Of a stretch of DNA of 64,000 nt, positions 1 to 64,000 are shown piece after piece (the stretch's first letter is position 1; every line of letters begins with the position of its first letter). The stretch is taken from NCBI RefSeq assembly GCF_037975245.1, contig NC_092573.1:25821265-25885264 (forward strand), in the 5' to 3' direction. The translations under genes were made by a program, and so were the position numbers. Below the pieces are notes generated by a model, which was given only the letters and a program-made list of their open reading frames with translations, made no database searches and was not told the DNA's origin. This DNA comes from Apostichopus japonicus (lineage: Eukaryota > Echinodermata > Holothuroidea > Aspidochirotida > Stichopodidae).

Positions 1-3000
1 CCACTTCTTAATTCAGACGAATTCAAATCCCATTTTGCAAAATATGGAGAGCTGATCGATTGTGTGCTCATGAAAGACTCAGAATCTGAACGTAATAGAG
101 GATTTGGATTTGTCAAATATAAGGATCCTGAAAATGCTGAAGATGTACTTAACAGTGGGGATGTAGTCCTTAATGGCAAGAAGGTAAGTATTTAAAGTGG
201 AGATTATCAGAAGTGTCACTATCTTATATCCAACAATTTTTTTTTTTTCTCTTCATTTTTTATTGATTTCGGTTTTCATAACCCTAGTCGGATTCAGTCA
301 TTTTTGAAGTTTGATACGGACCCTAAATTATTGAAAGTGATTATTGTGATATTTTTAAATGTAAAGAAATATTTGCAAGTCCAAGAAAGCTCTTGTTTTC
401 ATCATGTTGGCAACCATTCTAAATGCATTTTTGTCTTGTGAAGACATCCCATTAAGTCTTTGATCCAAAATCAACAACAAAGGGTGGATGTCAACAAAAT
501 ATGGATATATTGATATCGATATTGGCCCTCCAGCATGTAGACAGAGCTTATGGCCCCCCTTATACAGACATTATACCACTCACTCAGCCTAGTGACATGA
601 GTTATCCCATTTATTGCATTGAAGTAAAGGGAATCGTCCCAAAAATTGGTACTTGGTCATTACACAGAGATGAGAGCCCAACTTTGCTGGTGTATAGAGA
701 CGTAATGCTAGGCTATGAAGTGTGCTGCATAGATTGACGTTAGTACCTTGAAAAGTTGTTCTTCATTTCTGGTGTTCTAAGTGGGGTGTGCAATGGGTAT
801 ATATATCTGTTTAAATTATGAATGCCCTCTAAATGTCTTCTTCCCCCAGTGTTGTCAGTGTGGTGGGTTGGAAGAGTTTGCAAATGAACATGTTGGTGCA
901 CAGAGATATCAAGACCATCATAAGCAACAACAGAATATATCCATTCAGTGCTCTCATTCTATAATTGGCAGGCTATTCTTGGTTTTCTAATTTCTATGAA
1001 ACATTGCCTTGATAATTTCATGTTGCATTGTCGTCTTTTGTTATTTAGCTTGACCCCAAAAAATGTACCCCACGTGGTAGTAACCAGAGAGTAGAGAGGA
1101 AACCTAATGTACAACTGGCAGATGCTGACACTCCACATAAAATCTTCATTGGGGGAGTCCCTCAGGGTATCAACGAGAGGGATATAACCTTACTCTTCTC
1201 AAGGTTTGGATCGGTAAGTTATCCCTATTGTTCTCAGTCATGGATTGTATTTAAATTTACACATTTACACAAATATGAACCAGTTTTTTTCCTTGGTATT
1301 GGTAATTAGATTTCCAGGGATGCTTTGTAGAAGACATTTCCAATCTGTTCAAAGTTGACATTGTATTCTTGTATTCAGTGTTGTTGGTCTTCTTTAACAT
1401 GCACTAGTAGAGGATGTTAATTTTCATATCTTTTAAATTGCCTTACAGATTCAGTATTTCATTATTATCACACCATATATCTTTCATTTCGTCTTAAAAC
1501 CTTAAATTCAGCTATGCAGCCTACAGTTACATTGTAATGTTGATAAATTCTCTTAATTTATTACTTTGCATTTTTTGTTTCTTGAATTTACATAATGGAA
1601 TTTGGAGATCTTGTCTAGAATTCATTGCAATATTTCTCTTCATTCCATTTCTACAAACAGCAACTGATTTCAAATTGGCCACTTGCTTAGTTTTGTTGAT
1701 TGCTTCAATCTTTAGGAATATTTTTTTAAGCATTTCTTTGTTGGTGTTTTTGGTTTTGATTTTGTTGTAAACACCTGCCTTTTTTATTCTCAGGTATCTG
1801 CTGTCAAATTAGCTCAAGATCCAGATACAAAGAGAAACAAAGGTCAGTGGTACCATTTCATACTCATTAAGTCTAAATAGTTTACATTAGCATTTCAGCT
1901 CTCCTGTAATACATGTATTAGAATTTAGCAGAACATCCTAAATGGTGGTGTGGTTGAATTATTGTCCAAAATAATCGTTGATTGTTCGAAAATTAACAGT
2001 GTAATTGTGGTTACCCAAGAAAGTCTACCAAACCAGACAAACCTTGAGGAGTAAATGACAATGACAGAGGAGAGGAAAATGACCAACCCCAAAAGAGAGG
2101 ATGGGGAGGGGGGGGGGGTTGGCAGGGGCGGGGGATATTTATATTGTTTCAGTGCACACAAATATGCGGCTGGTAGGTTCAATAAATATGGACTGACAAA
2201 CGTGATAAACTATTGCATTTTGCTTGATCATAGATCTTGTAATGTAAAATGTAGGATTTTACTTGAATACTTTGGAAACAGGGGTGTGCTGTTTTGGCAA
2301 TTTCCGATTTTCAGTCATAGTGGGAATTAGATAAGATTAGTGGATGGGCCTGCCCTCGGCCAACCACGTGGGCTAGAACTCAATCTCCCTAGCCCTGCCT
2401 CCCCCTCAACCCTCTCCAACCCAGGTATGTAAAATTAGTAACCCCCCTACCCTGAAGAGAGAGATAATGCGGTTTTGTTTTATACAGTAGGCCTGTCACC
2501 ATCATTGTGGCTCTACCCGTGAAGTGTATCAGAAACACGTCTTCCTTTGTTGAGAATGGATAACAATAGCACACCATCAAAATGTGAAAAAGCTCAATAC
2601 ATTTTACCCTTTCCCAAATACTTTGGAAGGCATATCTGTGCCTTAAGATTTAAGCAAACAAGTCAGTTTGACCAAACACTATACCATAACTATGTATCAA
2701 TAAAAATGTATGTTTTGTTACACATATTTCACCTTTTTTGAACTGTGAGCGTCATTACACGATATTTTAATATTCTATTCACACTATTTCTCCTGTGAAG
2801 GAATACAACAGTAGTTACATACGAAGCACTGAGGTGTGCATGTTACTTGTACTTCAGAGTGAAATACTTAAGCTATTGTACTTTTAAGCTTGAGACCTCT
2901 AGTTTCATGCTATTATCACTACCATTTATTTATGTATTATTTCTTTTAACTACTTTAACTACAAGAAGTATTTTTCAGTTTTATCTTTCCTAGGTTTTTC

Positions 3001-6000
3001 AAGCTACATAATTCCTAAGGGGTATGGTACCACCTCTCTTAAACTCGCATAACTCACATTAGAAGTCTGATTATCTTGGTTCGTTCGCTCACAAAGTCTG
3101 TTCTTGTTCGTTATTTGACATGACATGACAAACTGTTAGCTTTGCAAAATCCCTTGGACTGTACACAGATATTTCCAAACGCAGTACCGGAACTTGAGCA
3201 CAGCTACATATTTATTCCACCTTTAACTTGGATTGGAATGATTGCAACTCAGAAATGGATGCATTTGATAACTGACTATAGTCAGAGACATGGACCACAT
3301 TTATCCTGATTTTGATTGGTATGGACGACCATCAGTGCAATACTTTGCTAGATGGATTTGGCTCCAATCCTTCTTTTTTTTTCGCAATTGTAATTTGAAA
3401 GAGTTGTGACCTTACACTCCCGAGAGACACTTCACTGACATACGTAAGACTGAACTTTAGACCAGCAATGGCCAAAGTTACTGTACCTTGCTATACTTGA
3501 TGGAAATGACCTTTGCCCTTAGATCATACTGGCTTGAAACTGCTTCTTTGAACTGCAATAATTGTATTTAGTGACCTTTCTCTCAAAGTTAGTGAGTTAT
3601 GTGTGTTTAAGTGCAGGTGTGTATGGTGTAGCTAAGCTAAGTTTATCTACGCTACCTACCTACCTTCCTGTTTAGGCTTTGGATTCGTGTCCTTCATGCA
3701 AGAGAGAAGTGCCCTGGAAGCATGCAAAGAACACTTTGTGGATTGCGGTGGCAAACAAGTACATACTTAAGTCACTAGTTTCTAAGTATAATTTTTATTC
3801 TTTATCATTATTACTTATCGTAAAGGACTTGGAGCATCCTATAGTGACAGCAATGTATTGAAATAGTAAGTAATTTACGGTACAATGTTTTAAGTTTCCT
3901 GATTCAAGTAAAGTACAAAAATACCAGCAACTTTACCCTGGAATTTAAATAACGGCGTAACGCCCTCTGTCCACAATTTACTGTGTGCACTCCCTTTGTT
4001 TAGTACGGGAGTTGTATAATACTAAGTATTGACTTAAGTACAGATACAGTAGATCACAAATAAGCTAGATCATAAATTACTCAGACTTAAGTACCAACTT
4101 AAGTATTTAAGTAAGATGTTAATTCTGCTATTCATCCACACTATTCTGAGTTAAGCATTAAAACTATCAGTATGCTCCAAGGTGTCTTTATTTTTCTTGT
4201 TTTGTAATGTCTTGTGTACTTAATCACATTATTGTATTCATATACTAACATCATATATATATGTGTGTATTCAGCCTGCAAGTGACAGTTCTGAAGGGAG
4301 AGTGAAATTTTTGTTCAATTTGGTGATCTTAACCAATCTGTACGTCAACATGAAAAGATAGACTTACTGTTTTTCTCTTTGTCTTCAAACTTGGCGAGAC
4401 CTTTCACTCTTATTTATTTCTGCCCACTGTTTTGGGGGGTCCTATTGAATGAACTGGCCTTTGTTTGTAGTTTCCAGATATCTGCATATGACCCTTCATG
4501 CTAAAATGTTTCGTTGTTCAAGTTATCTGTTATGAGCAAATATTCTGTGTGTTTTGATTGTTTGTTTAGTTTTGTTCTTTATAACAATTTGTGCATACAT
4601 ATCAGGATCTTTCCCAGTTGATAGCAGAGAACTGAAGCTTTACTGTATCCATTTAATTGAAAACTGTGTTGCCATTGACATCAAAAAACTGTTTGACAAA
4701 CTTGTTTTCCAGGAATTTCTTAACAAGTTTGCTGTAGACTAAGTACAAAATGTCAGTATGTAAGGCGTTCTAGGGGATTTTCAGAACTTTAAATGAAATT
4801 TTAAAACCTACTAATGTACTACTTGGTGTGCTTATCGTCAAATTGGACAAAGTTCTAGAGGTATGTAAAGTTTTACATTCACAGTGAACTGGAAGTTCAG
4901 AAGCATCAGTTAAAAGGAAATCGACACATTAGTGGCAAATTTATCTGAAGGGCCTAAATTATTGGACTTTGCCCAGAATAATTGATGTAAATATGTACCA
5001 AACAGCAATTTTCAGAACCTTAAGATGGATCAGTATTAATGTATGAGATGACAATGAATGTTAGCCTATATAGAGTGTTAACACTTGGCCCGGTCATTTA
5101 CAGGTTACCTCTGAAATATTAGCATAGTAAGCATCTCTGCTTCTGCTCACTATCTCTAATTCACATGACAATACCTTGCACTCAGCAGACTCCATTTGAT
5201 ATCCCCTTTCTCTTAGGTGGAGTGTAAGCCAGCTCGTAAGGCCCAGAAATCTGGAATGAAAGATGGCGGGGGCTTCTATGGCGGTGACTTTAACGGAGGC
5301 AACAACTGGCAAGGAGGACCAGGGGGTGGCCCAGGCAATGGACCGTATGGCTATATGCAAGGTCTGTGCTTGAAGAGTAATTAATTAAAAAGAGTAATTA
5401 ATTCAGGGCAGTGAGTGAGAAACATATATGTACAGTTGCTGTCTATTCTTGTCATCAGATGGTGATTTCTATTCCTTATTGAGTGTTTAATTGTAATATT
5501 TGATGACGGTTGCGTTGCTATCAAAGCCTAAGAAAGTTGAAAGAATGCATTGTTGACCTAGATCTGTCTAGTATGTAGATGACACACTTAGTTGAATGGT
5601 TGCAACCAGATACTACAGAAACTCTTGACACTGGAGAGCACCCAAGCAAGGTGTGGTTAATGGTTTATTACACAGTAGACATTACCATTTAATTATAATG
5701 GGTGTCTGATGTAGACTAGATGTAGACTACTTTAGCAATGAATCCAAACATAGACAGTCAGGGTTGGCTCCTTGAAACACTGTTGAGAGTAGCATAGTGG
5801 TGAGAGAACATGATGCCAGATAAAAATATGGATATGCCTGCTACCAAAACAAAAACTTTGAATTCTGAGTATACTGTAAATCATTCCTGTGTTGTGTTTT
5901 TTTTTTTTTAATGTTCTACCAATGTACCCAATCATATGCTGTAAAGAATTCTGAAGAAAACAAAGATTATTTTCACAAGTAGTTTGTTCATTGGAGCTTT

Positions 6001-9000
6001 CACTGACATTCACTAACTTAAATGTACTGTCTTGCAGTAAAAAGTAGTAAACAGGTAAGACAACAAGTTGTTCTTAATGTGACTATACACATAACTGTTC
6101 CAATGGCCTAACATTAGGCTTGCAGATACACACGCATAATGAAAATGGGTTTAAGTTCAATGCATAATGAAAGGGTACCTGAGGGACCAAAATTTCTTTG
6201 CATTTGGAGTTTTTCAGGAAAATTTATGTTTATACCTTTGTTTTCTTTCTCGTCAGGTGGAGGTGGCCAAGGTTGGGGTGGTGGTCCACAACAACAAATG
6301 GGTGAGTTATTACTTCTTGTCTTAGGTAGTAGGCTATGATTTTCTTCTTCCTTTTTGTCCTATTTCTTGTGAATGTTAATGTTAGAATTCATGTTAAAAC
6401 CATGTCCATGTGTGTGGAATTTGAAGTAAGTAAATTACTACAGAATATTAGATTTTAAATTTATGTTAAGTTTGAAACAAGGTAGTGAGAATTGTCAAGA
6501 ATCTTACTGGTAGAAGATAAGAAGAATGCTATTTATTTCTTTTACATGGAATAGGGAATTTTGGAGGTCATGGCAACTTTGGCAGTCCGGGAGGCTTTGG
6601 TAACCAGGGTGGCTACGGTGGTAACCAAGGAGGTTTTGGCGGAGGGTACGGAGGAGGAGGAGGAAACCGGGGTGCCAACCAAGGAGGAGGTTTCGGTGGT
6701 GGATATGGTGGTCTTCAGAATGGTGGTGGATTTGGAAGTGGCGGCCAAGGAGGAGGTGGAGGCGGTGGTTTTGGCAATCAATATAACCAGGGCGGTTTTG
6801 GTAAGTGTCGTTGTGGATTTCTAACAGACAGTTTCTGCACCATAAATGTGCAACACAATGAGCATGTTTATCTACATAAGATATGTGTAGGCGAATATGT
6901 AGTCAGGTACAACTTATCAAGAAGGAAGTTTATCGATATATATATGTGGTTGGTTGGCTACAACACTTCTATCGTTTATTTAGCGAGGATGGTTTGCATC
7001 AGTAAAAGTTATTTTCAGTGATCTTTGTGGATGGTGGGTTGTATGATTCCTGATAAAAGACAGAATAAGTAACACCATTCTATTGCTCATCTGTCATCTT
7101 GCAAATATGTCTTAGATAATGCCAGCATTTGACCATGGTTGGCCCACATAGTCATACCCCCTCTCTCTGTCAAAGTTGTATTTAAATACTTACTACAGGC
7201 CTATCCTCTGGAGGAGGGGATGCAGCCCCTACAGGTAAAGGCCCTGGACAGACCGCAGGTAACAATCACTCAGCCAGTTGAAACCTTACTTTTCTTTCAC
7301 CTTGTTTAAAGTTGCAGTTTGCAATCTTTGCATTTGATAAATCTTCTTCTGTTAATGGAATTAAACGTTGCAGCAGCAAAAGAAAATAATTTTCGTACCA
7401 GAAGAGCAATGATGCTGTCATATATTGACCTGTCCATTTACTTGGAAATGCCCTTCATAACAAAGTCAGTGAAAGATTATCCCCAATTTGGACAAGCATA
7501 TACAGGATTCATATTTTATTACTTGTCGGAGGCAAAAGGAATCTATTTGATGATGTCGTTTGTCTGTGTGTTTCTGTGTTTGAGTGTGTGTATGATGCCT
7601 TGACTTGTAAACAGGATAACTCAAAAACTAAATGGTGGGGGAACCTCATATTTGGTACGTAGATGCACCTGGAGGTCAAACGTCAAAAGAGGTCAAAGTC
7701 CATAATCCTTGTAAACATGTTAACTCTCAAAGTAGAGGTTGTTTGAACTCCATATGTAGTACATGGTTGCATGTTATTGAGTAGAAGAACCAACTGTTTC
7801 TGTTTTGATTCCATATATAATTGAGGAAGCTCTCCATGATTTGGGCAGCTGAGTGTTATTTGAGAGAGGAGAACCCTCTGCCGTAGCTATTAGTTGATTT
7901 TGTCTGACTTGGTTGACATCATGTAGTCGTTTTTGGTTCCAAGAAGGTCCTCATCAGGGAACACGGTTAACCCCTTCTGTCTGAAAGGTTCCTTAATTGC
8001 CAAGGGATGGGAAAGCAACCCAAGTATCATCAATTCAATGTAGCTGCAGTAACTAGGTTAAATATGAAAAAAAACATAGATACCCAATTGGTTGAGAACA
8101 AGCCATGGGTGTTTCCTCACCCCCAGCCGTTTCCTCACCCCCAGCAGTTTCCTCACCCCCAGCCACATTAGTGTTTACTGTAATTACTCTCTCACAATGC
8201 ATGTAACATTCTGACTTCTATTACCACAAGTGGTGCTTTCAAGACTTTGCATGTATTCATTCGGGTGATTCACAAGCCAGTGAAAGAGACTAAATATTAT
8301 TGGAATCAGTTTTTCAGTGTCTGACTTTTGATACTATTGAATTACTGAGTGTTTCGTCTTGTTTTGCTCCAGAGGCAAACTTTTCTTTGGTTTATGAATT
8401 CTATTTTAACTTATTGTTAACAAGTTCCTGTTCTTGTTGTCTTTGAGCATTATTTTTAATAATTTTTGAAAGCAAATGTATGGTGCTTTTGTGTAACTAT
8501 CCATACAAAATGTGAAATGTAAGTTATTCCCTAGAAGCTACTTCATTTGGTTTACCTGAGATGAATAAAAAACATTGTTTCCTACCAGTAATGAGTACAG
8601 TATGCCTGTTATATCTGCTGGATGTCAAAGGTCACAGTAAAGGTCAAATGTGAAAAGCCCTATATATGCCTGGAGAGACAGAGTGACCTTATGACATTCA
8701 ACAAGTCAACAGGGTTTTTGCAAAGGTCATGGGTCATTTGAGTTGAAACTCTGACAACCTAGTAACAAATATCTCAAGATGGGGGAGTTAGGAAATGGTA
8801 GAACATGTGCCAATGTTGGAAATAACTGAAGATTTCCAATTTCTTGTGAACAATATGAACCTCCTGAATAATATTAGATTTGGTTTGGTAAAATTGCTAC
8901 AAATTGGCAACCATGTGCAAATAGGTGCTTTTAATGGTAAAAGTTTTCAATTATTTTTCATTGGAGCTTCTATTAAATGAAGCCAGTGTTGTGTCTCATG

Positions 9001-11516
9001 TTTAAGTAACTCTTTTTCTGTGTTCATATCATCAGGTGGTGGCAATCAGGGGTACGGTGGTGGTTACGGAGGTGTTTATGGCAGTAACCAAGGAGGAGAT
9101 CCATACAGTGGAAACAGTGGAGGAGGAGGAGGAGGAGGAGGTGGTGGGAGCAACTATGGAGGTGAGATTTAACAAGATTCATTAAGAACACATTTCCTTG
9201 TCCTTACAATTGAGAGAAACAAGAAATGACAAGAATTATAACAAATATGATGAGAAAATTATCAAGAACATTAACAAATTGTTGCCTGAATTGGTGGGTT
9301 ACAAATGCTTCTTCGCTACGACCAAATGAAAGGGAGTTTGTACGGTTACAAAATGTTCCATTATTATTTAAGCCTGAGAGAGTAGTTTGTTCCTAATAAA
9401 GATGCCTAGGTTATCAAAGCCTTGTAACATTTAGGCTTTACAGTGTCCAGTTAGACTAACTGTATCATCAGAGAGATAGATATATATATATATGTAATAG
9501 TACTGATTTGGATTTGGCCGTAGTTACTAAGCAATACTAAGATCAATTAAATGTTAAGGTTAGATCACCTCTGTGTCTTTGGGGTCCGTCTCTCCGAAAC
9601 AGGGCCAATGGGTGGCTACCATCATGAAGCATCGCGTTATGGGCCACAGAGAGGGAACTTCGGCATTGGTCCTGGACCCGGGCCCATGTCCCAAAATGGT
9701 AATGAGGGTTGAAATGATCACCTTCTTGTCGTGTGCAGTGTACGGAGAGAATTAGAATGGAGGAGATTGAATGTCTGACTCTTGACAGTTATATTATATG
9801 TGTGTGTGTGGTTTCATTTTTCCTGTTCATCTTTTTTCCCTCTTCATTTGTGTAGTTGTTTAACCCATATTTTGCCTGCTAACTTTCATTGCATGGCTGG
9901 AAACTGAAAGATAAAAAAAAAAAAAAAACGGTCATGTGCACAGATTTCACATTAAAGAACACCTTGGCCTGAATGTTGTCTTTCCAAAGGTTGGGGTTAT
10001 CAAATGCTGACATTTGAGGATGGCCACGGACATATTTACAACTTCACTGTCGATTGGGCGATACCAAAAACTGGTCAAAATTGCATTGTGCGCTTGATAT
10101 CATTGCTTGGCCACTACCATTTCCACCTTCCACTCATTCCACCATCCTTCAACTGCGCCTGTCGTGTTGTAGCACTGTTTTGTCAAGCATGATTTTCATC
10201 TGCTTTGTAGAGTTTATTTTAAATTCATAAAACTGCTTCATTTGTGCAAAATTGTGTTGATAATGGTCATGGTCCTCTTTTTATAAGTCTATAGTTTGCA
10301 CTTTATCATTGGCTAGTGGTGTCAGGTTCTCATTGGCAATGTGGGTGTCTAGTTAGCACTGTATCATTGGTGTCAGGTGTTCTCATATTGTTATGGTGGT
10401 GTATGCTCTGCTAGTCTCTCTGTGTAATAGGCATAGGCCTCGAAATCTAGGCTTCTTGCCAGTGAATTGTACCATTGGCCAGTGGAAATTAAAGGCACTG
10501 GCAATTTTCTGACAATAGACATTAAGAACTTAAAACGAATGGTAAGTCTGTTAACAATCGCCAGTCGAAGAATCGATAAGATGAGCTCTTTGTCATTGCC
10601 TGTTATCATCAGATATTATTTGATGACTCTCAAAGACCTACCCAGTAACTGATGTGTGTTTTAACTCATAAAAAATGCCAGTGAAACCTTGATTTTAGCC
10701 AGTAGATATTTTAGCAGTGATATTTTTAGCAAGTGAACTTATAATTGTGAAATTTTAGGCCTTAGGGTTACAAGATATTTCATTTCATTAGGTCCAGCAA
10801 ATGCTTGTTGGACGGCACCATCAATCTCTCCTTTATTCTTTCTCTTTTATTTAAATAGGAACAAATCACTGGTCTTGATTTACATCTCATTTTCTTTTCA
10901 GAATCAGAGCTTTCTCTTATTTTTACAGCTTAACAAATGATTCTTATTTTCTTGCTAAGATATATTTATGCTATAATTGCATTGTCTCACTATTGACCCC
11001 TGTTGGGTAACCTTGCATTGTTTCCCATGTCCCTCCCCATTTTCCACACTTTCACCTCTCTCCCAGATGCTGATAGCTTTATTAGCATTTATTTCATTTG
11101 AAAATTCTATATCTCTCATCAAGAAAATTATTTTTGGTTAAATGTCACCAATGATACTGTCAATCTAGATTTTTGTTTTTAGTCGTATACGTAAAAATAA
11201 AAGTTACTTGCAACGATTTAAACGTTAAAAAAATTTGTTAGAAAAGTTTCTTTTGTTTATAGGAAAGTTGACAGGGAAAGTATCCCCTCTCTTTTAACCA
11301 GGTGGTTATGGCGGTGACATGGGAGGCGGAGGCTATGGAGGAGGAGGAAGTAGTGGTGGCTCAGGAGGTGGATATGGGGGCGGACCAGGTGTTGGTGGAG
11401 GAGGTGGAGGCGTTGGAGGAGGGCAGGATATGTATGGCAGCGGCGGTCCTATGTCGGGCAATTATGGCCAGCAGAGGATGAGCAACACTCAACAATACCA
11501 TCCCTACCGCCGGTGA
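1..11516 (+). CDS. DAZAP1-like hnRNP (two RRMs plus Gly-rich tail), 5' end missing
   Basis: Eleven exons join in one frame: 1-183, 1049-1213, 1794-1842, 3676-3758, 5217-5361, 6257-6301, 6555-6800, 7199-7258, 9036-9161, 9603-9698 and 11302-11516 (stop TGA), giving 470 residues with the N-terminus outside the window. The first exon holds the second half of RRM1, including RNP1 RGFGFVKY. The next has the linker LDPKKCTPRG, close to the DAZAP1 linker, then RRM2 with KIFIGG (RNP2) and KGFGFVSF (RNP1, split by the intron at 1843). From 5217 on the protein is Gly/Tyr/Asn/Gln-rich, ending QQYHPYRR. Known for the family: nuclear and cytoplasmic RNA binding in splicing, mRNA export and translation. The Gly-rich tail is more like hnRNP A/B than the Pro-rich tail of vertebrate DAZAP1, so orthology is not certain. 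All tail introns are phase 1. Membership of the two-RRM hnRNP group is near certain. Confidence 0.92.
7199..7258 (+). other. small tail exon with two in-frame donors
   Basis: This 60-nt exon of the DAZAP1-like gene codes for LSSGGGDAAPTGKGPGQTA. Two GT donors, at 7235 (g|gtaaag) and 7259 (g|gtaaca), lie 24 nt apart and both leave phase 1, so either gives an open frame. The exon is less Gly-rich than its neighbours and is a good candidate for alternative use. Confidence 0.6.
7520..7860 (+). repeat. probable dispersed repeat in an intron
   Basis: The stretch with 'aggaatctat', a TG-rich run, 'ggataactcaaaaac' and 'gaggtcaaa' motifs resembles a repeat style common in marine invertebrate genomes. 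The block 'agaaggaatctat' followed by a TG run recurs near 61625. This is resemblance only; copy number cannot be measured here. Confidence 0.35.
8110..8163 (+). repeat. 17-bp tandem repeat, three copies, intronic
   Basis: The motif GTTTCCTCACCCCCAGC occurs three times in a row with one or two changes, in the 1.8-kb intron before the exon at 9036. No function is implied. Confidence 0.7.
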
Positions 11517-13290
11517 TCAGGGAGACTCTTTTTTATATAAGTTTGTAAATAACTTCATTTTAACCAACTTTTGTCATTTTCAAAAGTCCTTTGTCTTGTC
11601 ATGTGACGTCATGCAGGTTTAGGTTCCTTGTATAGATCCCTTTTCTCGTCCCTCATGACCCATTTCTAGTGCACCTTACTTTGTATCAATGTAGTGTGCA
11701 TGTGTGATGTATGTGGTTGGGCCGTAATTGAAAGTTCCTCATAAAAGTCTGGTCGATCACGACGGAAGATTAAATGTGACAGAAGTTGAAGTGTTTCTTC
11801 TCGTGTTATTCATCTCAACGAAACCCTAGAGTCCAGGGCAAGGTAATCTACCTTTCCTCAGACACATCAATGCTAAATCTGTTAAAAATGCTTCAGTTGG
11901 CCAGACGGTGTCAAAACATCTCGGCCAATTGTTCAGAGATGTACACCTACCCTTACGATGGTGACAACAGAGGACAATGCTGATTAAGTTTTCTGAAGGT
12001 GCGAACTGATTATAGAGCTGGTTTAAATTTAAAGTTTTATATTGTGCGGATTGAAAAACTGCTCACCACCTTCACAATCATCATCATCGCATGATGATGT
12101 TTACATCATTCTCAAAGCCGAATTATCCAAGGTTGGAAACTACCCGGCTACCCCGGCTTCTCAAACTTCTATTACATTATAAAGTTTTGTCAAACTTCCA
12201 ACCTCTCACATCTTGAACTCACTTTTGCAGCTGTTGTAAAAATAGGCAAGTTGCCTCATTTTTTGAAAAGTCTTTTAAGTAAATAAAAATTTGTCAGTCC
12301 ATGAAATGAATGATTTTCCTTAAATTTTAACTCCTTTTTAGAGAGACAGAAAGTTTTCACTTTGGCTGTTGAACTAACCATAAATCAAGCACTCCTAAAA
12401 AGGTGTTAAAAATGTGTGGAATTGTTTGACACACACAGGAATTGTAAATGAAAATTTGTCTATCTTTTGTTTTAGAGCGAGTTTAAGTTGAGAGGAAAAT
12501 TGAGTACAAGGTCATTGGTGGAAAATGATACATATTAAAAACCCACTGCCATTGTAGAATCTGAATTCCCCTTTTTTGTAATATGATTGATTTATAGTCA
12601 TATTTAGCCCTGGACAGGCTTCTTGTTTTTATGTTAGCATTTTTTGTACGGTGATAATGGTCAGTCTGCTTTGTACTATATTGATGATTTTTCCAGGGGA
12701 AGGGGACGAGTAGGGTTGAAAGGAACCGTACCCCAGGGGGGCAAACGGCTTCATGTGATTACCAATGTTATGGTTATATTCCTGGAAGAGACAGGCCCGG
12801 GGGGAGGGATTGGATTGCTGGATCTTTGAAGGAAGAAGTATACAATGGTTACAGGGCACAAGAATTAAGTTAATTTGGTTGTAAAAGTGGGTAAAATTAT
12901 GCTGAAATGTCAGTTTGTAAATTGCAGGTCCGAGAGCTTTTGTTTAATTGTGCACTTTTTTCCATTTCAAATTATCTGAAGTCGGTTGAGAATTGAAAAA
13001 CGGGACTCTTCACTCTGTAAGCATACTAAGGCCAAAAGATGAGACGATCATTTGTTGTGCACTTTGTTTCAAATAAGTTTGACCATACTTGCCTGAAGTT
13101 TGTCAATTCTTTACACACCACATGACTTTTCCTTTGGAGGAAGAGTTTCCTTTTTTGTGGTGATTTCGTTTAATGACCATGACTGGATGAACCCCACCAA
13201 TTGCATTTGTGTATGTCTATGTTAACTCTCTTTTTTTTGTAGGATATTGTTATTTTAAACATTGCAAAATAAATTTTTGTTGTAATTAGA
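11517..13290 (+). other. 3' UTR of the DAZAP1-like gene
   Basis: A long AT-rich stretch follows the stop codon. A poly(A) signal AATAAA lies at 13268-13273, followed by a T/G-rich stretch. An earlier AATAAA is at 12282-12287, so two 3' ends about 1 kb apart are possible. A 9-bp perfect hairpin (CATCATCAT, loop CGC, ATGATGATG) sits at 12079-12099. Open frames inside this stretch have no recognisable product. Confidence 0.65.
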
Positions 13291-13453
13291 AAATTGGCTC
13301 TTTGTTTTACTTGTATCTAGATGTAAGGTATACACCCAGATCATTTCATAAATTACAACAATTATTTGTAGAAGTTAGAAATGATAAATATGTAAATGAT
13401 TGTGAAGCTAGCCAGTTCAGCAATCAACAGACATCTTGGTTGAAGAAGAACGC

Positions 13454-13638
13454 TACTGACTAAGCCCGGAAGAGGGGTAAAGCAAACTTTGACCCCTTCT
13501 ACTGCCTAAGCCCGGAGGAGGGGTAAGGCAAACTTTGACCCCTTCTGCTGCCTAAGCCCGGAGGGGGTAAGGCAAACTTTGACCCCTTCTACTGCCTAAG
13601 CCCAGAGGAGGGAGAGGGCAAACTGTGGCCCCTTCTAC
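13454..13638 (+). repeat. 46-bp tandem repeat, four copies
   Basis: Copies start at about 13454, 13500, 13546 and 13590. Each contains CTAAGCCC, a GGAGG(A/G)GG purine run, GGCAAACTTTGACC and CCTTCT. Copies differ at a few bases and the third is 2 bp shorter. It lies just past the 3' end of the DAZAP1-like gene. Confidence 0.85.
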
Positions 13639-13852
13639 AAGATGTAGTGACAATGATGTTTTAACATTGGTTTATTTTATATACTGAACTCCCTCATGTT
13701 TAAATTGAAATAGGCCTATGCTTAGCAGACTGGATACTCTTAAGAAAAGTCACCCAGGAGTGAACGTGGGCACGAAAAACCTAACTACCAATCGACTGAT
13801 CCGCTCTCAACCCCAGTCCCCTTGCATCGGGACTGTGACTGTGTGTTCATCG

Positions 13853-14204
13853 CAAGGGCGTAGGAACGGGGGGGCGCCAGCCCCCCCAGTGAAAAATATG
13901 GGGGGCGGAAGTTTCATTCCGCTCCGCAAGTCAGAAAACCCCTTTTTCATTTCCAAATGAGAAAACAATCTCATTTGGAGCACCAAATTGCATTTAAGGC
14001 CAGGTAAAAATGCAAAATTCTTTACAAAATGGAGTGGGAGTTGAAGTGTGCTATATTGCACCAAATTGCATCTGAGGCCACCTGGAAATGCAAAAAAATT
14101 CCAAAGGGGAGGGGGACACCCCCTCCCCTTAGACCCCTCCCCCAGGCCAGCCATCAGTCTTCAGCCCCCCCTCCCCCACTCAAAAGTACCTTCCTACGCC
14201 ACTG
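13853..14204 (+). mobile_element. hAT-type MITE, copy 1 (family A)
   Basis: The ends are CAAGGGCGTAGGAA and, on the other strand, CAGTGGCGTAGGAA (12 of 14 match). A perfect 8-bp duplication GTTCATCG flanks it at 13845-13852 and 14205-14212. The 8-bp duplication and CAG-GGCGTAG ends are typical of hAT transposons. There is no transposase; internally it has two copies of a CACCAAATTGCAT motif and a G/C-run hairpin. A near-identical copy is at 33476-33848. Frames read across it are not genes. Confidence 0.92.
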
Positions 14205-14212
14205 GTTCATCG

Positions 14213-15192
14213 TCAGATGTGTATCACGATTTCCCTAGAAGGAGACTAGATGCCTCAAATGATCTTAGCCGAAAGGCCAAGAAGCGATTAGTACTGAGTA
14301 CTTCTGGTTTAACTAACTGTGTTGTGAAAGTTACTTTAACATGTGAGCTAGACTTGAGACAAATCATTGTTGCATACTGGCGGTACTGCGCAGGTAATGC
14401 AAGGCTATAGGAATCCTACTGCATACAAAGTGGTGTAATATCTATGAACGGGAATACACACAATACCGACTCTCTTCATATAATTCTCTCTCACTCTGAT
14501 TATTGAAATAATTCGAGAAGCATGAATAAAGCGAGCATGACCTTTGTATTATAGTTAACTAAGTTGGATGCTGTTGAATACTCACTAATTACCATTCATC
14601 AATTAAGAGCATGGGTTGAAACGTCCATTGACGTACAGTAGCTAGGGTCCCCAGCTGGGCCCAGGTTCAAGAGAGAGAAAGAGAGATGTTGCCTTTCACG
14701 GCCACTTGACACAAACCATTTATGTAATCAACTACAAAGTTATGCTCGACTGTCCTACTCTGAATGGCAGTTGGCTAATCAACTCTTGGGCCCGCTGCAG
14801 GACCATTGGGACCCCCCCCCCCACCGGTTCAATGAAACCCAGATTTCTGATTACTACGCCTCTGGAAACGACTGTTGATTAAATAGCCATTGGATTGTGA
14901 CAGCACTGGTAATTGATTTGGTGCTGTAAAGATTTGCCCGCAAAAATGCCAACCAATATGGATGGGCGTACTGGTGAGATCCCATTCAACTTTGAGAATT
15001 TTCACCAAATTAAGGGCACTGTACTTAAATGCATAATGCTGCTACCATTGGAAGTTAATTTATATCCAAGGATCATCACATTTTAGGTTAGTCTACCAAA
15101 ATATTTCTGTATAATATTGCTAATATCAATGTCAGATAAGTCGGGCAAGCTTAGAACGTTAGTCTAATTACCTGAGTTTTGGTGCGGAACTA
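14213..15192. other. no gene recognised
   Basis: Unique-looking AT-rich sequence between two hAT-type elements. No splice-bounded coding block or RNA gene was seen. Confidence 0.5.
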
Positions 15193-15200
15193 CTCATCAA

Positions 15201-16414
15201 CATGGGCGGCGATCCGTACTTCCGAGTGGGGGGGATATGACCTTGTTGACTATCTAAGCGTAGCGCCACCATGGCGCGAAGTGTACAAGAAAATTTTGGG
15301 ATTTACAAACCCTCTAGATGGCCGGAAACGGCACTTGCCGAGGTTTCCAAGCGGCATATACCCAACTTTAAAATAGGGATTTCATGTCCGAAATATCTCA
15401 TAATCAGGATCCAAAATACTTTTTTTTTAATTTCGGGTGTTATTTTGGGAAAATTGCCCCTGTCAATCTTGTTTCAGGCGCTACGTTAGAATGTTCGAGA
15501 GCTCTTTATATTATTCGATGAAGAAAATGGCCTCATGCAGGCTATTATAGGCCTATACACATGCAATACACAATTACACATAGTTACATTCCTAGGTACC
15601 GATTGCTAGGGCATCCAGGTGAAACGTACGTGTATTAACAGGGGCGTCGGAAGCTATTTGGGATTGGTATGGAAGATCAGAGTGTGGCCATCTACCATAA
15701 TTATCGGGGGGTGGGGGGACGTTTGGAAGGTCAAACTACGCTACGCGCCACCATTGGTTGGCGCGTAGCGTAATGGAGAAAATTTTGAAAAAATGCCTCC
15801 CAGATTGCAGGAAATGGCACTTCCCGAGCTTTTCTTCTGTGCATTCTCCCTTGTCTGTTTTTGTACCCGATTAATCTTCTGAAACACATTTTGAAGTATG
15901 TTTTCATTTTGGTTCTTTATTTTTTGCCTTTTTTTTCTTCTTAGTGCTACTTTTTTCTCCTTTTTTTTGCGCCGTGAATATTGGTCCGGCGAACCGCTCC
16001 GACGCCCCTAATTAAGCATTACCCTGGTAACATGAGATTCTCAGCTGTTCGAGGGAACATGTACGTGTGTAGGCCTACTATAGGGCCTATATGAATACTA
16101 TGAGGGTGCATATATGTACTATATCAATACCGTGGGCGCAATAATACATTTTGTTGTTATAGGGCCAATGAAGCCTACAGTCAACTATTCTTGCTTTATA
16201 AAGACGGTTTATTTGAAAAGATCGCACTGCGTTTATGGTATAGGCGAGAAATGAAGCTAAAAAGAGCCGTACATTCACGATGATGCATAAATGAAGGCAT
16301 GAAAATATTCTTATTCCTGGCATTTGGTGGGGGGGATATGGTGTATTACATCCCCTCCACCCATTTTCATGGGGGGATATATCCCCCCATCCCCCCCCAG
16401 GATCGCCGCCCATG
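15201..16414 (+). mobile_element. hAT-type non-autonomous element (family B), interrupted by another
   Basis: Ends CATGGGCGGCGATCC and its exact inverse at the right. A perfect 8-bp duplication CTCATCAA is at 15193-15200 and 16415-16422. The left part contains a short hairpin GCGCCA..TGGCGC (15263-15277) followed by GTACAAGAAAATTTTGGG and AGATGGCCGGAAACG, a block shared with 27734-28808 and, inverted, with the right part of 19951-21466. No transposase frame. The element at 15639-16010 is inserted in it. Confidence 0.9.
15639..16010 (+). mobile_element. hAT-type MITE nested in the 15201-16414 element
   Basis: Ends CAGGGGCGTCGGAAGC and, inverted, TTAGGGGCGTCGGAGC. Contains a perfect 12-bp stem CGCTACGCGCCA / TGGCGCGTAGCG with an 8-nt loop at 15739-15770, then GAAAATTTTGAAAAA and a CAGATTGCAGGAAATG block shared with the nested element at 28044-28437. 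No clean target duplication is left, so the exact ends are approximate. Confidence 0.75.
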
Positions 16415-16422
16415 CTCATCAA

Positions 16423-18160
16423 ACAAGATCATTGCTGCTTAGTTTTTTTTTTTTGCAGTGCCCGAAACAATATCAGCATATCGCCTGAATTTTCACGGAT
16501 ATATCTTGTTGTCAGGGGCTGCAACCACCACCACCCCACCGCTTTCGCCTCATACGCCTATGATCCCCGTATTTAACCGGTCGAACTAGACGCTGGACTA
16601 GATGTTTGGTTGACTGAAATTGACTGGCACATTCCAACAACCGCTTGCATATGTCGGTCTTTGTTCGATCGAGGGTCTGGTCACAATAGAACATCAATGA
16701 TTGCCTCGCCTTCGATATCACAAGCCATTGGACCACGAACGCCAACTACAACCATCACGTGATAGCCAAACACATTGTAACCCGACGTATTGTTTATAAA
16801 ATTTTACATATTTAGCTAACATATCCAAAGTTTAGATGAGTTTTATTTATGTTATTTATTTTGAGTATCAGGGAAGAGCGAAAGGAATGCATTGATATTT
16901 TACATTGATTATTAAGAAGCTATATAGTAAAGCCACCCTCTTTATTGATCGCGTAGAGTACCAGATTTGCCTATAACGGGACCTCTCCAGATCTTTCAAT
17001 GCATTTATTGATTGCAATAAATCGACCAGCATTTGGAACAAAAGTTCTGGGAAGTATTGTCTAAAATAATGGGCTGAATTAATGATAAAGGTGTAGGGTT
17101 ATAGGACATCCACCTTCAACAGGTACAATAGTTCGTGTTGTGGTTGCCAGGGGTATACATTGTGTGCGTGTATTGTGAGCAAGTATCTTGGACTATGTAG
17201 GTTAAATACCGGTACCGTATGTCACAAAAAATAATGTTTGACATGAGACGTTTCCACTATAAGGTAAGTTTTAGTTAACATAATTTTATAAATTATTTGA
17301 TTGTTTGGTACCAAAGAATTGAAAACTAGTGACACACTGACAACTTATTTAGCGGGGAGTTGCTTAGAAGAATTCATTCCAGGGAATCAGCAGCTGCCGC
17401 AGAATTTGTATAGTAGGCATATATATAATTCAGGTTTAAAAAATTAAAACTACTGGACAATACTAATATATGAATTTTGATATGCAGATTAAGTGAACAT
17501 AATTCGATCTGTGTGTGTTTTATTTGGTGGTCAGTCTTACTACTATGCAGTGAAATAATATAAATGTATAAACCCACGCAAACCATATACTCCCTCTCCC
17601 GTCTGTCCATCTTCAGATGAACAGTGAAGCTAGCAAGTAACATAGGCTATATGTTACATTATAAGTTATCGTATTTCTGATTACATTATTGGTAATCGCA
17701 CTCATTATTATATTACCCTGTTAATAGAAATCTCAGTAATGATTATTATTGGCAATCGCACTCATGATAGAAATCGCAGTAATAATTACATTATTAGTAA
17801 TCACAGTACAAGGATTACGTTATTGGTAATTGCACGTTGTTAATGGTTACATAGGCCTATACTAACAGTACACCTTCATCAATACATTTGGCGCAGTTCA
17901 AGTTTTGATTGATTTGTTGTTGAGAAGACGATAGCTATACTTGAATCATTCAAGCTCAATTTCAGAACGAATATCAAACCTATTATTAGCAAATAATAAA
18001 CAGCGTTTTTCTTGGGTCAGGGTGAAATGTAACCTTGGGTGAGATTTACCGTTAAAGTATGAAGGTGGATTGTCATTAGTTGATTAGATACTGTATAGGC
18101 CTCCAAAGTTTTCTGCTTAAATAGAATACATTCTATCTCCTTGTTTCTCTCTCTTTGCAG
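16423..18160. other. upstream region of the 18222 gene, possible 5' UTR exon
   Basis: No coding block is recognised. A good donor (aag|gtaagt) follows 17263 and a strong pyrimidine-rich acceptor (tttctctctctttgcag) ends at 18160, directly before the leader of the 18222 gene. A non-coding first exon ending at 17263 is therefore plausible. 17690-17840 holds degenerate GTAATCGCA-type short repeats. Confidence 0.35.
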
Positions 18161-18221
18161 TATCTGAACATGAAACCAATCTGACTCTTTGGAGATTATT
18201 GTATTTATAAGTGATAGTAAA

Positions 18222-19661
18222 ATGGCACTAAGAGGCCAAATCAAGCCCAAGCATAACGCTGACCAGTTTCTGAATGAGCGAAATGTCCAGCAAAAATCCC
18301 TAGAGCGTGCAATGCGAGGACTGACGGTGGAACGCAACTACATTATGAAACATATGGATATGGATAAAAAGTTCTTTAAAACCCGTTGCGATAAATTCCA
18401 AGCTGACGTTGCTAAGATCAAAAGTAATTTAACCCCTAAACAAATCGATGAGATCGAAAGATCTTCACTACGAATAAAAGGACAATTTTTAGAAGAAAAT
18501 GATAACATATTCATGACTGAGGAAGATATGGTAATATTGGACATTGTTGAGGAGGCTAACGAAGGCGCAGAGGAGCAAGAGGAGGCGAAAAATGAAAAGA
18601 AAGACCAAAATGAAAACACTTCTAAAAACACGTCACAGAAAACTGGAGGAATTTTACCGGATAACATTAAAAAATCAAGTGACGTCACTGATACAGAAAG
18701 GCGACCAGCGACCCAACGGTCACCAAAGCATAGTGCCAGTCAGGAACCGGAAACAAACATCCGAGAGGTCAAAGTTAAAATCATTGAACCGACGGAGGAG
18801 AACCAACAACTGCAAAGTTCTGTGCCTAAGTTACCGTCTGCTAGTAAACCAAAGGAACTCAAACCGGCCATCAAGTTATCTCGGAGTCAAAGTGTAGCAG
18901 ATTTGGACGGGCTTAGCAGCACTTTACCAGCCATACGAGGCAAAAGCCAACCGGCCGTTACGGCGCTTGGTGCGCGAAGAAACACGATAGCGGTTCGAAG
19001 TACGACTGCAGATCCTCTTAACTGGTCCTACTCTAGCGGTATGTTCTCTTGTCATAATTTACGGACGAGTAGAATCGATTTCGGTTTTTTGGACAAGGCT
19101 GCTTCCGTAGCGGCAAAGAAAGAGAAAACACGTGACTATGAAAGAGAGGAGCTTCAGAGGATGCTTAAAGATGAGACAGAACTAAATAAAGTCATGATCA
19201 AAAGAAGAAAACAATCGTTGTTTCAAAAAGTAGACGAAACAATCGCTCTGACAAAACCGACACCGGCAAGATTGACACCGTGTAAATCGCCGGTTGGCAG
19301 CGAAGGTGACAATGAGGAGTTTCTTACCGTCCAACAATCGGAGCGTCCAGAATCAACCGCCGATTCATTCTCAGAGGATTTAGAACAACTAAGAGACACA
19401 ATAAGGTTCCAGAAGATGCAGCGATGGAAAAACAGAGATAGGAGGCGCTCTTCAGTGGTGACGAATTTAGGAAAGAAAGACGATGAAACTGATGAACAAT
19501 ATGAGGACAGATTATCAAACTTGAAAAAAGAAATGAAAAACTGTCGATACTTGAGGAGGCGAGATAGCCAAAACGTAGGTTTAGGAACAGAAACACTCGT
19601 AGCCAATCAGAGGAAAGCTGAACAAATTTGGCGCCAAAGCCTGGCTCATAACTTATTTTAG
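18222..19661 (+). CDS. uncharacterised charged 479-aa protein, single coding exon
   Basis: One open frame starts at an ATG in good context (A at -3, G at +4) and stops with TAG at 19659-19661. An acceptor ending at 18160 suggests a spliced leader exon and an uninterrupted coding exon. The protein is rich in Lys, Glu, Arg and Ser. Residues about 15-80 form a probable helical segment (NADQFLNERNVQQKSLERAM region). Residues about 100-250 are acidic then Ser/Pro-rich and probably disordered. A charged helical stretch (KEKTRDYEREELQRML) lies about 300-350, and the C-terminus is basic, with two RRR clusters, ending AHNLF. No signal peptide, membrane segment or catalytic motif was seen. I do not recognise the family. 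Length, lack of stops and protein-like composition argue that it is real. Confidence 0.8.
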   Translation: MALRGQIKPKHNADQFLNERNVQQKSLERAMRGLTVERNYIMKHMDMDKKFFKTRCDKFQADVAKIKSNLTPKQIDEIERSSLRIKGQFLEENDNIFMTEEDMVILDIVEEANEGAEEQEEAKNEKKDQNENTSKNTSQKTGGILPDNIKKSSDVTDTERRPATQRSPKHSASQEPETNIREVKVKIIEPTEENQQLQSSVPKLPSASKPKELKPAIKLSRSQSVADLDGLSSTLPAIRGKSQPAVTALGARRNTIAVRSTTADPLNWSYSSGMFSCHNLRTSRIDFGFLDKAASVAAKKEKTRDYEREELQRMLKDETELNKVMIKRRKQSLFQKVDETIALTKPTPARLTPCKSPVGSEGDNEEFLTVQQSERPESTADSFSEDLEQLRDTIRFQKMQRWKNRDRRRSSVVTNLGKKDDETDEQYEDRLSNLKKEMKNCRYLRRRDSQNVGLGTETLVANQRKAEQIWRQSLAHNLF

Positions 19662-19950
19662 GTGCCGTGGCATTGACACTATATATACAGTCGTTAACAG
19701 TTTGGTATTTATTTTATACCACTGCAGGTTTTAGCAGCGAGTCAATTTTTATCAGACAACAGGTCAATTGAGTATGTGTGTGAGTGTGGGGGGGGGGGTG
19801 GGCGCAGTCAATGATTGGTTAACTGGAGAAAGCAATAACCAGAATAGTGATATATTGAGCTACATTCTCACGTGATGTAACGATTCCACACATTATCCTA
19901 GAATTGCAGGCTCTGTTACCATTTTAGTTATTTCAAATCCTACCGTGCAG

Positions 19951-21466
19951 CAGGGACGTAGCCAGGGGGGGAGCAGGGGAGCGACCGCTCCCCCCTTTCA
20001 GTTTCGAAAAAAATGTTTAAAAACTGTCGTTTTTTAGCATGGTATTTTGTCAGTGCTCTTTTGATCTTGAATACTCGTCAGCTCCGTTAACTCGATTGTA
20101 ATCGTAGTAACATTCACGCCTACTGATTCAACTACTTACTTTGTTTGGCAGATGCAATTAGCTAAATTTAGCCTATAGCCTATTACAAGCCTACAGTTGG
20201 CCACAGCGTAATAACATACATATTGCCTTATGTCACGAACCGTATGCACAACAACGTCGACAACGTTCGTTCTCATCCTTTCTTTGATTCGTCCTAAGTT
20301 GTTGCACGAACAGCATGTTATGAAGCTAAGCTAGCAATTGTGATACGCACTTCCTATAAATAATTATTACACTGCTAATACACTGCGATAATAATATTTT
20401 TTTAGACCACTGCATATCTGGCTATATTTCAAAATATGAAAGTTTATATTGTCCATCAGTTAAGTTCGTCAAATGTATTAAAGTCCAGACATTGGACAAT
20501 AAACAAGAATCATCCTACTTGAAAAATTGTAAAAGGTGTTTGTCTTTCTGATATATTACTGACGTATAAGAACATGTAAAAGAATTCAAACAGGAAACAA
20601 AATCTGTTGATAATAAGATATCATATGATTAGGGGCGTAGCCAGTATGTAGCACTGCAGGCCCGGGCCTACAAATTTTTGGACAAGTTACCTTTTTTTTA
20701 ATATACACCCATAATTCAAATCCATAAGCTTGCTGGACGAGTTTAAGATTCTAGACAGGAAAAACTATTGAAATGAACGTAGCAAGAATATGGCCAAATT
20801 ATTGGTGACCTATTCTTCTGTCATCTAGGCTGTCATTTCTATCGCGTGTCGTTTCAATCAACACTCTACCCGCCGAAAAAGACTAGATTCCGATCTTGTC
20901 AGTAGTAACATCTAGATAAGAACCCGTTTACGCAAATAATATTTCAGTTGAGAAAACAGTTGAGAAATTTGCATCAGATGGCAATCGTCGGATAGCTCTC
21001 GCCTTCTCTTATTAGGCTAACTTAAACATTTACTAGCTACAGTTGTATCAAAGACAAGTACTGGCTGTAGTTGTATCAAAGACATTTCTGGCCTATCTTT
21101 GTATATACAATTATCAGAAGTTGGAAAGTAAGACTACTCTGTACATGTACCTTGCTAATTTTAAATATATACATTATGTAGTATTGAATTACGTACTATT
21201 TTAACTCGTTTGTTTTGTTGGGTTTAAAAGTGATATTGAATGAGGTGTCTCAAGTTAGCAAGAGGCCATGGAACCAGAATGAACACTCGGGAAGGGCCGT
21301 TTCCGGCCATCTGGGGGGGGGGGGGTTGTAAAACCAAAAATTTTCTTGTACGCTCCGCGCCAACCGATGGTGGCGCTCCGCTCAGATAGTCGTGCCTACA
21401 ACTTTGAAAATCCATATCAATCGCAAAAAGTGCTCCCCCCCTTTCAAATTCCTGGCTACGTCGCTG
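19951..21466 (+). mobile_element. 1.5-kb hAT-type non-autonomous element (family B relative)
   Basis: Ends CAGGGACGTAGCCAGG and, inverted, CAGCGACGTAGCCAGG. A perfect 8-bp duplication CCGTGCAG is at 19943-19950 and 21467-21474. The right part carries the family B block in reverse, including a GCGCCA..TGGCGC hairpin at 21357-21376 and GGCCGTTTCCGGCCATC. An internal fragment AGGGGCGTAGCCAG near 20631 looks like the end of another decayed hAT copy. No transposase frame seen. Confidence 0.88.
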
Positions 21467-21474
21467 CCGTGCAG

Positions 21475-22460
21475 TAGCACATGAACTCAAATCATACCAA
21501 TATGAAATCAAATTCGAAAGTGAGATAGGCAAGAGAGACATAGGAAAAAAGGAAATATTGAGCATAATTAACTTTAATGAATGCGGTACTATCTTCAGAC
21601 TAACATTGTCATCAGAAGTAAATATATGACAGTTGAGAACCTTAACATATGCAGGTGACGGTTTTACTGTATTTTACGATCAACTCTGTAACCAGTGGAA
21701 ATTTCTGACATGTTTCATGTTGGCCGAAGAGCTATTAAGATGTAACTATCGAGTACTGATTGATGGAGAAGGTGTTTTACATCGTATCCTGACGTAACGT
21801 ATGGAAGAACGTAGAGCATGAGTATACACACCATGCCTGACAATTATTATAATTATATAACGTGCACCCCTCATTACATAAGATCGTAACATTAATATAG
21901 ATCCGGCTTGCACCCCCCCCCCCTTCCCCACTTACACACGCACATAACATACACATCTCCTTGAATCGCTAGGTTTTGTCCGTAATATGACTATATAATG
22001 GAGTTACACGATATAACTATATGTTTTACACGCATAGCTTGAATTGGACTAATTCAAAACTAGAAAGCACTCATCACTCGTCGATGAGAACATACCCGCC
22101 CACGCCCCTACCCCCAACCCCCACCTCCAGAGCTCGCCCTGCACAATTCTTCTGTTCCAAAGTTAAATAACCTTTCATTCACTCAAAAAGCGCGATGAAT
22201 TAAAGAATCATTAATTTGCTCCTCTTTTCTTTTCTTTTTTGCGTGGCTCCATAAATGCAGCCCATGAAGTCTAAGGACTTGCGCCTGGTGTTGTTTATCA
22301 TGGAACGCCATTCATGTCACATGATGACCAACGATAAAACTGTTTCGAACCTTGATGTAAAATACAACCTTGTAGCTGCTAAATGGGTAAACACTTAGTG
22401 TTGGTACAAACAAAATACCAGTGAGGAAATAAATACATGGCACAGATGAAATTAATTTGA
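21475..22460. other. no gene recognised
   Basis: AT-rich sequence between the hAT-type element and the 3' end of the minus-strand dehydrogenase gene. Nothing codes convincingly. Confidence 0.45.
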
Positions 22461-22466
22461 TTTATT
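22461..22466 (-). terminator. poly(A) signal of the downstream SDR16C gene
   Basis: AATAAA on the minus strand, 18 nt past the stop codon at 22485-22487. It implies a very short 3' UTR unless a further signal is used. Confidence 0.5.
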
Positions 22467-22484
22467 TCCTTTCTTTGGATGAAA

Positions 22485-25400
22485 TTATTTCGTTTTCTCT
22501 CTTCCTTTGTACCCCGCCATATACCCTTCGATCCGGAAGAAGGATGTCATTGCCCTTATAGATGGCTCCGGTAGAAACCTGGTGAATCAAACAAACGATG
22601 GTGATTTTAGTCAAAATCAGGAATTTATTTTGCAACTAAGAACATTCATGACGACCAGCATCATTTCGATTCGTTGCAATGTTCGTCGTTAGTAAAGTCA
22701 ATACATTAATATGTGAATACATATAATATATAGTGATGTGAATACATTAATATGTGAATACATATAATATATAGTGATGTGAATACACTAATATATACAT
22801 GAATACATCGTTAATGAAGTGAATACATTAATATGTGAATACATATAATATATAGTGATGTGAATACATTAATATATACATGAATACATCGTTAATGAAG
22901 TCAATACATTAATATGTGAATACATATAATATATAGTGATGTGAATACATTAATATATATACATGAATACATCGTTAGTGAAGTGAATACATTAATATGT
23001 GAATACATATAATATATAGTGATGTGAATACATTAATATGTGAATACATATAATATATAGTGATGTGAATACACTAATATATACATGAATACATCGTTAA
23101 TGAAGTGAATACATTAATATGTGAATACATATAATATATAGTGATGTGAATACATTAATATATACATGAATACATCGTTAATGAAGTCAATACATTAATA
23201 TGTGAATACATATAATATATAGTGATGTGAATACATTAATATATACATGAATACATCGTTAGTGAAGTCAATACATTAATATGTGAATACATATAATATA
23301 TAGTGATGTGAATACATTAATATATACATGAATACATCGTTAATGAAGTGAATACATTAAGCACATATTGTGACGGTTTAAGTTTTCTTACAAAACGTGG
23401 AAACAAAATTGTTTTCGTTCTGAGAATAGCTAAGATATTCCTATTCATGTCCTTACTTTATAGATTTGTTCTTCTTAGTGAGGTCCCGGGGGTGTTGGGG
23501 AGGGGGTTGGCATTAGAGACTTTCAAACAGGTTCTGGATTCTCTGTTACGAACTCATGTATAGTCTAAAAGGGCGACTTATGTGGAGGGAAAGTATATAT
23601 GATCCCAGCTTGGATTACAGGCCACTGGGGATATGTCCCGACAACATAAACTAGAAATGGAGAAGTACTCTGAGACGGGAAAAGTTTCATGTGGTAACTT
23701 ATACTTTCTACTATACCTTATACTACTGTATTAAATAAATATGTCATGTCCTGTATGTGTGTGTATAAGTTTATACTTACGACCGGAGGAAAAGGTAAAG
23801 TTTCGTCAATGGCGGTAGAAACACATAGCGGGTATTGGTAAGAATTGCATTCATACTGACATGCATGACGTAGTCTGGGGTCAAGATCGGTAGAAGCCCA
23901 GCACTGTAAGACAAGGACATTGAAGGGAACGTTAGTGTGACAATAATGATATTTGGTATAACATTATTTATTTTGTTTATTTATTTATTGATTTTATTTC
24001 AACTTTCAAGGGTAAAAACTCATTTAGCGATACAAAACCCTAATCCTACATGAGGCCCTGAAATATAATTTACAATTAAAGAAATCAGAAATTAAAACAT
24101 ATAAACATTTATAAACATTAAGTGTTATTGCTCGAAGTCTCTGCTAGCTTCAACTCGAATCGGAGCAATGTATTATTTCAAGAATATTCCTTTAAAATTC
24201 ACGGTTGTACTGTGACAAATCAAAAGGTAATATCATACGCTTATTCAGTAGAACAACAACCATATTAAAATATATTCAGAAATAGTTTGTGTGTGTGTAT
24301 ACGTGTGTATGATGCTTGTTAGAAAATCAACATGCATTTGGGGTTCCATGATATATACGCCTATACGGAGTGTAAAAATGGCCGTCTTCTGGTCAACACA
24401 ATTGGTCATGATTTTCTATTATAACAATCAGTATTGATGCTTGTAATTGTTGATTCATACTTACGTCTTTTCTATACCATCAAACATCCCGGTACTAGTA
24501 TAAAATGGGCTGATGATGGTTGAAAAAACGCCACTTCTTTTGTAAAGCTCGAATTCACAAAACATGGAATCTTCGAATCCTACCACGGCATGTTTGCTGG
24601 CGCTATACTCTGTTATTTGTGTGCCTCCATAGTGACCTGCCATACTAGCAATAGTCACAAAATGGCCGTGGTTATTGTCCAAGATACTTCGAGCAAAGGC
24701 CTTGACAGTCTGTGGATATATGTACAAAATAAATGTAATTACTCTAAAAGCATATAAACCATATAGCTTATACAATTTAGATTACTTCAGTGATGTACAG
24801 ATAATGTAATGTAAACTGAAGTCTCGTGGAAAAAGCCGTCGGATCACTTGATCACAGTTTACTCGTCTGCGTTGCTGGAGAAAGCCTCGCAATTAGTGTT
24901 TCAAATTCAATTTTTGTATTTTTCGAAACGTAGTATTAAACATTTTTGACAAGTTCTTACTGATTATTTTGCACTTTTATCGGAATAATTGCTGCTGCTT
25001 CTTTATTTAGTCATTTTCGTCTCTTTGTTGGCTGGTTTCAAAAAAAAGGAGATGCTATGATAGGCCTATAAGACTGGATAATTTATTAATTATTTAACAC
25101 TTTGGATCTGACAGCACCAAATGTATTGCAAAAGAAAGATCGCGGTCTTTGTCAAGTTTGTATTATGGCGACCATAGCAACGGCGCTCACGTGACGTCCA
25201 TAGTATCGAAGTACAAAGACTTCAGATTTTAACCTGTTACCTTGAAGGCCCGCGTCCCATACACTAGAATATCTTCTGTAGTACATATGTAAAATGTACT
25301 GCTGGGATAGTTAGCATTAACATTGGCATGCTCAAAGTATACTTCGGGTTTATCTATAACATACATGAATACATATTGGCAGTCATTCTGGAATTAGACT

Positions 25401-26012
25401 ACGATATTAGCAAAATTTGTAATTCAGCGACCGCAACATTTTTCAAAATCAAATAAATACCGAAATGTTAGAACATCTTAGAATAAGGAATTGTGTTGCA
25501 AACCTTCATACGCCTCCGAAAGCTGGAAATGTCCCTAACAAACACTTACCCAGAAATGCGATTTTATGTTGATATCAAGTGTTTTGTGAATCAGGTGATC
25601 AGGAGCATCCAAAAGATATCTACCAGCAACTACTCCCGCATTGTTGATGAGTATTGTGACGTCACCGACGTCCTTTCTCACGTCATCTGCTGTTTTGTAA
25701 ACATTTTCGCTATTTGAGACATCTACTTTGTATGCAAATGCTTTCCCGCCAAGTTCCTTACATTCCTTGACTACGTTTTCAGCTCCTGTAAGGTTGATGT
25801 CCCATATGACAACAGTGGAACCAAGTTTAGTGAACTCGAGGGCGAACAGACGACCGAAGCCACTGCCGCCACCTGTAACTAGCACTATGTCATTACTAAC
25901 GTCTTTCTTGGGCAGAAGAGCATATGGAATGAATGCAAATATCAATCCTATGAGCGCGTGCCATAGAATCAGAAACAAGTACCAAAGGAAACTAAAAGGA
26001 ATAAAAACATAT
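22485..26012 (-). CDS. SDR16C-type short-chain dehydrogenase (retinol/steroid dehydrogenase-like), downstream copy
   Basis: Four exons in transcript order: 26012-25550, 24709-24465, 23903-23781 and 22578-22485 (stop TAA), with phases 0, 2 and 2. Exon 1 has a hydrophobic N-terminal segment, then the Rossmann motif TGGGSGFG, VVIWDIN (Asp after beta-2, usual for NAD preference) and INNAG. Exon 2 has ASMAG and the catalytic YSASK. Exon 3 has LLPILTPDYV, exon 4 ends YMAGYKGREKTK. Known for the SDR16C group (RDH10, SDR16C5, HSD17B11/13): membrane-anchored oxidation of retinol or steroids at the ER or lipid droplets; the substrate here is not knowable. The start is unresolved: an acceptor-like site precedes 26012 and no in-frame ATG lies in the exon, so the initiator is probably in an upstream exon. 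It is a paralogue of the gene at 32110-35846. A satellite fills the last intron. Confidence 0.88.
22696..23360. repeat. AT-rich satellite in the last intron of the downstream SDR gene
   Basis: An ~81-bp unit made of four related 16-25-bp segments, each beginning GAATACAT. Segment endings include TAATATGT, ATAATATATAGTGATGT, TAATATATACAT and CGTTAATGAAGT. About eight units are present. In two places the first two segments (41 bp) are duplicated again. Copies are almost identical, so expansion looks recent. Confidence 0.9.
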
Positions 26013-27725
26013 CTGAAAGAGAATAAGGACGATATTTCACATATTAATCAATCAGACAGCCAGTGTGAATAACATCACAGATATAATTAAAACACATGAC
26101 CTATAGTGACTTTCAGCATGATGTTCAGCACGATGCAGACTGCCCGACTGACCACGACCCACTCAACCAGACCGTCGTGAGCTAGTTTTCGATTGCTCGG
26201 GAAGACCCGCGAACTTACAACTGACCCGCTACAAATAACGACCATTTGCTGATATCGCTTGTAGTTCGTTTAGGCCACATTCAAATTTACTAACATATGT
26301 TAAAACTGCATGTTTAGTCATGAACCACACTGCACGACTCTCCGGCCGGGAAACACTACATTTTCAGTTTTCCCGACTGATGTCGACGCAACAGCCAAAC
26401 AGCTTGATCTTTGGCTTATTGTACACTATTGTAACGCTAACTCAGTCTAAGATTCTGGGGCGTCCAAATATTCCCTGCTGAGGACTGGTGGTGGTATGGA
26501 AACAAATGCGGCTTGGATGGTTGTATGTTAGTAAACGACGAGCCTTAAATCTCGCTATTACATGCAAAAGATATAACACATAGATAAACGAGTAAAGAAC
26601 AAGCGCTGTGTAGATTTCGCAATCTATTACTATAAACAGCCACGGTACAAACAATACATCGGCACGAAGCCCTCAAATATAGGTAGAAAAACATGCACTT
26701 AACGATAATGGTCACAAACGAGGTCTCAATACCGAAGTAGAGTCCTATAACGATACGTACAAAAGTGTATAAAAGACGAATACAAGACAGATACAAGTAC
26801 GACCACAATGGTCGGAGCCAGGGCTACTACCGAACCGAACGATTCAGATCGGGAGCGAAGACTGGTCACAAGTCTTGAGATCTGCTTCAGCTGAGCTGGT
26901 GAGCAGACATCACGTGACCTCTAATTATTACGTAATGTAGCCTACGACAAATAGAGGGCGACATATAAGATGACCAACGGCATCACACTATTAAAGGTGC
27001 ACAACTGCAAAGTTACAGTAGTTCGTGAACTTAGACAGCAGCACAGCCGAATCAAGAAAAGACAAATTTATAATTACTGTACTTGTTGCATGCATGGATA
27101 GTATGTTCCTCTCAAGCAAGTTTGACCATTACATCACTTTGCTATTGTGCCAGTAAAGTCTGCTAGTACATTGTAGGAGGTAAATAATTCGATTTTCTGA
27201 CTCGAGTCAAAAGTCCGCTGACACCCGAGATTAGGGCAAAAGACTCGAGACCACTCGAATCCTTTCCGCGTAAAGACTCGAGTTGATTCTACAGTCCATA
27301 AAACCGGGACTCGCGTCTGAGACATAAGACGAATCACAGCCAGTTCAGTCATTACAGCAATGCACGTCGTACATCATTGGGTTACATCTAACGTGTCCTC
27401 ATGGAAGTTTGATTGTCGCTATCCACAATAAGGCTGTTTGCCACATGAGAAGGGCTTACTTACCCCACCCCCTCCTCTTGAGATGTAGATTGTAATGTGT
27501 TCATTGTGTAAATATAATGAGTACTGTAAAATTTGATCTCTTGAAGCTGCGTGATCATTTTCAACAAAATTAAAAATACTTTTTGCAGGTCTTTTGACGT
27601 ATTGAAATTTCTTGAAAAGGAAGCATTTCTTTTATGTTGCAAGTTGCACAATTCATTTAAGCCCTCTAAAAGTATACAAACAAAAAAAGTCAAAGGGGAA
27701 AAAGAGACTACCTCCGGACTAAGAC
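26013..27725. other. 5' flank of the downstream SDR gene
   Basis: The initiating exon of the downstream SDR gene should lie here but could not be fixed. A hydrophobic open stretch on - around 26545-26808 has no ATG start and no family resemblance. 27199-27330 is rich in ACTCGAGT-type words. Confidence 0.35.
27199..27330. repeat. ACTCG-rich dispersed repeat
   Basis: CTCGAG/ACTCG words recur about every 20-30 bp (GACTCGAGTC, AGACTCGAG, CCACTCGAATCC). A similar ACTCG-rich stretch occurs at 47197-47350. Probably a degenerate dispersed repeat. Confidence 0.4.
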
Positions 27726-27733
27726 CCTTCTAC

Positions 27734-28808
27734 CAGGCGCGGCGGAACGGAAAAATTATTGGGGGGGCTAATGTGCGGAGACTACCTAAGCGGAGCGCCA
27801 CCATCGGTTGGCGCGGAGCGTACAAGAAAATTTTGGGTTATTTCAAACCCCCAGATGGCCGGAAACAGCACTTCCCGTGTGTTTTATGCTGCGAATACCT
27901 AGCCCTAAAATATGGGTCTCAAGTCTGCAATATCTCAGATTGCACGTAAAAGTCTGTAAAAACATTGTAATTTGTATATTCGATGGTGTAGCTATTATAC
28001 TCGTAGTGTACTCGCAAAGACGTTTTTGAGTGTAGTATAAGGGCAGTGGCGGAGCTAGGGGTATTGGTCGGGGGGGGCAAGAATGGTCTGTAGGGGTGCT
28101 TTCGACACTATCTAAGCGGAGCGCCATTGGCGCGGAGCGTACAGAAAAATTTTGAGTAAAGATACTCCCTAGATTGCAGGAAATGACCCTTTCCGGGCCT
28201 TGCTAATTTGCAGATAAACGGAGAATAAATAGGTGTCGTCGCCATTTTGTCGGAAAATTACACCAACAGAATATGACAAATGTCAATAGGTATATGAGAG
28301 CGCAATAAAATAGTCAATAATCGCGAATAAGTAAAAAGTATAGTGAAAAGCTGAAAAGGGCGCCAGCAGTCCATTTGAATCTGTCAGGGGGGGGGGGACA
28401 TCCGCCCCTGACTGTATATATGGACGCTCCGCCACTAAGTAAGGGGATGTTGGAGAACTGGCTGAAATGAGGCAAGTCATTGGCCTAAGACGAAGTTGTG
28501 TTACGCTTACTGGTACTCACACTCACCGCTTCCACTTTTCACGGGGCGTGAAGACGCGGTTGGGGTGACAATGTGGTCTATAGCCAGGGGACGGGCCGAG
28601 GGTCCCCCAGCAATTACTAAAATTATTACACCTATATAGTATACGTGTGAATCGGACAGATTGACAAGTATGCATTGAAAAATGGGCAGATGCACGTTTC
28701 GGAGCCTTGGTAAATATTGGGGGGCTTATCATGCATTTGCCCCCTCAACTTTTTCATTGGGGGGGCTGAGCCCCCCCCCCCCAAGCCCCCCCGGTTCCGC
28801 CGCCACTG
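27734..28808 (+). mobile_element. hAT-type non-autonomous element (family B), interrupted by another
   Basis: Ends CAGGCGCGGCGGAAC and, inverted, CAGTGGCGGCGGAAC. A perfect 8-bp duplication CCTTCTAC is at 27726-27733 and 28809-28816. The left part matches 15201-16414: hairpin GCGCCA(CCATCGGT)TGGCGC at 27795-27814, GTACAAGAAAATTTTGGG and AGATGGCCGGAAAC. No transposase. The element at 28044-28437 is inserted in it. Confidence 0.9.
28044..28437 (+). mobile_element. hAT-type MITE nested in the 27734-28808 element
   Basis: Ends CAGTGGCGGAGCTAGG and, inverted, TAGTGGCGGAGCGTCC. The flanking 8 bp are TATAAGGG (28036-28043) and AGTAAGGG (28438-28445), 6 of 8 identical, a decayed duplication. It contains a hairpin GCGCCATTGGCGC at 28121-28133 and a TAGATTGCAGGAAATG block shared with the nested element at 15639-16010. 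Confidence 0.8.
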
Positions 28809-29385
28809 CCTTCTACAGGCTGGCAGTCCATAACTTCAACAATGGCGGAACCACTACTGAAAACCTTACACGGGCATGACGTATCCTTAATCTAACCACG
28901 TGACTAGCATCAGGCAATGTTTTAACAATAGAGAGCATCCACAACTCACCCTTCCAGCATGATGTAGATTAAGTTTCTTGTGTCAATAATGATGTGTGTA
29001 TCAATTTCAACAAAATTAAAAAAACGATCCCCCTGTAATAAAAAGATGTACCCCCCCCCCCCCATAAAAGTAATTGGGTACGGGAATGGTGCGTATATTC
29101 CACGTAGCCTAAATAGTGCCTATGTACTACTTTTACACAACGAGTACATGTATATTTTGATCCACGATACACTTACTCTATAGGCTGCATTGTGTCTTCC
29201 TGTTATAGAACTCACTGTTGAAGATGAAAAAACAAAATAACCTGTTTAAGCGGAAGCTATACATTAGTGCAGAAACTGAATTTTGCCTAATCATTTATTT
29301 CAGCATACAGTTCTAGTTTAAAGTGAAGGTCAACTTTCATTTTCTGTCGCGTGCACTGTTCAATGTAATGTAATGTAATATATAA

Positions 29386-29393
<8 letters not shown>

Positions 29394-29464
<71 letters not shown>
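29394..29464. repeat. (TA)n microsatellite
   Basis: An almost uninterrupted run of about 35 TA dinucleotides. Confidence 0.95.
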
Positions 29465-29465
<1 letters not shown>

Positions 29466-32100
29466 GCTATGCACTTGATTCATAATTAAACTGCGAACAA
29501 CACTATTAATTTGGAACATAACTTGGTTATGTATATAGGCCTAGCTGTATAGTAGCTTATACATCGTCTGCGACAAGCATCGATGTTAAATGAGGTGAAC
29601 ATGTGTAATGACCTGTTTTACCTCCATGCTATAACTATTAACGAGGATTTCACGTAGAGAAGCTAAACAAGTTAACAATATATAAATTCGGTGTCAAACT
29701 AATACAGTACTTTACATAAACAGATGTATATATCTTACCGTGTCTCCTGCAATTATCTCTGATCGTGTTGGCTTTAGTGTAAGTTCAACAACTCCAAAGA
29801 CATTACTAAGACAGTGTTTTTATCTCTCCATGTATCTACAGACTACATGCATGCTGCTGTAAACACAGACAAACAGTAACCTTTGATCGCGGCGGGTTTT
29901 CCTTATCAAGTTATCGACGTTCTTCGTTAATTATGTAGTGATAAAGACAATGGCAATGTTCACCATATGCGAAGAGTTCAATTACATTGTTACGCTAGCA
30001 TTGTCCATAGTACGTAATCGTCCACTAATGTCGATCATTCCTGGTTATCATTGGTGAGGGATAGAGGGCTTGGTAAGGCATAAACGGTAATAGGTGGGAA
30101 TGCTATATCAGCGGTGTCAGCAAGCTGAGGTAATGCCGAACAGACACAGTTGCGTGGTGCCAATGCAAAACGGCAAGGGTTAGATAGGGTGCAAAAGCAG
30201 AGTCATCATGGAATTTATATTAAATCTGTGGTGCTCATTGGTTCGAGTGCATATTGCAGCAGCTTACGCAAGGGGAGGGGGGGGGGAGAGTATGAACCAC
30301 ACCTTCACCTTAAGTTCGTTGTCTGTGAAGAGTAAGACCCCTTCTCCAGGCCCTGGGGCGCCCCGTAGGCGGAGATCCGGGCAGTGTGGGACAGCACACC
30401 CCACACCCTTTTCAATCGAACACAACATTTAAAAAAGTAATTTATAACCACAATCTTGCATTTAGACCTAAATATCGACCTAATTTATTGTATAACTGCC
30501 TCAGAATGCAATACTCGACGTCGAAACTGTCATGGTTTGCTGGAGTAGGACACCCAATTCCCCTATATTCAACTCATCGACCCCAGGGCCACACACCCCT
30601 CCTTTGTAAATCCTGGATCTACCTGTGACCCATTGATAAATGTTTATGCCCCCTACCTGAATCAATCTTAGGAAATCAGAATTCCCCACCTCTAATGTAA
30701 TCTTCTGTACACCACTGTCATGACTTGAGAGCGTTATGGACCAATCATATTAAACCTGTGCAGAAAATGGGCGTCTCAGAAATGTAACGCAGACCTTTCA
30801 TTTTGTTTTATTTCGCAAACATATAATTTTTATAATTTTGGTTTTAAAGAAATAGCCAGTAGATGTTTTTGAGGTATACCTTGTATACCAGAATGTAGCA
30901 AAAATTAACAGAAAATGCAGTCTTATATAAATAATAGTAGAATATGACCGTCATGAATATGCATATGTTGTATTTGCGGCAATTCCATGTGTACAAAACC
31001 AACCGATACATGACATAGGTATATTCTTCACTCTGTCTGGGATATGAGCTTTATATATAGACTTATAAGCTAAAGCAAAATACTTCGGCTTAAGATGGCG
31101 TCGTAGTAAATGAATTTTGATTCACCTGGAAGGTGCAATTACCCATATATGTATAAACTAGTGACTTCAATCGAATTCCACAATACATAGTAGTAACGGG
31201 CACATGTAGGAAATACTCAGTCCCATGCAGGATATAGTAAATTTAATGAAGGTTTGCAAAAGTATATACCCTCCCTGGTCGGAGTTGCATGTATAAAGAT
31301 TGAAAGTCGTTTTTTTTTCTGTGGTTCGCAATGTTCCCCTTTTAGGAGTATGCGCAGTGAAGTTTGACCAAGTAGCGTGCACAAAACGGGGGGGGGGGGG
31401 GGGATGCTTCACCCAACATCGTCAGCCGGATGAGGAAGGGGGTGATTGGTTCAGTCGGGGAAGTGGTTCAGTCAGGGGATTTTGCATTCAGCCAGGGAAG
31501 AATTGGACCGCTACTACGGACGTACCCTCCCCGCCTCCTCTTATTCAACCTCACACAAAGTATTTGTTAGAGAAACCTTGCGTTCAGAGTCATTGTAAAG
31601 ATATAATTTATAGTCTAAAAATGCCTCAGTATGCACCCATCAATATTTTTGTAGTTTGTCGGGGGACCCTCCCCCCCCCCCCATTCATGGGGGTCGGTTG
31701 AATGGACACAAGACAGCACCTTACTTTATAAAATACTTCATTCTTATATTTGGCTTTACATAAAGTTTCCGGTCAGGGTATCTAAATCAGTCGGGGAATT
31801 TTGGTGTTTATTTTTATTATTTATTAGCAAAATCTTGTGTTTAAAGCTCTTTATATAAACCTTACTTATAATATCTAAATTACCCTCAGAATGCATCATT
31901 TCTTAAGGGAGGGGTATACCAGACCCCCTCAATCACCCCACTGCAGTCCCCTTCTATATAAAATTCTTCTTTCACCTCTGGCTCTTTCACAAAAGTTCAG
32001 TACCCTTCCTTAATCAGTCGAGCAAAATTTTGAATTTGCCCCCCCCCCAATTCCCCTCCCCACGCTATGAAATCCACGTGCACATCAATGTCCTGATCCC
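29465..32100. other. no gene recognised
   Basis: Intergenic sequence between the two SDR genes. It has many homopolymeric G and C runs (e.g. 31389-31403, 31671-31682). Candidate minus-strand AATAAA signals for the upstream SDR gene lie at 31807-31825. Confidence 0.45.
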
Positions 32101-32109
32101 GTAGACCAT

Positions 32110-35100
32110 TTACTGCTGTTTATTTCTCCCAATGAATCCCTTCATATAATCGTCTATTTTTAAGAAGTTATTGCTCAGTCTGAGCACATCCGGTGGCATG
32201 AATCTGCAAGAAGAGACAGAAGTATATAGCAAAGGTTAGTTAATAAAGTGGAACCTGCTTTATAATTCACAGTCTTAAATAACTTATATAGCACCTGATT
32301 TGACTTTTTTATTTATTTTATATTTCAGTATTACCTATTAATCTTTACCCAATTTTACGTGTATAGTTTGTTCATGTAATTATGTTATTTTCTTACTTTC
32401 TTCTTATTCGTACTTTTCAATCACGTGTTTTATATTTTTCAAGTGTTTTATTTCTGTTCAATGTACGATGTTTACATTCTTTTACATGTGTCGCATGTTT
32501 TGTCTGATACGTTATACAATTGCTTTCCTTCAGATATATACTCACGATTTCAGATATATATTGAGTCTAGCGGTACCGGGGATAAACACGTATCGCTGGT
32601 TTGTAAGGATGGCCGCCATACACTTATCCATAACTTGGTTCGGGTCCAGAACAGGCAAAAGACCTTTTCTACACGTAGTGAGATTTAATAAGACAAAGAA
32701 AAGATAAAATAAGAATGCTTGAAAGTTTTACCATTTATCATGAAGTAAATTGGGGACGCTGAAAGAGCGTTGAGTCTGTTTATAAATGGACGGCGCAGTG
32801 AATGTTATAGCGCCCTCTACTATCAATTATACAAAAACGAGAACTGCATTTGCTTGCAAATACGCAGTATTGTAGTGCGCGTGGAGTGATTTCAGTATTA
32901 GGAGGAACTTTTGGTTGTTCGTGGTTTTTAATACTTTTGGGCGGACAACACACCAGGTAGTATAGTCATGTAGGTAGGCCTACCTACAAAGTGAGGGCGC
33001 TTGTGAACGCCATGGCAGGCTCAGAATAAGTTGGCTACGCAGCTAGCCTCTGAAACTGCAAGTGTTCAGAGACTATATGGAACTTTAAGTTTCAACGACA
33101 AGTCATTTAGGTATCGTTCACGTGGCCAGAAATGCCAATATTGCAGGGCGCACGCGCACTACAATAATATACGCACAGGCGATGCTGATCGTATCATTGC
33201 CCATATCATCACGTAACCGTAGTAACACAGAGGGAAATAATTGAATCAAACTGTGTTACCATAGTAGATTAATTAATAGCTTGTGACTTCTTCAAAATCA
33301 GATGTAAATATTGATGATAATCAGGTAGACATGATAACGACTTGTAAAGTGTGAAGATAAAGTTGGTTACAATTTAACGTGACTTGTGTGCGCCAACAAT
33401 ACACAATGATTGCGAACGAGCTAATGTATAACTGTTCTCGTTAAATGAAATACCTACCACGTATACAGTGTTGGCCAAGGGCGTAGGAACCGGGGGGCTG
33501 GGGGGCGCCAGCCCCCAGTGAAAAATATGGGGGGCGGAAGTATCATTCCGCCCCCCCCCCCCGCTCCGCAAGTCAGAAAACCCTTTTTTAATTTCCAAAT
33601 GAGAAAAAAATCTCATTTGGAGCACCAAATTGCATTTAAGGCCAGGTGAAAATGCAAAATTCTTTACAAAATGGAGTGGGAGTTGAAGTGTGCTATATTG
33701 CACCAAATTGCATCTGAGGCCACCTGGAAATGCAAAAAAATTCCAAAGGGGAGGGGGACACCCCCTCCCCTTAGACCCCTCCCCCAGGCCGGCCATCAGT
33801 CTTCAGCCCCCCCCCCCCCCCACTCAAAAGTACCTTCCTACGCCACTGGTGTTGGCATGCAGAGTGTATGCGCCGAAGAATGAATGAGCGAAAAAAGGAG
33901 GGTAGGAAGAGAGGAAAGGAGGAAAGGAAGGAAAGGAGGAGGGGAGGATGGGACGGGAGGGGAGGGGAGGAGGGGTGTAGCCCATGATCTGGAGATCAAT
34001 TCAGTTGATCGCATAATTTTAACTGGTTCATCCGTCGGATTGTAACTTACGTGGACTCGACACCTTTGAACATTCCCGTATTCATGTAGAATGGATGTAT
34101 AATGGTTGAGTGCACCCCACTGTTCTTGTGTAACTCAAACTCCATGAACATGGACTCTTCGAAGCCAACGACAGCAAATTTGCTAGCCGAGTATTCTGTT
34201 TGGCGAACGCCCCCAAAATAACCCGCTAGACTCGCTACAGACACAAAATGGCCGTGGTTGTTCTCGAGAATAGATGGAGCAAATGCTTTAATTGTCTAGA
34301 AAATCAAAACGAGAAAGAAAGGAAATATGATCAAAGGAGCAAAAACGCATGGAAAATTCTGAGCCATCGGGGAGCTACTCTTTAACACTGTCCCCCAAAG
34401 CTGCATAGCCAATGGGTTATGGTTTCAACCTTTTAAAGATGTCAATAATATAGTTTTTTCGGCCCAATTTATAGAACCGAATGAAAATTAGGCTAGGGTT
34501 AGGTATAGCACACCGACATATATAACTTTGATAGGGCTAGGCAAGTTGTTGATGTTCGTGTTGAAAAGCCGACTAGTGACTTTCTCAAAATTGCCAACAC
34601 CTGTTGTGACCTTAATACAATACGATGCAAAAAAAAAAATTATATACTTGATGACGAGAAAAATTAAATTTTAAACCCAACCATGGCAGATCATATCCCT
34701 TTGTCAAGTATAATCGTGCCCACCGCGTAGATTTTTCATGGTATTAGCATAGATATACGAAATAATCCACCCCTTATAGACGTGGGTTAATTGATATGAT
34801 GTTTCCCTCTGCTTATTATTCTAATAGGCCTCAAATCGTTGATGTAGAACTCATGCAACCAGCAACTTTGAAATAGATCTGAGATATGATTTCACAGAAT
34901 TTTGTCAGCATATTCCATATCACGGCTTTTGAAGTTTTGAATTTAGCAAGGCACAACGTTATATATGGTGCAATATTGATAGGTTATTTCCCAGTACTAG
35001 TTGTTTATTTGAAATGCTATTATGCTATCTGCATAAAAGTGTTGCCAGGCTTATGGAGCGACATAAAAAGTAACAAATGGATTTAAATAAGAATCGACAC

Positions 35101-35846
35101 AACGGGCCGATGATCTTTTTGATAGGCTGTGTAATGACATAAATAAGTATGAAAGTATCGCAGAATGTCAGTATCGCTGTGGCATAACCAACCAAATTAC
35201 CAACCGAATATAATTTAAATGAAAGCCAACTCAAGGTCTGGGGAAAAGTTTGGGGGGGGGGGAGTCACCCCTTGCATTTCTTTTCTGCAGCCGTGGTCCA
35301 CGGACTTACCCAAAAGAACGACTTCACGTTAATATCGAACGTCCTGTGAATAAGATGATCGGGCATTTCCAGGAGTGTCGTTCCAGCTACTACGCCTGCG
35401 TTGTTTATTAGTATTGTGACGTCGCCTACTTGCTTCTTGACGTCATCAGCGACTTTGTAGACTTCCTCACTTTTTGATACGTCAACTTTAAAGGCGAACG
35501 CTCTCCCTCCGAGTGACTTACACTCCTTTGCGACATCCTTGGCGCTATTCAGGTTAACATCCCAAATCACAACTGTAGAGCCAAGTTTGGAAAATTCCAA
35601 AGCGAACAGACGACCGAAGCCACACCCACCACCTGTGACGAGGACTACGTCATTACTGACGTCTTTCCTTGGCCAGAGGAATGTAGGAATGAGGAAAATG
35701 ATCAGCCCTTTGATGGCATAGAGTAACATTAAGAACAGGGTCAGTACTAACCCGAACGGAGCTAGGAGGATGCTGAGGAGGAAGAGAGACAGAGACAACT
35801 TATAACTATACTTAACGGGCCTATGATGTAAACCGAGAAGAAGCAT
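32110..35846 (-). CDS. SDR16C-type short-chain dehydrogenase (retinol/steroid dehydrogenase-like), upstream copy, complete
   Basis: Four exons in transcript order: 35846-35310, 34295-34051, 32668-32546 and 32203-32110 (stop TAA). They sum to 999 nt, a complete 332-residue protein from an ATG at 35846, in the usual length range of the SDR16C group. The N-terminus (about residues 17-57) is strongly hydrophobic, a likely membrane anchor. TGGGCGFG (71-78) binds the nucleotide, WDVN (95-98) suggests NAD, INNAG is at 147-151, and the catalytic Ser, Tyr and Lys are S201, Y214 and K218 (YSASK). The C-terminus reads FMPPDVLRLSNNF then YMKGFIGRNKQQ. All key residues are present. The last three exons have exactly the lengths and phases of the gene at 22485-26012, so they are tandem duplicates. 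Expected role: membrane-bound retinol or steroid oxidation; substrate is inference. Confidence 0.93.
33476..33848 (+). mobile_element. hAT-type MITE, copy 2 (family A), in an SDR intron
   Basis: Near-identical to 13853-14204, with the same CAAGGGCGTAGGAA and inverted CAGTGGCGTAGGAA ends. A perfect 8-bp duplication GTGTTGGC is at 33468-33475 and 33849-33856. Length differences are mostly in the G and C runs. It sits in intron 2 of the upstream SDR gene. Confidence 0.93.
33886..33977 (+). repeat. polypurine tract
   Basis: About 90 bases almost wholly of A and G on +, grading from AAAAAAGGAGGG to GGGAGGGGAGGGG. It could form triplex or G-quadruplex structure. It lies just past the hAT MITE, inside the SDR intron. 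Confidence 0.8.
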
Positions 35847-37076
35847 CGCTTTATGAAACCAAAATTCAAAACTTACTATATATATTCATCCTGTCATTTT
35901 CTAACTTCCACGGCTAGCTTAGATATAACATATTCTTACAGTTTTAGGGTCACTACATTGTGCATAGTCCCTTTAAGACACCGAGCCAGATGGTAGGAGA
36001 GACAGGATTTTCTCCACCGGAAGTACCAATGGAAACGTAATCAGCTCAGGGTCAACTCAGGACTGGAGTTGAATGTCAAAATACCAGCTGTATGCGTTTC
36101 AGGAAATCCGAGAGCCTATGATAGCAACATTACCATGACCCTGATTAACATATGACCCTGTTCAGCAACATCTGTGCATGATAAAGAGTTTCTGTGTTGA
36201 ACTTTGTACAAGTATGCCTATATAGTTCTTCAACAAACAATACCTTAATCCATCTTTATGGTTCCCTTAAATCGCATTTGCAAAGAAAAATAAAAAATAA
36301 ACTTCTGGTATATGACTAGGATTATATCGGCACATACACTCCAGTGATACTGGCTGGGTGGATGATTGGGGGTGTAAATCGCGTGTTAAAGAGGTCAGGT
36401 GGTAAACGAAAACTAGGACCTGGTGACAAGAGGGAACCCAAGGAGTCAGTTAGGGTGCCCGCTGAAAATATGGGGTAAAGAGATTAATGTTTTCTCGTTT
36501 TCAGAATATACGTAAAGTAAACTGAAGATTTAAGCAACAATTATGGGGCCCAGTAAAAATGACTTTCCCTGTGCCCGAATTGGCTCTCGTCGCCACTGAT
36601 GTTATTCCACATTTCTCTCACTATAATTGGGTTATGTTCTATACCGCTATATAAAACACTGTAATATCTCTGTAACTTTTTTAAATGGCCGCTGTATTAG
36701 AAGCCCTTTATGCAACATGTAATATGTTATGCACATATTGCAATAGAAGTAACAATCAGTAAATATACAATAAAGAATTTTGGATTCAACATCTAATGAA
36801 CGGATCTAGCTGTCTGGATCTTATAGAATGATTAACTTCTTGCGTTATCATAGAGATAGTAGTCAATACAAAACATGCGCTACGAGCTATTCTAACAAGA
36901 CAAACTTTTATGATAATTCAATGTAGACGTAAGTCCTGTTATCGAATATTTGGTTAGGCAATTAAAATGTAAACTTATGCACGTTTCAATGACTACAAAT
37001 GAACTGTAAATAAACAGCAGAGTTTGTTCATTTTGCGGTGCTGGGAGGGGGGGGTGAAGGTGTTCGCTTTGGTCCA
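35847..37076. other. 5' flank of the upstream SDR gene
   Basis: Presumed promoter and leader of the minus-strand SDR gene. No clear TATA box or further exon was identified. CGTCGCCACTG near 36588 resembles a lone hAT right end, without a partner. Confidence 0.35.
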
Positions 37077-37084
37077 GTGGATAC

Positions 37085-38810
37085 CAGGGGCGTAGCGAAG
37101 GGGTTTTTGTTGGGGGGTGTGGAGAATTTGATTTGCCGACGGATCTGGAAGTGGTGACTGAAATGGGGGAGGGGTCTAAGGGGAGGGGGTGTCCCCCTCC
37201 CCTTTGGCAATTTTTTAGTTTTGAAACGTCCTTAGATGCAATCTGGTGCATATTTTAAGTCAAATTTGATTTGCCGACGGATCTGGAAGTGGTGACTGAA
37301 ATGGGGGAGGGGTCTAATTTTTAGTTTTGAAACGCCCTTAGATGCAATCTGATGTATATTTTAAGTCAAATTTGATTTGCCGACGGATCTGGAAGTGGTG
37401 ACTGAAATGGGGGAGGGGTCTAATTTTTAAGTTTTGAAACGCCCTTAGATGCAATCTGATGTATATTTTAAGTCAAATTTGATTTGCCGACGGATCTGGA
37501 AGTGGTGACTGAAATGGGGGAGGGGTCTAAGGGGAGGGGGTGTCCCCCTCCCCTTTGGCAATTTTTTAGTTTTGAAACGTCCTTAGATGCAATCTGGTGC
37601 ATATTTTAAGTCAAATTTGATTTGCCGACGGATCTGGAAGTGGTGACTGAAATGGGGGAGGGGTCTAATTTTTAGTTTTGAAACGCCCTTAGATGCAATC
37701 TGATGTATATTTTAAGTCAAATTTGATTTGCCGACGGATCTGGAAGTGGTGACTGAAATGGGGGAGGGGTCTAATTTTTAAGTTTTGAAACGCCCTTAGA
37801 TGCAATCTGATGTATATTTTAAGTCAAATTTGATTTGCCGACGGATCTGGAAGTGGTGACTGAAATGGGGGAGGGGTCTAAGGGGAGGGGGTGTCCCCCT
37901 CCCCTTTGGCAATTTTTTAGTTTTGAAACGTCCTTAGATGCAATCTGGTGCATATTTTAAGTCAAATTTGATTTGCCGACGGATCTGGAAGTGGTGACTG
38001 AAATGGGGGAGGGGTCTAATTTTTAGTTTTGAAACGCCCTTAGATGCAATCTGATGTATATTTTAAGTCAAATTTGATTTGCCGACGGATCTGGAAATGG
38101 TGACTGAAATGGGGGAGGGGTCTAATTTTTAAGTTTTGAAACGCCCTTAGATGCAATCTGATGTATATTTTAAGTCAAATTTGATTTGCCGACGGATCTG
38201 GAAGTGGTGACTGAAATGGGGGAGGGGTCTAATTTTTAGTTTTGAAACGCCCTTAGATGCAATCTGATGTATATTTTAAGTCAAATTTGATTTGCCGACG
38301 GATCTGGAAGTGGTGACTGAAATGGGGGAGGGGTCTAGTTTTTAAGTTTTGAAACGCCCTTGGATGCAATCTGATGTATATTTTAAGTCAAATTTGATTT
38401 GCCGACGGATCTGGAAGTGGTGACTGAAATGGGGGAGGGGTCTAATTTTTAGTTTTGAAACGCCCTTAGATGCAATCTGATGTATATTTTAAGTCAAATT
38501 TGATTTGCCGACGGATCTGGAAGTGGTGACTGAAATGGGGGAGGGGTCTAAGGGTAGGGGGTCTACCCCTCCCCTTTGGAAAAATTAGTTTGAACGTCCT
38601 TAGATGCAATCTGGTGCATATTTTAAGTCAAATTTGGCACGGAAGAAGCTCCCGTTCTCCTTTTTCTATTCAGCTTTCCTTCTTTCTTCCCCTTCCGCTC
38701 TCTTCACCTTTTCTCCTTTTGCCGACAGACCCAAAATTTGCCGACAGCGACCAAATTATTGGGGGGGTGTGACACCCCCCCACACCCCCCCCCCGCTCGC
38801 TACGCCCCTG
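37085..38810 (+). mobile_element. hAT-type element filled by an internal satellite
   Basis: Perfect inverted ends CAGGGGCGTAGCGA / TCGCTACGCCCCTG and a perfect 8-bp duplication GTGGATAC at 37077-37084 and 38811-38818. Nearly all of the interior is a tandem array (37129-38580). The array unit shares the palindromic GGGGAGGGGG-TGT-CCCCCTCCCC block and the GATGCAATCTGGTGCAT motif with the inverse of family A (13853-14204, 33476-33848). It is therefore a family A relative in which an internal part was amplified. No transposase. Confidence 0.93.
37129..38580 (+). repeat. ~106/138-bp satellite with higher-order order
   Basis: Thirteen units begin with TTTGATTTGCCGACGGATCTGG. Unit starts are spaced about 138, 106, 107, 138, 106, 106, 139, 106, 107, 105, 108 and 106 bp. 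Long units carry an extra ~32 bp with the AGGGGAGGGGGTGTCCCCCT palindrome; short units lack it. The order is long-short-short three times (~351-bp period), then short units, then a final long-type variant. Confidence 0.92.
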
Positions 38811-39320
38811 GTGGATACATTGTTTTCACATGCAACACAAATAAAAAATTGAGCAATTAAATACAGAATTAATACTTACTCAGTTATATCCATTGTTTAC
38901 TTGTAATTCTTCCTGTTAAAAAAGTGAAAGAATTAACTGAATTTAACTACCTTTCTATAGCTTGGGTGAGGGGGGGGGGGAGGGAGGAGGCTGAAGGGAT
39001 GAGAGGGGTGTTTTCACAAACATATAGGCTATATTATTTAAAATAAACATGACAAGTCATTTACGTTAACGTTAGGCAATGCAAGCCTACATCATGCCAT
39101 TTGAAATCTCTGGTGCCGTGCTAAATCTTGCCTGGATTTGATATATGGGTTGGTATGTTTATACAGTACTTATGTACCAAACAACTCAACAACATCACAT
39201 GTTGATGTGACCTCTGACCATGGAATCGCAACTGTCGTCTTGGCAACTGTCTGTGGCCTTTGCATAACGAGTAATCAGACGTCCTATACCCGGGGTTGCC
39301 AAGAACTCGCTCCTGCGTCA

Positions 39321-39974
39321 GGGTGTTACTAAAACGAATGACAATTGCGTTACACATAACGAATGACAATATGTTGTACACACTAACAAATTGCGTTGAC
39401 TAAAACGAATGACAGTAATGACAGCACAGACATTTGCTTCAACCGGATATCACAGTTCAGACTTCGTGGGTATCTAGATCTAGTAAAGTACGGACAAGAT
39501 AAAAACGCACCTTATAGTAAGCGAAATTGTAAGTGATTTTAAAAAGTAAATTTAACGTCACTTTTTCGATATTAATTGTTAGAAACTAACAATACCATAA
39601 TCTTGAAATGGCTTCAGTTATCTTTCTATATAAATCTACAGAGGTAAAAAGCACAGCACGCAAGCGCAATCTCACACAAAAACTTTCCCTGTGGTTTCTA
39701 TCCGTAAATTACACCAACACCCTGCAACCACGTGATGCGATTTTCCCCAAATCATTTTTGCGCAGAAAACCAATAACCGCATTTACTCCACTCCGTTAAT
39801 CATTCCAGCACTTCTCAACACTGTCATTCGTTGTCATTCGTTGTCCAAGTTGTTGTCATTCGTTGTCATTCGCTGTCATTCGTTGTCATTCGCTGTCATT
39901 CGCGAATGATAATTAACACTGTACAAAGTCAATTGTCATTCGGTCATTCGCTGTCACTCGTTTTAGTTTGTCCC
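39321..39974 (+). mobile_element. foldback-like element built of a 10-bp motif
   Basis: A perfect 8-bp duplication CTGCGTCA lies at 39313-39320 and 39975-39982. The inner ends are inverted: GGGTGTTACTAAAACGAATG at the left, and GGGACAAACTAAAACGAGTG on the opposite strand at the right. The left arm has ACGAATGACA at 39334, 39359 and 39405. The right arm has about nine copies of the inverse TGTCATTCGT, mostly head to tail (39823-39960). No transposase; superfamily unresolved. Confidence 0.8.
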
Positions 39975-39982
39975 CTGCGTCA

Positions 39983-41809
39983 TGCTTGGGTTATACTCAG
40001 ACTGGTATTAGTCAGTAAGGCCCTTATATCTTACTTGGATAGGTCACGAATAATGAAAATACCATATACAGGACCCTTTTTGCTACGAGTTGGTACCGTT
40101 TAACAGTGTAAAAGGTGAGCGGGGGAGCCGGGGAACTAGGGCGATAACCCATGCACGTTCTAATCTTGTAAGAAAATCCTGTATCAGTGTCACAATACAC
40201 GAAATTTGGCATAATTCGCGCCTTCCTAAACCGCATGGAGAAGCTAGAGAAAACCAGATGAGGGACAAGAAATTCAAAGGACAGACTCAATGGGTGAAAG
40301 GATGGGGAGGGAGGGGGGGGGGGTGCCGTGTCAAATGGAGGGTTATGAGTATATCAAACAATATATTTACTGCTCGTGAGTCATATGGTATATATTCACC
40401 AAATCAAACCCCTACCAAACCATAACCTATACCTAAAGGCCTATATAACCGGTCCCATTGTCAATGGATCAATCGATAGTTGACGCCACTCTTGACCAAA
40501 GTGAAAGCATAACAAACTCAGCGAACGTTGAAGGTATACAGTATCGTGGGTACACAATGTTACATACGGTACTAATCCCATAATAAACTGGCTGGTCATA
40601 CACACACACGATATAGGGTAAATATAAATATATATATACCCTCGTCACGTTCAACAGGCATACATAAAGTACAGCAATTAGTTATATCCTACTACAACTA
40701 ATTAGCGATGACTATCAATTGTTAAATCTGACCCTGAAGATAATACTATACATATCTGATATTAGTCGCTATATACTAAGTACATGTATAGTAACAGGTG
40801 CGTATATATTGTGAAAGAAGTACGTCCTACCTTAATCCTTGTGGCTTGTAAATAGCAAATGCGAGTTAGATCACTTGCCTGTAGAAGTTAAAACAGACCC
40901 GCCAAAGAAAGGAATGATAGCGTCCTTTTTGAGAGCAAACTGTGTACAATAATTGTCTCGTAACAACGTCTGTCTCACTGATCTGATTGCTTAAGTACAT
41001 ATGTTGTAATTCAAGGCATAATATCAGATGTATTGTTATCTGATACTGTCAGATGTAATGACGTGTGACCTTTGAGTTTATTCGACCCGAAACAGACTAT
41101 TTCTATATATGATTCCCATTTGACTGAGTCGCTGTTTATCAGTTATTTGTAGTTGCTATAGTCGAACTCCTGTTCTGTTTTTTCCTGCTCTTTTCAAGTT
41201 TTGCATAGAAGGCCGTTTATTTTAAGTAGAGAGCGCTCTTTCGCTCTTCCGTTTAGTCAATAGAACATAATGTTAAACGCGCATTTTCAGTGGCGTGCCA
41301 AAGGGGAGGGGGACCCACCTGCATCTTCATGACACATTTTTTTCCTTCCTTTTTTTCTTTTGTTTTGACTTTGCTGACATATTTCAGACCATCCAGTACT
41401 TAACTCTACACTAAAACTAACAAAGCATTTCATTACCTTCATAAGCATCCTTCTTTATCAAATTGTGAAACACTGCCCTCTGACTATAACTTTCGCTTCA
41501 AATTATATGTAGCTTAGCTCTAATTAAAAAGTCGAAATAGGATAATATTTAATATAATATTGTACGTTTCTTCATTGTAGTACATTTACTTGAAGAACGG
41601 ACAATTTCAATTCGATGATAACATGAGATATGAGCTAAATTTAAAATCTTCATCTTAATGGTGTTTTTGAAGTAAAGGTTTGTCTTAAGTATTGTTATTG
41701 GTTTCATTTTGATATAAGGCTTGAAATTTTCCAATCTTGAAATTCTCTTATTAACTTCACTTTGTTTTTATTTTCATTAAGTAAACTTATATTATTTCCT
41801 CCCTTCCAG
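39983..41809. other. region upstream of the DUOXA exons
   Basis: The N-terminal DUOXA exon(s), with the first membrane segment, should lie here or further left but were not found. CAGTGGCGTGCC at 41289 looks like an unpaired hAT left end. No other gene seen. Confidence 0.35.
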
Positions 41810-43168
41810 CGTTTAACCTATCTAACCATAATATTAATCTCTGCTTTTATTGGGCTAGCTATCAAAGGTAACCACACTTTGTATATTAATTAGAGAATTG
41901 TTATTATTATTATTATTATCACTAACCGTCGGTAAAACCATGAGTTATCCGAACTCGTTGGGACCAGAGGTTGGTCAAAGACATAATTCTAACTTGTAAT
42001 GTTACTTGCGAATTCAGTTCTCATGCATAGTGTTTATTATAATGTAATTTACATGAGAAACGAAGCCTCAATCTCAGATGCTGATATTGAAATTCTTTGG
42101 TCCAATGTGGATCCGAGCGAGCGTTCGGAAGGGTCGGGGTTCACTATAATATAATTACTCCTCTTCTATCTCAAAATCTTAGCGGTCATGATACGGTAAC
42201 TTCCAGGTGTCGTGATAGTGATTAGCTATCATGTTGGGTATAAGATATACCAGTTGAAAACTGCTGTATATGCTTTTGTGGGGGGGGGGGGGAGCTCGGA
42301 AAGTGACGAATTTATTGTGTAAATAATGGAACGACTGTGATTCGACACCTACTCAGGCCTATAAGTACACTTTTCATCTTGGTCTTGCTCCTGTTGAGAT
42401 CGAGGCACGATTTACAATGTGTAGGACTTAAGACCTTTAGTCTCAGAAGTTTGATATTGTTCCCTAGTAAAGTATCTTCGTTAATTAAAGATTAATTTAT
42501 TTGCAATGTTTCAAATAATATGGTCCTCATATTTTCAGTTTCCATCATTGGGCAAAGTTGGGAGTTCGCGTGGATCAGTGATACTGCTATGCCATACCGA
42601 GTTGGAGTTAGCGGTGAAATCCATGCTAATATCGGTGTTCTCATTGGTATGCGAAGTGTAAATAAGTTCATTTTAAAATTTGGTTTAAGTCACGTGACAT
42701 GTCCCGTGATTTGTTAAAAAATGATGATCACCACTTTCATATATTTTCGAAACTGTATAATATCTATTCGATAATAAAACGTCATAAAAATACAAAATTC
42801 ATCATTTTTGGCTTCACTGGAGACACGTTTCAGAATATTCATATTACTATATATGTATAATATATATTTTTGTTATGTTGTTCATATGCTAAACTTGATG
42901 CCTTGTTATCATTGGATTAATACAGTAGTCTATATTGTTACTAAAGCAATGCAAAGCGAAAACTCATGCAGTGCCCCAGTAATCTGCGTTCGGCACCTTG
43001 ACGTATTTTAGTTTCAATTATCCCGTGCTTATTGAAAGTTTTAACACGTTCCGTTTACTCATTGAAAGCTCAAGTTAAAACACTCATTTTGGTTTGAACA
43101 CGAACAGATGTTCCTGAAAAGCCAGAGGACGTACCAGCTAAAGGACAGCGAATCAACTATAATGAAAG
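41810..43168 (+). CDS. DUOXA: dual oxidase maturation factor (DUOXA), partial
   Basis: Three exons resemble DUOXA in order. 41810-41867 codes for a membrane segment (RLTYLTIILISAFIGLAIK). 42539-42646, perhaps extending to 42682, codes for GQSWEFAWISDTAMPYRVG then ANIGVLIGMRSVN, matching the family pattern of ADIG..VGL.GVN. 43108-43168 codes for DVPEKPEDVPAKGQRINYNER, ending in the conserved INYNE(R/E)F block. Family role: ER-resident membrane partner needed for folding and export of the H2O2-producing dual oxidase. Two donors compete in the middle exon: g|gtatgc at 42647 drops the GMRSVN part, while the weak g|gtttaa at 42683 keeps it; both are phase 1. The first and the last exons were not found, so the gene is either spread over long introns or is a fragment. 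No DUOX gene was seen nearby. Confidence 0.65.
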
Positions 43169-43461
43169 GTTTCATTTCATTCTTTTTTATTACAGGTTAA
43201 AATTAAATATCTACTTGTGTTATTGCCGTTTAGGTTAAATTTCATGTTTTCATGTGTTATTAACCTACGAGTTAACTTTCATAATTATGTGAATTATTAC
43301 AGGTAAAATGAATTTGTATTTGTATTATTACAAATCAATTTTACATTTACTTGTGTTATTACATATTTAATTTACATACTGTTACTACCATTACCCGCAA
43401 CCACGGATACCAGCTCCCACAGAATAAAATTAGGGAATCAACCCCCCCCCCCCCCCCGCCC

Positions 43462-44171
43462 GCGAATATTTTTTTCCCAAACTGAACTGACGCTGAAATT
43501 ATTTGCTCGATTCTGATTGGCTCTCAGCGAGCACGTGATATACTTTAGTACTCAACATGGATCCCTCCATACTCTGTCGATATCAGTATGATCAACACGA
43601 ACAAATTCAAGATATTCACATTAGCAACTTTCCAGAACTTTTGTAGGTATATATGAACGAAAGTATATAGTGTTCTTAATACAATGAAGCAACTATTCCA
43701 AACTACTGCGCCCATTATAGGCAGTCCTCGATCGTTTGTTTACTCGCATGACTCCGCTCTACACAACACATTTATGTAGCCTATTGTACTGTGTAAAGAA
43801 TACAACACAATAAAACACAGTGCATTTGTAATTGTTTACATGTAGCCGATGTACATATGTACGAGGTGTTTGTGTACATTCGGAGTTGCGATACTTTTAG
43901 TTTTATAATCATAAATTCAAAATGTATTCAGTCAATGAATCATGATAGGCCTAGTCGAATATGCAGTGGCCATGAAGACTTGCGAGCGAGTGTGTGCCAG
44001 CCAGTGAGTGTACACAAGAAAGGCATTTGACGATATGTCTGTGTCTTTTGACTTGTTAACTAGTTTTATATAGCCTTATAACCTATACGTCCAGAAACGT
44101 GCTCGCTGAAAGCCAATCAGCATCGAGGAAATAATTTCAATGTCAGTTCAGTTTGGGAAACAAATATTCGC
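43462..44171. mobile_element. inverted-repeat element with 75-bp arms
   Basis: The arm at 43462-43536 (GCGAATATT, CCCAAACTGAACTGAC, GAAATTATTT, TGATTGGCT, AGCGAGCACGT) returns inverted at 44097-44171 with roughly 90% identity. The 560 bp between carry no frame. C-runs flank both arms on the outside. No clear target duplication, so ends are approximate. Confidence 0.75.
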
Positions 44172-47100
44172 CCCGCCCTCCCCCCGGGCCAACTGGCAGA
44201 CAGAATATTACCGAAAGTCCTAGTACACAGTATATCAATATGTAACAGGTATGTGTCGTACAACCTGAACAGTCGAAAGGTATTCCGGGGGGGGGGGGGG
44301 TAGGAGCAACCATTATACTTATTTTATACCCAAAAGAACATCGTTGTGTGATTTTTCAGTGCGTATGTTTTGCTACTTAGCGCCCTCTTTTCTGTCAAGT
44401 TTTATCTAGAGCCTTCATATGGTTTTATCCTTTGGAGACGTGCTGGTTGCTTGTATTTTAGTTTCACGTGTTATCATATTTATACGAAAGGGTCTGACAG
44501 TGCGTGGCATGTATGTTCTCTTGGGTACGAATTGTTATCAAACTTATAACATAAAAAGAGCAAATTGTATTTAATTTGTAGCGGGTGGTGTGCCTTAAGG
44601 TGTCAACATGTATAGTCTTGTCATGTTATAGTCCGAGAAAAGGAAGCATTTGAGCAAGTATCGTTTCTATGGATATTCCGGTTTTGGGGACATTCCGCTC
44701 GAATAATATATTAAATCTCTAGAATGCACCTTTAAGGCTAAATTGTTGATGACGTTGGATCCTTAGTGCATGCCTAAGTGTTAATGTTAAACCATCGTTT
44801 TATAGATTCTAATAATTCAGCAAAATATATTTTTTTTTAACTTCATATATAAGCAACAGAGCACCCTTGGATGGCAATCAACACCAAATTTTCGATGCAG
44901 TGTAAACATGTCTTTTGACGTTACAAAGAAAAATGAAGTTTTCCAATCGAATTTTGTGTTGCTTCTGAGGGACCACAACTTGACCAACTCTCAATCTCAG
45001 TACACTTATATCGAGATATATCGATCGATCGATATAACGATCGATATATCGATCCACTCTCATTCTCAGTAACATTATGATATATTACGTAATTTTCAGC
45101 TCTCTCCTTATTATTGCATTTTCGTTTTGAATTCAATCCACACACTTGTGTAAAGAGGGAATGTTTGGCATCGCACATGTACAATCCAACATCCAATTTA
45201 TCTTCTGTATTCTATGGAATGGTCGGTTCTTTTTGTCATTGATTTTTTATCATTGATTTTTATTATTGATTACACAAAGGATCTTATGCCATGGTTTATG
45301 CATTTTTATTATTTTCTCTCTTTTATTTTTCATTTTTATGAAATGGAAAATAGCAAATGTAGCTGGATTTTCATATATTTTTTTTCTTTTTCGTTACCAT
45401 CACAGCTGATGACTATACTGTTTGATTATGTAGCTGTGGTTACAACAGCCAAATCACTTGAAATGGATCACCTATTGAGCTAATGAAGTTACAGAAGGGT
45501 AGAATGTGTCACAGTTAATGGAAGCGTCCAACCATGACGTCACATGTGACATGTGATGATGTGACTGAAAGGAATATCACTGAAAGAACTAGGATATATG
45601 ACGACCATCACTCAGATGGGGGAGAGGGTGGGCGGGAGTGGGGGTGGGGGGCTGGTACATTTCAAGAACTTAGAGGAATATATATCTGCTTAAATATGAA
45701 GAAGTTGTTTTTACTTAGTTTATTAAATATCAAATATTTGGAAGACAGACGGTTCTCCTTTTTCTGTTAACTAGTTTTTTTTTTCAATGATTTATACATT
45801 GTTTTAGTGATTACTATTCAAATGAAAGCATTTCAACACTTCTATAAAGACCTTAATATATCTCCATCCTCATCTAGGTATGGGGGGGGGGGGTGGGAAG
45901 TGGTGGAAGAATGAACGTTATCATTCATTTACAGACACGGCTAACGTGTAAAGATGGCGAATGTGCAATAAACGTGAACAATGCATATATCTTACAGCTC
46001 TGGTGGTACAATGTGAGGGGAATCTTCGCACATGCCCACATGGAAAACTCAACTGTAACTAATATCCTCTATCCTGGCAGTTTAGTATGTTCAGATTTGA
46101 AATATCGTTGCAAACGTTCCTAGATCATTCAATTATAACATCTATAATCACGTGACTGGGACTATTTTTTCAATAATACTGCCCTCATTTTGGAAAATAA
46201 TCACAAACTGATTTTCCCTCCTTTGCGGGAAGTGGAAGGGGCGAAGAAGGGTGATCCACAGGTTTGGAAATTATTTAATAAACAAATAAACAAAGGGAAG
46301 GGGTTGGGGTAAAGATGCGGTGGCGCAAAACGCCGTTTTACACCACATTAAAAGTCGAACATATATTACGGCCTTTGATCGATTAACAGACTGTGTGTGT
46401 TTTTTTTCTACCCTTTTAACTCACGTGATGAATTCTATCATTCACAGTCACCTTGTAACTGAAAGGATTGGTCGATACTTTCTTTAATAAATTCCATTCA
46501 CTGAAGCTTTTCACAATTTCGAAGCTAAATGAGGCGCTCGTGAATATATTAATTTTATTATAATAACAATAATGGTAAACAACTACAATGCCAGAAAGAT
46601 ATAGGAAGTAGAGTTCATGACATAACACGTTTAAAACTTCGTCAATAAAAACAAAAACTGATAGTGATATAAAATTGTTATTGTTTTGGTGAATTACTCG
46701 TCCAAATGGAATGATGTATCTAATACGCACGCGTGCCACACCCTTTGTACATAATCGTACTGTACAATAACACGCATGGTTATAATGTACGTAAGACAAA
46801 CTTTCATCAGCTTCTCTAGCAAATTTTAGCATGTAGAGTAAATGAAGGCTTCACTTATTGACCTTGAGTGTGTCAGTTCCTAATATACGTTAAGTTGTAT
46901 AGGCCTGTATAATCAATTTGGTTTTCTATGGCCGGTGAGATAATAGATTTTCAATGGCAGTCGTATTGTGGTTCTTAATTAAAATATATAGTACGGAAGG
47001 CTTTTCGTGCTGAAAAAAAGGGGTGGTGGTGGTGGTAGTGGTGGGGTTCGCAGTACAAAACCATACAAAACCATAGAAATACAAAAAGGTAGTAAATGAA

Positions 47101-47414
47101 GTTTAAAATGAATAAATCAGTAGGCTAACTATAACCAGGGAGTTGTTCCATAACAACTCCCTGCTATAATCGTGCGGTATAGTGCCGCAGTGTTGCAGTA
47201 CTCGAACAGTACTCAAGTAGTAGTCCAGTATAATGTATCTTTTGTATGTACTCGGTTCTCGTCATTAATGTATACAGTACTCGGGGTTAAAGGAACTCGT
47301 ACTCGTAAATTCAGTCCTCGTACTTTGGGGTCAAAATGTTCGTTCTCGGTCTTGAAATGAAAACACTATATCCATTATACTGGTGACTTTCACTGTCTGG
47401 TGGTTACGTTTAAA
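44172..47414. other. no gene recognised
   Basis: AT-rich DNA downstream of the last DUOXA exon found. It contains a ClaI-rich inverted repeat (ATATATCGATCG at 45016-45027, inverse at 45038-45049), a G-run at 45881-45893 and an ACTCG-rich stretch at 47197-47350. The later DUOXA exons were sought here and not found. Confidence 0.4.
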
Positions 47415-47616
47415 CAGGGCCGGATCCAGGACTTTGCAAAGCCGGAAGGTGTGTGACCGTGGGTTGTTGAAGATGACTCCCCCATGTATATGGGAACTTG
47501 GGGGAGGGGGGTTAGGAAACACCCTCCCCACCAAAAATTGTTAATAACACATTTTATACGCGTTTGAAAGGGGGAGGTGTATGTATCCCCACATACCGCA
47601 TCTGGACCCGCCCCTG
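47415..47616 (+). mobile_element. short hAT-like MITE
   Basis: Left end CAGGGCCGGATCCAGGAC, right end inverted CAGGGGCGGGTCCAGATG (14 of 18 match). No 8-bp duplication is visible. Probably an old hAT-type copy. Confidence 0.55.
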
Positions 47617-48205
47617 TCGCGCGACCACTAAGAGATCTTACTTGAAACTGTATCTGTTACCTCAGGTGAAAAACATAAACAATAAACCATCGTTAAGTAG
47701 CTAATAATTCATTAACCCATTCGATTATAAAATAAACGGTGGTAGACACTTAGTCCTACTAACCGAACAGTAGTAGTGTTTAAATGATGCACGTTGGGCA
47801 TACTAAAAGTTAATACTTTTCCTTCCTTAGTTTAATATAAGAATAGTGCGAAGAAGCCTATTACACTCTAAAAAAGATGGGTAATATTTTCTGGGCAAAT
47901 GCTCGGTTGGGGAGTTCTTTAACAATATTGGGCAAAATCCCTGCTCTATGTGTTGACCAACTTATATTAAAACAGAATTGAGTAAACCGCTGTGCAAAGT
48001 GAATGAAATATACCCAACATTTGGTAAGCGTCCCGCCAAATCGAAAGTCACTGGTACTGACTGGGGCGACGCGCACATCTGCGACGAAAAAATGAACGTT
48101 TTGCCTATACATTTGTGTGTGTTTGCATGGACAAACACCGTACGTTACGTATCATCGCATAGCTCATACATACAGTGTAGATGACGAGTGTAGATGAAAA
48201 TATAG

Positions 48206-51200
48206 AAGATTGGCAGGCCTATCGAAGAAATCCTACAAAAATGGGGGGTTGAAGAGCTGATAGACAAGTTACAAGGTAAGAATGTGCTATTGAAGAGCAG
48301 GCTAACAAAATTACAAACCTATATTATGTTGATATGAAAATGATGTAAATATTGGTATACAAAGAGATAGCGTCAGGTAAGGTCGAAAAGCATAATGAGT
48401 AACGTTACTCGATAGGTCAAACGTAACTTAACTAGTGTAGCCTAGGTCCAGATTAGGCCTAGCTTTTGGCTATATTGTTATACTACTACTAGTAGCTGCA
48501 ACGATCGAATTGGAATTATATTGATGTTAATATTGACGAAAGACATTGGGACCTAACTTGACACCAGATAATCGTGCATGAAATTCATTAATGTACAAGT
48601 TCCAAGGGTACGTAGATAGTAGGAGTAGTGTACGTAGTACTTTTCTAGCCTACGTACTTAGCCTATGCTACTGGCCAACTAGCACAGGTTTAACGTTAGG
48701 CTATGCCAAATTTGCTCAATCGAATTTGTACAAATTAAGCTACCAAGCAAACCCTACCGTCTGACGTTAGGTCTAGTAACCTAGGGTTGTGCCCAGGAAT
48801 TTTTAAATTTAGAATTAGCGAACTGGTTGTTATTCTAGTGACAGATTGGGGAAGGGTCAAAACGAGGGGAAATGTCAACTCGAGTCAAACTCAATGTGAG
48901 AGTAGGGGGATGGAAGTCAAATTAAATTTGCTCAGTATCAGATACCAGATTATGCTACTTTTGGAGCCCTTAAAACTGACGATGTCTTTGAATATTTACT
49001 TCAAACATAACCACTTAACGTAGTTTAAGCCTGTATTACCCTAGCCAATACATTGTAACTTAAAAAAAAATGGTAAGATTGAGAACAAATCCTGTAGGCC
49101 TAGGCTATGGGCATATGAATAGGGCCAAGTTAGTTTAGTGATCACTATATGTGCACCAGTTAACTGCTTACTTGCTTGAAGCTAGCAGCCATTAAGACTA
49201 AGAGCAGCCACTAACACTGTAACAGCATTCATCATTTCATCATTGATATTGAGCTATATATGCATCAGAGTACTGTCTGCGCTTGAACTTAGTGGCCGCT
49301 AGCTTCAATGAGGCAAATCACTTGCATATAATGACAAATGCAGTATTCAGATCCAGTAACTAACGGTACGTACAGTAGGTCACATGCAAAGCTCGCCAAC
49401 GATAATAAGCTAAGCCTATGTAGGTTAACTATATATGAACTGATGCTTTAACGATGCAAACTACCACAATAATTTAGAACGTAAGATTGATTTAATACTA
49501 TACACAACATTTTAAGTGTAGAATTTCTATCAGTAATTGAGTAATATAGGTTAGATATTTGAAGTTTTCCTTGCACCAGATGGATATAGTGAACAGCGTA
49601 ATTGGCGATTTTTGATATAGTGCTGGGTGAAAATGTTCAGTGCTGGGCGGAGCCAACAGACTTAGGCACCGTACTTTATAGTGCAACTAAGTGTAATACA
49701 AGTTTACAATGTACAACACTGTAAGATGGGGCACTAATGGCAAAATATAAAGGGCATGATGGCGCAGCTTCTTTCAGCTGTGGGTTATGTCAAGCCATGC
49801 ATCAGATATACCTTGATGGCAATGAATTTAATTGTTGTCACAATTGTGCATGGTTGTATTTATTAATGTTGCAACCACTGTCATAAAAGGGGGGGGGGGT
49901 TAGGGCACTGTTCAGTCAGTCGTAATAATGAATATATACAATATAAATTAATTTTAAGGGATGTTCCTGCAAATAAATTAAAGCTGCAAACTGTGACAAG
50001 TGTTATCACTGAGGATGCTTTGCAGGTTAGACCAGAAAAATAAATTGCCCAATACCACAAACAAATTAACATGTGCTAATAGTATATGGAACTTCCTTCA
50101 AAACTGACTTCAAAGTTAAAATTTGAAAGCAAAAGCTTCCAATAGGGCAGCATCCATCAAAATCCAGTCCTATTACAGTCAAATGATTATGACTCCCGAA
50201 GCTTTCAAACTCTGCTGCCAATGCTAAGTTGTGGTTCATTGTTTTTCTTCTTTTTTTTCTCAACAGAAAATGGAATTGATGTGACTGCATTCACCTTGTT
50301 GGATGAATTAAGTATAAAAGAATTGATTCCTAAAGTCGGACTGAGACTGACATTTTTAAAGGGTTGGCGAGAAGAGGTAAGCTCTAAAGATGTCATGCAC
50401 CTGTTTCAAATGCCTTAGGACTATAGAAGGAGGCAACAAGAAACTTTTTTTCCACCTCAAGCATGTACATGGCATTGCCAATAAAAGCAGGGTGAAAGTT
50501 GTTTGCAGTCAAGGTAAATGTGTGCTAACATTTAATACATTATGTGGCTACAAAAGCTTGTAAAGACTATATCTCTATAACAATTATAATGGATTGATTA
50601 CAACAGATGCCTTGTGGTGAGTAAAGTCTGCCTGTTTCTTGGGGTAGCTATAACAAGAATAGTAACAATGAGGCATGACTTAAATTATCCTTTCTCAGTT
50701 TTAGTAGGATAGATTTCTATCATCTTTTGCAGGATAGTGGTACTGTAGGTACATATTACATATTGAGTAACATCATCCAGATGAACACCTAAAGTTGTAT
50801 ATAACAGCATTAACAAGCCTATCCAGTTCATGCAGTCAGCATACAAGAGTAAGTGCAATAAGCCCGCACAAAGCAAAAACAATTACATAGAAGTTACTTT
50901 ACAATTCATTTCTCAGCACCAGTAGCACCTGAAAATGAAGAAGAACTTGTTATGATGAATCAATGGCTTAAATAAAACAAGGAACCTGAAGACCAAGTTA
51001 CTGTTTTCATGGGGAAAACAGCTTTCTACCGCCAAAAGAGAATAAAAGAAAGTCTGGGGAGTGTTAACACCACCATTGCTGAGTTTCCGTGATTGTTGGA
51101 CCCAGGAATGGTAAAATTCTATTAAATACTTTGCTTTTTTTTTTAATGATTAATATGATTGCACCTGACACTCATTCCAGCCAAGTTAGGCATTTTCATA

Positions 51201-53409
51201 TATTTTTTTATCTTTAAAGACAGCTGGCTATAGACAAATTTGATTTGTTTTTGTAAGGCTTAAATGAAAATTGTGTATGTAAAATCTGCAGGTAATCTAT
51301 GTTCTTACACATTGAGGGGGAATAGTAAAGCAGAATGCCAAACAGTGTTCACTGATAGTTTGTTCTCATGAAACCATCGTTACCCTGGGTTACTTTATGT
51401 ATGTTGTTTGGCTGTAAAAGGTCTGAAATAATTATCATTAGTTATCATTTAATCCACAAATAATTGGGTTCCACAGTAACTATTTTCTAAGCTTTTTAAT
51501 GTGTGAGTCTTTCCATGTATAGCATGCAGCTGTTCCCAAAAAGAGTCATGTTCCACTGGTGACTTAAAAAAACTATTTCATTTTCATTTTAGATTGAGCA
51601 AGACTTTGCATTGCTGTATCCATCAAGATCAAACAAACTCTATCAAAGATTGGAGAAGGTGGCAAGAAAAGTTATTTTATACAGCCAACAGCTAAATTGG
51701 AGGGAGGTCCTAGGTATGCAGAATACAAAAATTGATGACCTCACAAAGGGTAAGCCTAAATATACAAAACAAACAGACATATGTTGACTTGTTGGTCCAT
51801 CAAATTAGATTCTCATGAGCTGTAGGTACATGAATGGTGATATTGACAGTAAAGTATGCTCACTGCTTTGTACTTAAAATACGGTTCCTGCAATTAATAG
51901 TATGCTGCCTCTCATTGGTGATTGCTGTTCAAAAATCAAGGAATAGAGCCTTTTAATTGTTGGACAATTGGAAAAACCTTTTAAATGGTTAATAATGAAG
52001 TCTAACATTGGGTTAAGTTTTAGGGGGACTCCAAGTCTGTGGTACTCTCACATCGGCAAGGCAATATTTCCATCTTTACATCAATCAGGCAATGTAAATG
52101 GCACATGCATGTCAGTGACAACCTTTTATCAGACTGTGTCTCTGTGAATCTGTCCATGCACATGCACCATTGTGTGTTGATATATGATCATATCTTGTGA
52201 GGTTGTTATCCTTAATTTATTCTTGTTAATAGAAATAGGTCACCAGCCAGAGGTCAAAATCTGCAAAGTGCCTCTTCTAGAGACTATACAAAAATGTTCA
52301 CGTAATGAATATTTGGAAACTTGGTTGTTTAACGTTACCAAGGGTTAGAATGTATACTGCTTCTCTCATTACTACAATGAAAGTTAAACAATGAAAGTGA
52401 TTCTCATAAACAGAAAGTTTTTTCATGAAGATGACAAGAGTCATTTAAGAAATTTTAAAGGGTGCCTAAATATTATATTTTGTATTCTGCAGAAATTTAA
52501 CTAGCCAGTTTTAAGGGGTGAATACTTAACTGTTTTTATCTTCACAGAAGAAACAAAGAATCTGGCCTTTTCCCTGTTAGCTATCATATTCAGAAGTGGA
52601 AGGAGTGGAAAGGGTAGAAAGGGTCACAACTCAAATGATTCAGTAAACTGCTTCATTGATGTGCAACCAGTAAGTTTTTCTACATCCCCATTTGAATGCA
52701 GGTTTGAAATAGTGACTCAAATAACTCAGACTGGGAAGCTCAGATCTCATATTTGATGTGTATATCAACCATATTCAGTGAAAGAAGTCTATCTCTCTTT
52801 TTTTTTTTTTGGGGGGGGGGGGGTCAGACGTTATTTGAGGTCACTGGGTAAAACTTTTGAAAGTTTTCTTGACAGCTCCAGTAAAATGGGGAGCTTAGAG
52901 GGATCTCAAAATTGTTGAAGACTGCTCATTTATATTTACATTTATATTTTATATATATATGTATATGTGTATATACATATATATATATATATATATATTC
53001 ATAGCTACATGGTTTTTTACATTTGTGTCATTTCATGAAATTGTGGATAACTACACTTCTTAAAATATTGCATTTTTCTTTCTTTTCATAGGAAGTGTTT
53101 GACATAGACCAATATGTAAAGACCCTCAAAGCAACAGAAACCCCACAGCTATTTGTTATGTGCAGGGGAAGTCGGATAACTCCATCACAAACTTATATCA
53201 TCATAGAAGGGAACGCACTACCTCAGCAGTCACTCATGAAAGCTATTGACGTATGCTTTAAGGCCATGTACATATTTGACATTGAATATCAACCAATGTG
53301 TAAGATTGCATGGCAGTTTTTGCAGGTTGTGATCTATGACTTCACTGAGGCAAGCATCACAAGTTCCATTCGAAATCTGCGTGCATTCATCGCATCAGAT
53401 TCAAAGTAG
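48206..53409 (+). CDS. SAMD3-like SAM-domain protein, possibly decaying
   Basis: Exons 48206-48275, 50267-50376, 51593-51749, 52548-52669 and 53092-53409 (stop TAG) join in frame to 258 residues; the start codon lies in an undetected earlier exon. The first two form a SAM domain: IEEILQKWGVEELIDKLQ, then ENGIDVTAFTLLDE and IKELIPKVGLRLTFLKGWRE. SAM domains mediate protein-protein and sometimes RNA contacts. Exon 51593 begins IEQDFALLYP. The last exon (FDIDQYVKTLKATETPQLFV, then ALPQQSLMKAIDVCFKAMYI) matches the C-terminal part of SAMD3-like proteins, whose function is unknown. A family exon at 50917-51110 has two stops; skipping it keeps the frame. Poly(A) signal at 54631. The gene lies inside the candidate element at 47864-55162. 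Confidence 0.75.
50917..51110 (+). pseudogene. SAMD3-like middle exon with two in-frame stops
   Basis: One frame reads APENEEELVMMNQWLK, stop TAA (50973-50975), NKEPEDQVTVFMGKTAFYRQ, further residues, then TTIAEFP, stop TGA (51090-51092), LLDPGM. It ends at a phase-0 donor that fits the next exon (IEQDF). Family members have EFPRLLD.PGMIEQDF here, so the TGA replaces an Arg codon, most simply CGA to TGA. Its acceptor phase (2 nt before the first codon) does not match the phase-0 donor at 50377. It is a dead or skipped exon, or a sign the whole locus is a pseudogene. Confidence 0.75.
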
Positions 53410-53804
53410 TTCTTTATTCCTAACTATTCATTGTATTTATATCATACATTACATCTTGATAGAACAAATTTAAAGTGTAAATACTGTGTAAAATTACAGA
53501 TGATTTTTCTTAACTTCCATTGTTCTATTACTTAGCTTTCATGGCTTGGCGTTCAAGGAATTTGGTGAAGTACAGTATCAGTTAACTTGGTTTCATCATT
53601 CATGGTTAAGTGTTTGCCATGTTATTTCATACTGAATCAGCCAAAAATAATTTGTTTTAATAGATTATATTCATTAACACCATCACAGTAATGTCTTACA
53701 AAATCAGTTAATATTTCGGAAAACCTGTGCATAGAGTACTAACATGACATGATGGTGATGGAAATCAGCTTTTTGTCATCTTTTAAAGCTTATCTAGACT
53801 TGTG

Positions 53805-54540
53805 CCAATGAGTGGACGAGAGTAGCATGCTACAATAGCAATGGGTGAACGAGAGAAGTATGCTACAATAGCAATGAGTGGACGAGAGTAGCATGCTACA
53901 GTAGCAATGGGTGGATGAGAGTAGCATGCTACAATAGCAGTGGGTGGAAGAGATTAGCATGCTACAATAGCAATGGGTAGACGAAAATAGCATGCTACAG
54001 TAGCAATGGGTGGATGAGAGTAGCATGCTACAATATTGCAGTGGGTGGAAGAGATTAGCATGCTACAATAGCAATGGGTAGACGAAAATAGCATGCTACA
54101 GTAGCAATGGGTGGAAGAGAGTAGCATGTTACAATAGCAATGGGTAGACGAAAATAGCATGCTACAGTAGCAATGGGTGGATGAGAGTAGCATGCTACAA
54201 TAGCAATGGGTGGATGAGAGTAGCATGCTACAATAGCAATGGGTGGATGAGAGTAGCATGCTACAATAGCAATGGGTTGACGTGAGTAGCATGCTACAAT
54301 AGCAATGGGTGGATGAGAGTAGTATGCTACAATAGCAATGGGTGGATGAGAGTAGCATGCTACAATAGCAATGGGTGGATGAGAGTAGCATGCTACAATA
54401 GCAATGGGTGGATGAGAGTAGCATGCTACAATAGCAATGGGTTGACGTGAGTAGCATGCTACAATAGCAATGGGTGGATGACAGTTACATGTTACTATGA
54501 CAATTGATTGACAGTAGTAGCATGCTACAATAGCAGTGGG
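53805..54540. repeat. 33-bp minisatellite, about 22 copies
   Basis: Unit AGTAGCATGCTACAATAGCA then ATGGGTGGATGAG. Each unit contains the perfect 10-bp palindrome TAGCATGCTA. Because 33 is a multiple of three and the unit lacks stops on -, a 167-residue frame of 11-residue repeats (MLLSSTHCYCS) appears there, but it is a by-product. The array lies in the presumed 3' UTR of the SAMD3-like gene. Confidence 0.95.
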
Positions 54541-54630
54541 ATGTGATAAGTGTATTTTTTCTTTATGATTTCATCTGTTTTATCTGCTTTAAATTTGTTT
54601 TGATATGCTGCTTCAAGAAAGTAGATGTTC

Positions 54631-54636
54631 AATAAA
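54631..54636 (+). terminator. poly(A) signal after the SAMD3-like gene
   Basis: AATAAA followed about 20 nt later by a GT-rich stretch (TGTGTTGTTAG). It would give a 3' UTR of about 1.2 kb containing the minisatellite. Confidence 0.6.
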
Positions 54637-55164
54637 TCATTCTACAATACACTGTGTTGTTAGATCTGTCTTTTTGGTTTGGTGTATGCTGTACTTGTTC
54701 ACAATCATCCAACCTTCCATGTTCATCCCACCTATTTTAAGTTATATCATTCAACATTTTTGTGTATAGTCAGTAAAAAACGGTGAAATAGTGAAATACC
54801 TGTATTGATCATTATGAATATATTGATTAACTATCCATTACCCAATAAAGGGAGAAAAACTGCTTAAATAATGTCGAAATATCGACCAATAAATAGCCCT
54901 ATGTTGCCCAGTTAGTAGTAAAGGATACCCAACCATATGATATGCGTATTCAACATTTCGCCAACAAATGATAAACATTGCCCAACAGGCCAGTTGGGTA
55001 ATTTCTTAATTACTATTTATGGGTAAAATAATATGCCCAACTATGAGTAAAAACATTACCCAGCGGCAATTGGGCAAAAAATGCTCAACAGTTGGTTGGA
55101 TACATACTTCCCCAGCGTTGGTTAAAAATTGGGCAAAAAAATTGACCAACTTTTTTAGAGTGTA

Positions 55165-58100
55165 TAGTTGCTAAAAATGTACAATTTCTGAAAGAAAATC
55201 AAATATATTTCAAGGTCTTGTTGCATCCTTAGGATGAGTTTAACTGATAGTCAAACAAAATATTTGAACCCAAAACACATATTACTTTGTAGGACAGTTA
55301 AATCAAAGGGTGGCTTGTGATGTCATCTACTAATCATGTCATGTGTAGCGGCTTTAGCCTACTGTGTATTCCCTTTATGAACGTTGTCCTTGAGATGATA
55401 ATTCATTTCAAATGCTTACTTGCAGTGCATATAGGCTATATATACTTTCATGAAAATGTACATCTAGCGAGACAATGGATATATTCTTACAAATATTGTA
55501 AGTTATTAAAAGGAAACTTAACACCCACTAACTCTCATTAATATTTGTAAAAAAAAAACACATATTTCGAAACTTCCTGAGTGGTAATGATATGCTCTTT
55601 CACTGCTAATTAATGCATACAAAATAAACATTGTTTTAAACTTAATCGCCTAAGCTGTCTGCACTTAATTCTAGTATGCTACCAGTCTTTGTATGACGAC
55701 ACCAATAATATCCTTCCGGAATGAGCATATATAGTTGAGCAGACGACACCTCAAAGCTGATAGAGCTATCATTGTAACCAACAACAACTGCTTTCAATCG
55801 TGATCTTTAAACTTTGGCGCCAAAGTAATTTGGCATGAAGAAAAATCAATTTTTCAGTAGCCACGCGTTGACGACTCTGTAGTTAGGTTTCTATTTTATT
55901 TGAGTAGCGGGGTAAGATATTTTAGTTGCGTATAATTACAAGCACATTTTTTCTTATCTAATTCTTTATACATGTGTAGCTGTTTTGTGTTACTGTGTAT
56001 ATTAGGATAAGATGTACAGAGAGTAGTCGATAATCATTTCGAATGGGTGTAATGTAAATTATTGACGCATGCATTCCTAGCCTTGAATATATAGGCATGA
56101 AGGGGTCGCAAAGAAAGTAATACCATATGCCCTAATAACTCGTTTACATAGAGATAGCGAAGAGCCTTGAACGTCACGTGGGCGCGTTTGCCTCTGCAGT
56201 GTGATAGACCTGTGTGGGAGGGGATTCAGGCGGTACGTGGCTTAGCTGAACAACGGCCCGGTTTGTATCCGCAATGCGCCAATTTAATTATCAGCTTTGA
56301 AAGTGATATGGTGCTTATAATAAAAAGAAAGGGTTATATTTTAATCTATAGGCCAATATACAGTCTATATATCAGTTTGAAGTTTCAGATCCATCTGTTT
56401 TGAAGAGTTGACGACAAATCTTGGATAATTCATTCTTGTGACTTATTATATTTCCACATTCTCGCAGAAATAGTAAGTCACTGTGTAAATGATAACAGTC
56501 CGCATGTCCGTCAACAAAGTTATCTACCCCCATTCTTGATGGGAAGGGGTTTCCCTTCGGTGAGGGACAAAAGCTAATAATGTCGTGGGCAACTTCTCTT
56601 CGGCTCTTATTGTTTTGGTGTCTCCACTTCCCGTCACGTGCTAACTATCGTTTCACGGACACGTGTCTCAGTGATCAGAGCAGATAACTCCCCGCGGGCC
56701 CGATAGATAGATAGATAGCCTAGATAACGGAGCTCGAGAGAGAACGGTGAGTGGAGGTGGAGACAGAGAGATACGGTGGAGAAAACAGATGCAATTTAAA
56801 GGTCTACGGACACCTATGAACAACATATTGTCCTTATCACTCTAATAAGCATTATCAATCATGAACATAGCTGCAACTCCCATCAAAATCCATCAAAGAT
56901 TGACCATTTTACTAGTCTTTTCTTAATTCTAGTTAAGTTATGAATAAACATTAACTAATTATGCACATTGACGATGGAAAGGGAGAGACCGCCAAATTTT
57001 CTGTTATGTTATTCCTTTTATTTTACAGCCTTCGTTTCCAGGAAACTGAATACAGGTTTGTGGCCTATGGCGATTTTTGGAAAATATTTTTTATTGTCTT
57101 CTCTGAAAGAGGAACATCACATTATTATAATGATATATGTGGGCAATTAATTAGGGGTTAACTTATTAAGGCCTACAATAATACAATTTGATGAGCGCAA
57201 CACTCCCAGCGGTTTGCACATATTTTAATGAGTTCCTCATATTTATAATAACTTCAATGTGTATATCTTGGAAACGTAAAGAGCTTTCGAATGATGAGAT
57301 TATCCCACACAACCAATGCACTGAATATGGGGCAAACTGGCTCGGTGTCCGCAGTTGAGAAAGAATACTAACAACAAACATATAGGCCTATATATGTCTA
57401 TACGCGTCGAGGCCATTTATCATGGAATGGCTGCACCTAGAGTTTATATAATTGCGTAACAGTGCGCAATAGTGCATGAGAAAATAGGAATGATCGAAAG
57501 TTTAGGCGGTGAAAAACGCGAGAGGGAGGGTGCATAAAACGTTATTTAAAAGCTTCATCTTTTGTTTTGATAATGTTATTTGTGGTGTAATAAATATGTC
57601 ACGAAAACGTTTTCAGGCTATTATTAACATTAATATTAATTATATGGCTTTCAGGCTATTATTATTAACATTAATATAACATTAATATCTCATAAAAACG
57701 TCATTCCGACGTTTTTTCATACCACATTTAACGTTATAAAACATATTTTAGAGGCTCTTTTAAAAATGTTATGATAACGGTTTGTGTTTGCATATGACAG
57801 CCGGGCCGAGGGTGGTACAAGAATGTAAGTGTAGGCCTATAGCCTATACTTTTTCCCATCAGTGCAAATCGGCAGTTATAGTGTCGCGATGATGAAATGC
57901 CATATCGGTTTTCAGATGAATTTAGGAAGGATTGTTTAGACTGTATTGGAATTGATGGTAAATACCGTAGAGGAATTAGGGATGAACTGAAGGCTATAGT
58001 CTTGTTCTCTGCTTTTGCAGGGAGAGACACGGTTGTGGATTTCAACATTGACGCGCTTAACATAGGCTATGTTTATAAGATTCGGGTAAGGAAGAGAGAA

Positions 58101-61100
58101 ACGAAAATATTTCTGTAACAATATAATGGAAGTGTAGTTTACGTCAAGTAAAGCAATATATTTCAAGGCGGCTAAATTATACACTGTCACAGTTTATCTG
58201 CTGCCAACACCATGGTGTAAGCTTTCATGCAGTGTGTTATTTTATCTGGGTAATAAGAAAAAATATTTTCTTTAGGCGAACTAGGCTAAAAGTTGCTTTT
58301 AACGATCTCCACATGTCGAACGATTCAATGTTATCGCTTGAATGGGTTATTAACATGCAATTGGTGTTGAATAATCATTTGGAAAGTGTACCGTAATCAA
58401 TAGCATTCATGAGTTATGCAAGAAATCGAAGAAAATAATATAATTATACAATTTCAAAATGAACTTTAGGGAGCTTTTGTAACATTTCGGTGTTCGATTG
58501 GTTAGATTAAAACGCTTTCTCGGTTTAAATTTAACCATAAGTGTGATAGTAAATGAAATGCGGAAGTAAAATTTACCTTTTGTTTGATGGATAAACATTT
58601 GAAGTCGCTCGACTCGTGTGTGTATTGTAGCCTTACAGTACGTACACACGTACAATACGCGTTCAACATTGCCTTACTACTTCATCACAGTTACATATGC
58701 GTTGATCGTAATCAACGTTGATGAACATACCAGGCACTATGGTAAGGTCCTTGGTGTCAGTTTACGGAACTTTTTGTTGTTGAACTTTTGCATGCCAGAG
58801 AGTATTGTTTCTACATACCAGTTCGTAAATGGAGAGTCAGTGAATGATTTGTTTTTTTAAGTTTCAGTTGAATGTGAAAAATACACACGGAACAATATCA
58901 TCCAACCACCTTGCCATCGATTACCAACAGACACACATATCGTTTGGGATTGCATTCTTGAAGGAGTACATATGGTGTTGATTTGGCCGGTGCAGGAATA
59001 GGCTACCTTTCATGGTGTAACGTTTTAGGCAATTGTGGTGTTGGAAATCATGACAAGTAAGTGGAGAGTTTTCTGGTTAAAACGTATATGACAGGTCTCA
59101 CGAGAAAGGATGGTAATACGTGTCTTGATCTTCAGGGGAATTTGCCCGAGTAATTCGAGGGAGGTTTACCTAGGCCTAGGACTCTGAGTAGCCTATGTCA
59201 ATTTAGGCTTACTCGCACTTAATCTAGGCGAGGCGTACCTATGCCTAGTACTACTACTAGGTAGGTCATACTAAGCCTAGCGACAGTTGAGCTAGTATAA
59301 GCTACGATTTTAATCACCGAACACAATTGAAACGTTAGGTGTATGTCTTTTATGTAGCCCTGTTCAGATAAATGTTGGGTTTCTAGTAGAATCTAACTAA
59401 AAGTAACTGCTGATTATGTTTTTAAATGTGGCAACCATGGACACCACTGTTTTGAATGCAGGGCTCACAATGGTGCATCCCTTAGGTGGGTTAGTGAGAA
59501 TGAATTTGCAGATGACCAGTGCATTAGGGCAAATCTGTACTTTTTGGAAGGATGGTAGGAGGGAAGGGAAGGTTGCACACTTTTGGGTAATAAAAACTGG
59601 TGCAAGTGTTTCAAGAGTTAGCAAGTCTGGTGAGAATAGTGGATGCACTTTTCTTCCTTTGTTTTGGTACTTGTTATGCATTGTTTATATATGTTGCTTT
59701 ATAGTATTCTGGGCCTGGATGGACACTTGAAAACTAATTAGCATATCAATGTATGCTTATAGTGAAGACCTTCAGTATCTAGATCTGGTGTCCATCAGGA
59801 CTCTTTCAAACAGGGATAGGTAAATCCTTCATAAGTTTTGCATATTATGAATAAAGTACTCCTAATTCACTACAAGTTGAAGGGTCAGTAGATCATTTTC
59901 TTGTACATAGGGGAAAATGATACTGACCCCAGTCTAGATAAATTAATAATACCATCAATACTAAGTCATGTGAGAAAACTAAGTTACAGTTGTTGTTGTT
60001 TTGCATCCCAATTTTGAAGGAGAAAATTAGATGAATATATTTTCTGAAGAAAGACATAATGCATAGTGCATTGTGCACCTATGAAAAACCTGTTAGCTTC
60101 TACAGTAGCTCACGTTTGGTACAAACCATGTGAACTTCAAACGTTTTTACCTCGAAAACTATGTTTAGGAATTTCAAATTTCAGCTGGATGCATAGAATA
60201 CCGTATTTCTCTTTCATCAGGTATAATAAGGACTTGTTAGTTTCTGTGGCTGTTTTGCACCCCTTGGAAGGTCATAAGTCATGACATCAAACTTCTGAGC
60301 CAATGAAAATGTCTGCACAAGCCATTGGTCAACTAAACTTGTGTCACAAATAGTTCTGCTAAAATTATTCAACTTGAACAATCTTGTTTTGCGATGTGAC
60401 AATCACTTCCCAGCATTGGAAAACCTTCTAGGCTACTGTACTGTAGCTAGATATGTGAAGTACTGCTATTTATCACATCAAGGTTAATGATAATAAAACA
60501 CTTTGTTACAGTTCATAACTCCATTATGACATTTTAAGATTCCAGCTCTAAATGCAAGCTCTTTTGATGTGTCCACAGAATGTTAGCTTGTTAAAGTTGT
60601 TCATTTTGGTTTAGGACCCTCACAATTTATCTAGACTATATTTATAGTGAACCTGCATAGAGGATCAGGGTGTTGAATCTGGACAAGAAAACAGGTTGCA
60701 TACATGTCTTGCAAAATCACGTGTGTTATGATATTGGCACCTCAATCTTGCTCGTTTGAATTTTTAACTTTAAAAAAGTATGCAAAGCACTCTCTACGTA
60801 AAGTATCCTCATCTAGAGTGCATGGACAATGAATGGATAACAGGAAATCAAGTGCGTGTTTTATTGTGCATGCTACTTCGTACAATGTGGAGTGCTTGCT
60901 TGCTTGATCTTAAAACATACTCTATGTCTGCCCTCGGGGCTAATCGAAATTAACGTTAGTAAATTAGTTAAGATATCTTGGAAGGAAGTTATTTATTGGT
61001 ATTATATCATGTAGGAAAAGTTACTGATTGATCGAGCGCTCTCAGCTGTTCCACATCTTCTCAGCTTTAATTGCTTGATGACTTTGTAATTTGGTACCAA

Positions 61101-61963
61101 AGGCTTTTATCCTGTGATTAATAGCCATTGGGATGTTTGTGACTGTGTTTGTACTGTTTGATGATGCTCTTGCTAATTGTTATGCACTTTGAACACTCTC
61201 ACAAAGGGTACAGTAAAAGTTCATGTCTCACCACAATTTATTGGAAATTCCATTCATAGTATTGTAACTATGCTCTGTGTAAAATCTTTGTTCAGATTTA
61301 GAAAAAGCTTTATTTATATACTTATTTTTCGGTTGAATACCCTTCCAGTTAAAATAGTCAATGCAGAAGTGGGTACTGCATGGAATTGATCTTGTGAGCC
61401 ACCGTGAAATTTTATTTGTATACAGTACTGTACATATAATCCACAGCCAGCAACTGCAGTTAATGATTCTGGAAATATTCAGTATATTGGGAAATAAAAC
61501 CTTACAAAGTTTATACTGTATATTCTCCATTGAGAATGTTAAAATATCTTCTCAGTGTGTACCAACTCCCCAAGTTCTACCCCCATATTTTATGGGTACA
61601 GTATTTGATTCCTTGCTGGAGCCAGAAGGAATCTATGCAATGGTAATAGCATGTGTGTGTGTGTGTGTGTGTGTGGATTGTGTGTGTGAACGAGTCCAAA
61701 ATAAAATACATCTTGAGTAATCTTCAACTATACATAATATAGTCATTCAGGACACAAAATTTGCTTTAAATAGTTGATACATTTTTGGGGGTGCTTAAAC
61801 CCACTCAAGGGCCCTTATCAGTTTTCACACTCTGAACTTCCAGGGGTCAATGTGGTAATCTCAAGTGGTCTCAAAATTGACTCAAGGGAGTTTGAAATTG
61901 TCTCAAAATTAGCCTTATCCTCTGTGATTAATGCTAGATAACTCTAGCTTTGGCAGGAAGTGT
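55165..61963. other. no recognised gene; weak exon-like signals
   Basis: No frame resembles a known family. Two signals hint at 5' exons of a plus-strand gene extending beyond the window: a GC-richer stretch at 56640-56745 ending in a donor (acg|gtgagt), and an acceptor-bounded stretch at about 59029-59056 with an ATG just before a donor (ATGACAA|gtaagt). A 73-residue frame at 57897-58118 has no recognisable motif. Confidence 0.3.
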
Positions 61964-62357
61964 GCTAACACAGGGAATCACCCCCACCCCAAACAAAGAT
62001 GATTTAACATTTGAACTGGAACTACAGTACATCATGCTAACACTGGGACATCTCCCCCACTGTACAAAGATGATGTAACATTTTAATTGGAATTATAGTA
62101 TGTGCATACTAACACATGTACTCCTCCCCCACCCCCCCACCCTCCACTGTGCAAAGATGATTTATCATTTTAATCAGAATTATAGTACAGCATGCTAACA
62201 CAGGGACTCGTCCCCCCCCCCCCACTGTACAAAGATGATGTAACATTTTAATTGTAATTATATTATAACATATATATGCTAACACTGGGACCTCCCCCCC
62301 CCCTCCCCACTGTACAAAGATGATGAAACATTTTAATTGGAATGATAGTACAGCATG
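61964..62357 (+). repeat. 71-85-bp tandem repeat, five copies
   Basis: Each copy has GCTAACAC(A/T)GGGA, a C-rich run of variable length, CACTGTACAAAGATGAT, AACATTTTAATTGGAAT and a TATAGTA word. Starts are near 61964, 62036, 62107, 62192 and 62277. Copies differ mainly in C-run length. Confidence 0.88.
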
Positions 62358-64000
62358 CTAAGCTCTTGAGTGTCACGCTCTTGTTAGTAATTACAGAACA
62401 TCCCTTTCATCTATCATTATATTGCAGCTGGGAGTACAGTAAGTGAGACCTTTCACTTACATTGTCTCTAGAAATGCTAAGGAGTATTAGAATTCAACAA
62501 TGAGGTATCATTTTCGTTTTTTACTGTAATTGAAGGAATATTATTTGTATATGTATTGTAAGTACCACAGTATGTAAAAGTATTATGCAAAGATGAGAAA
62601 AGGTAGGTCATTGTTTGTGAATATTAGTATTACTGTACATACCTTAATTCCTAGCCTAGCTTACTTCATGTAGGAATGGAGGTTGAAGTTGTTTTTGTTT
62701 TAATAGTATTAACTGTTGTGGCTATGTATAATATTAGTAACTTGCTAATCTTGCTAACAGCTTTTTTAAAATTCATAGTTGTTACACTGTAATTGAGCTA
62801 AAAATCATTTGTCAAGACACTTTCAAAGTATGAATCTAATGAAAAGTGGAATATTTTGAAGGTCAACCAGTATTTGTTCAAGATTATATACAGTATTCAA
62901 CTAACAAAATAGCTGCCAACGACTGTCCCTTTAAAAAAACCTCTTCACTCAGAAGTAAACAATTTTCACAGCTGCTCCAGCTGGGAGGCCTATTAGGGGT
63001 CTAAAATTGCCTCAGTTGACCCAATTTATGCACCACATGTACAGTACTTCCATTCATGCTCTTCAACATGCAATCCACAAAAACCAGATCCTGATTGATT
63101 TAAAAAGATGTTCTCCTACTGCTTTTAAATCGGCACTTTTTTTCTGAAGAAGAGCACTTGGGTGGATTAATATAGACTCTAATAGGAGTATGCCACCTTA
63201 ATGTTTCTATATTAAGTGTAGAATACAGTATACTTCCTCTGAAAATCACACTCATCCTTCATTTCTTGATGTACTCTAAGTGGGAAAATAAAAAAAACTG
63301 ACCTGGTTGTTGGTTATTTTACTAGACCTGTATAATCTCTTTAATTCTGCTCATTTTATAATGCCTCTGTACTTTGTGTCAGGGTCAAGATGTGTGGGCA
63401 CGTATTTACATTCATGTATGGACACCCCGAAATGCAAAATTGTACCTTTTGGTAGAAGCTGAGCTGAAAAATGAAAGTTTTAAGAGAAGCAAACAACTTC
63501 AGAAAATGAAGCCAAGGGGTGATTTATTGGGATTTAGCAAATTAATGCTGACATCAATTTTGAGGTTAAATGACTTAAATTTGCACTGTATTTAGAAAAT
63601 CTTTCTGTCAGGTCATATGTGTTTTATGGTTAAAGGAGATTTTTCGATCAAATGCTAATGCAAAACTTCCTCAAGGAGAGCTGTCTGATTTTACAAGGAA
63701 GTGTTTTATACTGAAATCCCATAGCATTTGTTTAATTACCAATAAATTGCTAATAAAGAGTGATTTATCTTATTAATTACAGATATGAAAAAAGCTATAT
63801 ATCGTAAATTGTATAATAGGATGAAAAAGTTCAATGCATTATAAGCAGCTCAGCCTTCCTATATGTGTGAGGCTAATATTGTCAAACTTGACAGATGCGT
63901 TCCCTTCAGAATCTGGCTAGTTTTATTCATTTCTAGACTTTGAGGTTTAATTTTCCAAACATTTGCGGCTAACATAACCACTGGGATGGTGGACATTCTG
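62358..64000. other. no gene recognised
   Basis: AT-rich sequence with no recognised coding block. A short frame at 63374-63595 has no family resemblance. Confidence 0.4.

Follow-up and report, generated by a model that had tools for sequence, protein, structure and literature searches.

The segment at 47864-55162 of the window (the whole 64,000-bp stretch of Apostichopus japonicus DNA that was analysed) is very likely a transposase-deficient copy of a cut-and-paste, CACTA-related (EnSpm/TRC-like) animal transposon, the full copies of which carry a transposase and a SAM-domain gene on the same strand between CACTCTAAAAAAG ends. By analogy with maize En/Spm, it probably represents an animal CACTA-related lineage in which the second protein of the element is a SAM-domain protein, the counterpart of maize TNPA. 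The features of the window copy are collected in Table 1.

A sequence-only reading of the window had noted 17-bp inverted ends that are nearly identical, with TA on both outer sides, and had proposed a DNA transposon carrying the gene that lies between them. Both observations hold (16 of 17 positions of the inverted ends match), and the genome search with the two ends as a pair, which the reading had called for, bears out the proposal. Each strand of the 64-kb window contains CACTCTAAAAAAG once, and the two sites (47864, and 55150-55162 for the inverted one) coincide with the claimed ends. The 200-bp left and right ends of the window copy were used as queries against 35 contigs (671.6 Mb) and gave 22 matches for the left end and 32 for the right end, far more than chance would yield. 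With at least 95% identity there are 16 matches for either end, and these form 16 pairs, each of which shares one contig and one strand, so that the two ends are not those of two separate short elements. The right ends of the 16 pairs are at least 99% identical, two of them being shortened, and one left end is present as two pieces split by ~12 kb. The end-to-end spans range from 6.4 to 15.3 kb in 14 pairs and amount to 56.6 kb in one pair. When the terminal inverted repeat (TIR) pattern was searched with up to 2 mismatches, 104 matches were obtained in the genome versus 30 for the reversed control.

A 2-bp duplication was matched in 13 of the 13 copies in which both flanks are readable (TA in 10 and TG in 3), and the three copies outside this count have a truncated or mutated end. 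Paired ends and matching duplications throughout the genome thus identify the segment at 47864-55162 as a complete DNA-transposon copy. Furthermore, a paralogous empty site was found for the TG-flanked copy at C16:5.69M: this copy lies in a local repeat, other copies of which do not contain the element, and at C16:6010050-6010305 the sequence is joined, TG being present just once. The search for empty sites, also proposed by the reading, therefore succeeded for this copy and not for the window copy, for whose flanks no empty site was found in the genome.

Table 1. Features of the window copy, with positions numbered along the window.
Feature	Position	Strand	Basis
Left target-site duplication, TA	47862..47863	.	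Seen in sequence; flank comparison
Left terminal inverted repeat, CACTCTAAAAAAGATGG	47864..47880	+	16 left ends with at least 95% identity genome-wide
Left subterminal region, TGGGCA/TGGGTA words	47864..48163	+	Word counts
SAM gene exon 1, first half of SAM domain, 5' limit uncertain	48209..48275	+	Donor GT at 48276
SAM gene exon 2, second half of SAM domain	50267..50376	+	Profiles, splice sites
Transposase ORF stub, first ~54 codons, zinc-finger-type Cys/His	50390..50553	+	Comparison with full ORF from L011:494
Internal-deletion junction, transposase removed	50552..50553	.	4.6 kb relative to L011, 657 to 5252
SAM gene exon 3	51593..51749	+	Profiles, splice sites
SAM gene exon 4	52548..52669	+	Profiles, splice sites
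SAM gene exon 5, conserved C-terminal domain	53092..53409	+	Stop at 53407-53409
33-bp minisatellite inside element, 3' of SAM gene	53806..54540	.	
Right subterminal region, TTGGGCAA/ACCAACT words	54863..55162	+	Word counts
Right terminal inverted repeat, CACTCTAAAAAAGTTGG on - strand	55146..55162	-	16 right ends with at least 99% identity genome-wide
Right target-site duplication, TA	55163..55164	.	Seen in sequence; flank comparison

The remark that the element has no recognised transposase is correct for the window copy, where the transposase is absent through deletion, but not for the element type. A longer copy (L011) contains an open transposase ORF that spans 828 codons counted from the ATG (831 from stop to stop) and begins 13 bp past SAM exon 2; in full copies the ORF sits in the SAM-gene intron that separates exons 2 and 3. 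It is open at C7:10.99M and C3:18.9M, copies with different flanks, interrupted at C2:29.2M, and fragmentary at C8:7.57M. The proteins of L011 and C3:18.9M are 100% identical after rounding (1886.9 versus 1890.1 bits). Across 10 aligned transposases, the residues D298, D392, D474, and E481 do not vary, and neither do seven zinc-finger-type Cys and His residues near the N-terminus. Since D474 and E481 are both invariant, either of them fits as the third acidic residue in this alignment. The D of D-x-M-H is retained by all three canonical relatives (L080, L081, and L082), the E by L081 alone.

Of the transposase, the window copy keeps the first ~54 codons, after which the sequence makes a jump equivalent to that from position 657 to position 5252 of L011; as judged by this comparison, the window copy is an internal-deletion derivative. 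Transposase sequence was detected in at least 4 of the 16 copies of the window family, where for 4 of the 16 its absence was read from the genome search, in which the best 55 of 426 candidates were scored. The same deletion junction is present in seven of the eight transposase-less copies that were read inside, and the eighth has another loss. One junction in seven of eight copies suggests that the deleted form itself multiplied, and in the simplest reading a single deletion derivative would have multiplied after mobilisation in trans.

Profile comparison indicates that the transposase is homologous to Transposase_21 proteins (CACTA/EnSpm, TNP2/TNPD). This link emerged solely through divergent relatives. 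When a nine-member transposase profile (A2) was compared by HHalign with two of the three proteins of the same genome that score above the PF02992 cut-off, the first Transposase_21 protein was aligned with a probability of 98.6% (E 8.5e-16, 526 columns) and the second with one of 97.9% (E 5e-13, 388 columns). The window family's own transposase gave no Pfam Transposase_21 match; four of nine lineage members matched with E no higher than 1 (top score 24.4 bits, E 1.9e-5), and the best direct Transposase_21 score of the lineage in the genome search was 27.5 bits, below the cut-off of 28.6. A PDB profile search with the transposase returned only zinc-finger and FokI matches (E 0.027 and weaker), and no relatives of the transposase or of SAM exon 5 were found in viral contigs.

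The SAM gene consists of five GT-AG exons with an open spliced frame of 257 codons and lies, as claimed by the reading, wholly inside the ends. In the sequence read, no in-frame ATG is present directly upstream of exon 1, which leaves the protein start and the 5' limit uncertain; the phase-1 boundary of exon 1 is the same in the C13 relative. Pfam did not recognise a SAM domain in the window copy, nor did it return anything useful on single exons. The matching segment of the C13 relative, on the other hand, scores 23.3 bits for SAM_1 (PF00536, cut-off 23), and the SAM_1 matches of the C14/C19 family reach 29.4-30.9 bits, so that the SAM domain of the window copy is called from relatives that score where the window copy itself does not. 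The best PDB matches of the C13 SAM segment are the SAM domains of ANKS6, BICC1, and ANKS3 (E 0.005-0.046). These proteins are cellular scaffolds, and their likeness to the C13 relative is limited to the SAM domain. A PDB search with the spliced protein yielded no relative, and a PDB profile search with exon 5 yielded two receptor matches (E 0.88 and 0.97) that were taken as chance. The AlphaFold2 model of exon 5 alone had a mean pLDDT of 49.3 and was left unused for fold search.

In each related family that was read in the genome, the SAM gene accompanies the transposase. Among the matches listed, SAM exon 5 lies within 20 kb of at least 19 of 53 transposase loci, in all 19 cases on the same strand and 4.4-6.5 kb downstream of the transposase. 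Random placement of exon 5 gave a mean of 0.57 and a maximum of 4 in 2000 trials versus the 19 observed (with contigs of unlisted size set to 29 Mb and 1 of 150 exon-5 rows dropped as overlapping). The 19 loci are not 19 families, four of them being the window's own, and the 53 loci (28-100% identity) are what remains of 62 rows after subtraction of 9 further pieces, the best 55 of 426 candidates having been scored. At the other 34 loci no SAM exon is present within 20 kb among the matches listed.

With profiles, SAM exons were detected at all nine divergent transposase loci that were read (four with and five without an earlier hit), although C2 has exon 5 alone and C10 has parts of the gene without exon 5. 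The transposases of these loci are 26-50% identical to that of the window family in the eight cases that were used in the distance comparison and 35% identical in the ninth. As the profile seeds took in segments of seven of the nine loci from the first round, the second-round E-values are partly self-fulfilling. Seed-free finds are those of C10, C5, and C16 exon 5, the SAM exon of C14 was found independently by SAM_1, and the weakest first-round find was exon 5 of C2 (E 5.4e-5). In 186,606 bases of control sequence there was no SAM-exon profile hit below E 0.1. Moreover, the distances between transposases and those between exons 5 are correlated over nine families with r 0.87, a value as high being reached in none of 20,000 permutations. 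In an independent test, SAM_1 itself gave 30 matches in the genome, three of which, all belonging to one family, lie 0.53 kb downstream of a lineage transposase (random mean 0.027). Among the matches listed, SAM exon 5 comes within 20 kb of 2 of the 59 PF02992 loci; these two belong to this lineage, and other Transposase_21 lineages appear to lack it.

The arrangement of the two genes differs between families. The distance from the end of SAM exon 2 to the transposase ATG that follows it is 13-82 bp in the families of the window, C17, C13, C8, and C7 and ~0.64 kb in C10. In C14 and C19 the SAM half-exon (exon 2) is located downstream of the transposase, and in C5 SAM exons 3 and 5 are located upstream. 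The pairing is thus old, and the order of the genes has shifted within it. On the basis of these comparisons, the SAM gene has the appearance of a long-standing component of the transposon lineage and not of cargo picked up once: a single recent capture cannot account for SAM exons at nine of nine loci together with an r of 0.87.

The ends of the divergent elements are of a similar type. The element at C7:2.75M measures 10,785 bp between CACTCTAAAAACG/CACTCTAAAAAAG ends, that at C8:10.89M 12,125 bp between CACTCTTAAAAC/CACTCTAAAAAC ends, and that at C13:8.84M 12,231 bp between CACGCTAAGAAC ends, each with TA on both sides. Elements with a transposase are 10.8-12.2 kb long in the four families measured, and the ends begin with CACTC in the window, C8, C7, and C17 (left) families and with CACGC in C13. 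The expectation that SAM genes elsewhere would sit within similar ends is thus confirmed for three of four divergent elements (both CAC(T/G)CT ends plus TA) and only in part for C17, where the left end alone was found, flanked by TG. A tandem array on C9 was read in two pieces of 7.0 kb and 4.5 kb, where SAM-C exons occur but no ends of this type.

One alternative also treats the SAM gene as part of the transposon, with the role of a self-repressor or titrating regulator that is kept by deletion derivatives instead of that of a transposition helper. In plants, both TNPA and deletion forms are involved in regulation, and in the present genome derivatives with the same junction have multiplied (seven of eight read) and, the C16 copy apart, still hold exon 5 among the matches listed. 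Against a repressor stand the long-term retention of the gene beside divergent transposases and the absence of detectable constraint on the SAM exons within the family of the window copy, where 34 non-synonymous and 12 synonymous changes compare with a neutral ratio of 3.09 (p=0.74) and exon divergence is 0.0188 versus 0.0164 for the intron. We therefore consider this alternative unlikely. Exons that vary like introns speak against a maintained role of the gene in the window's own family; they fit deletion derivatives that drift after amplification and also fit cargo. The latter would be a host SAM-domain gene that was captured once and hitch-hikes (Pack-type element) with no role in transposition, which would agree not only with the absence of detectable constraint in the window's family but also with transposase sequence in at least 4 of 16 copies versus an exon-5 match in at least 15 of 16, among the matches listed. 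However, SAM exons accompany nine of nine transposases that are only 26-50% identical to the window family's, the transposase and SAM distances are correlated, and exon 5 has a median dN/dS of 0.44 in other families (single pairs 0.14-1.00), a value obtained from 31 of 210 pairs that are not independent and cover 20 loci chosen from 150 rows plus the window, and lowered by the choice of high-scoring loci. Taken together, these observations make one-time cargo very improbable.

That the copies are segmental duplications of one host locus, with inverted ends by coincidence, would agree with the long alignment pieces of six copies being ~92-98% identical to the window, but the similarity between copies ends at CACTC/GAGTG with different flanks beyond, other families share the type of ends, and the 13 of 13 matched 2-bp duplications and the empty site of the C16 copy rule it out, leaving a negligible probability. 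A Tc1/mariner-like element with TA targets, as the TA outside 10 of 13 pairs might suggest, is just as firmly ruled out by TG/TG in the other 3 of 13 pairs, which excludes a strict TA target, and by the alignment of the transposase with Transposase_21 proteins.

The reading had also pointed to repeated subterminal words. These are present in the window copy, where TGGGCA/TGCCCA occurs 7 times in the terminal 2x300 bp versus 0.26 expected from the interior, but they are only moderately unusual against chance, since 34 of 2000 random interior 300-bp pairs reached the top word count. Tandem repeats were masked in this control; the unmasked control was spoilt by repeats, and a count of 7 was not unusual there. 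The commonest subterminal words are TGGGCA in the window and C13 elements, TTGGGTCA in C8, and CCTGGT in C7, and the top count was reached by 281, 136, and 4 of 2000 pairs in C13, C8, and C7, respectively. Relative to the interior, words are enriched in all four elements; measured against the masked control, support for them is good in C7, moderate in the window, weak in C8, and absent in C13. Such words may be sites of protein binding.

In maize En/Spm, the TNPD transposase ORF lies in an intron of the second gene (TNPA), and subterminal words are repeated. The present elements resemble En/Spm in having ends that begin with CACT, internal-deletion derivatives, and a transposase ORF in an intron of the second gene; we know of no SAM domain in TNPA. 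They differ from plant CACTA/EnSpm elements in their CACTC/CACGC ends, which are neither CACTA nor CACTG, and in a duplication of 2 bp instead of 3 bp (13 of 13 pairs). For plant elements, CACTA ends and a 3-bp duplication have been described (PMC4158355), and a second or accessory protein has been described as well (PMC1636069, PMC4158355).

Among animal CACTA-related elements, second spliced products and 2-bp direct repeats are already known from SmTRC1 (DeMarco et al. 2006, PMC1636069), on the published description of which our comparison is based. In that description, SmTRC1 is an element of ~4.5 kb with 54-bp TIRs, ends that begin with CCC, and 2-bp direct repeats at the ends in 7 of 14 copies. 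CCC at the ends of TRC elements is offered only as a suggestion, the second spliced products are likened to maize TnpA, and the portions of the schistosome element outside Transposase_21 are said not to be detectably conserved (PMC1636069). As far as this description goes, the window lineage has a Transposase_21-type transposase, 2-bp repeats, and internally deleted copies in common with SmTRC1 and animal TRC elements, and is unlike SmTRC1 in its CACTC ends, its full elements of 10.8-12.2 kb, and its SAM-domain second gene. Its ends begin with CACTC rather than CCC, and, CCC being no more than a suggestion, we file the lineage as related to SmTRC1 and not as SmTRC1 itself. A search of the open-access literature (titles and abstract openings) found no report of a SAM-domain second gene in CACTA/EnSpm elements.

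In the mechanism that we propose, the transposase would perform the cutting and joining step, and transposase from full copies would mobilise deleted copies, such as the window copy, in trans. The SAM protein would self-associate via its SAM domain and bind the ends directly or through the transposase, thereby bringing the two ends together or regulating the element, in the manner of TNPA in maize En/Spm. Both proteins may be produced from one transcript by alternative splicing. A function of the SAM protein as a transposition helper is proposed by analogy with TNPA, and we regard the chances for and against it as roughly balanced.

The second proteins of animal CACTA-related transposons have so far been without identity, and the SAM domain would supply one. 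It would also suggest a concrete mechanism open to testing, in which self-association is combined with end binding, and could serve as a marker in searches for elements of this kind. More speculatively, and with clearly more doubt than confidence on our part, one whole lineage among the animal CACTA-related transposons might encode a SAM-domain second transposition protein as a counterpart of TNPA, in which case animal 'SAMD3-like' genes would mostly be transposon genes and the single-copy vertebrate SAMD3 a domesticated descendant. The present gene was called SAMD3-like by the reading, a putative likeness to vertebrate SAMD3 that lies in the name and in the N-terminal SAM domain. If the two are related, vertebrate SAMD3 would be a candidate domesticated transposition factor. 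Expanded SAM-domain families in animal genomes may likewise be transposon genes, and masking is advisable before conclusions on gene families are drawn from them. In the genome searched here, SAM exon 5 has at least 150 match rows (the best 150 of 649 first-look candidates).

In the C5 family (C5:10752600-10767599, loci L050 and L037), SAM exons 3 and 5 were found, both upstream of the transposase rather than on either side of it. Further Transposase_21 lineages coexist in the same genome (C11:3834589, C17:15310749, and C16:1371396; L080-L082), with ORFs of 742-853 aa and, among the matches listed, no SAM exon 5 within 20 kb.

On C9 (C9:12289576-12568576), at least seven matches to the SAM C-terminal exon, among the genome matches listed, lie on a single strand at a spacing of about 41-52 kb. 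The two pieces that were read (L054 and L055) share 95-97% identity, and neither of them contains a transposase or a CACTC-type end. This tandem array may represent a host gene or a relic.

Two stop-ridden transposases on C17 share 72-90% identity with the transposase of the window's family, and the genome search with the left and right ends found no ends matching those of the window element at either locus; they are probably older relics. A pattern search of the genome with the terminal inverted repeat also showed that another set of ends, TACACTCTTAAAAAGTTGG / TACACTCTTAAAACGTTGG-like, occurs genome-wide, facing each other at 3.3-7.5 kb in the examples on C1, C7, and C16.

Coordinates of transposase relics, facing ends, and the internal repeat
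Feature	Location	Remark
Stop-ridden transposase	C17:16257162-16258702	
Stop-ridden transposase	C17:25028377-25030436	
Facing TACACTCTTAAAAAGTTGG / TACACTCTTAAAACGTTGG-like ends	C1:11665795-11669109	example
Facing TACACTCTTAAAAAGTTGG / TACACTCTTAAAACGTTGG-like ends	C7:4918166-4924605	example
Facing TACACTCTTAAAAAGTTGG / TACACTCTTAAAACGTTGG-like ends	C16:18963745-18971294	example
33-bp minisatellite	window 53806-54540	within element

Within the window's family, a left and a right end at C14:12085448-12142089 are separated by 56.6 kb and still have matching TG/TG flanks, and this span is therefore either a giant copy or the result of very large nested insertions. The minisatellite appears to differ in length between copies.
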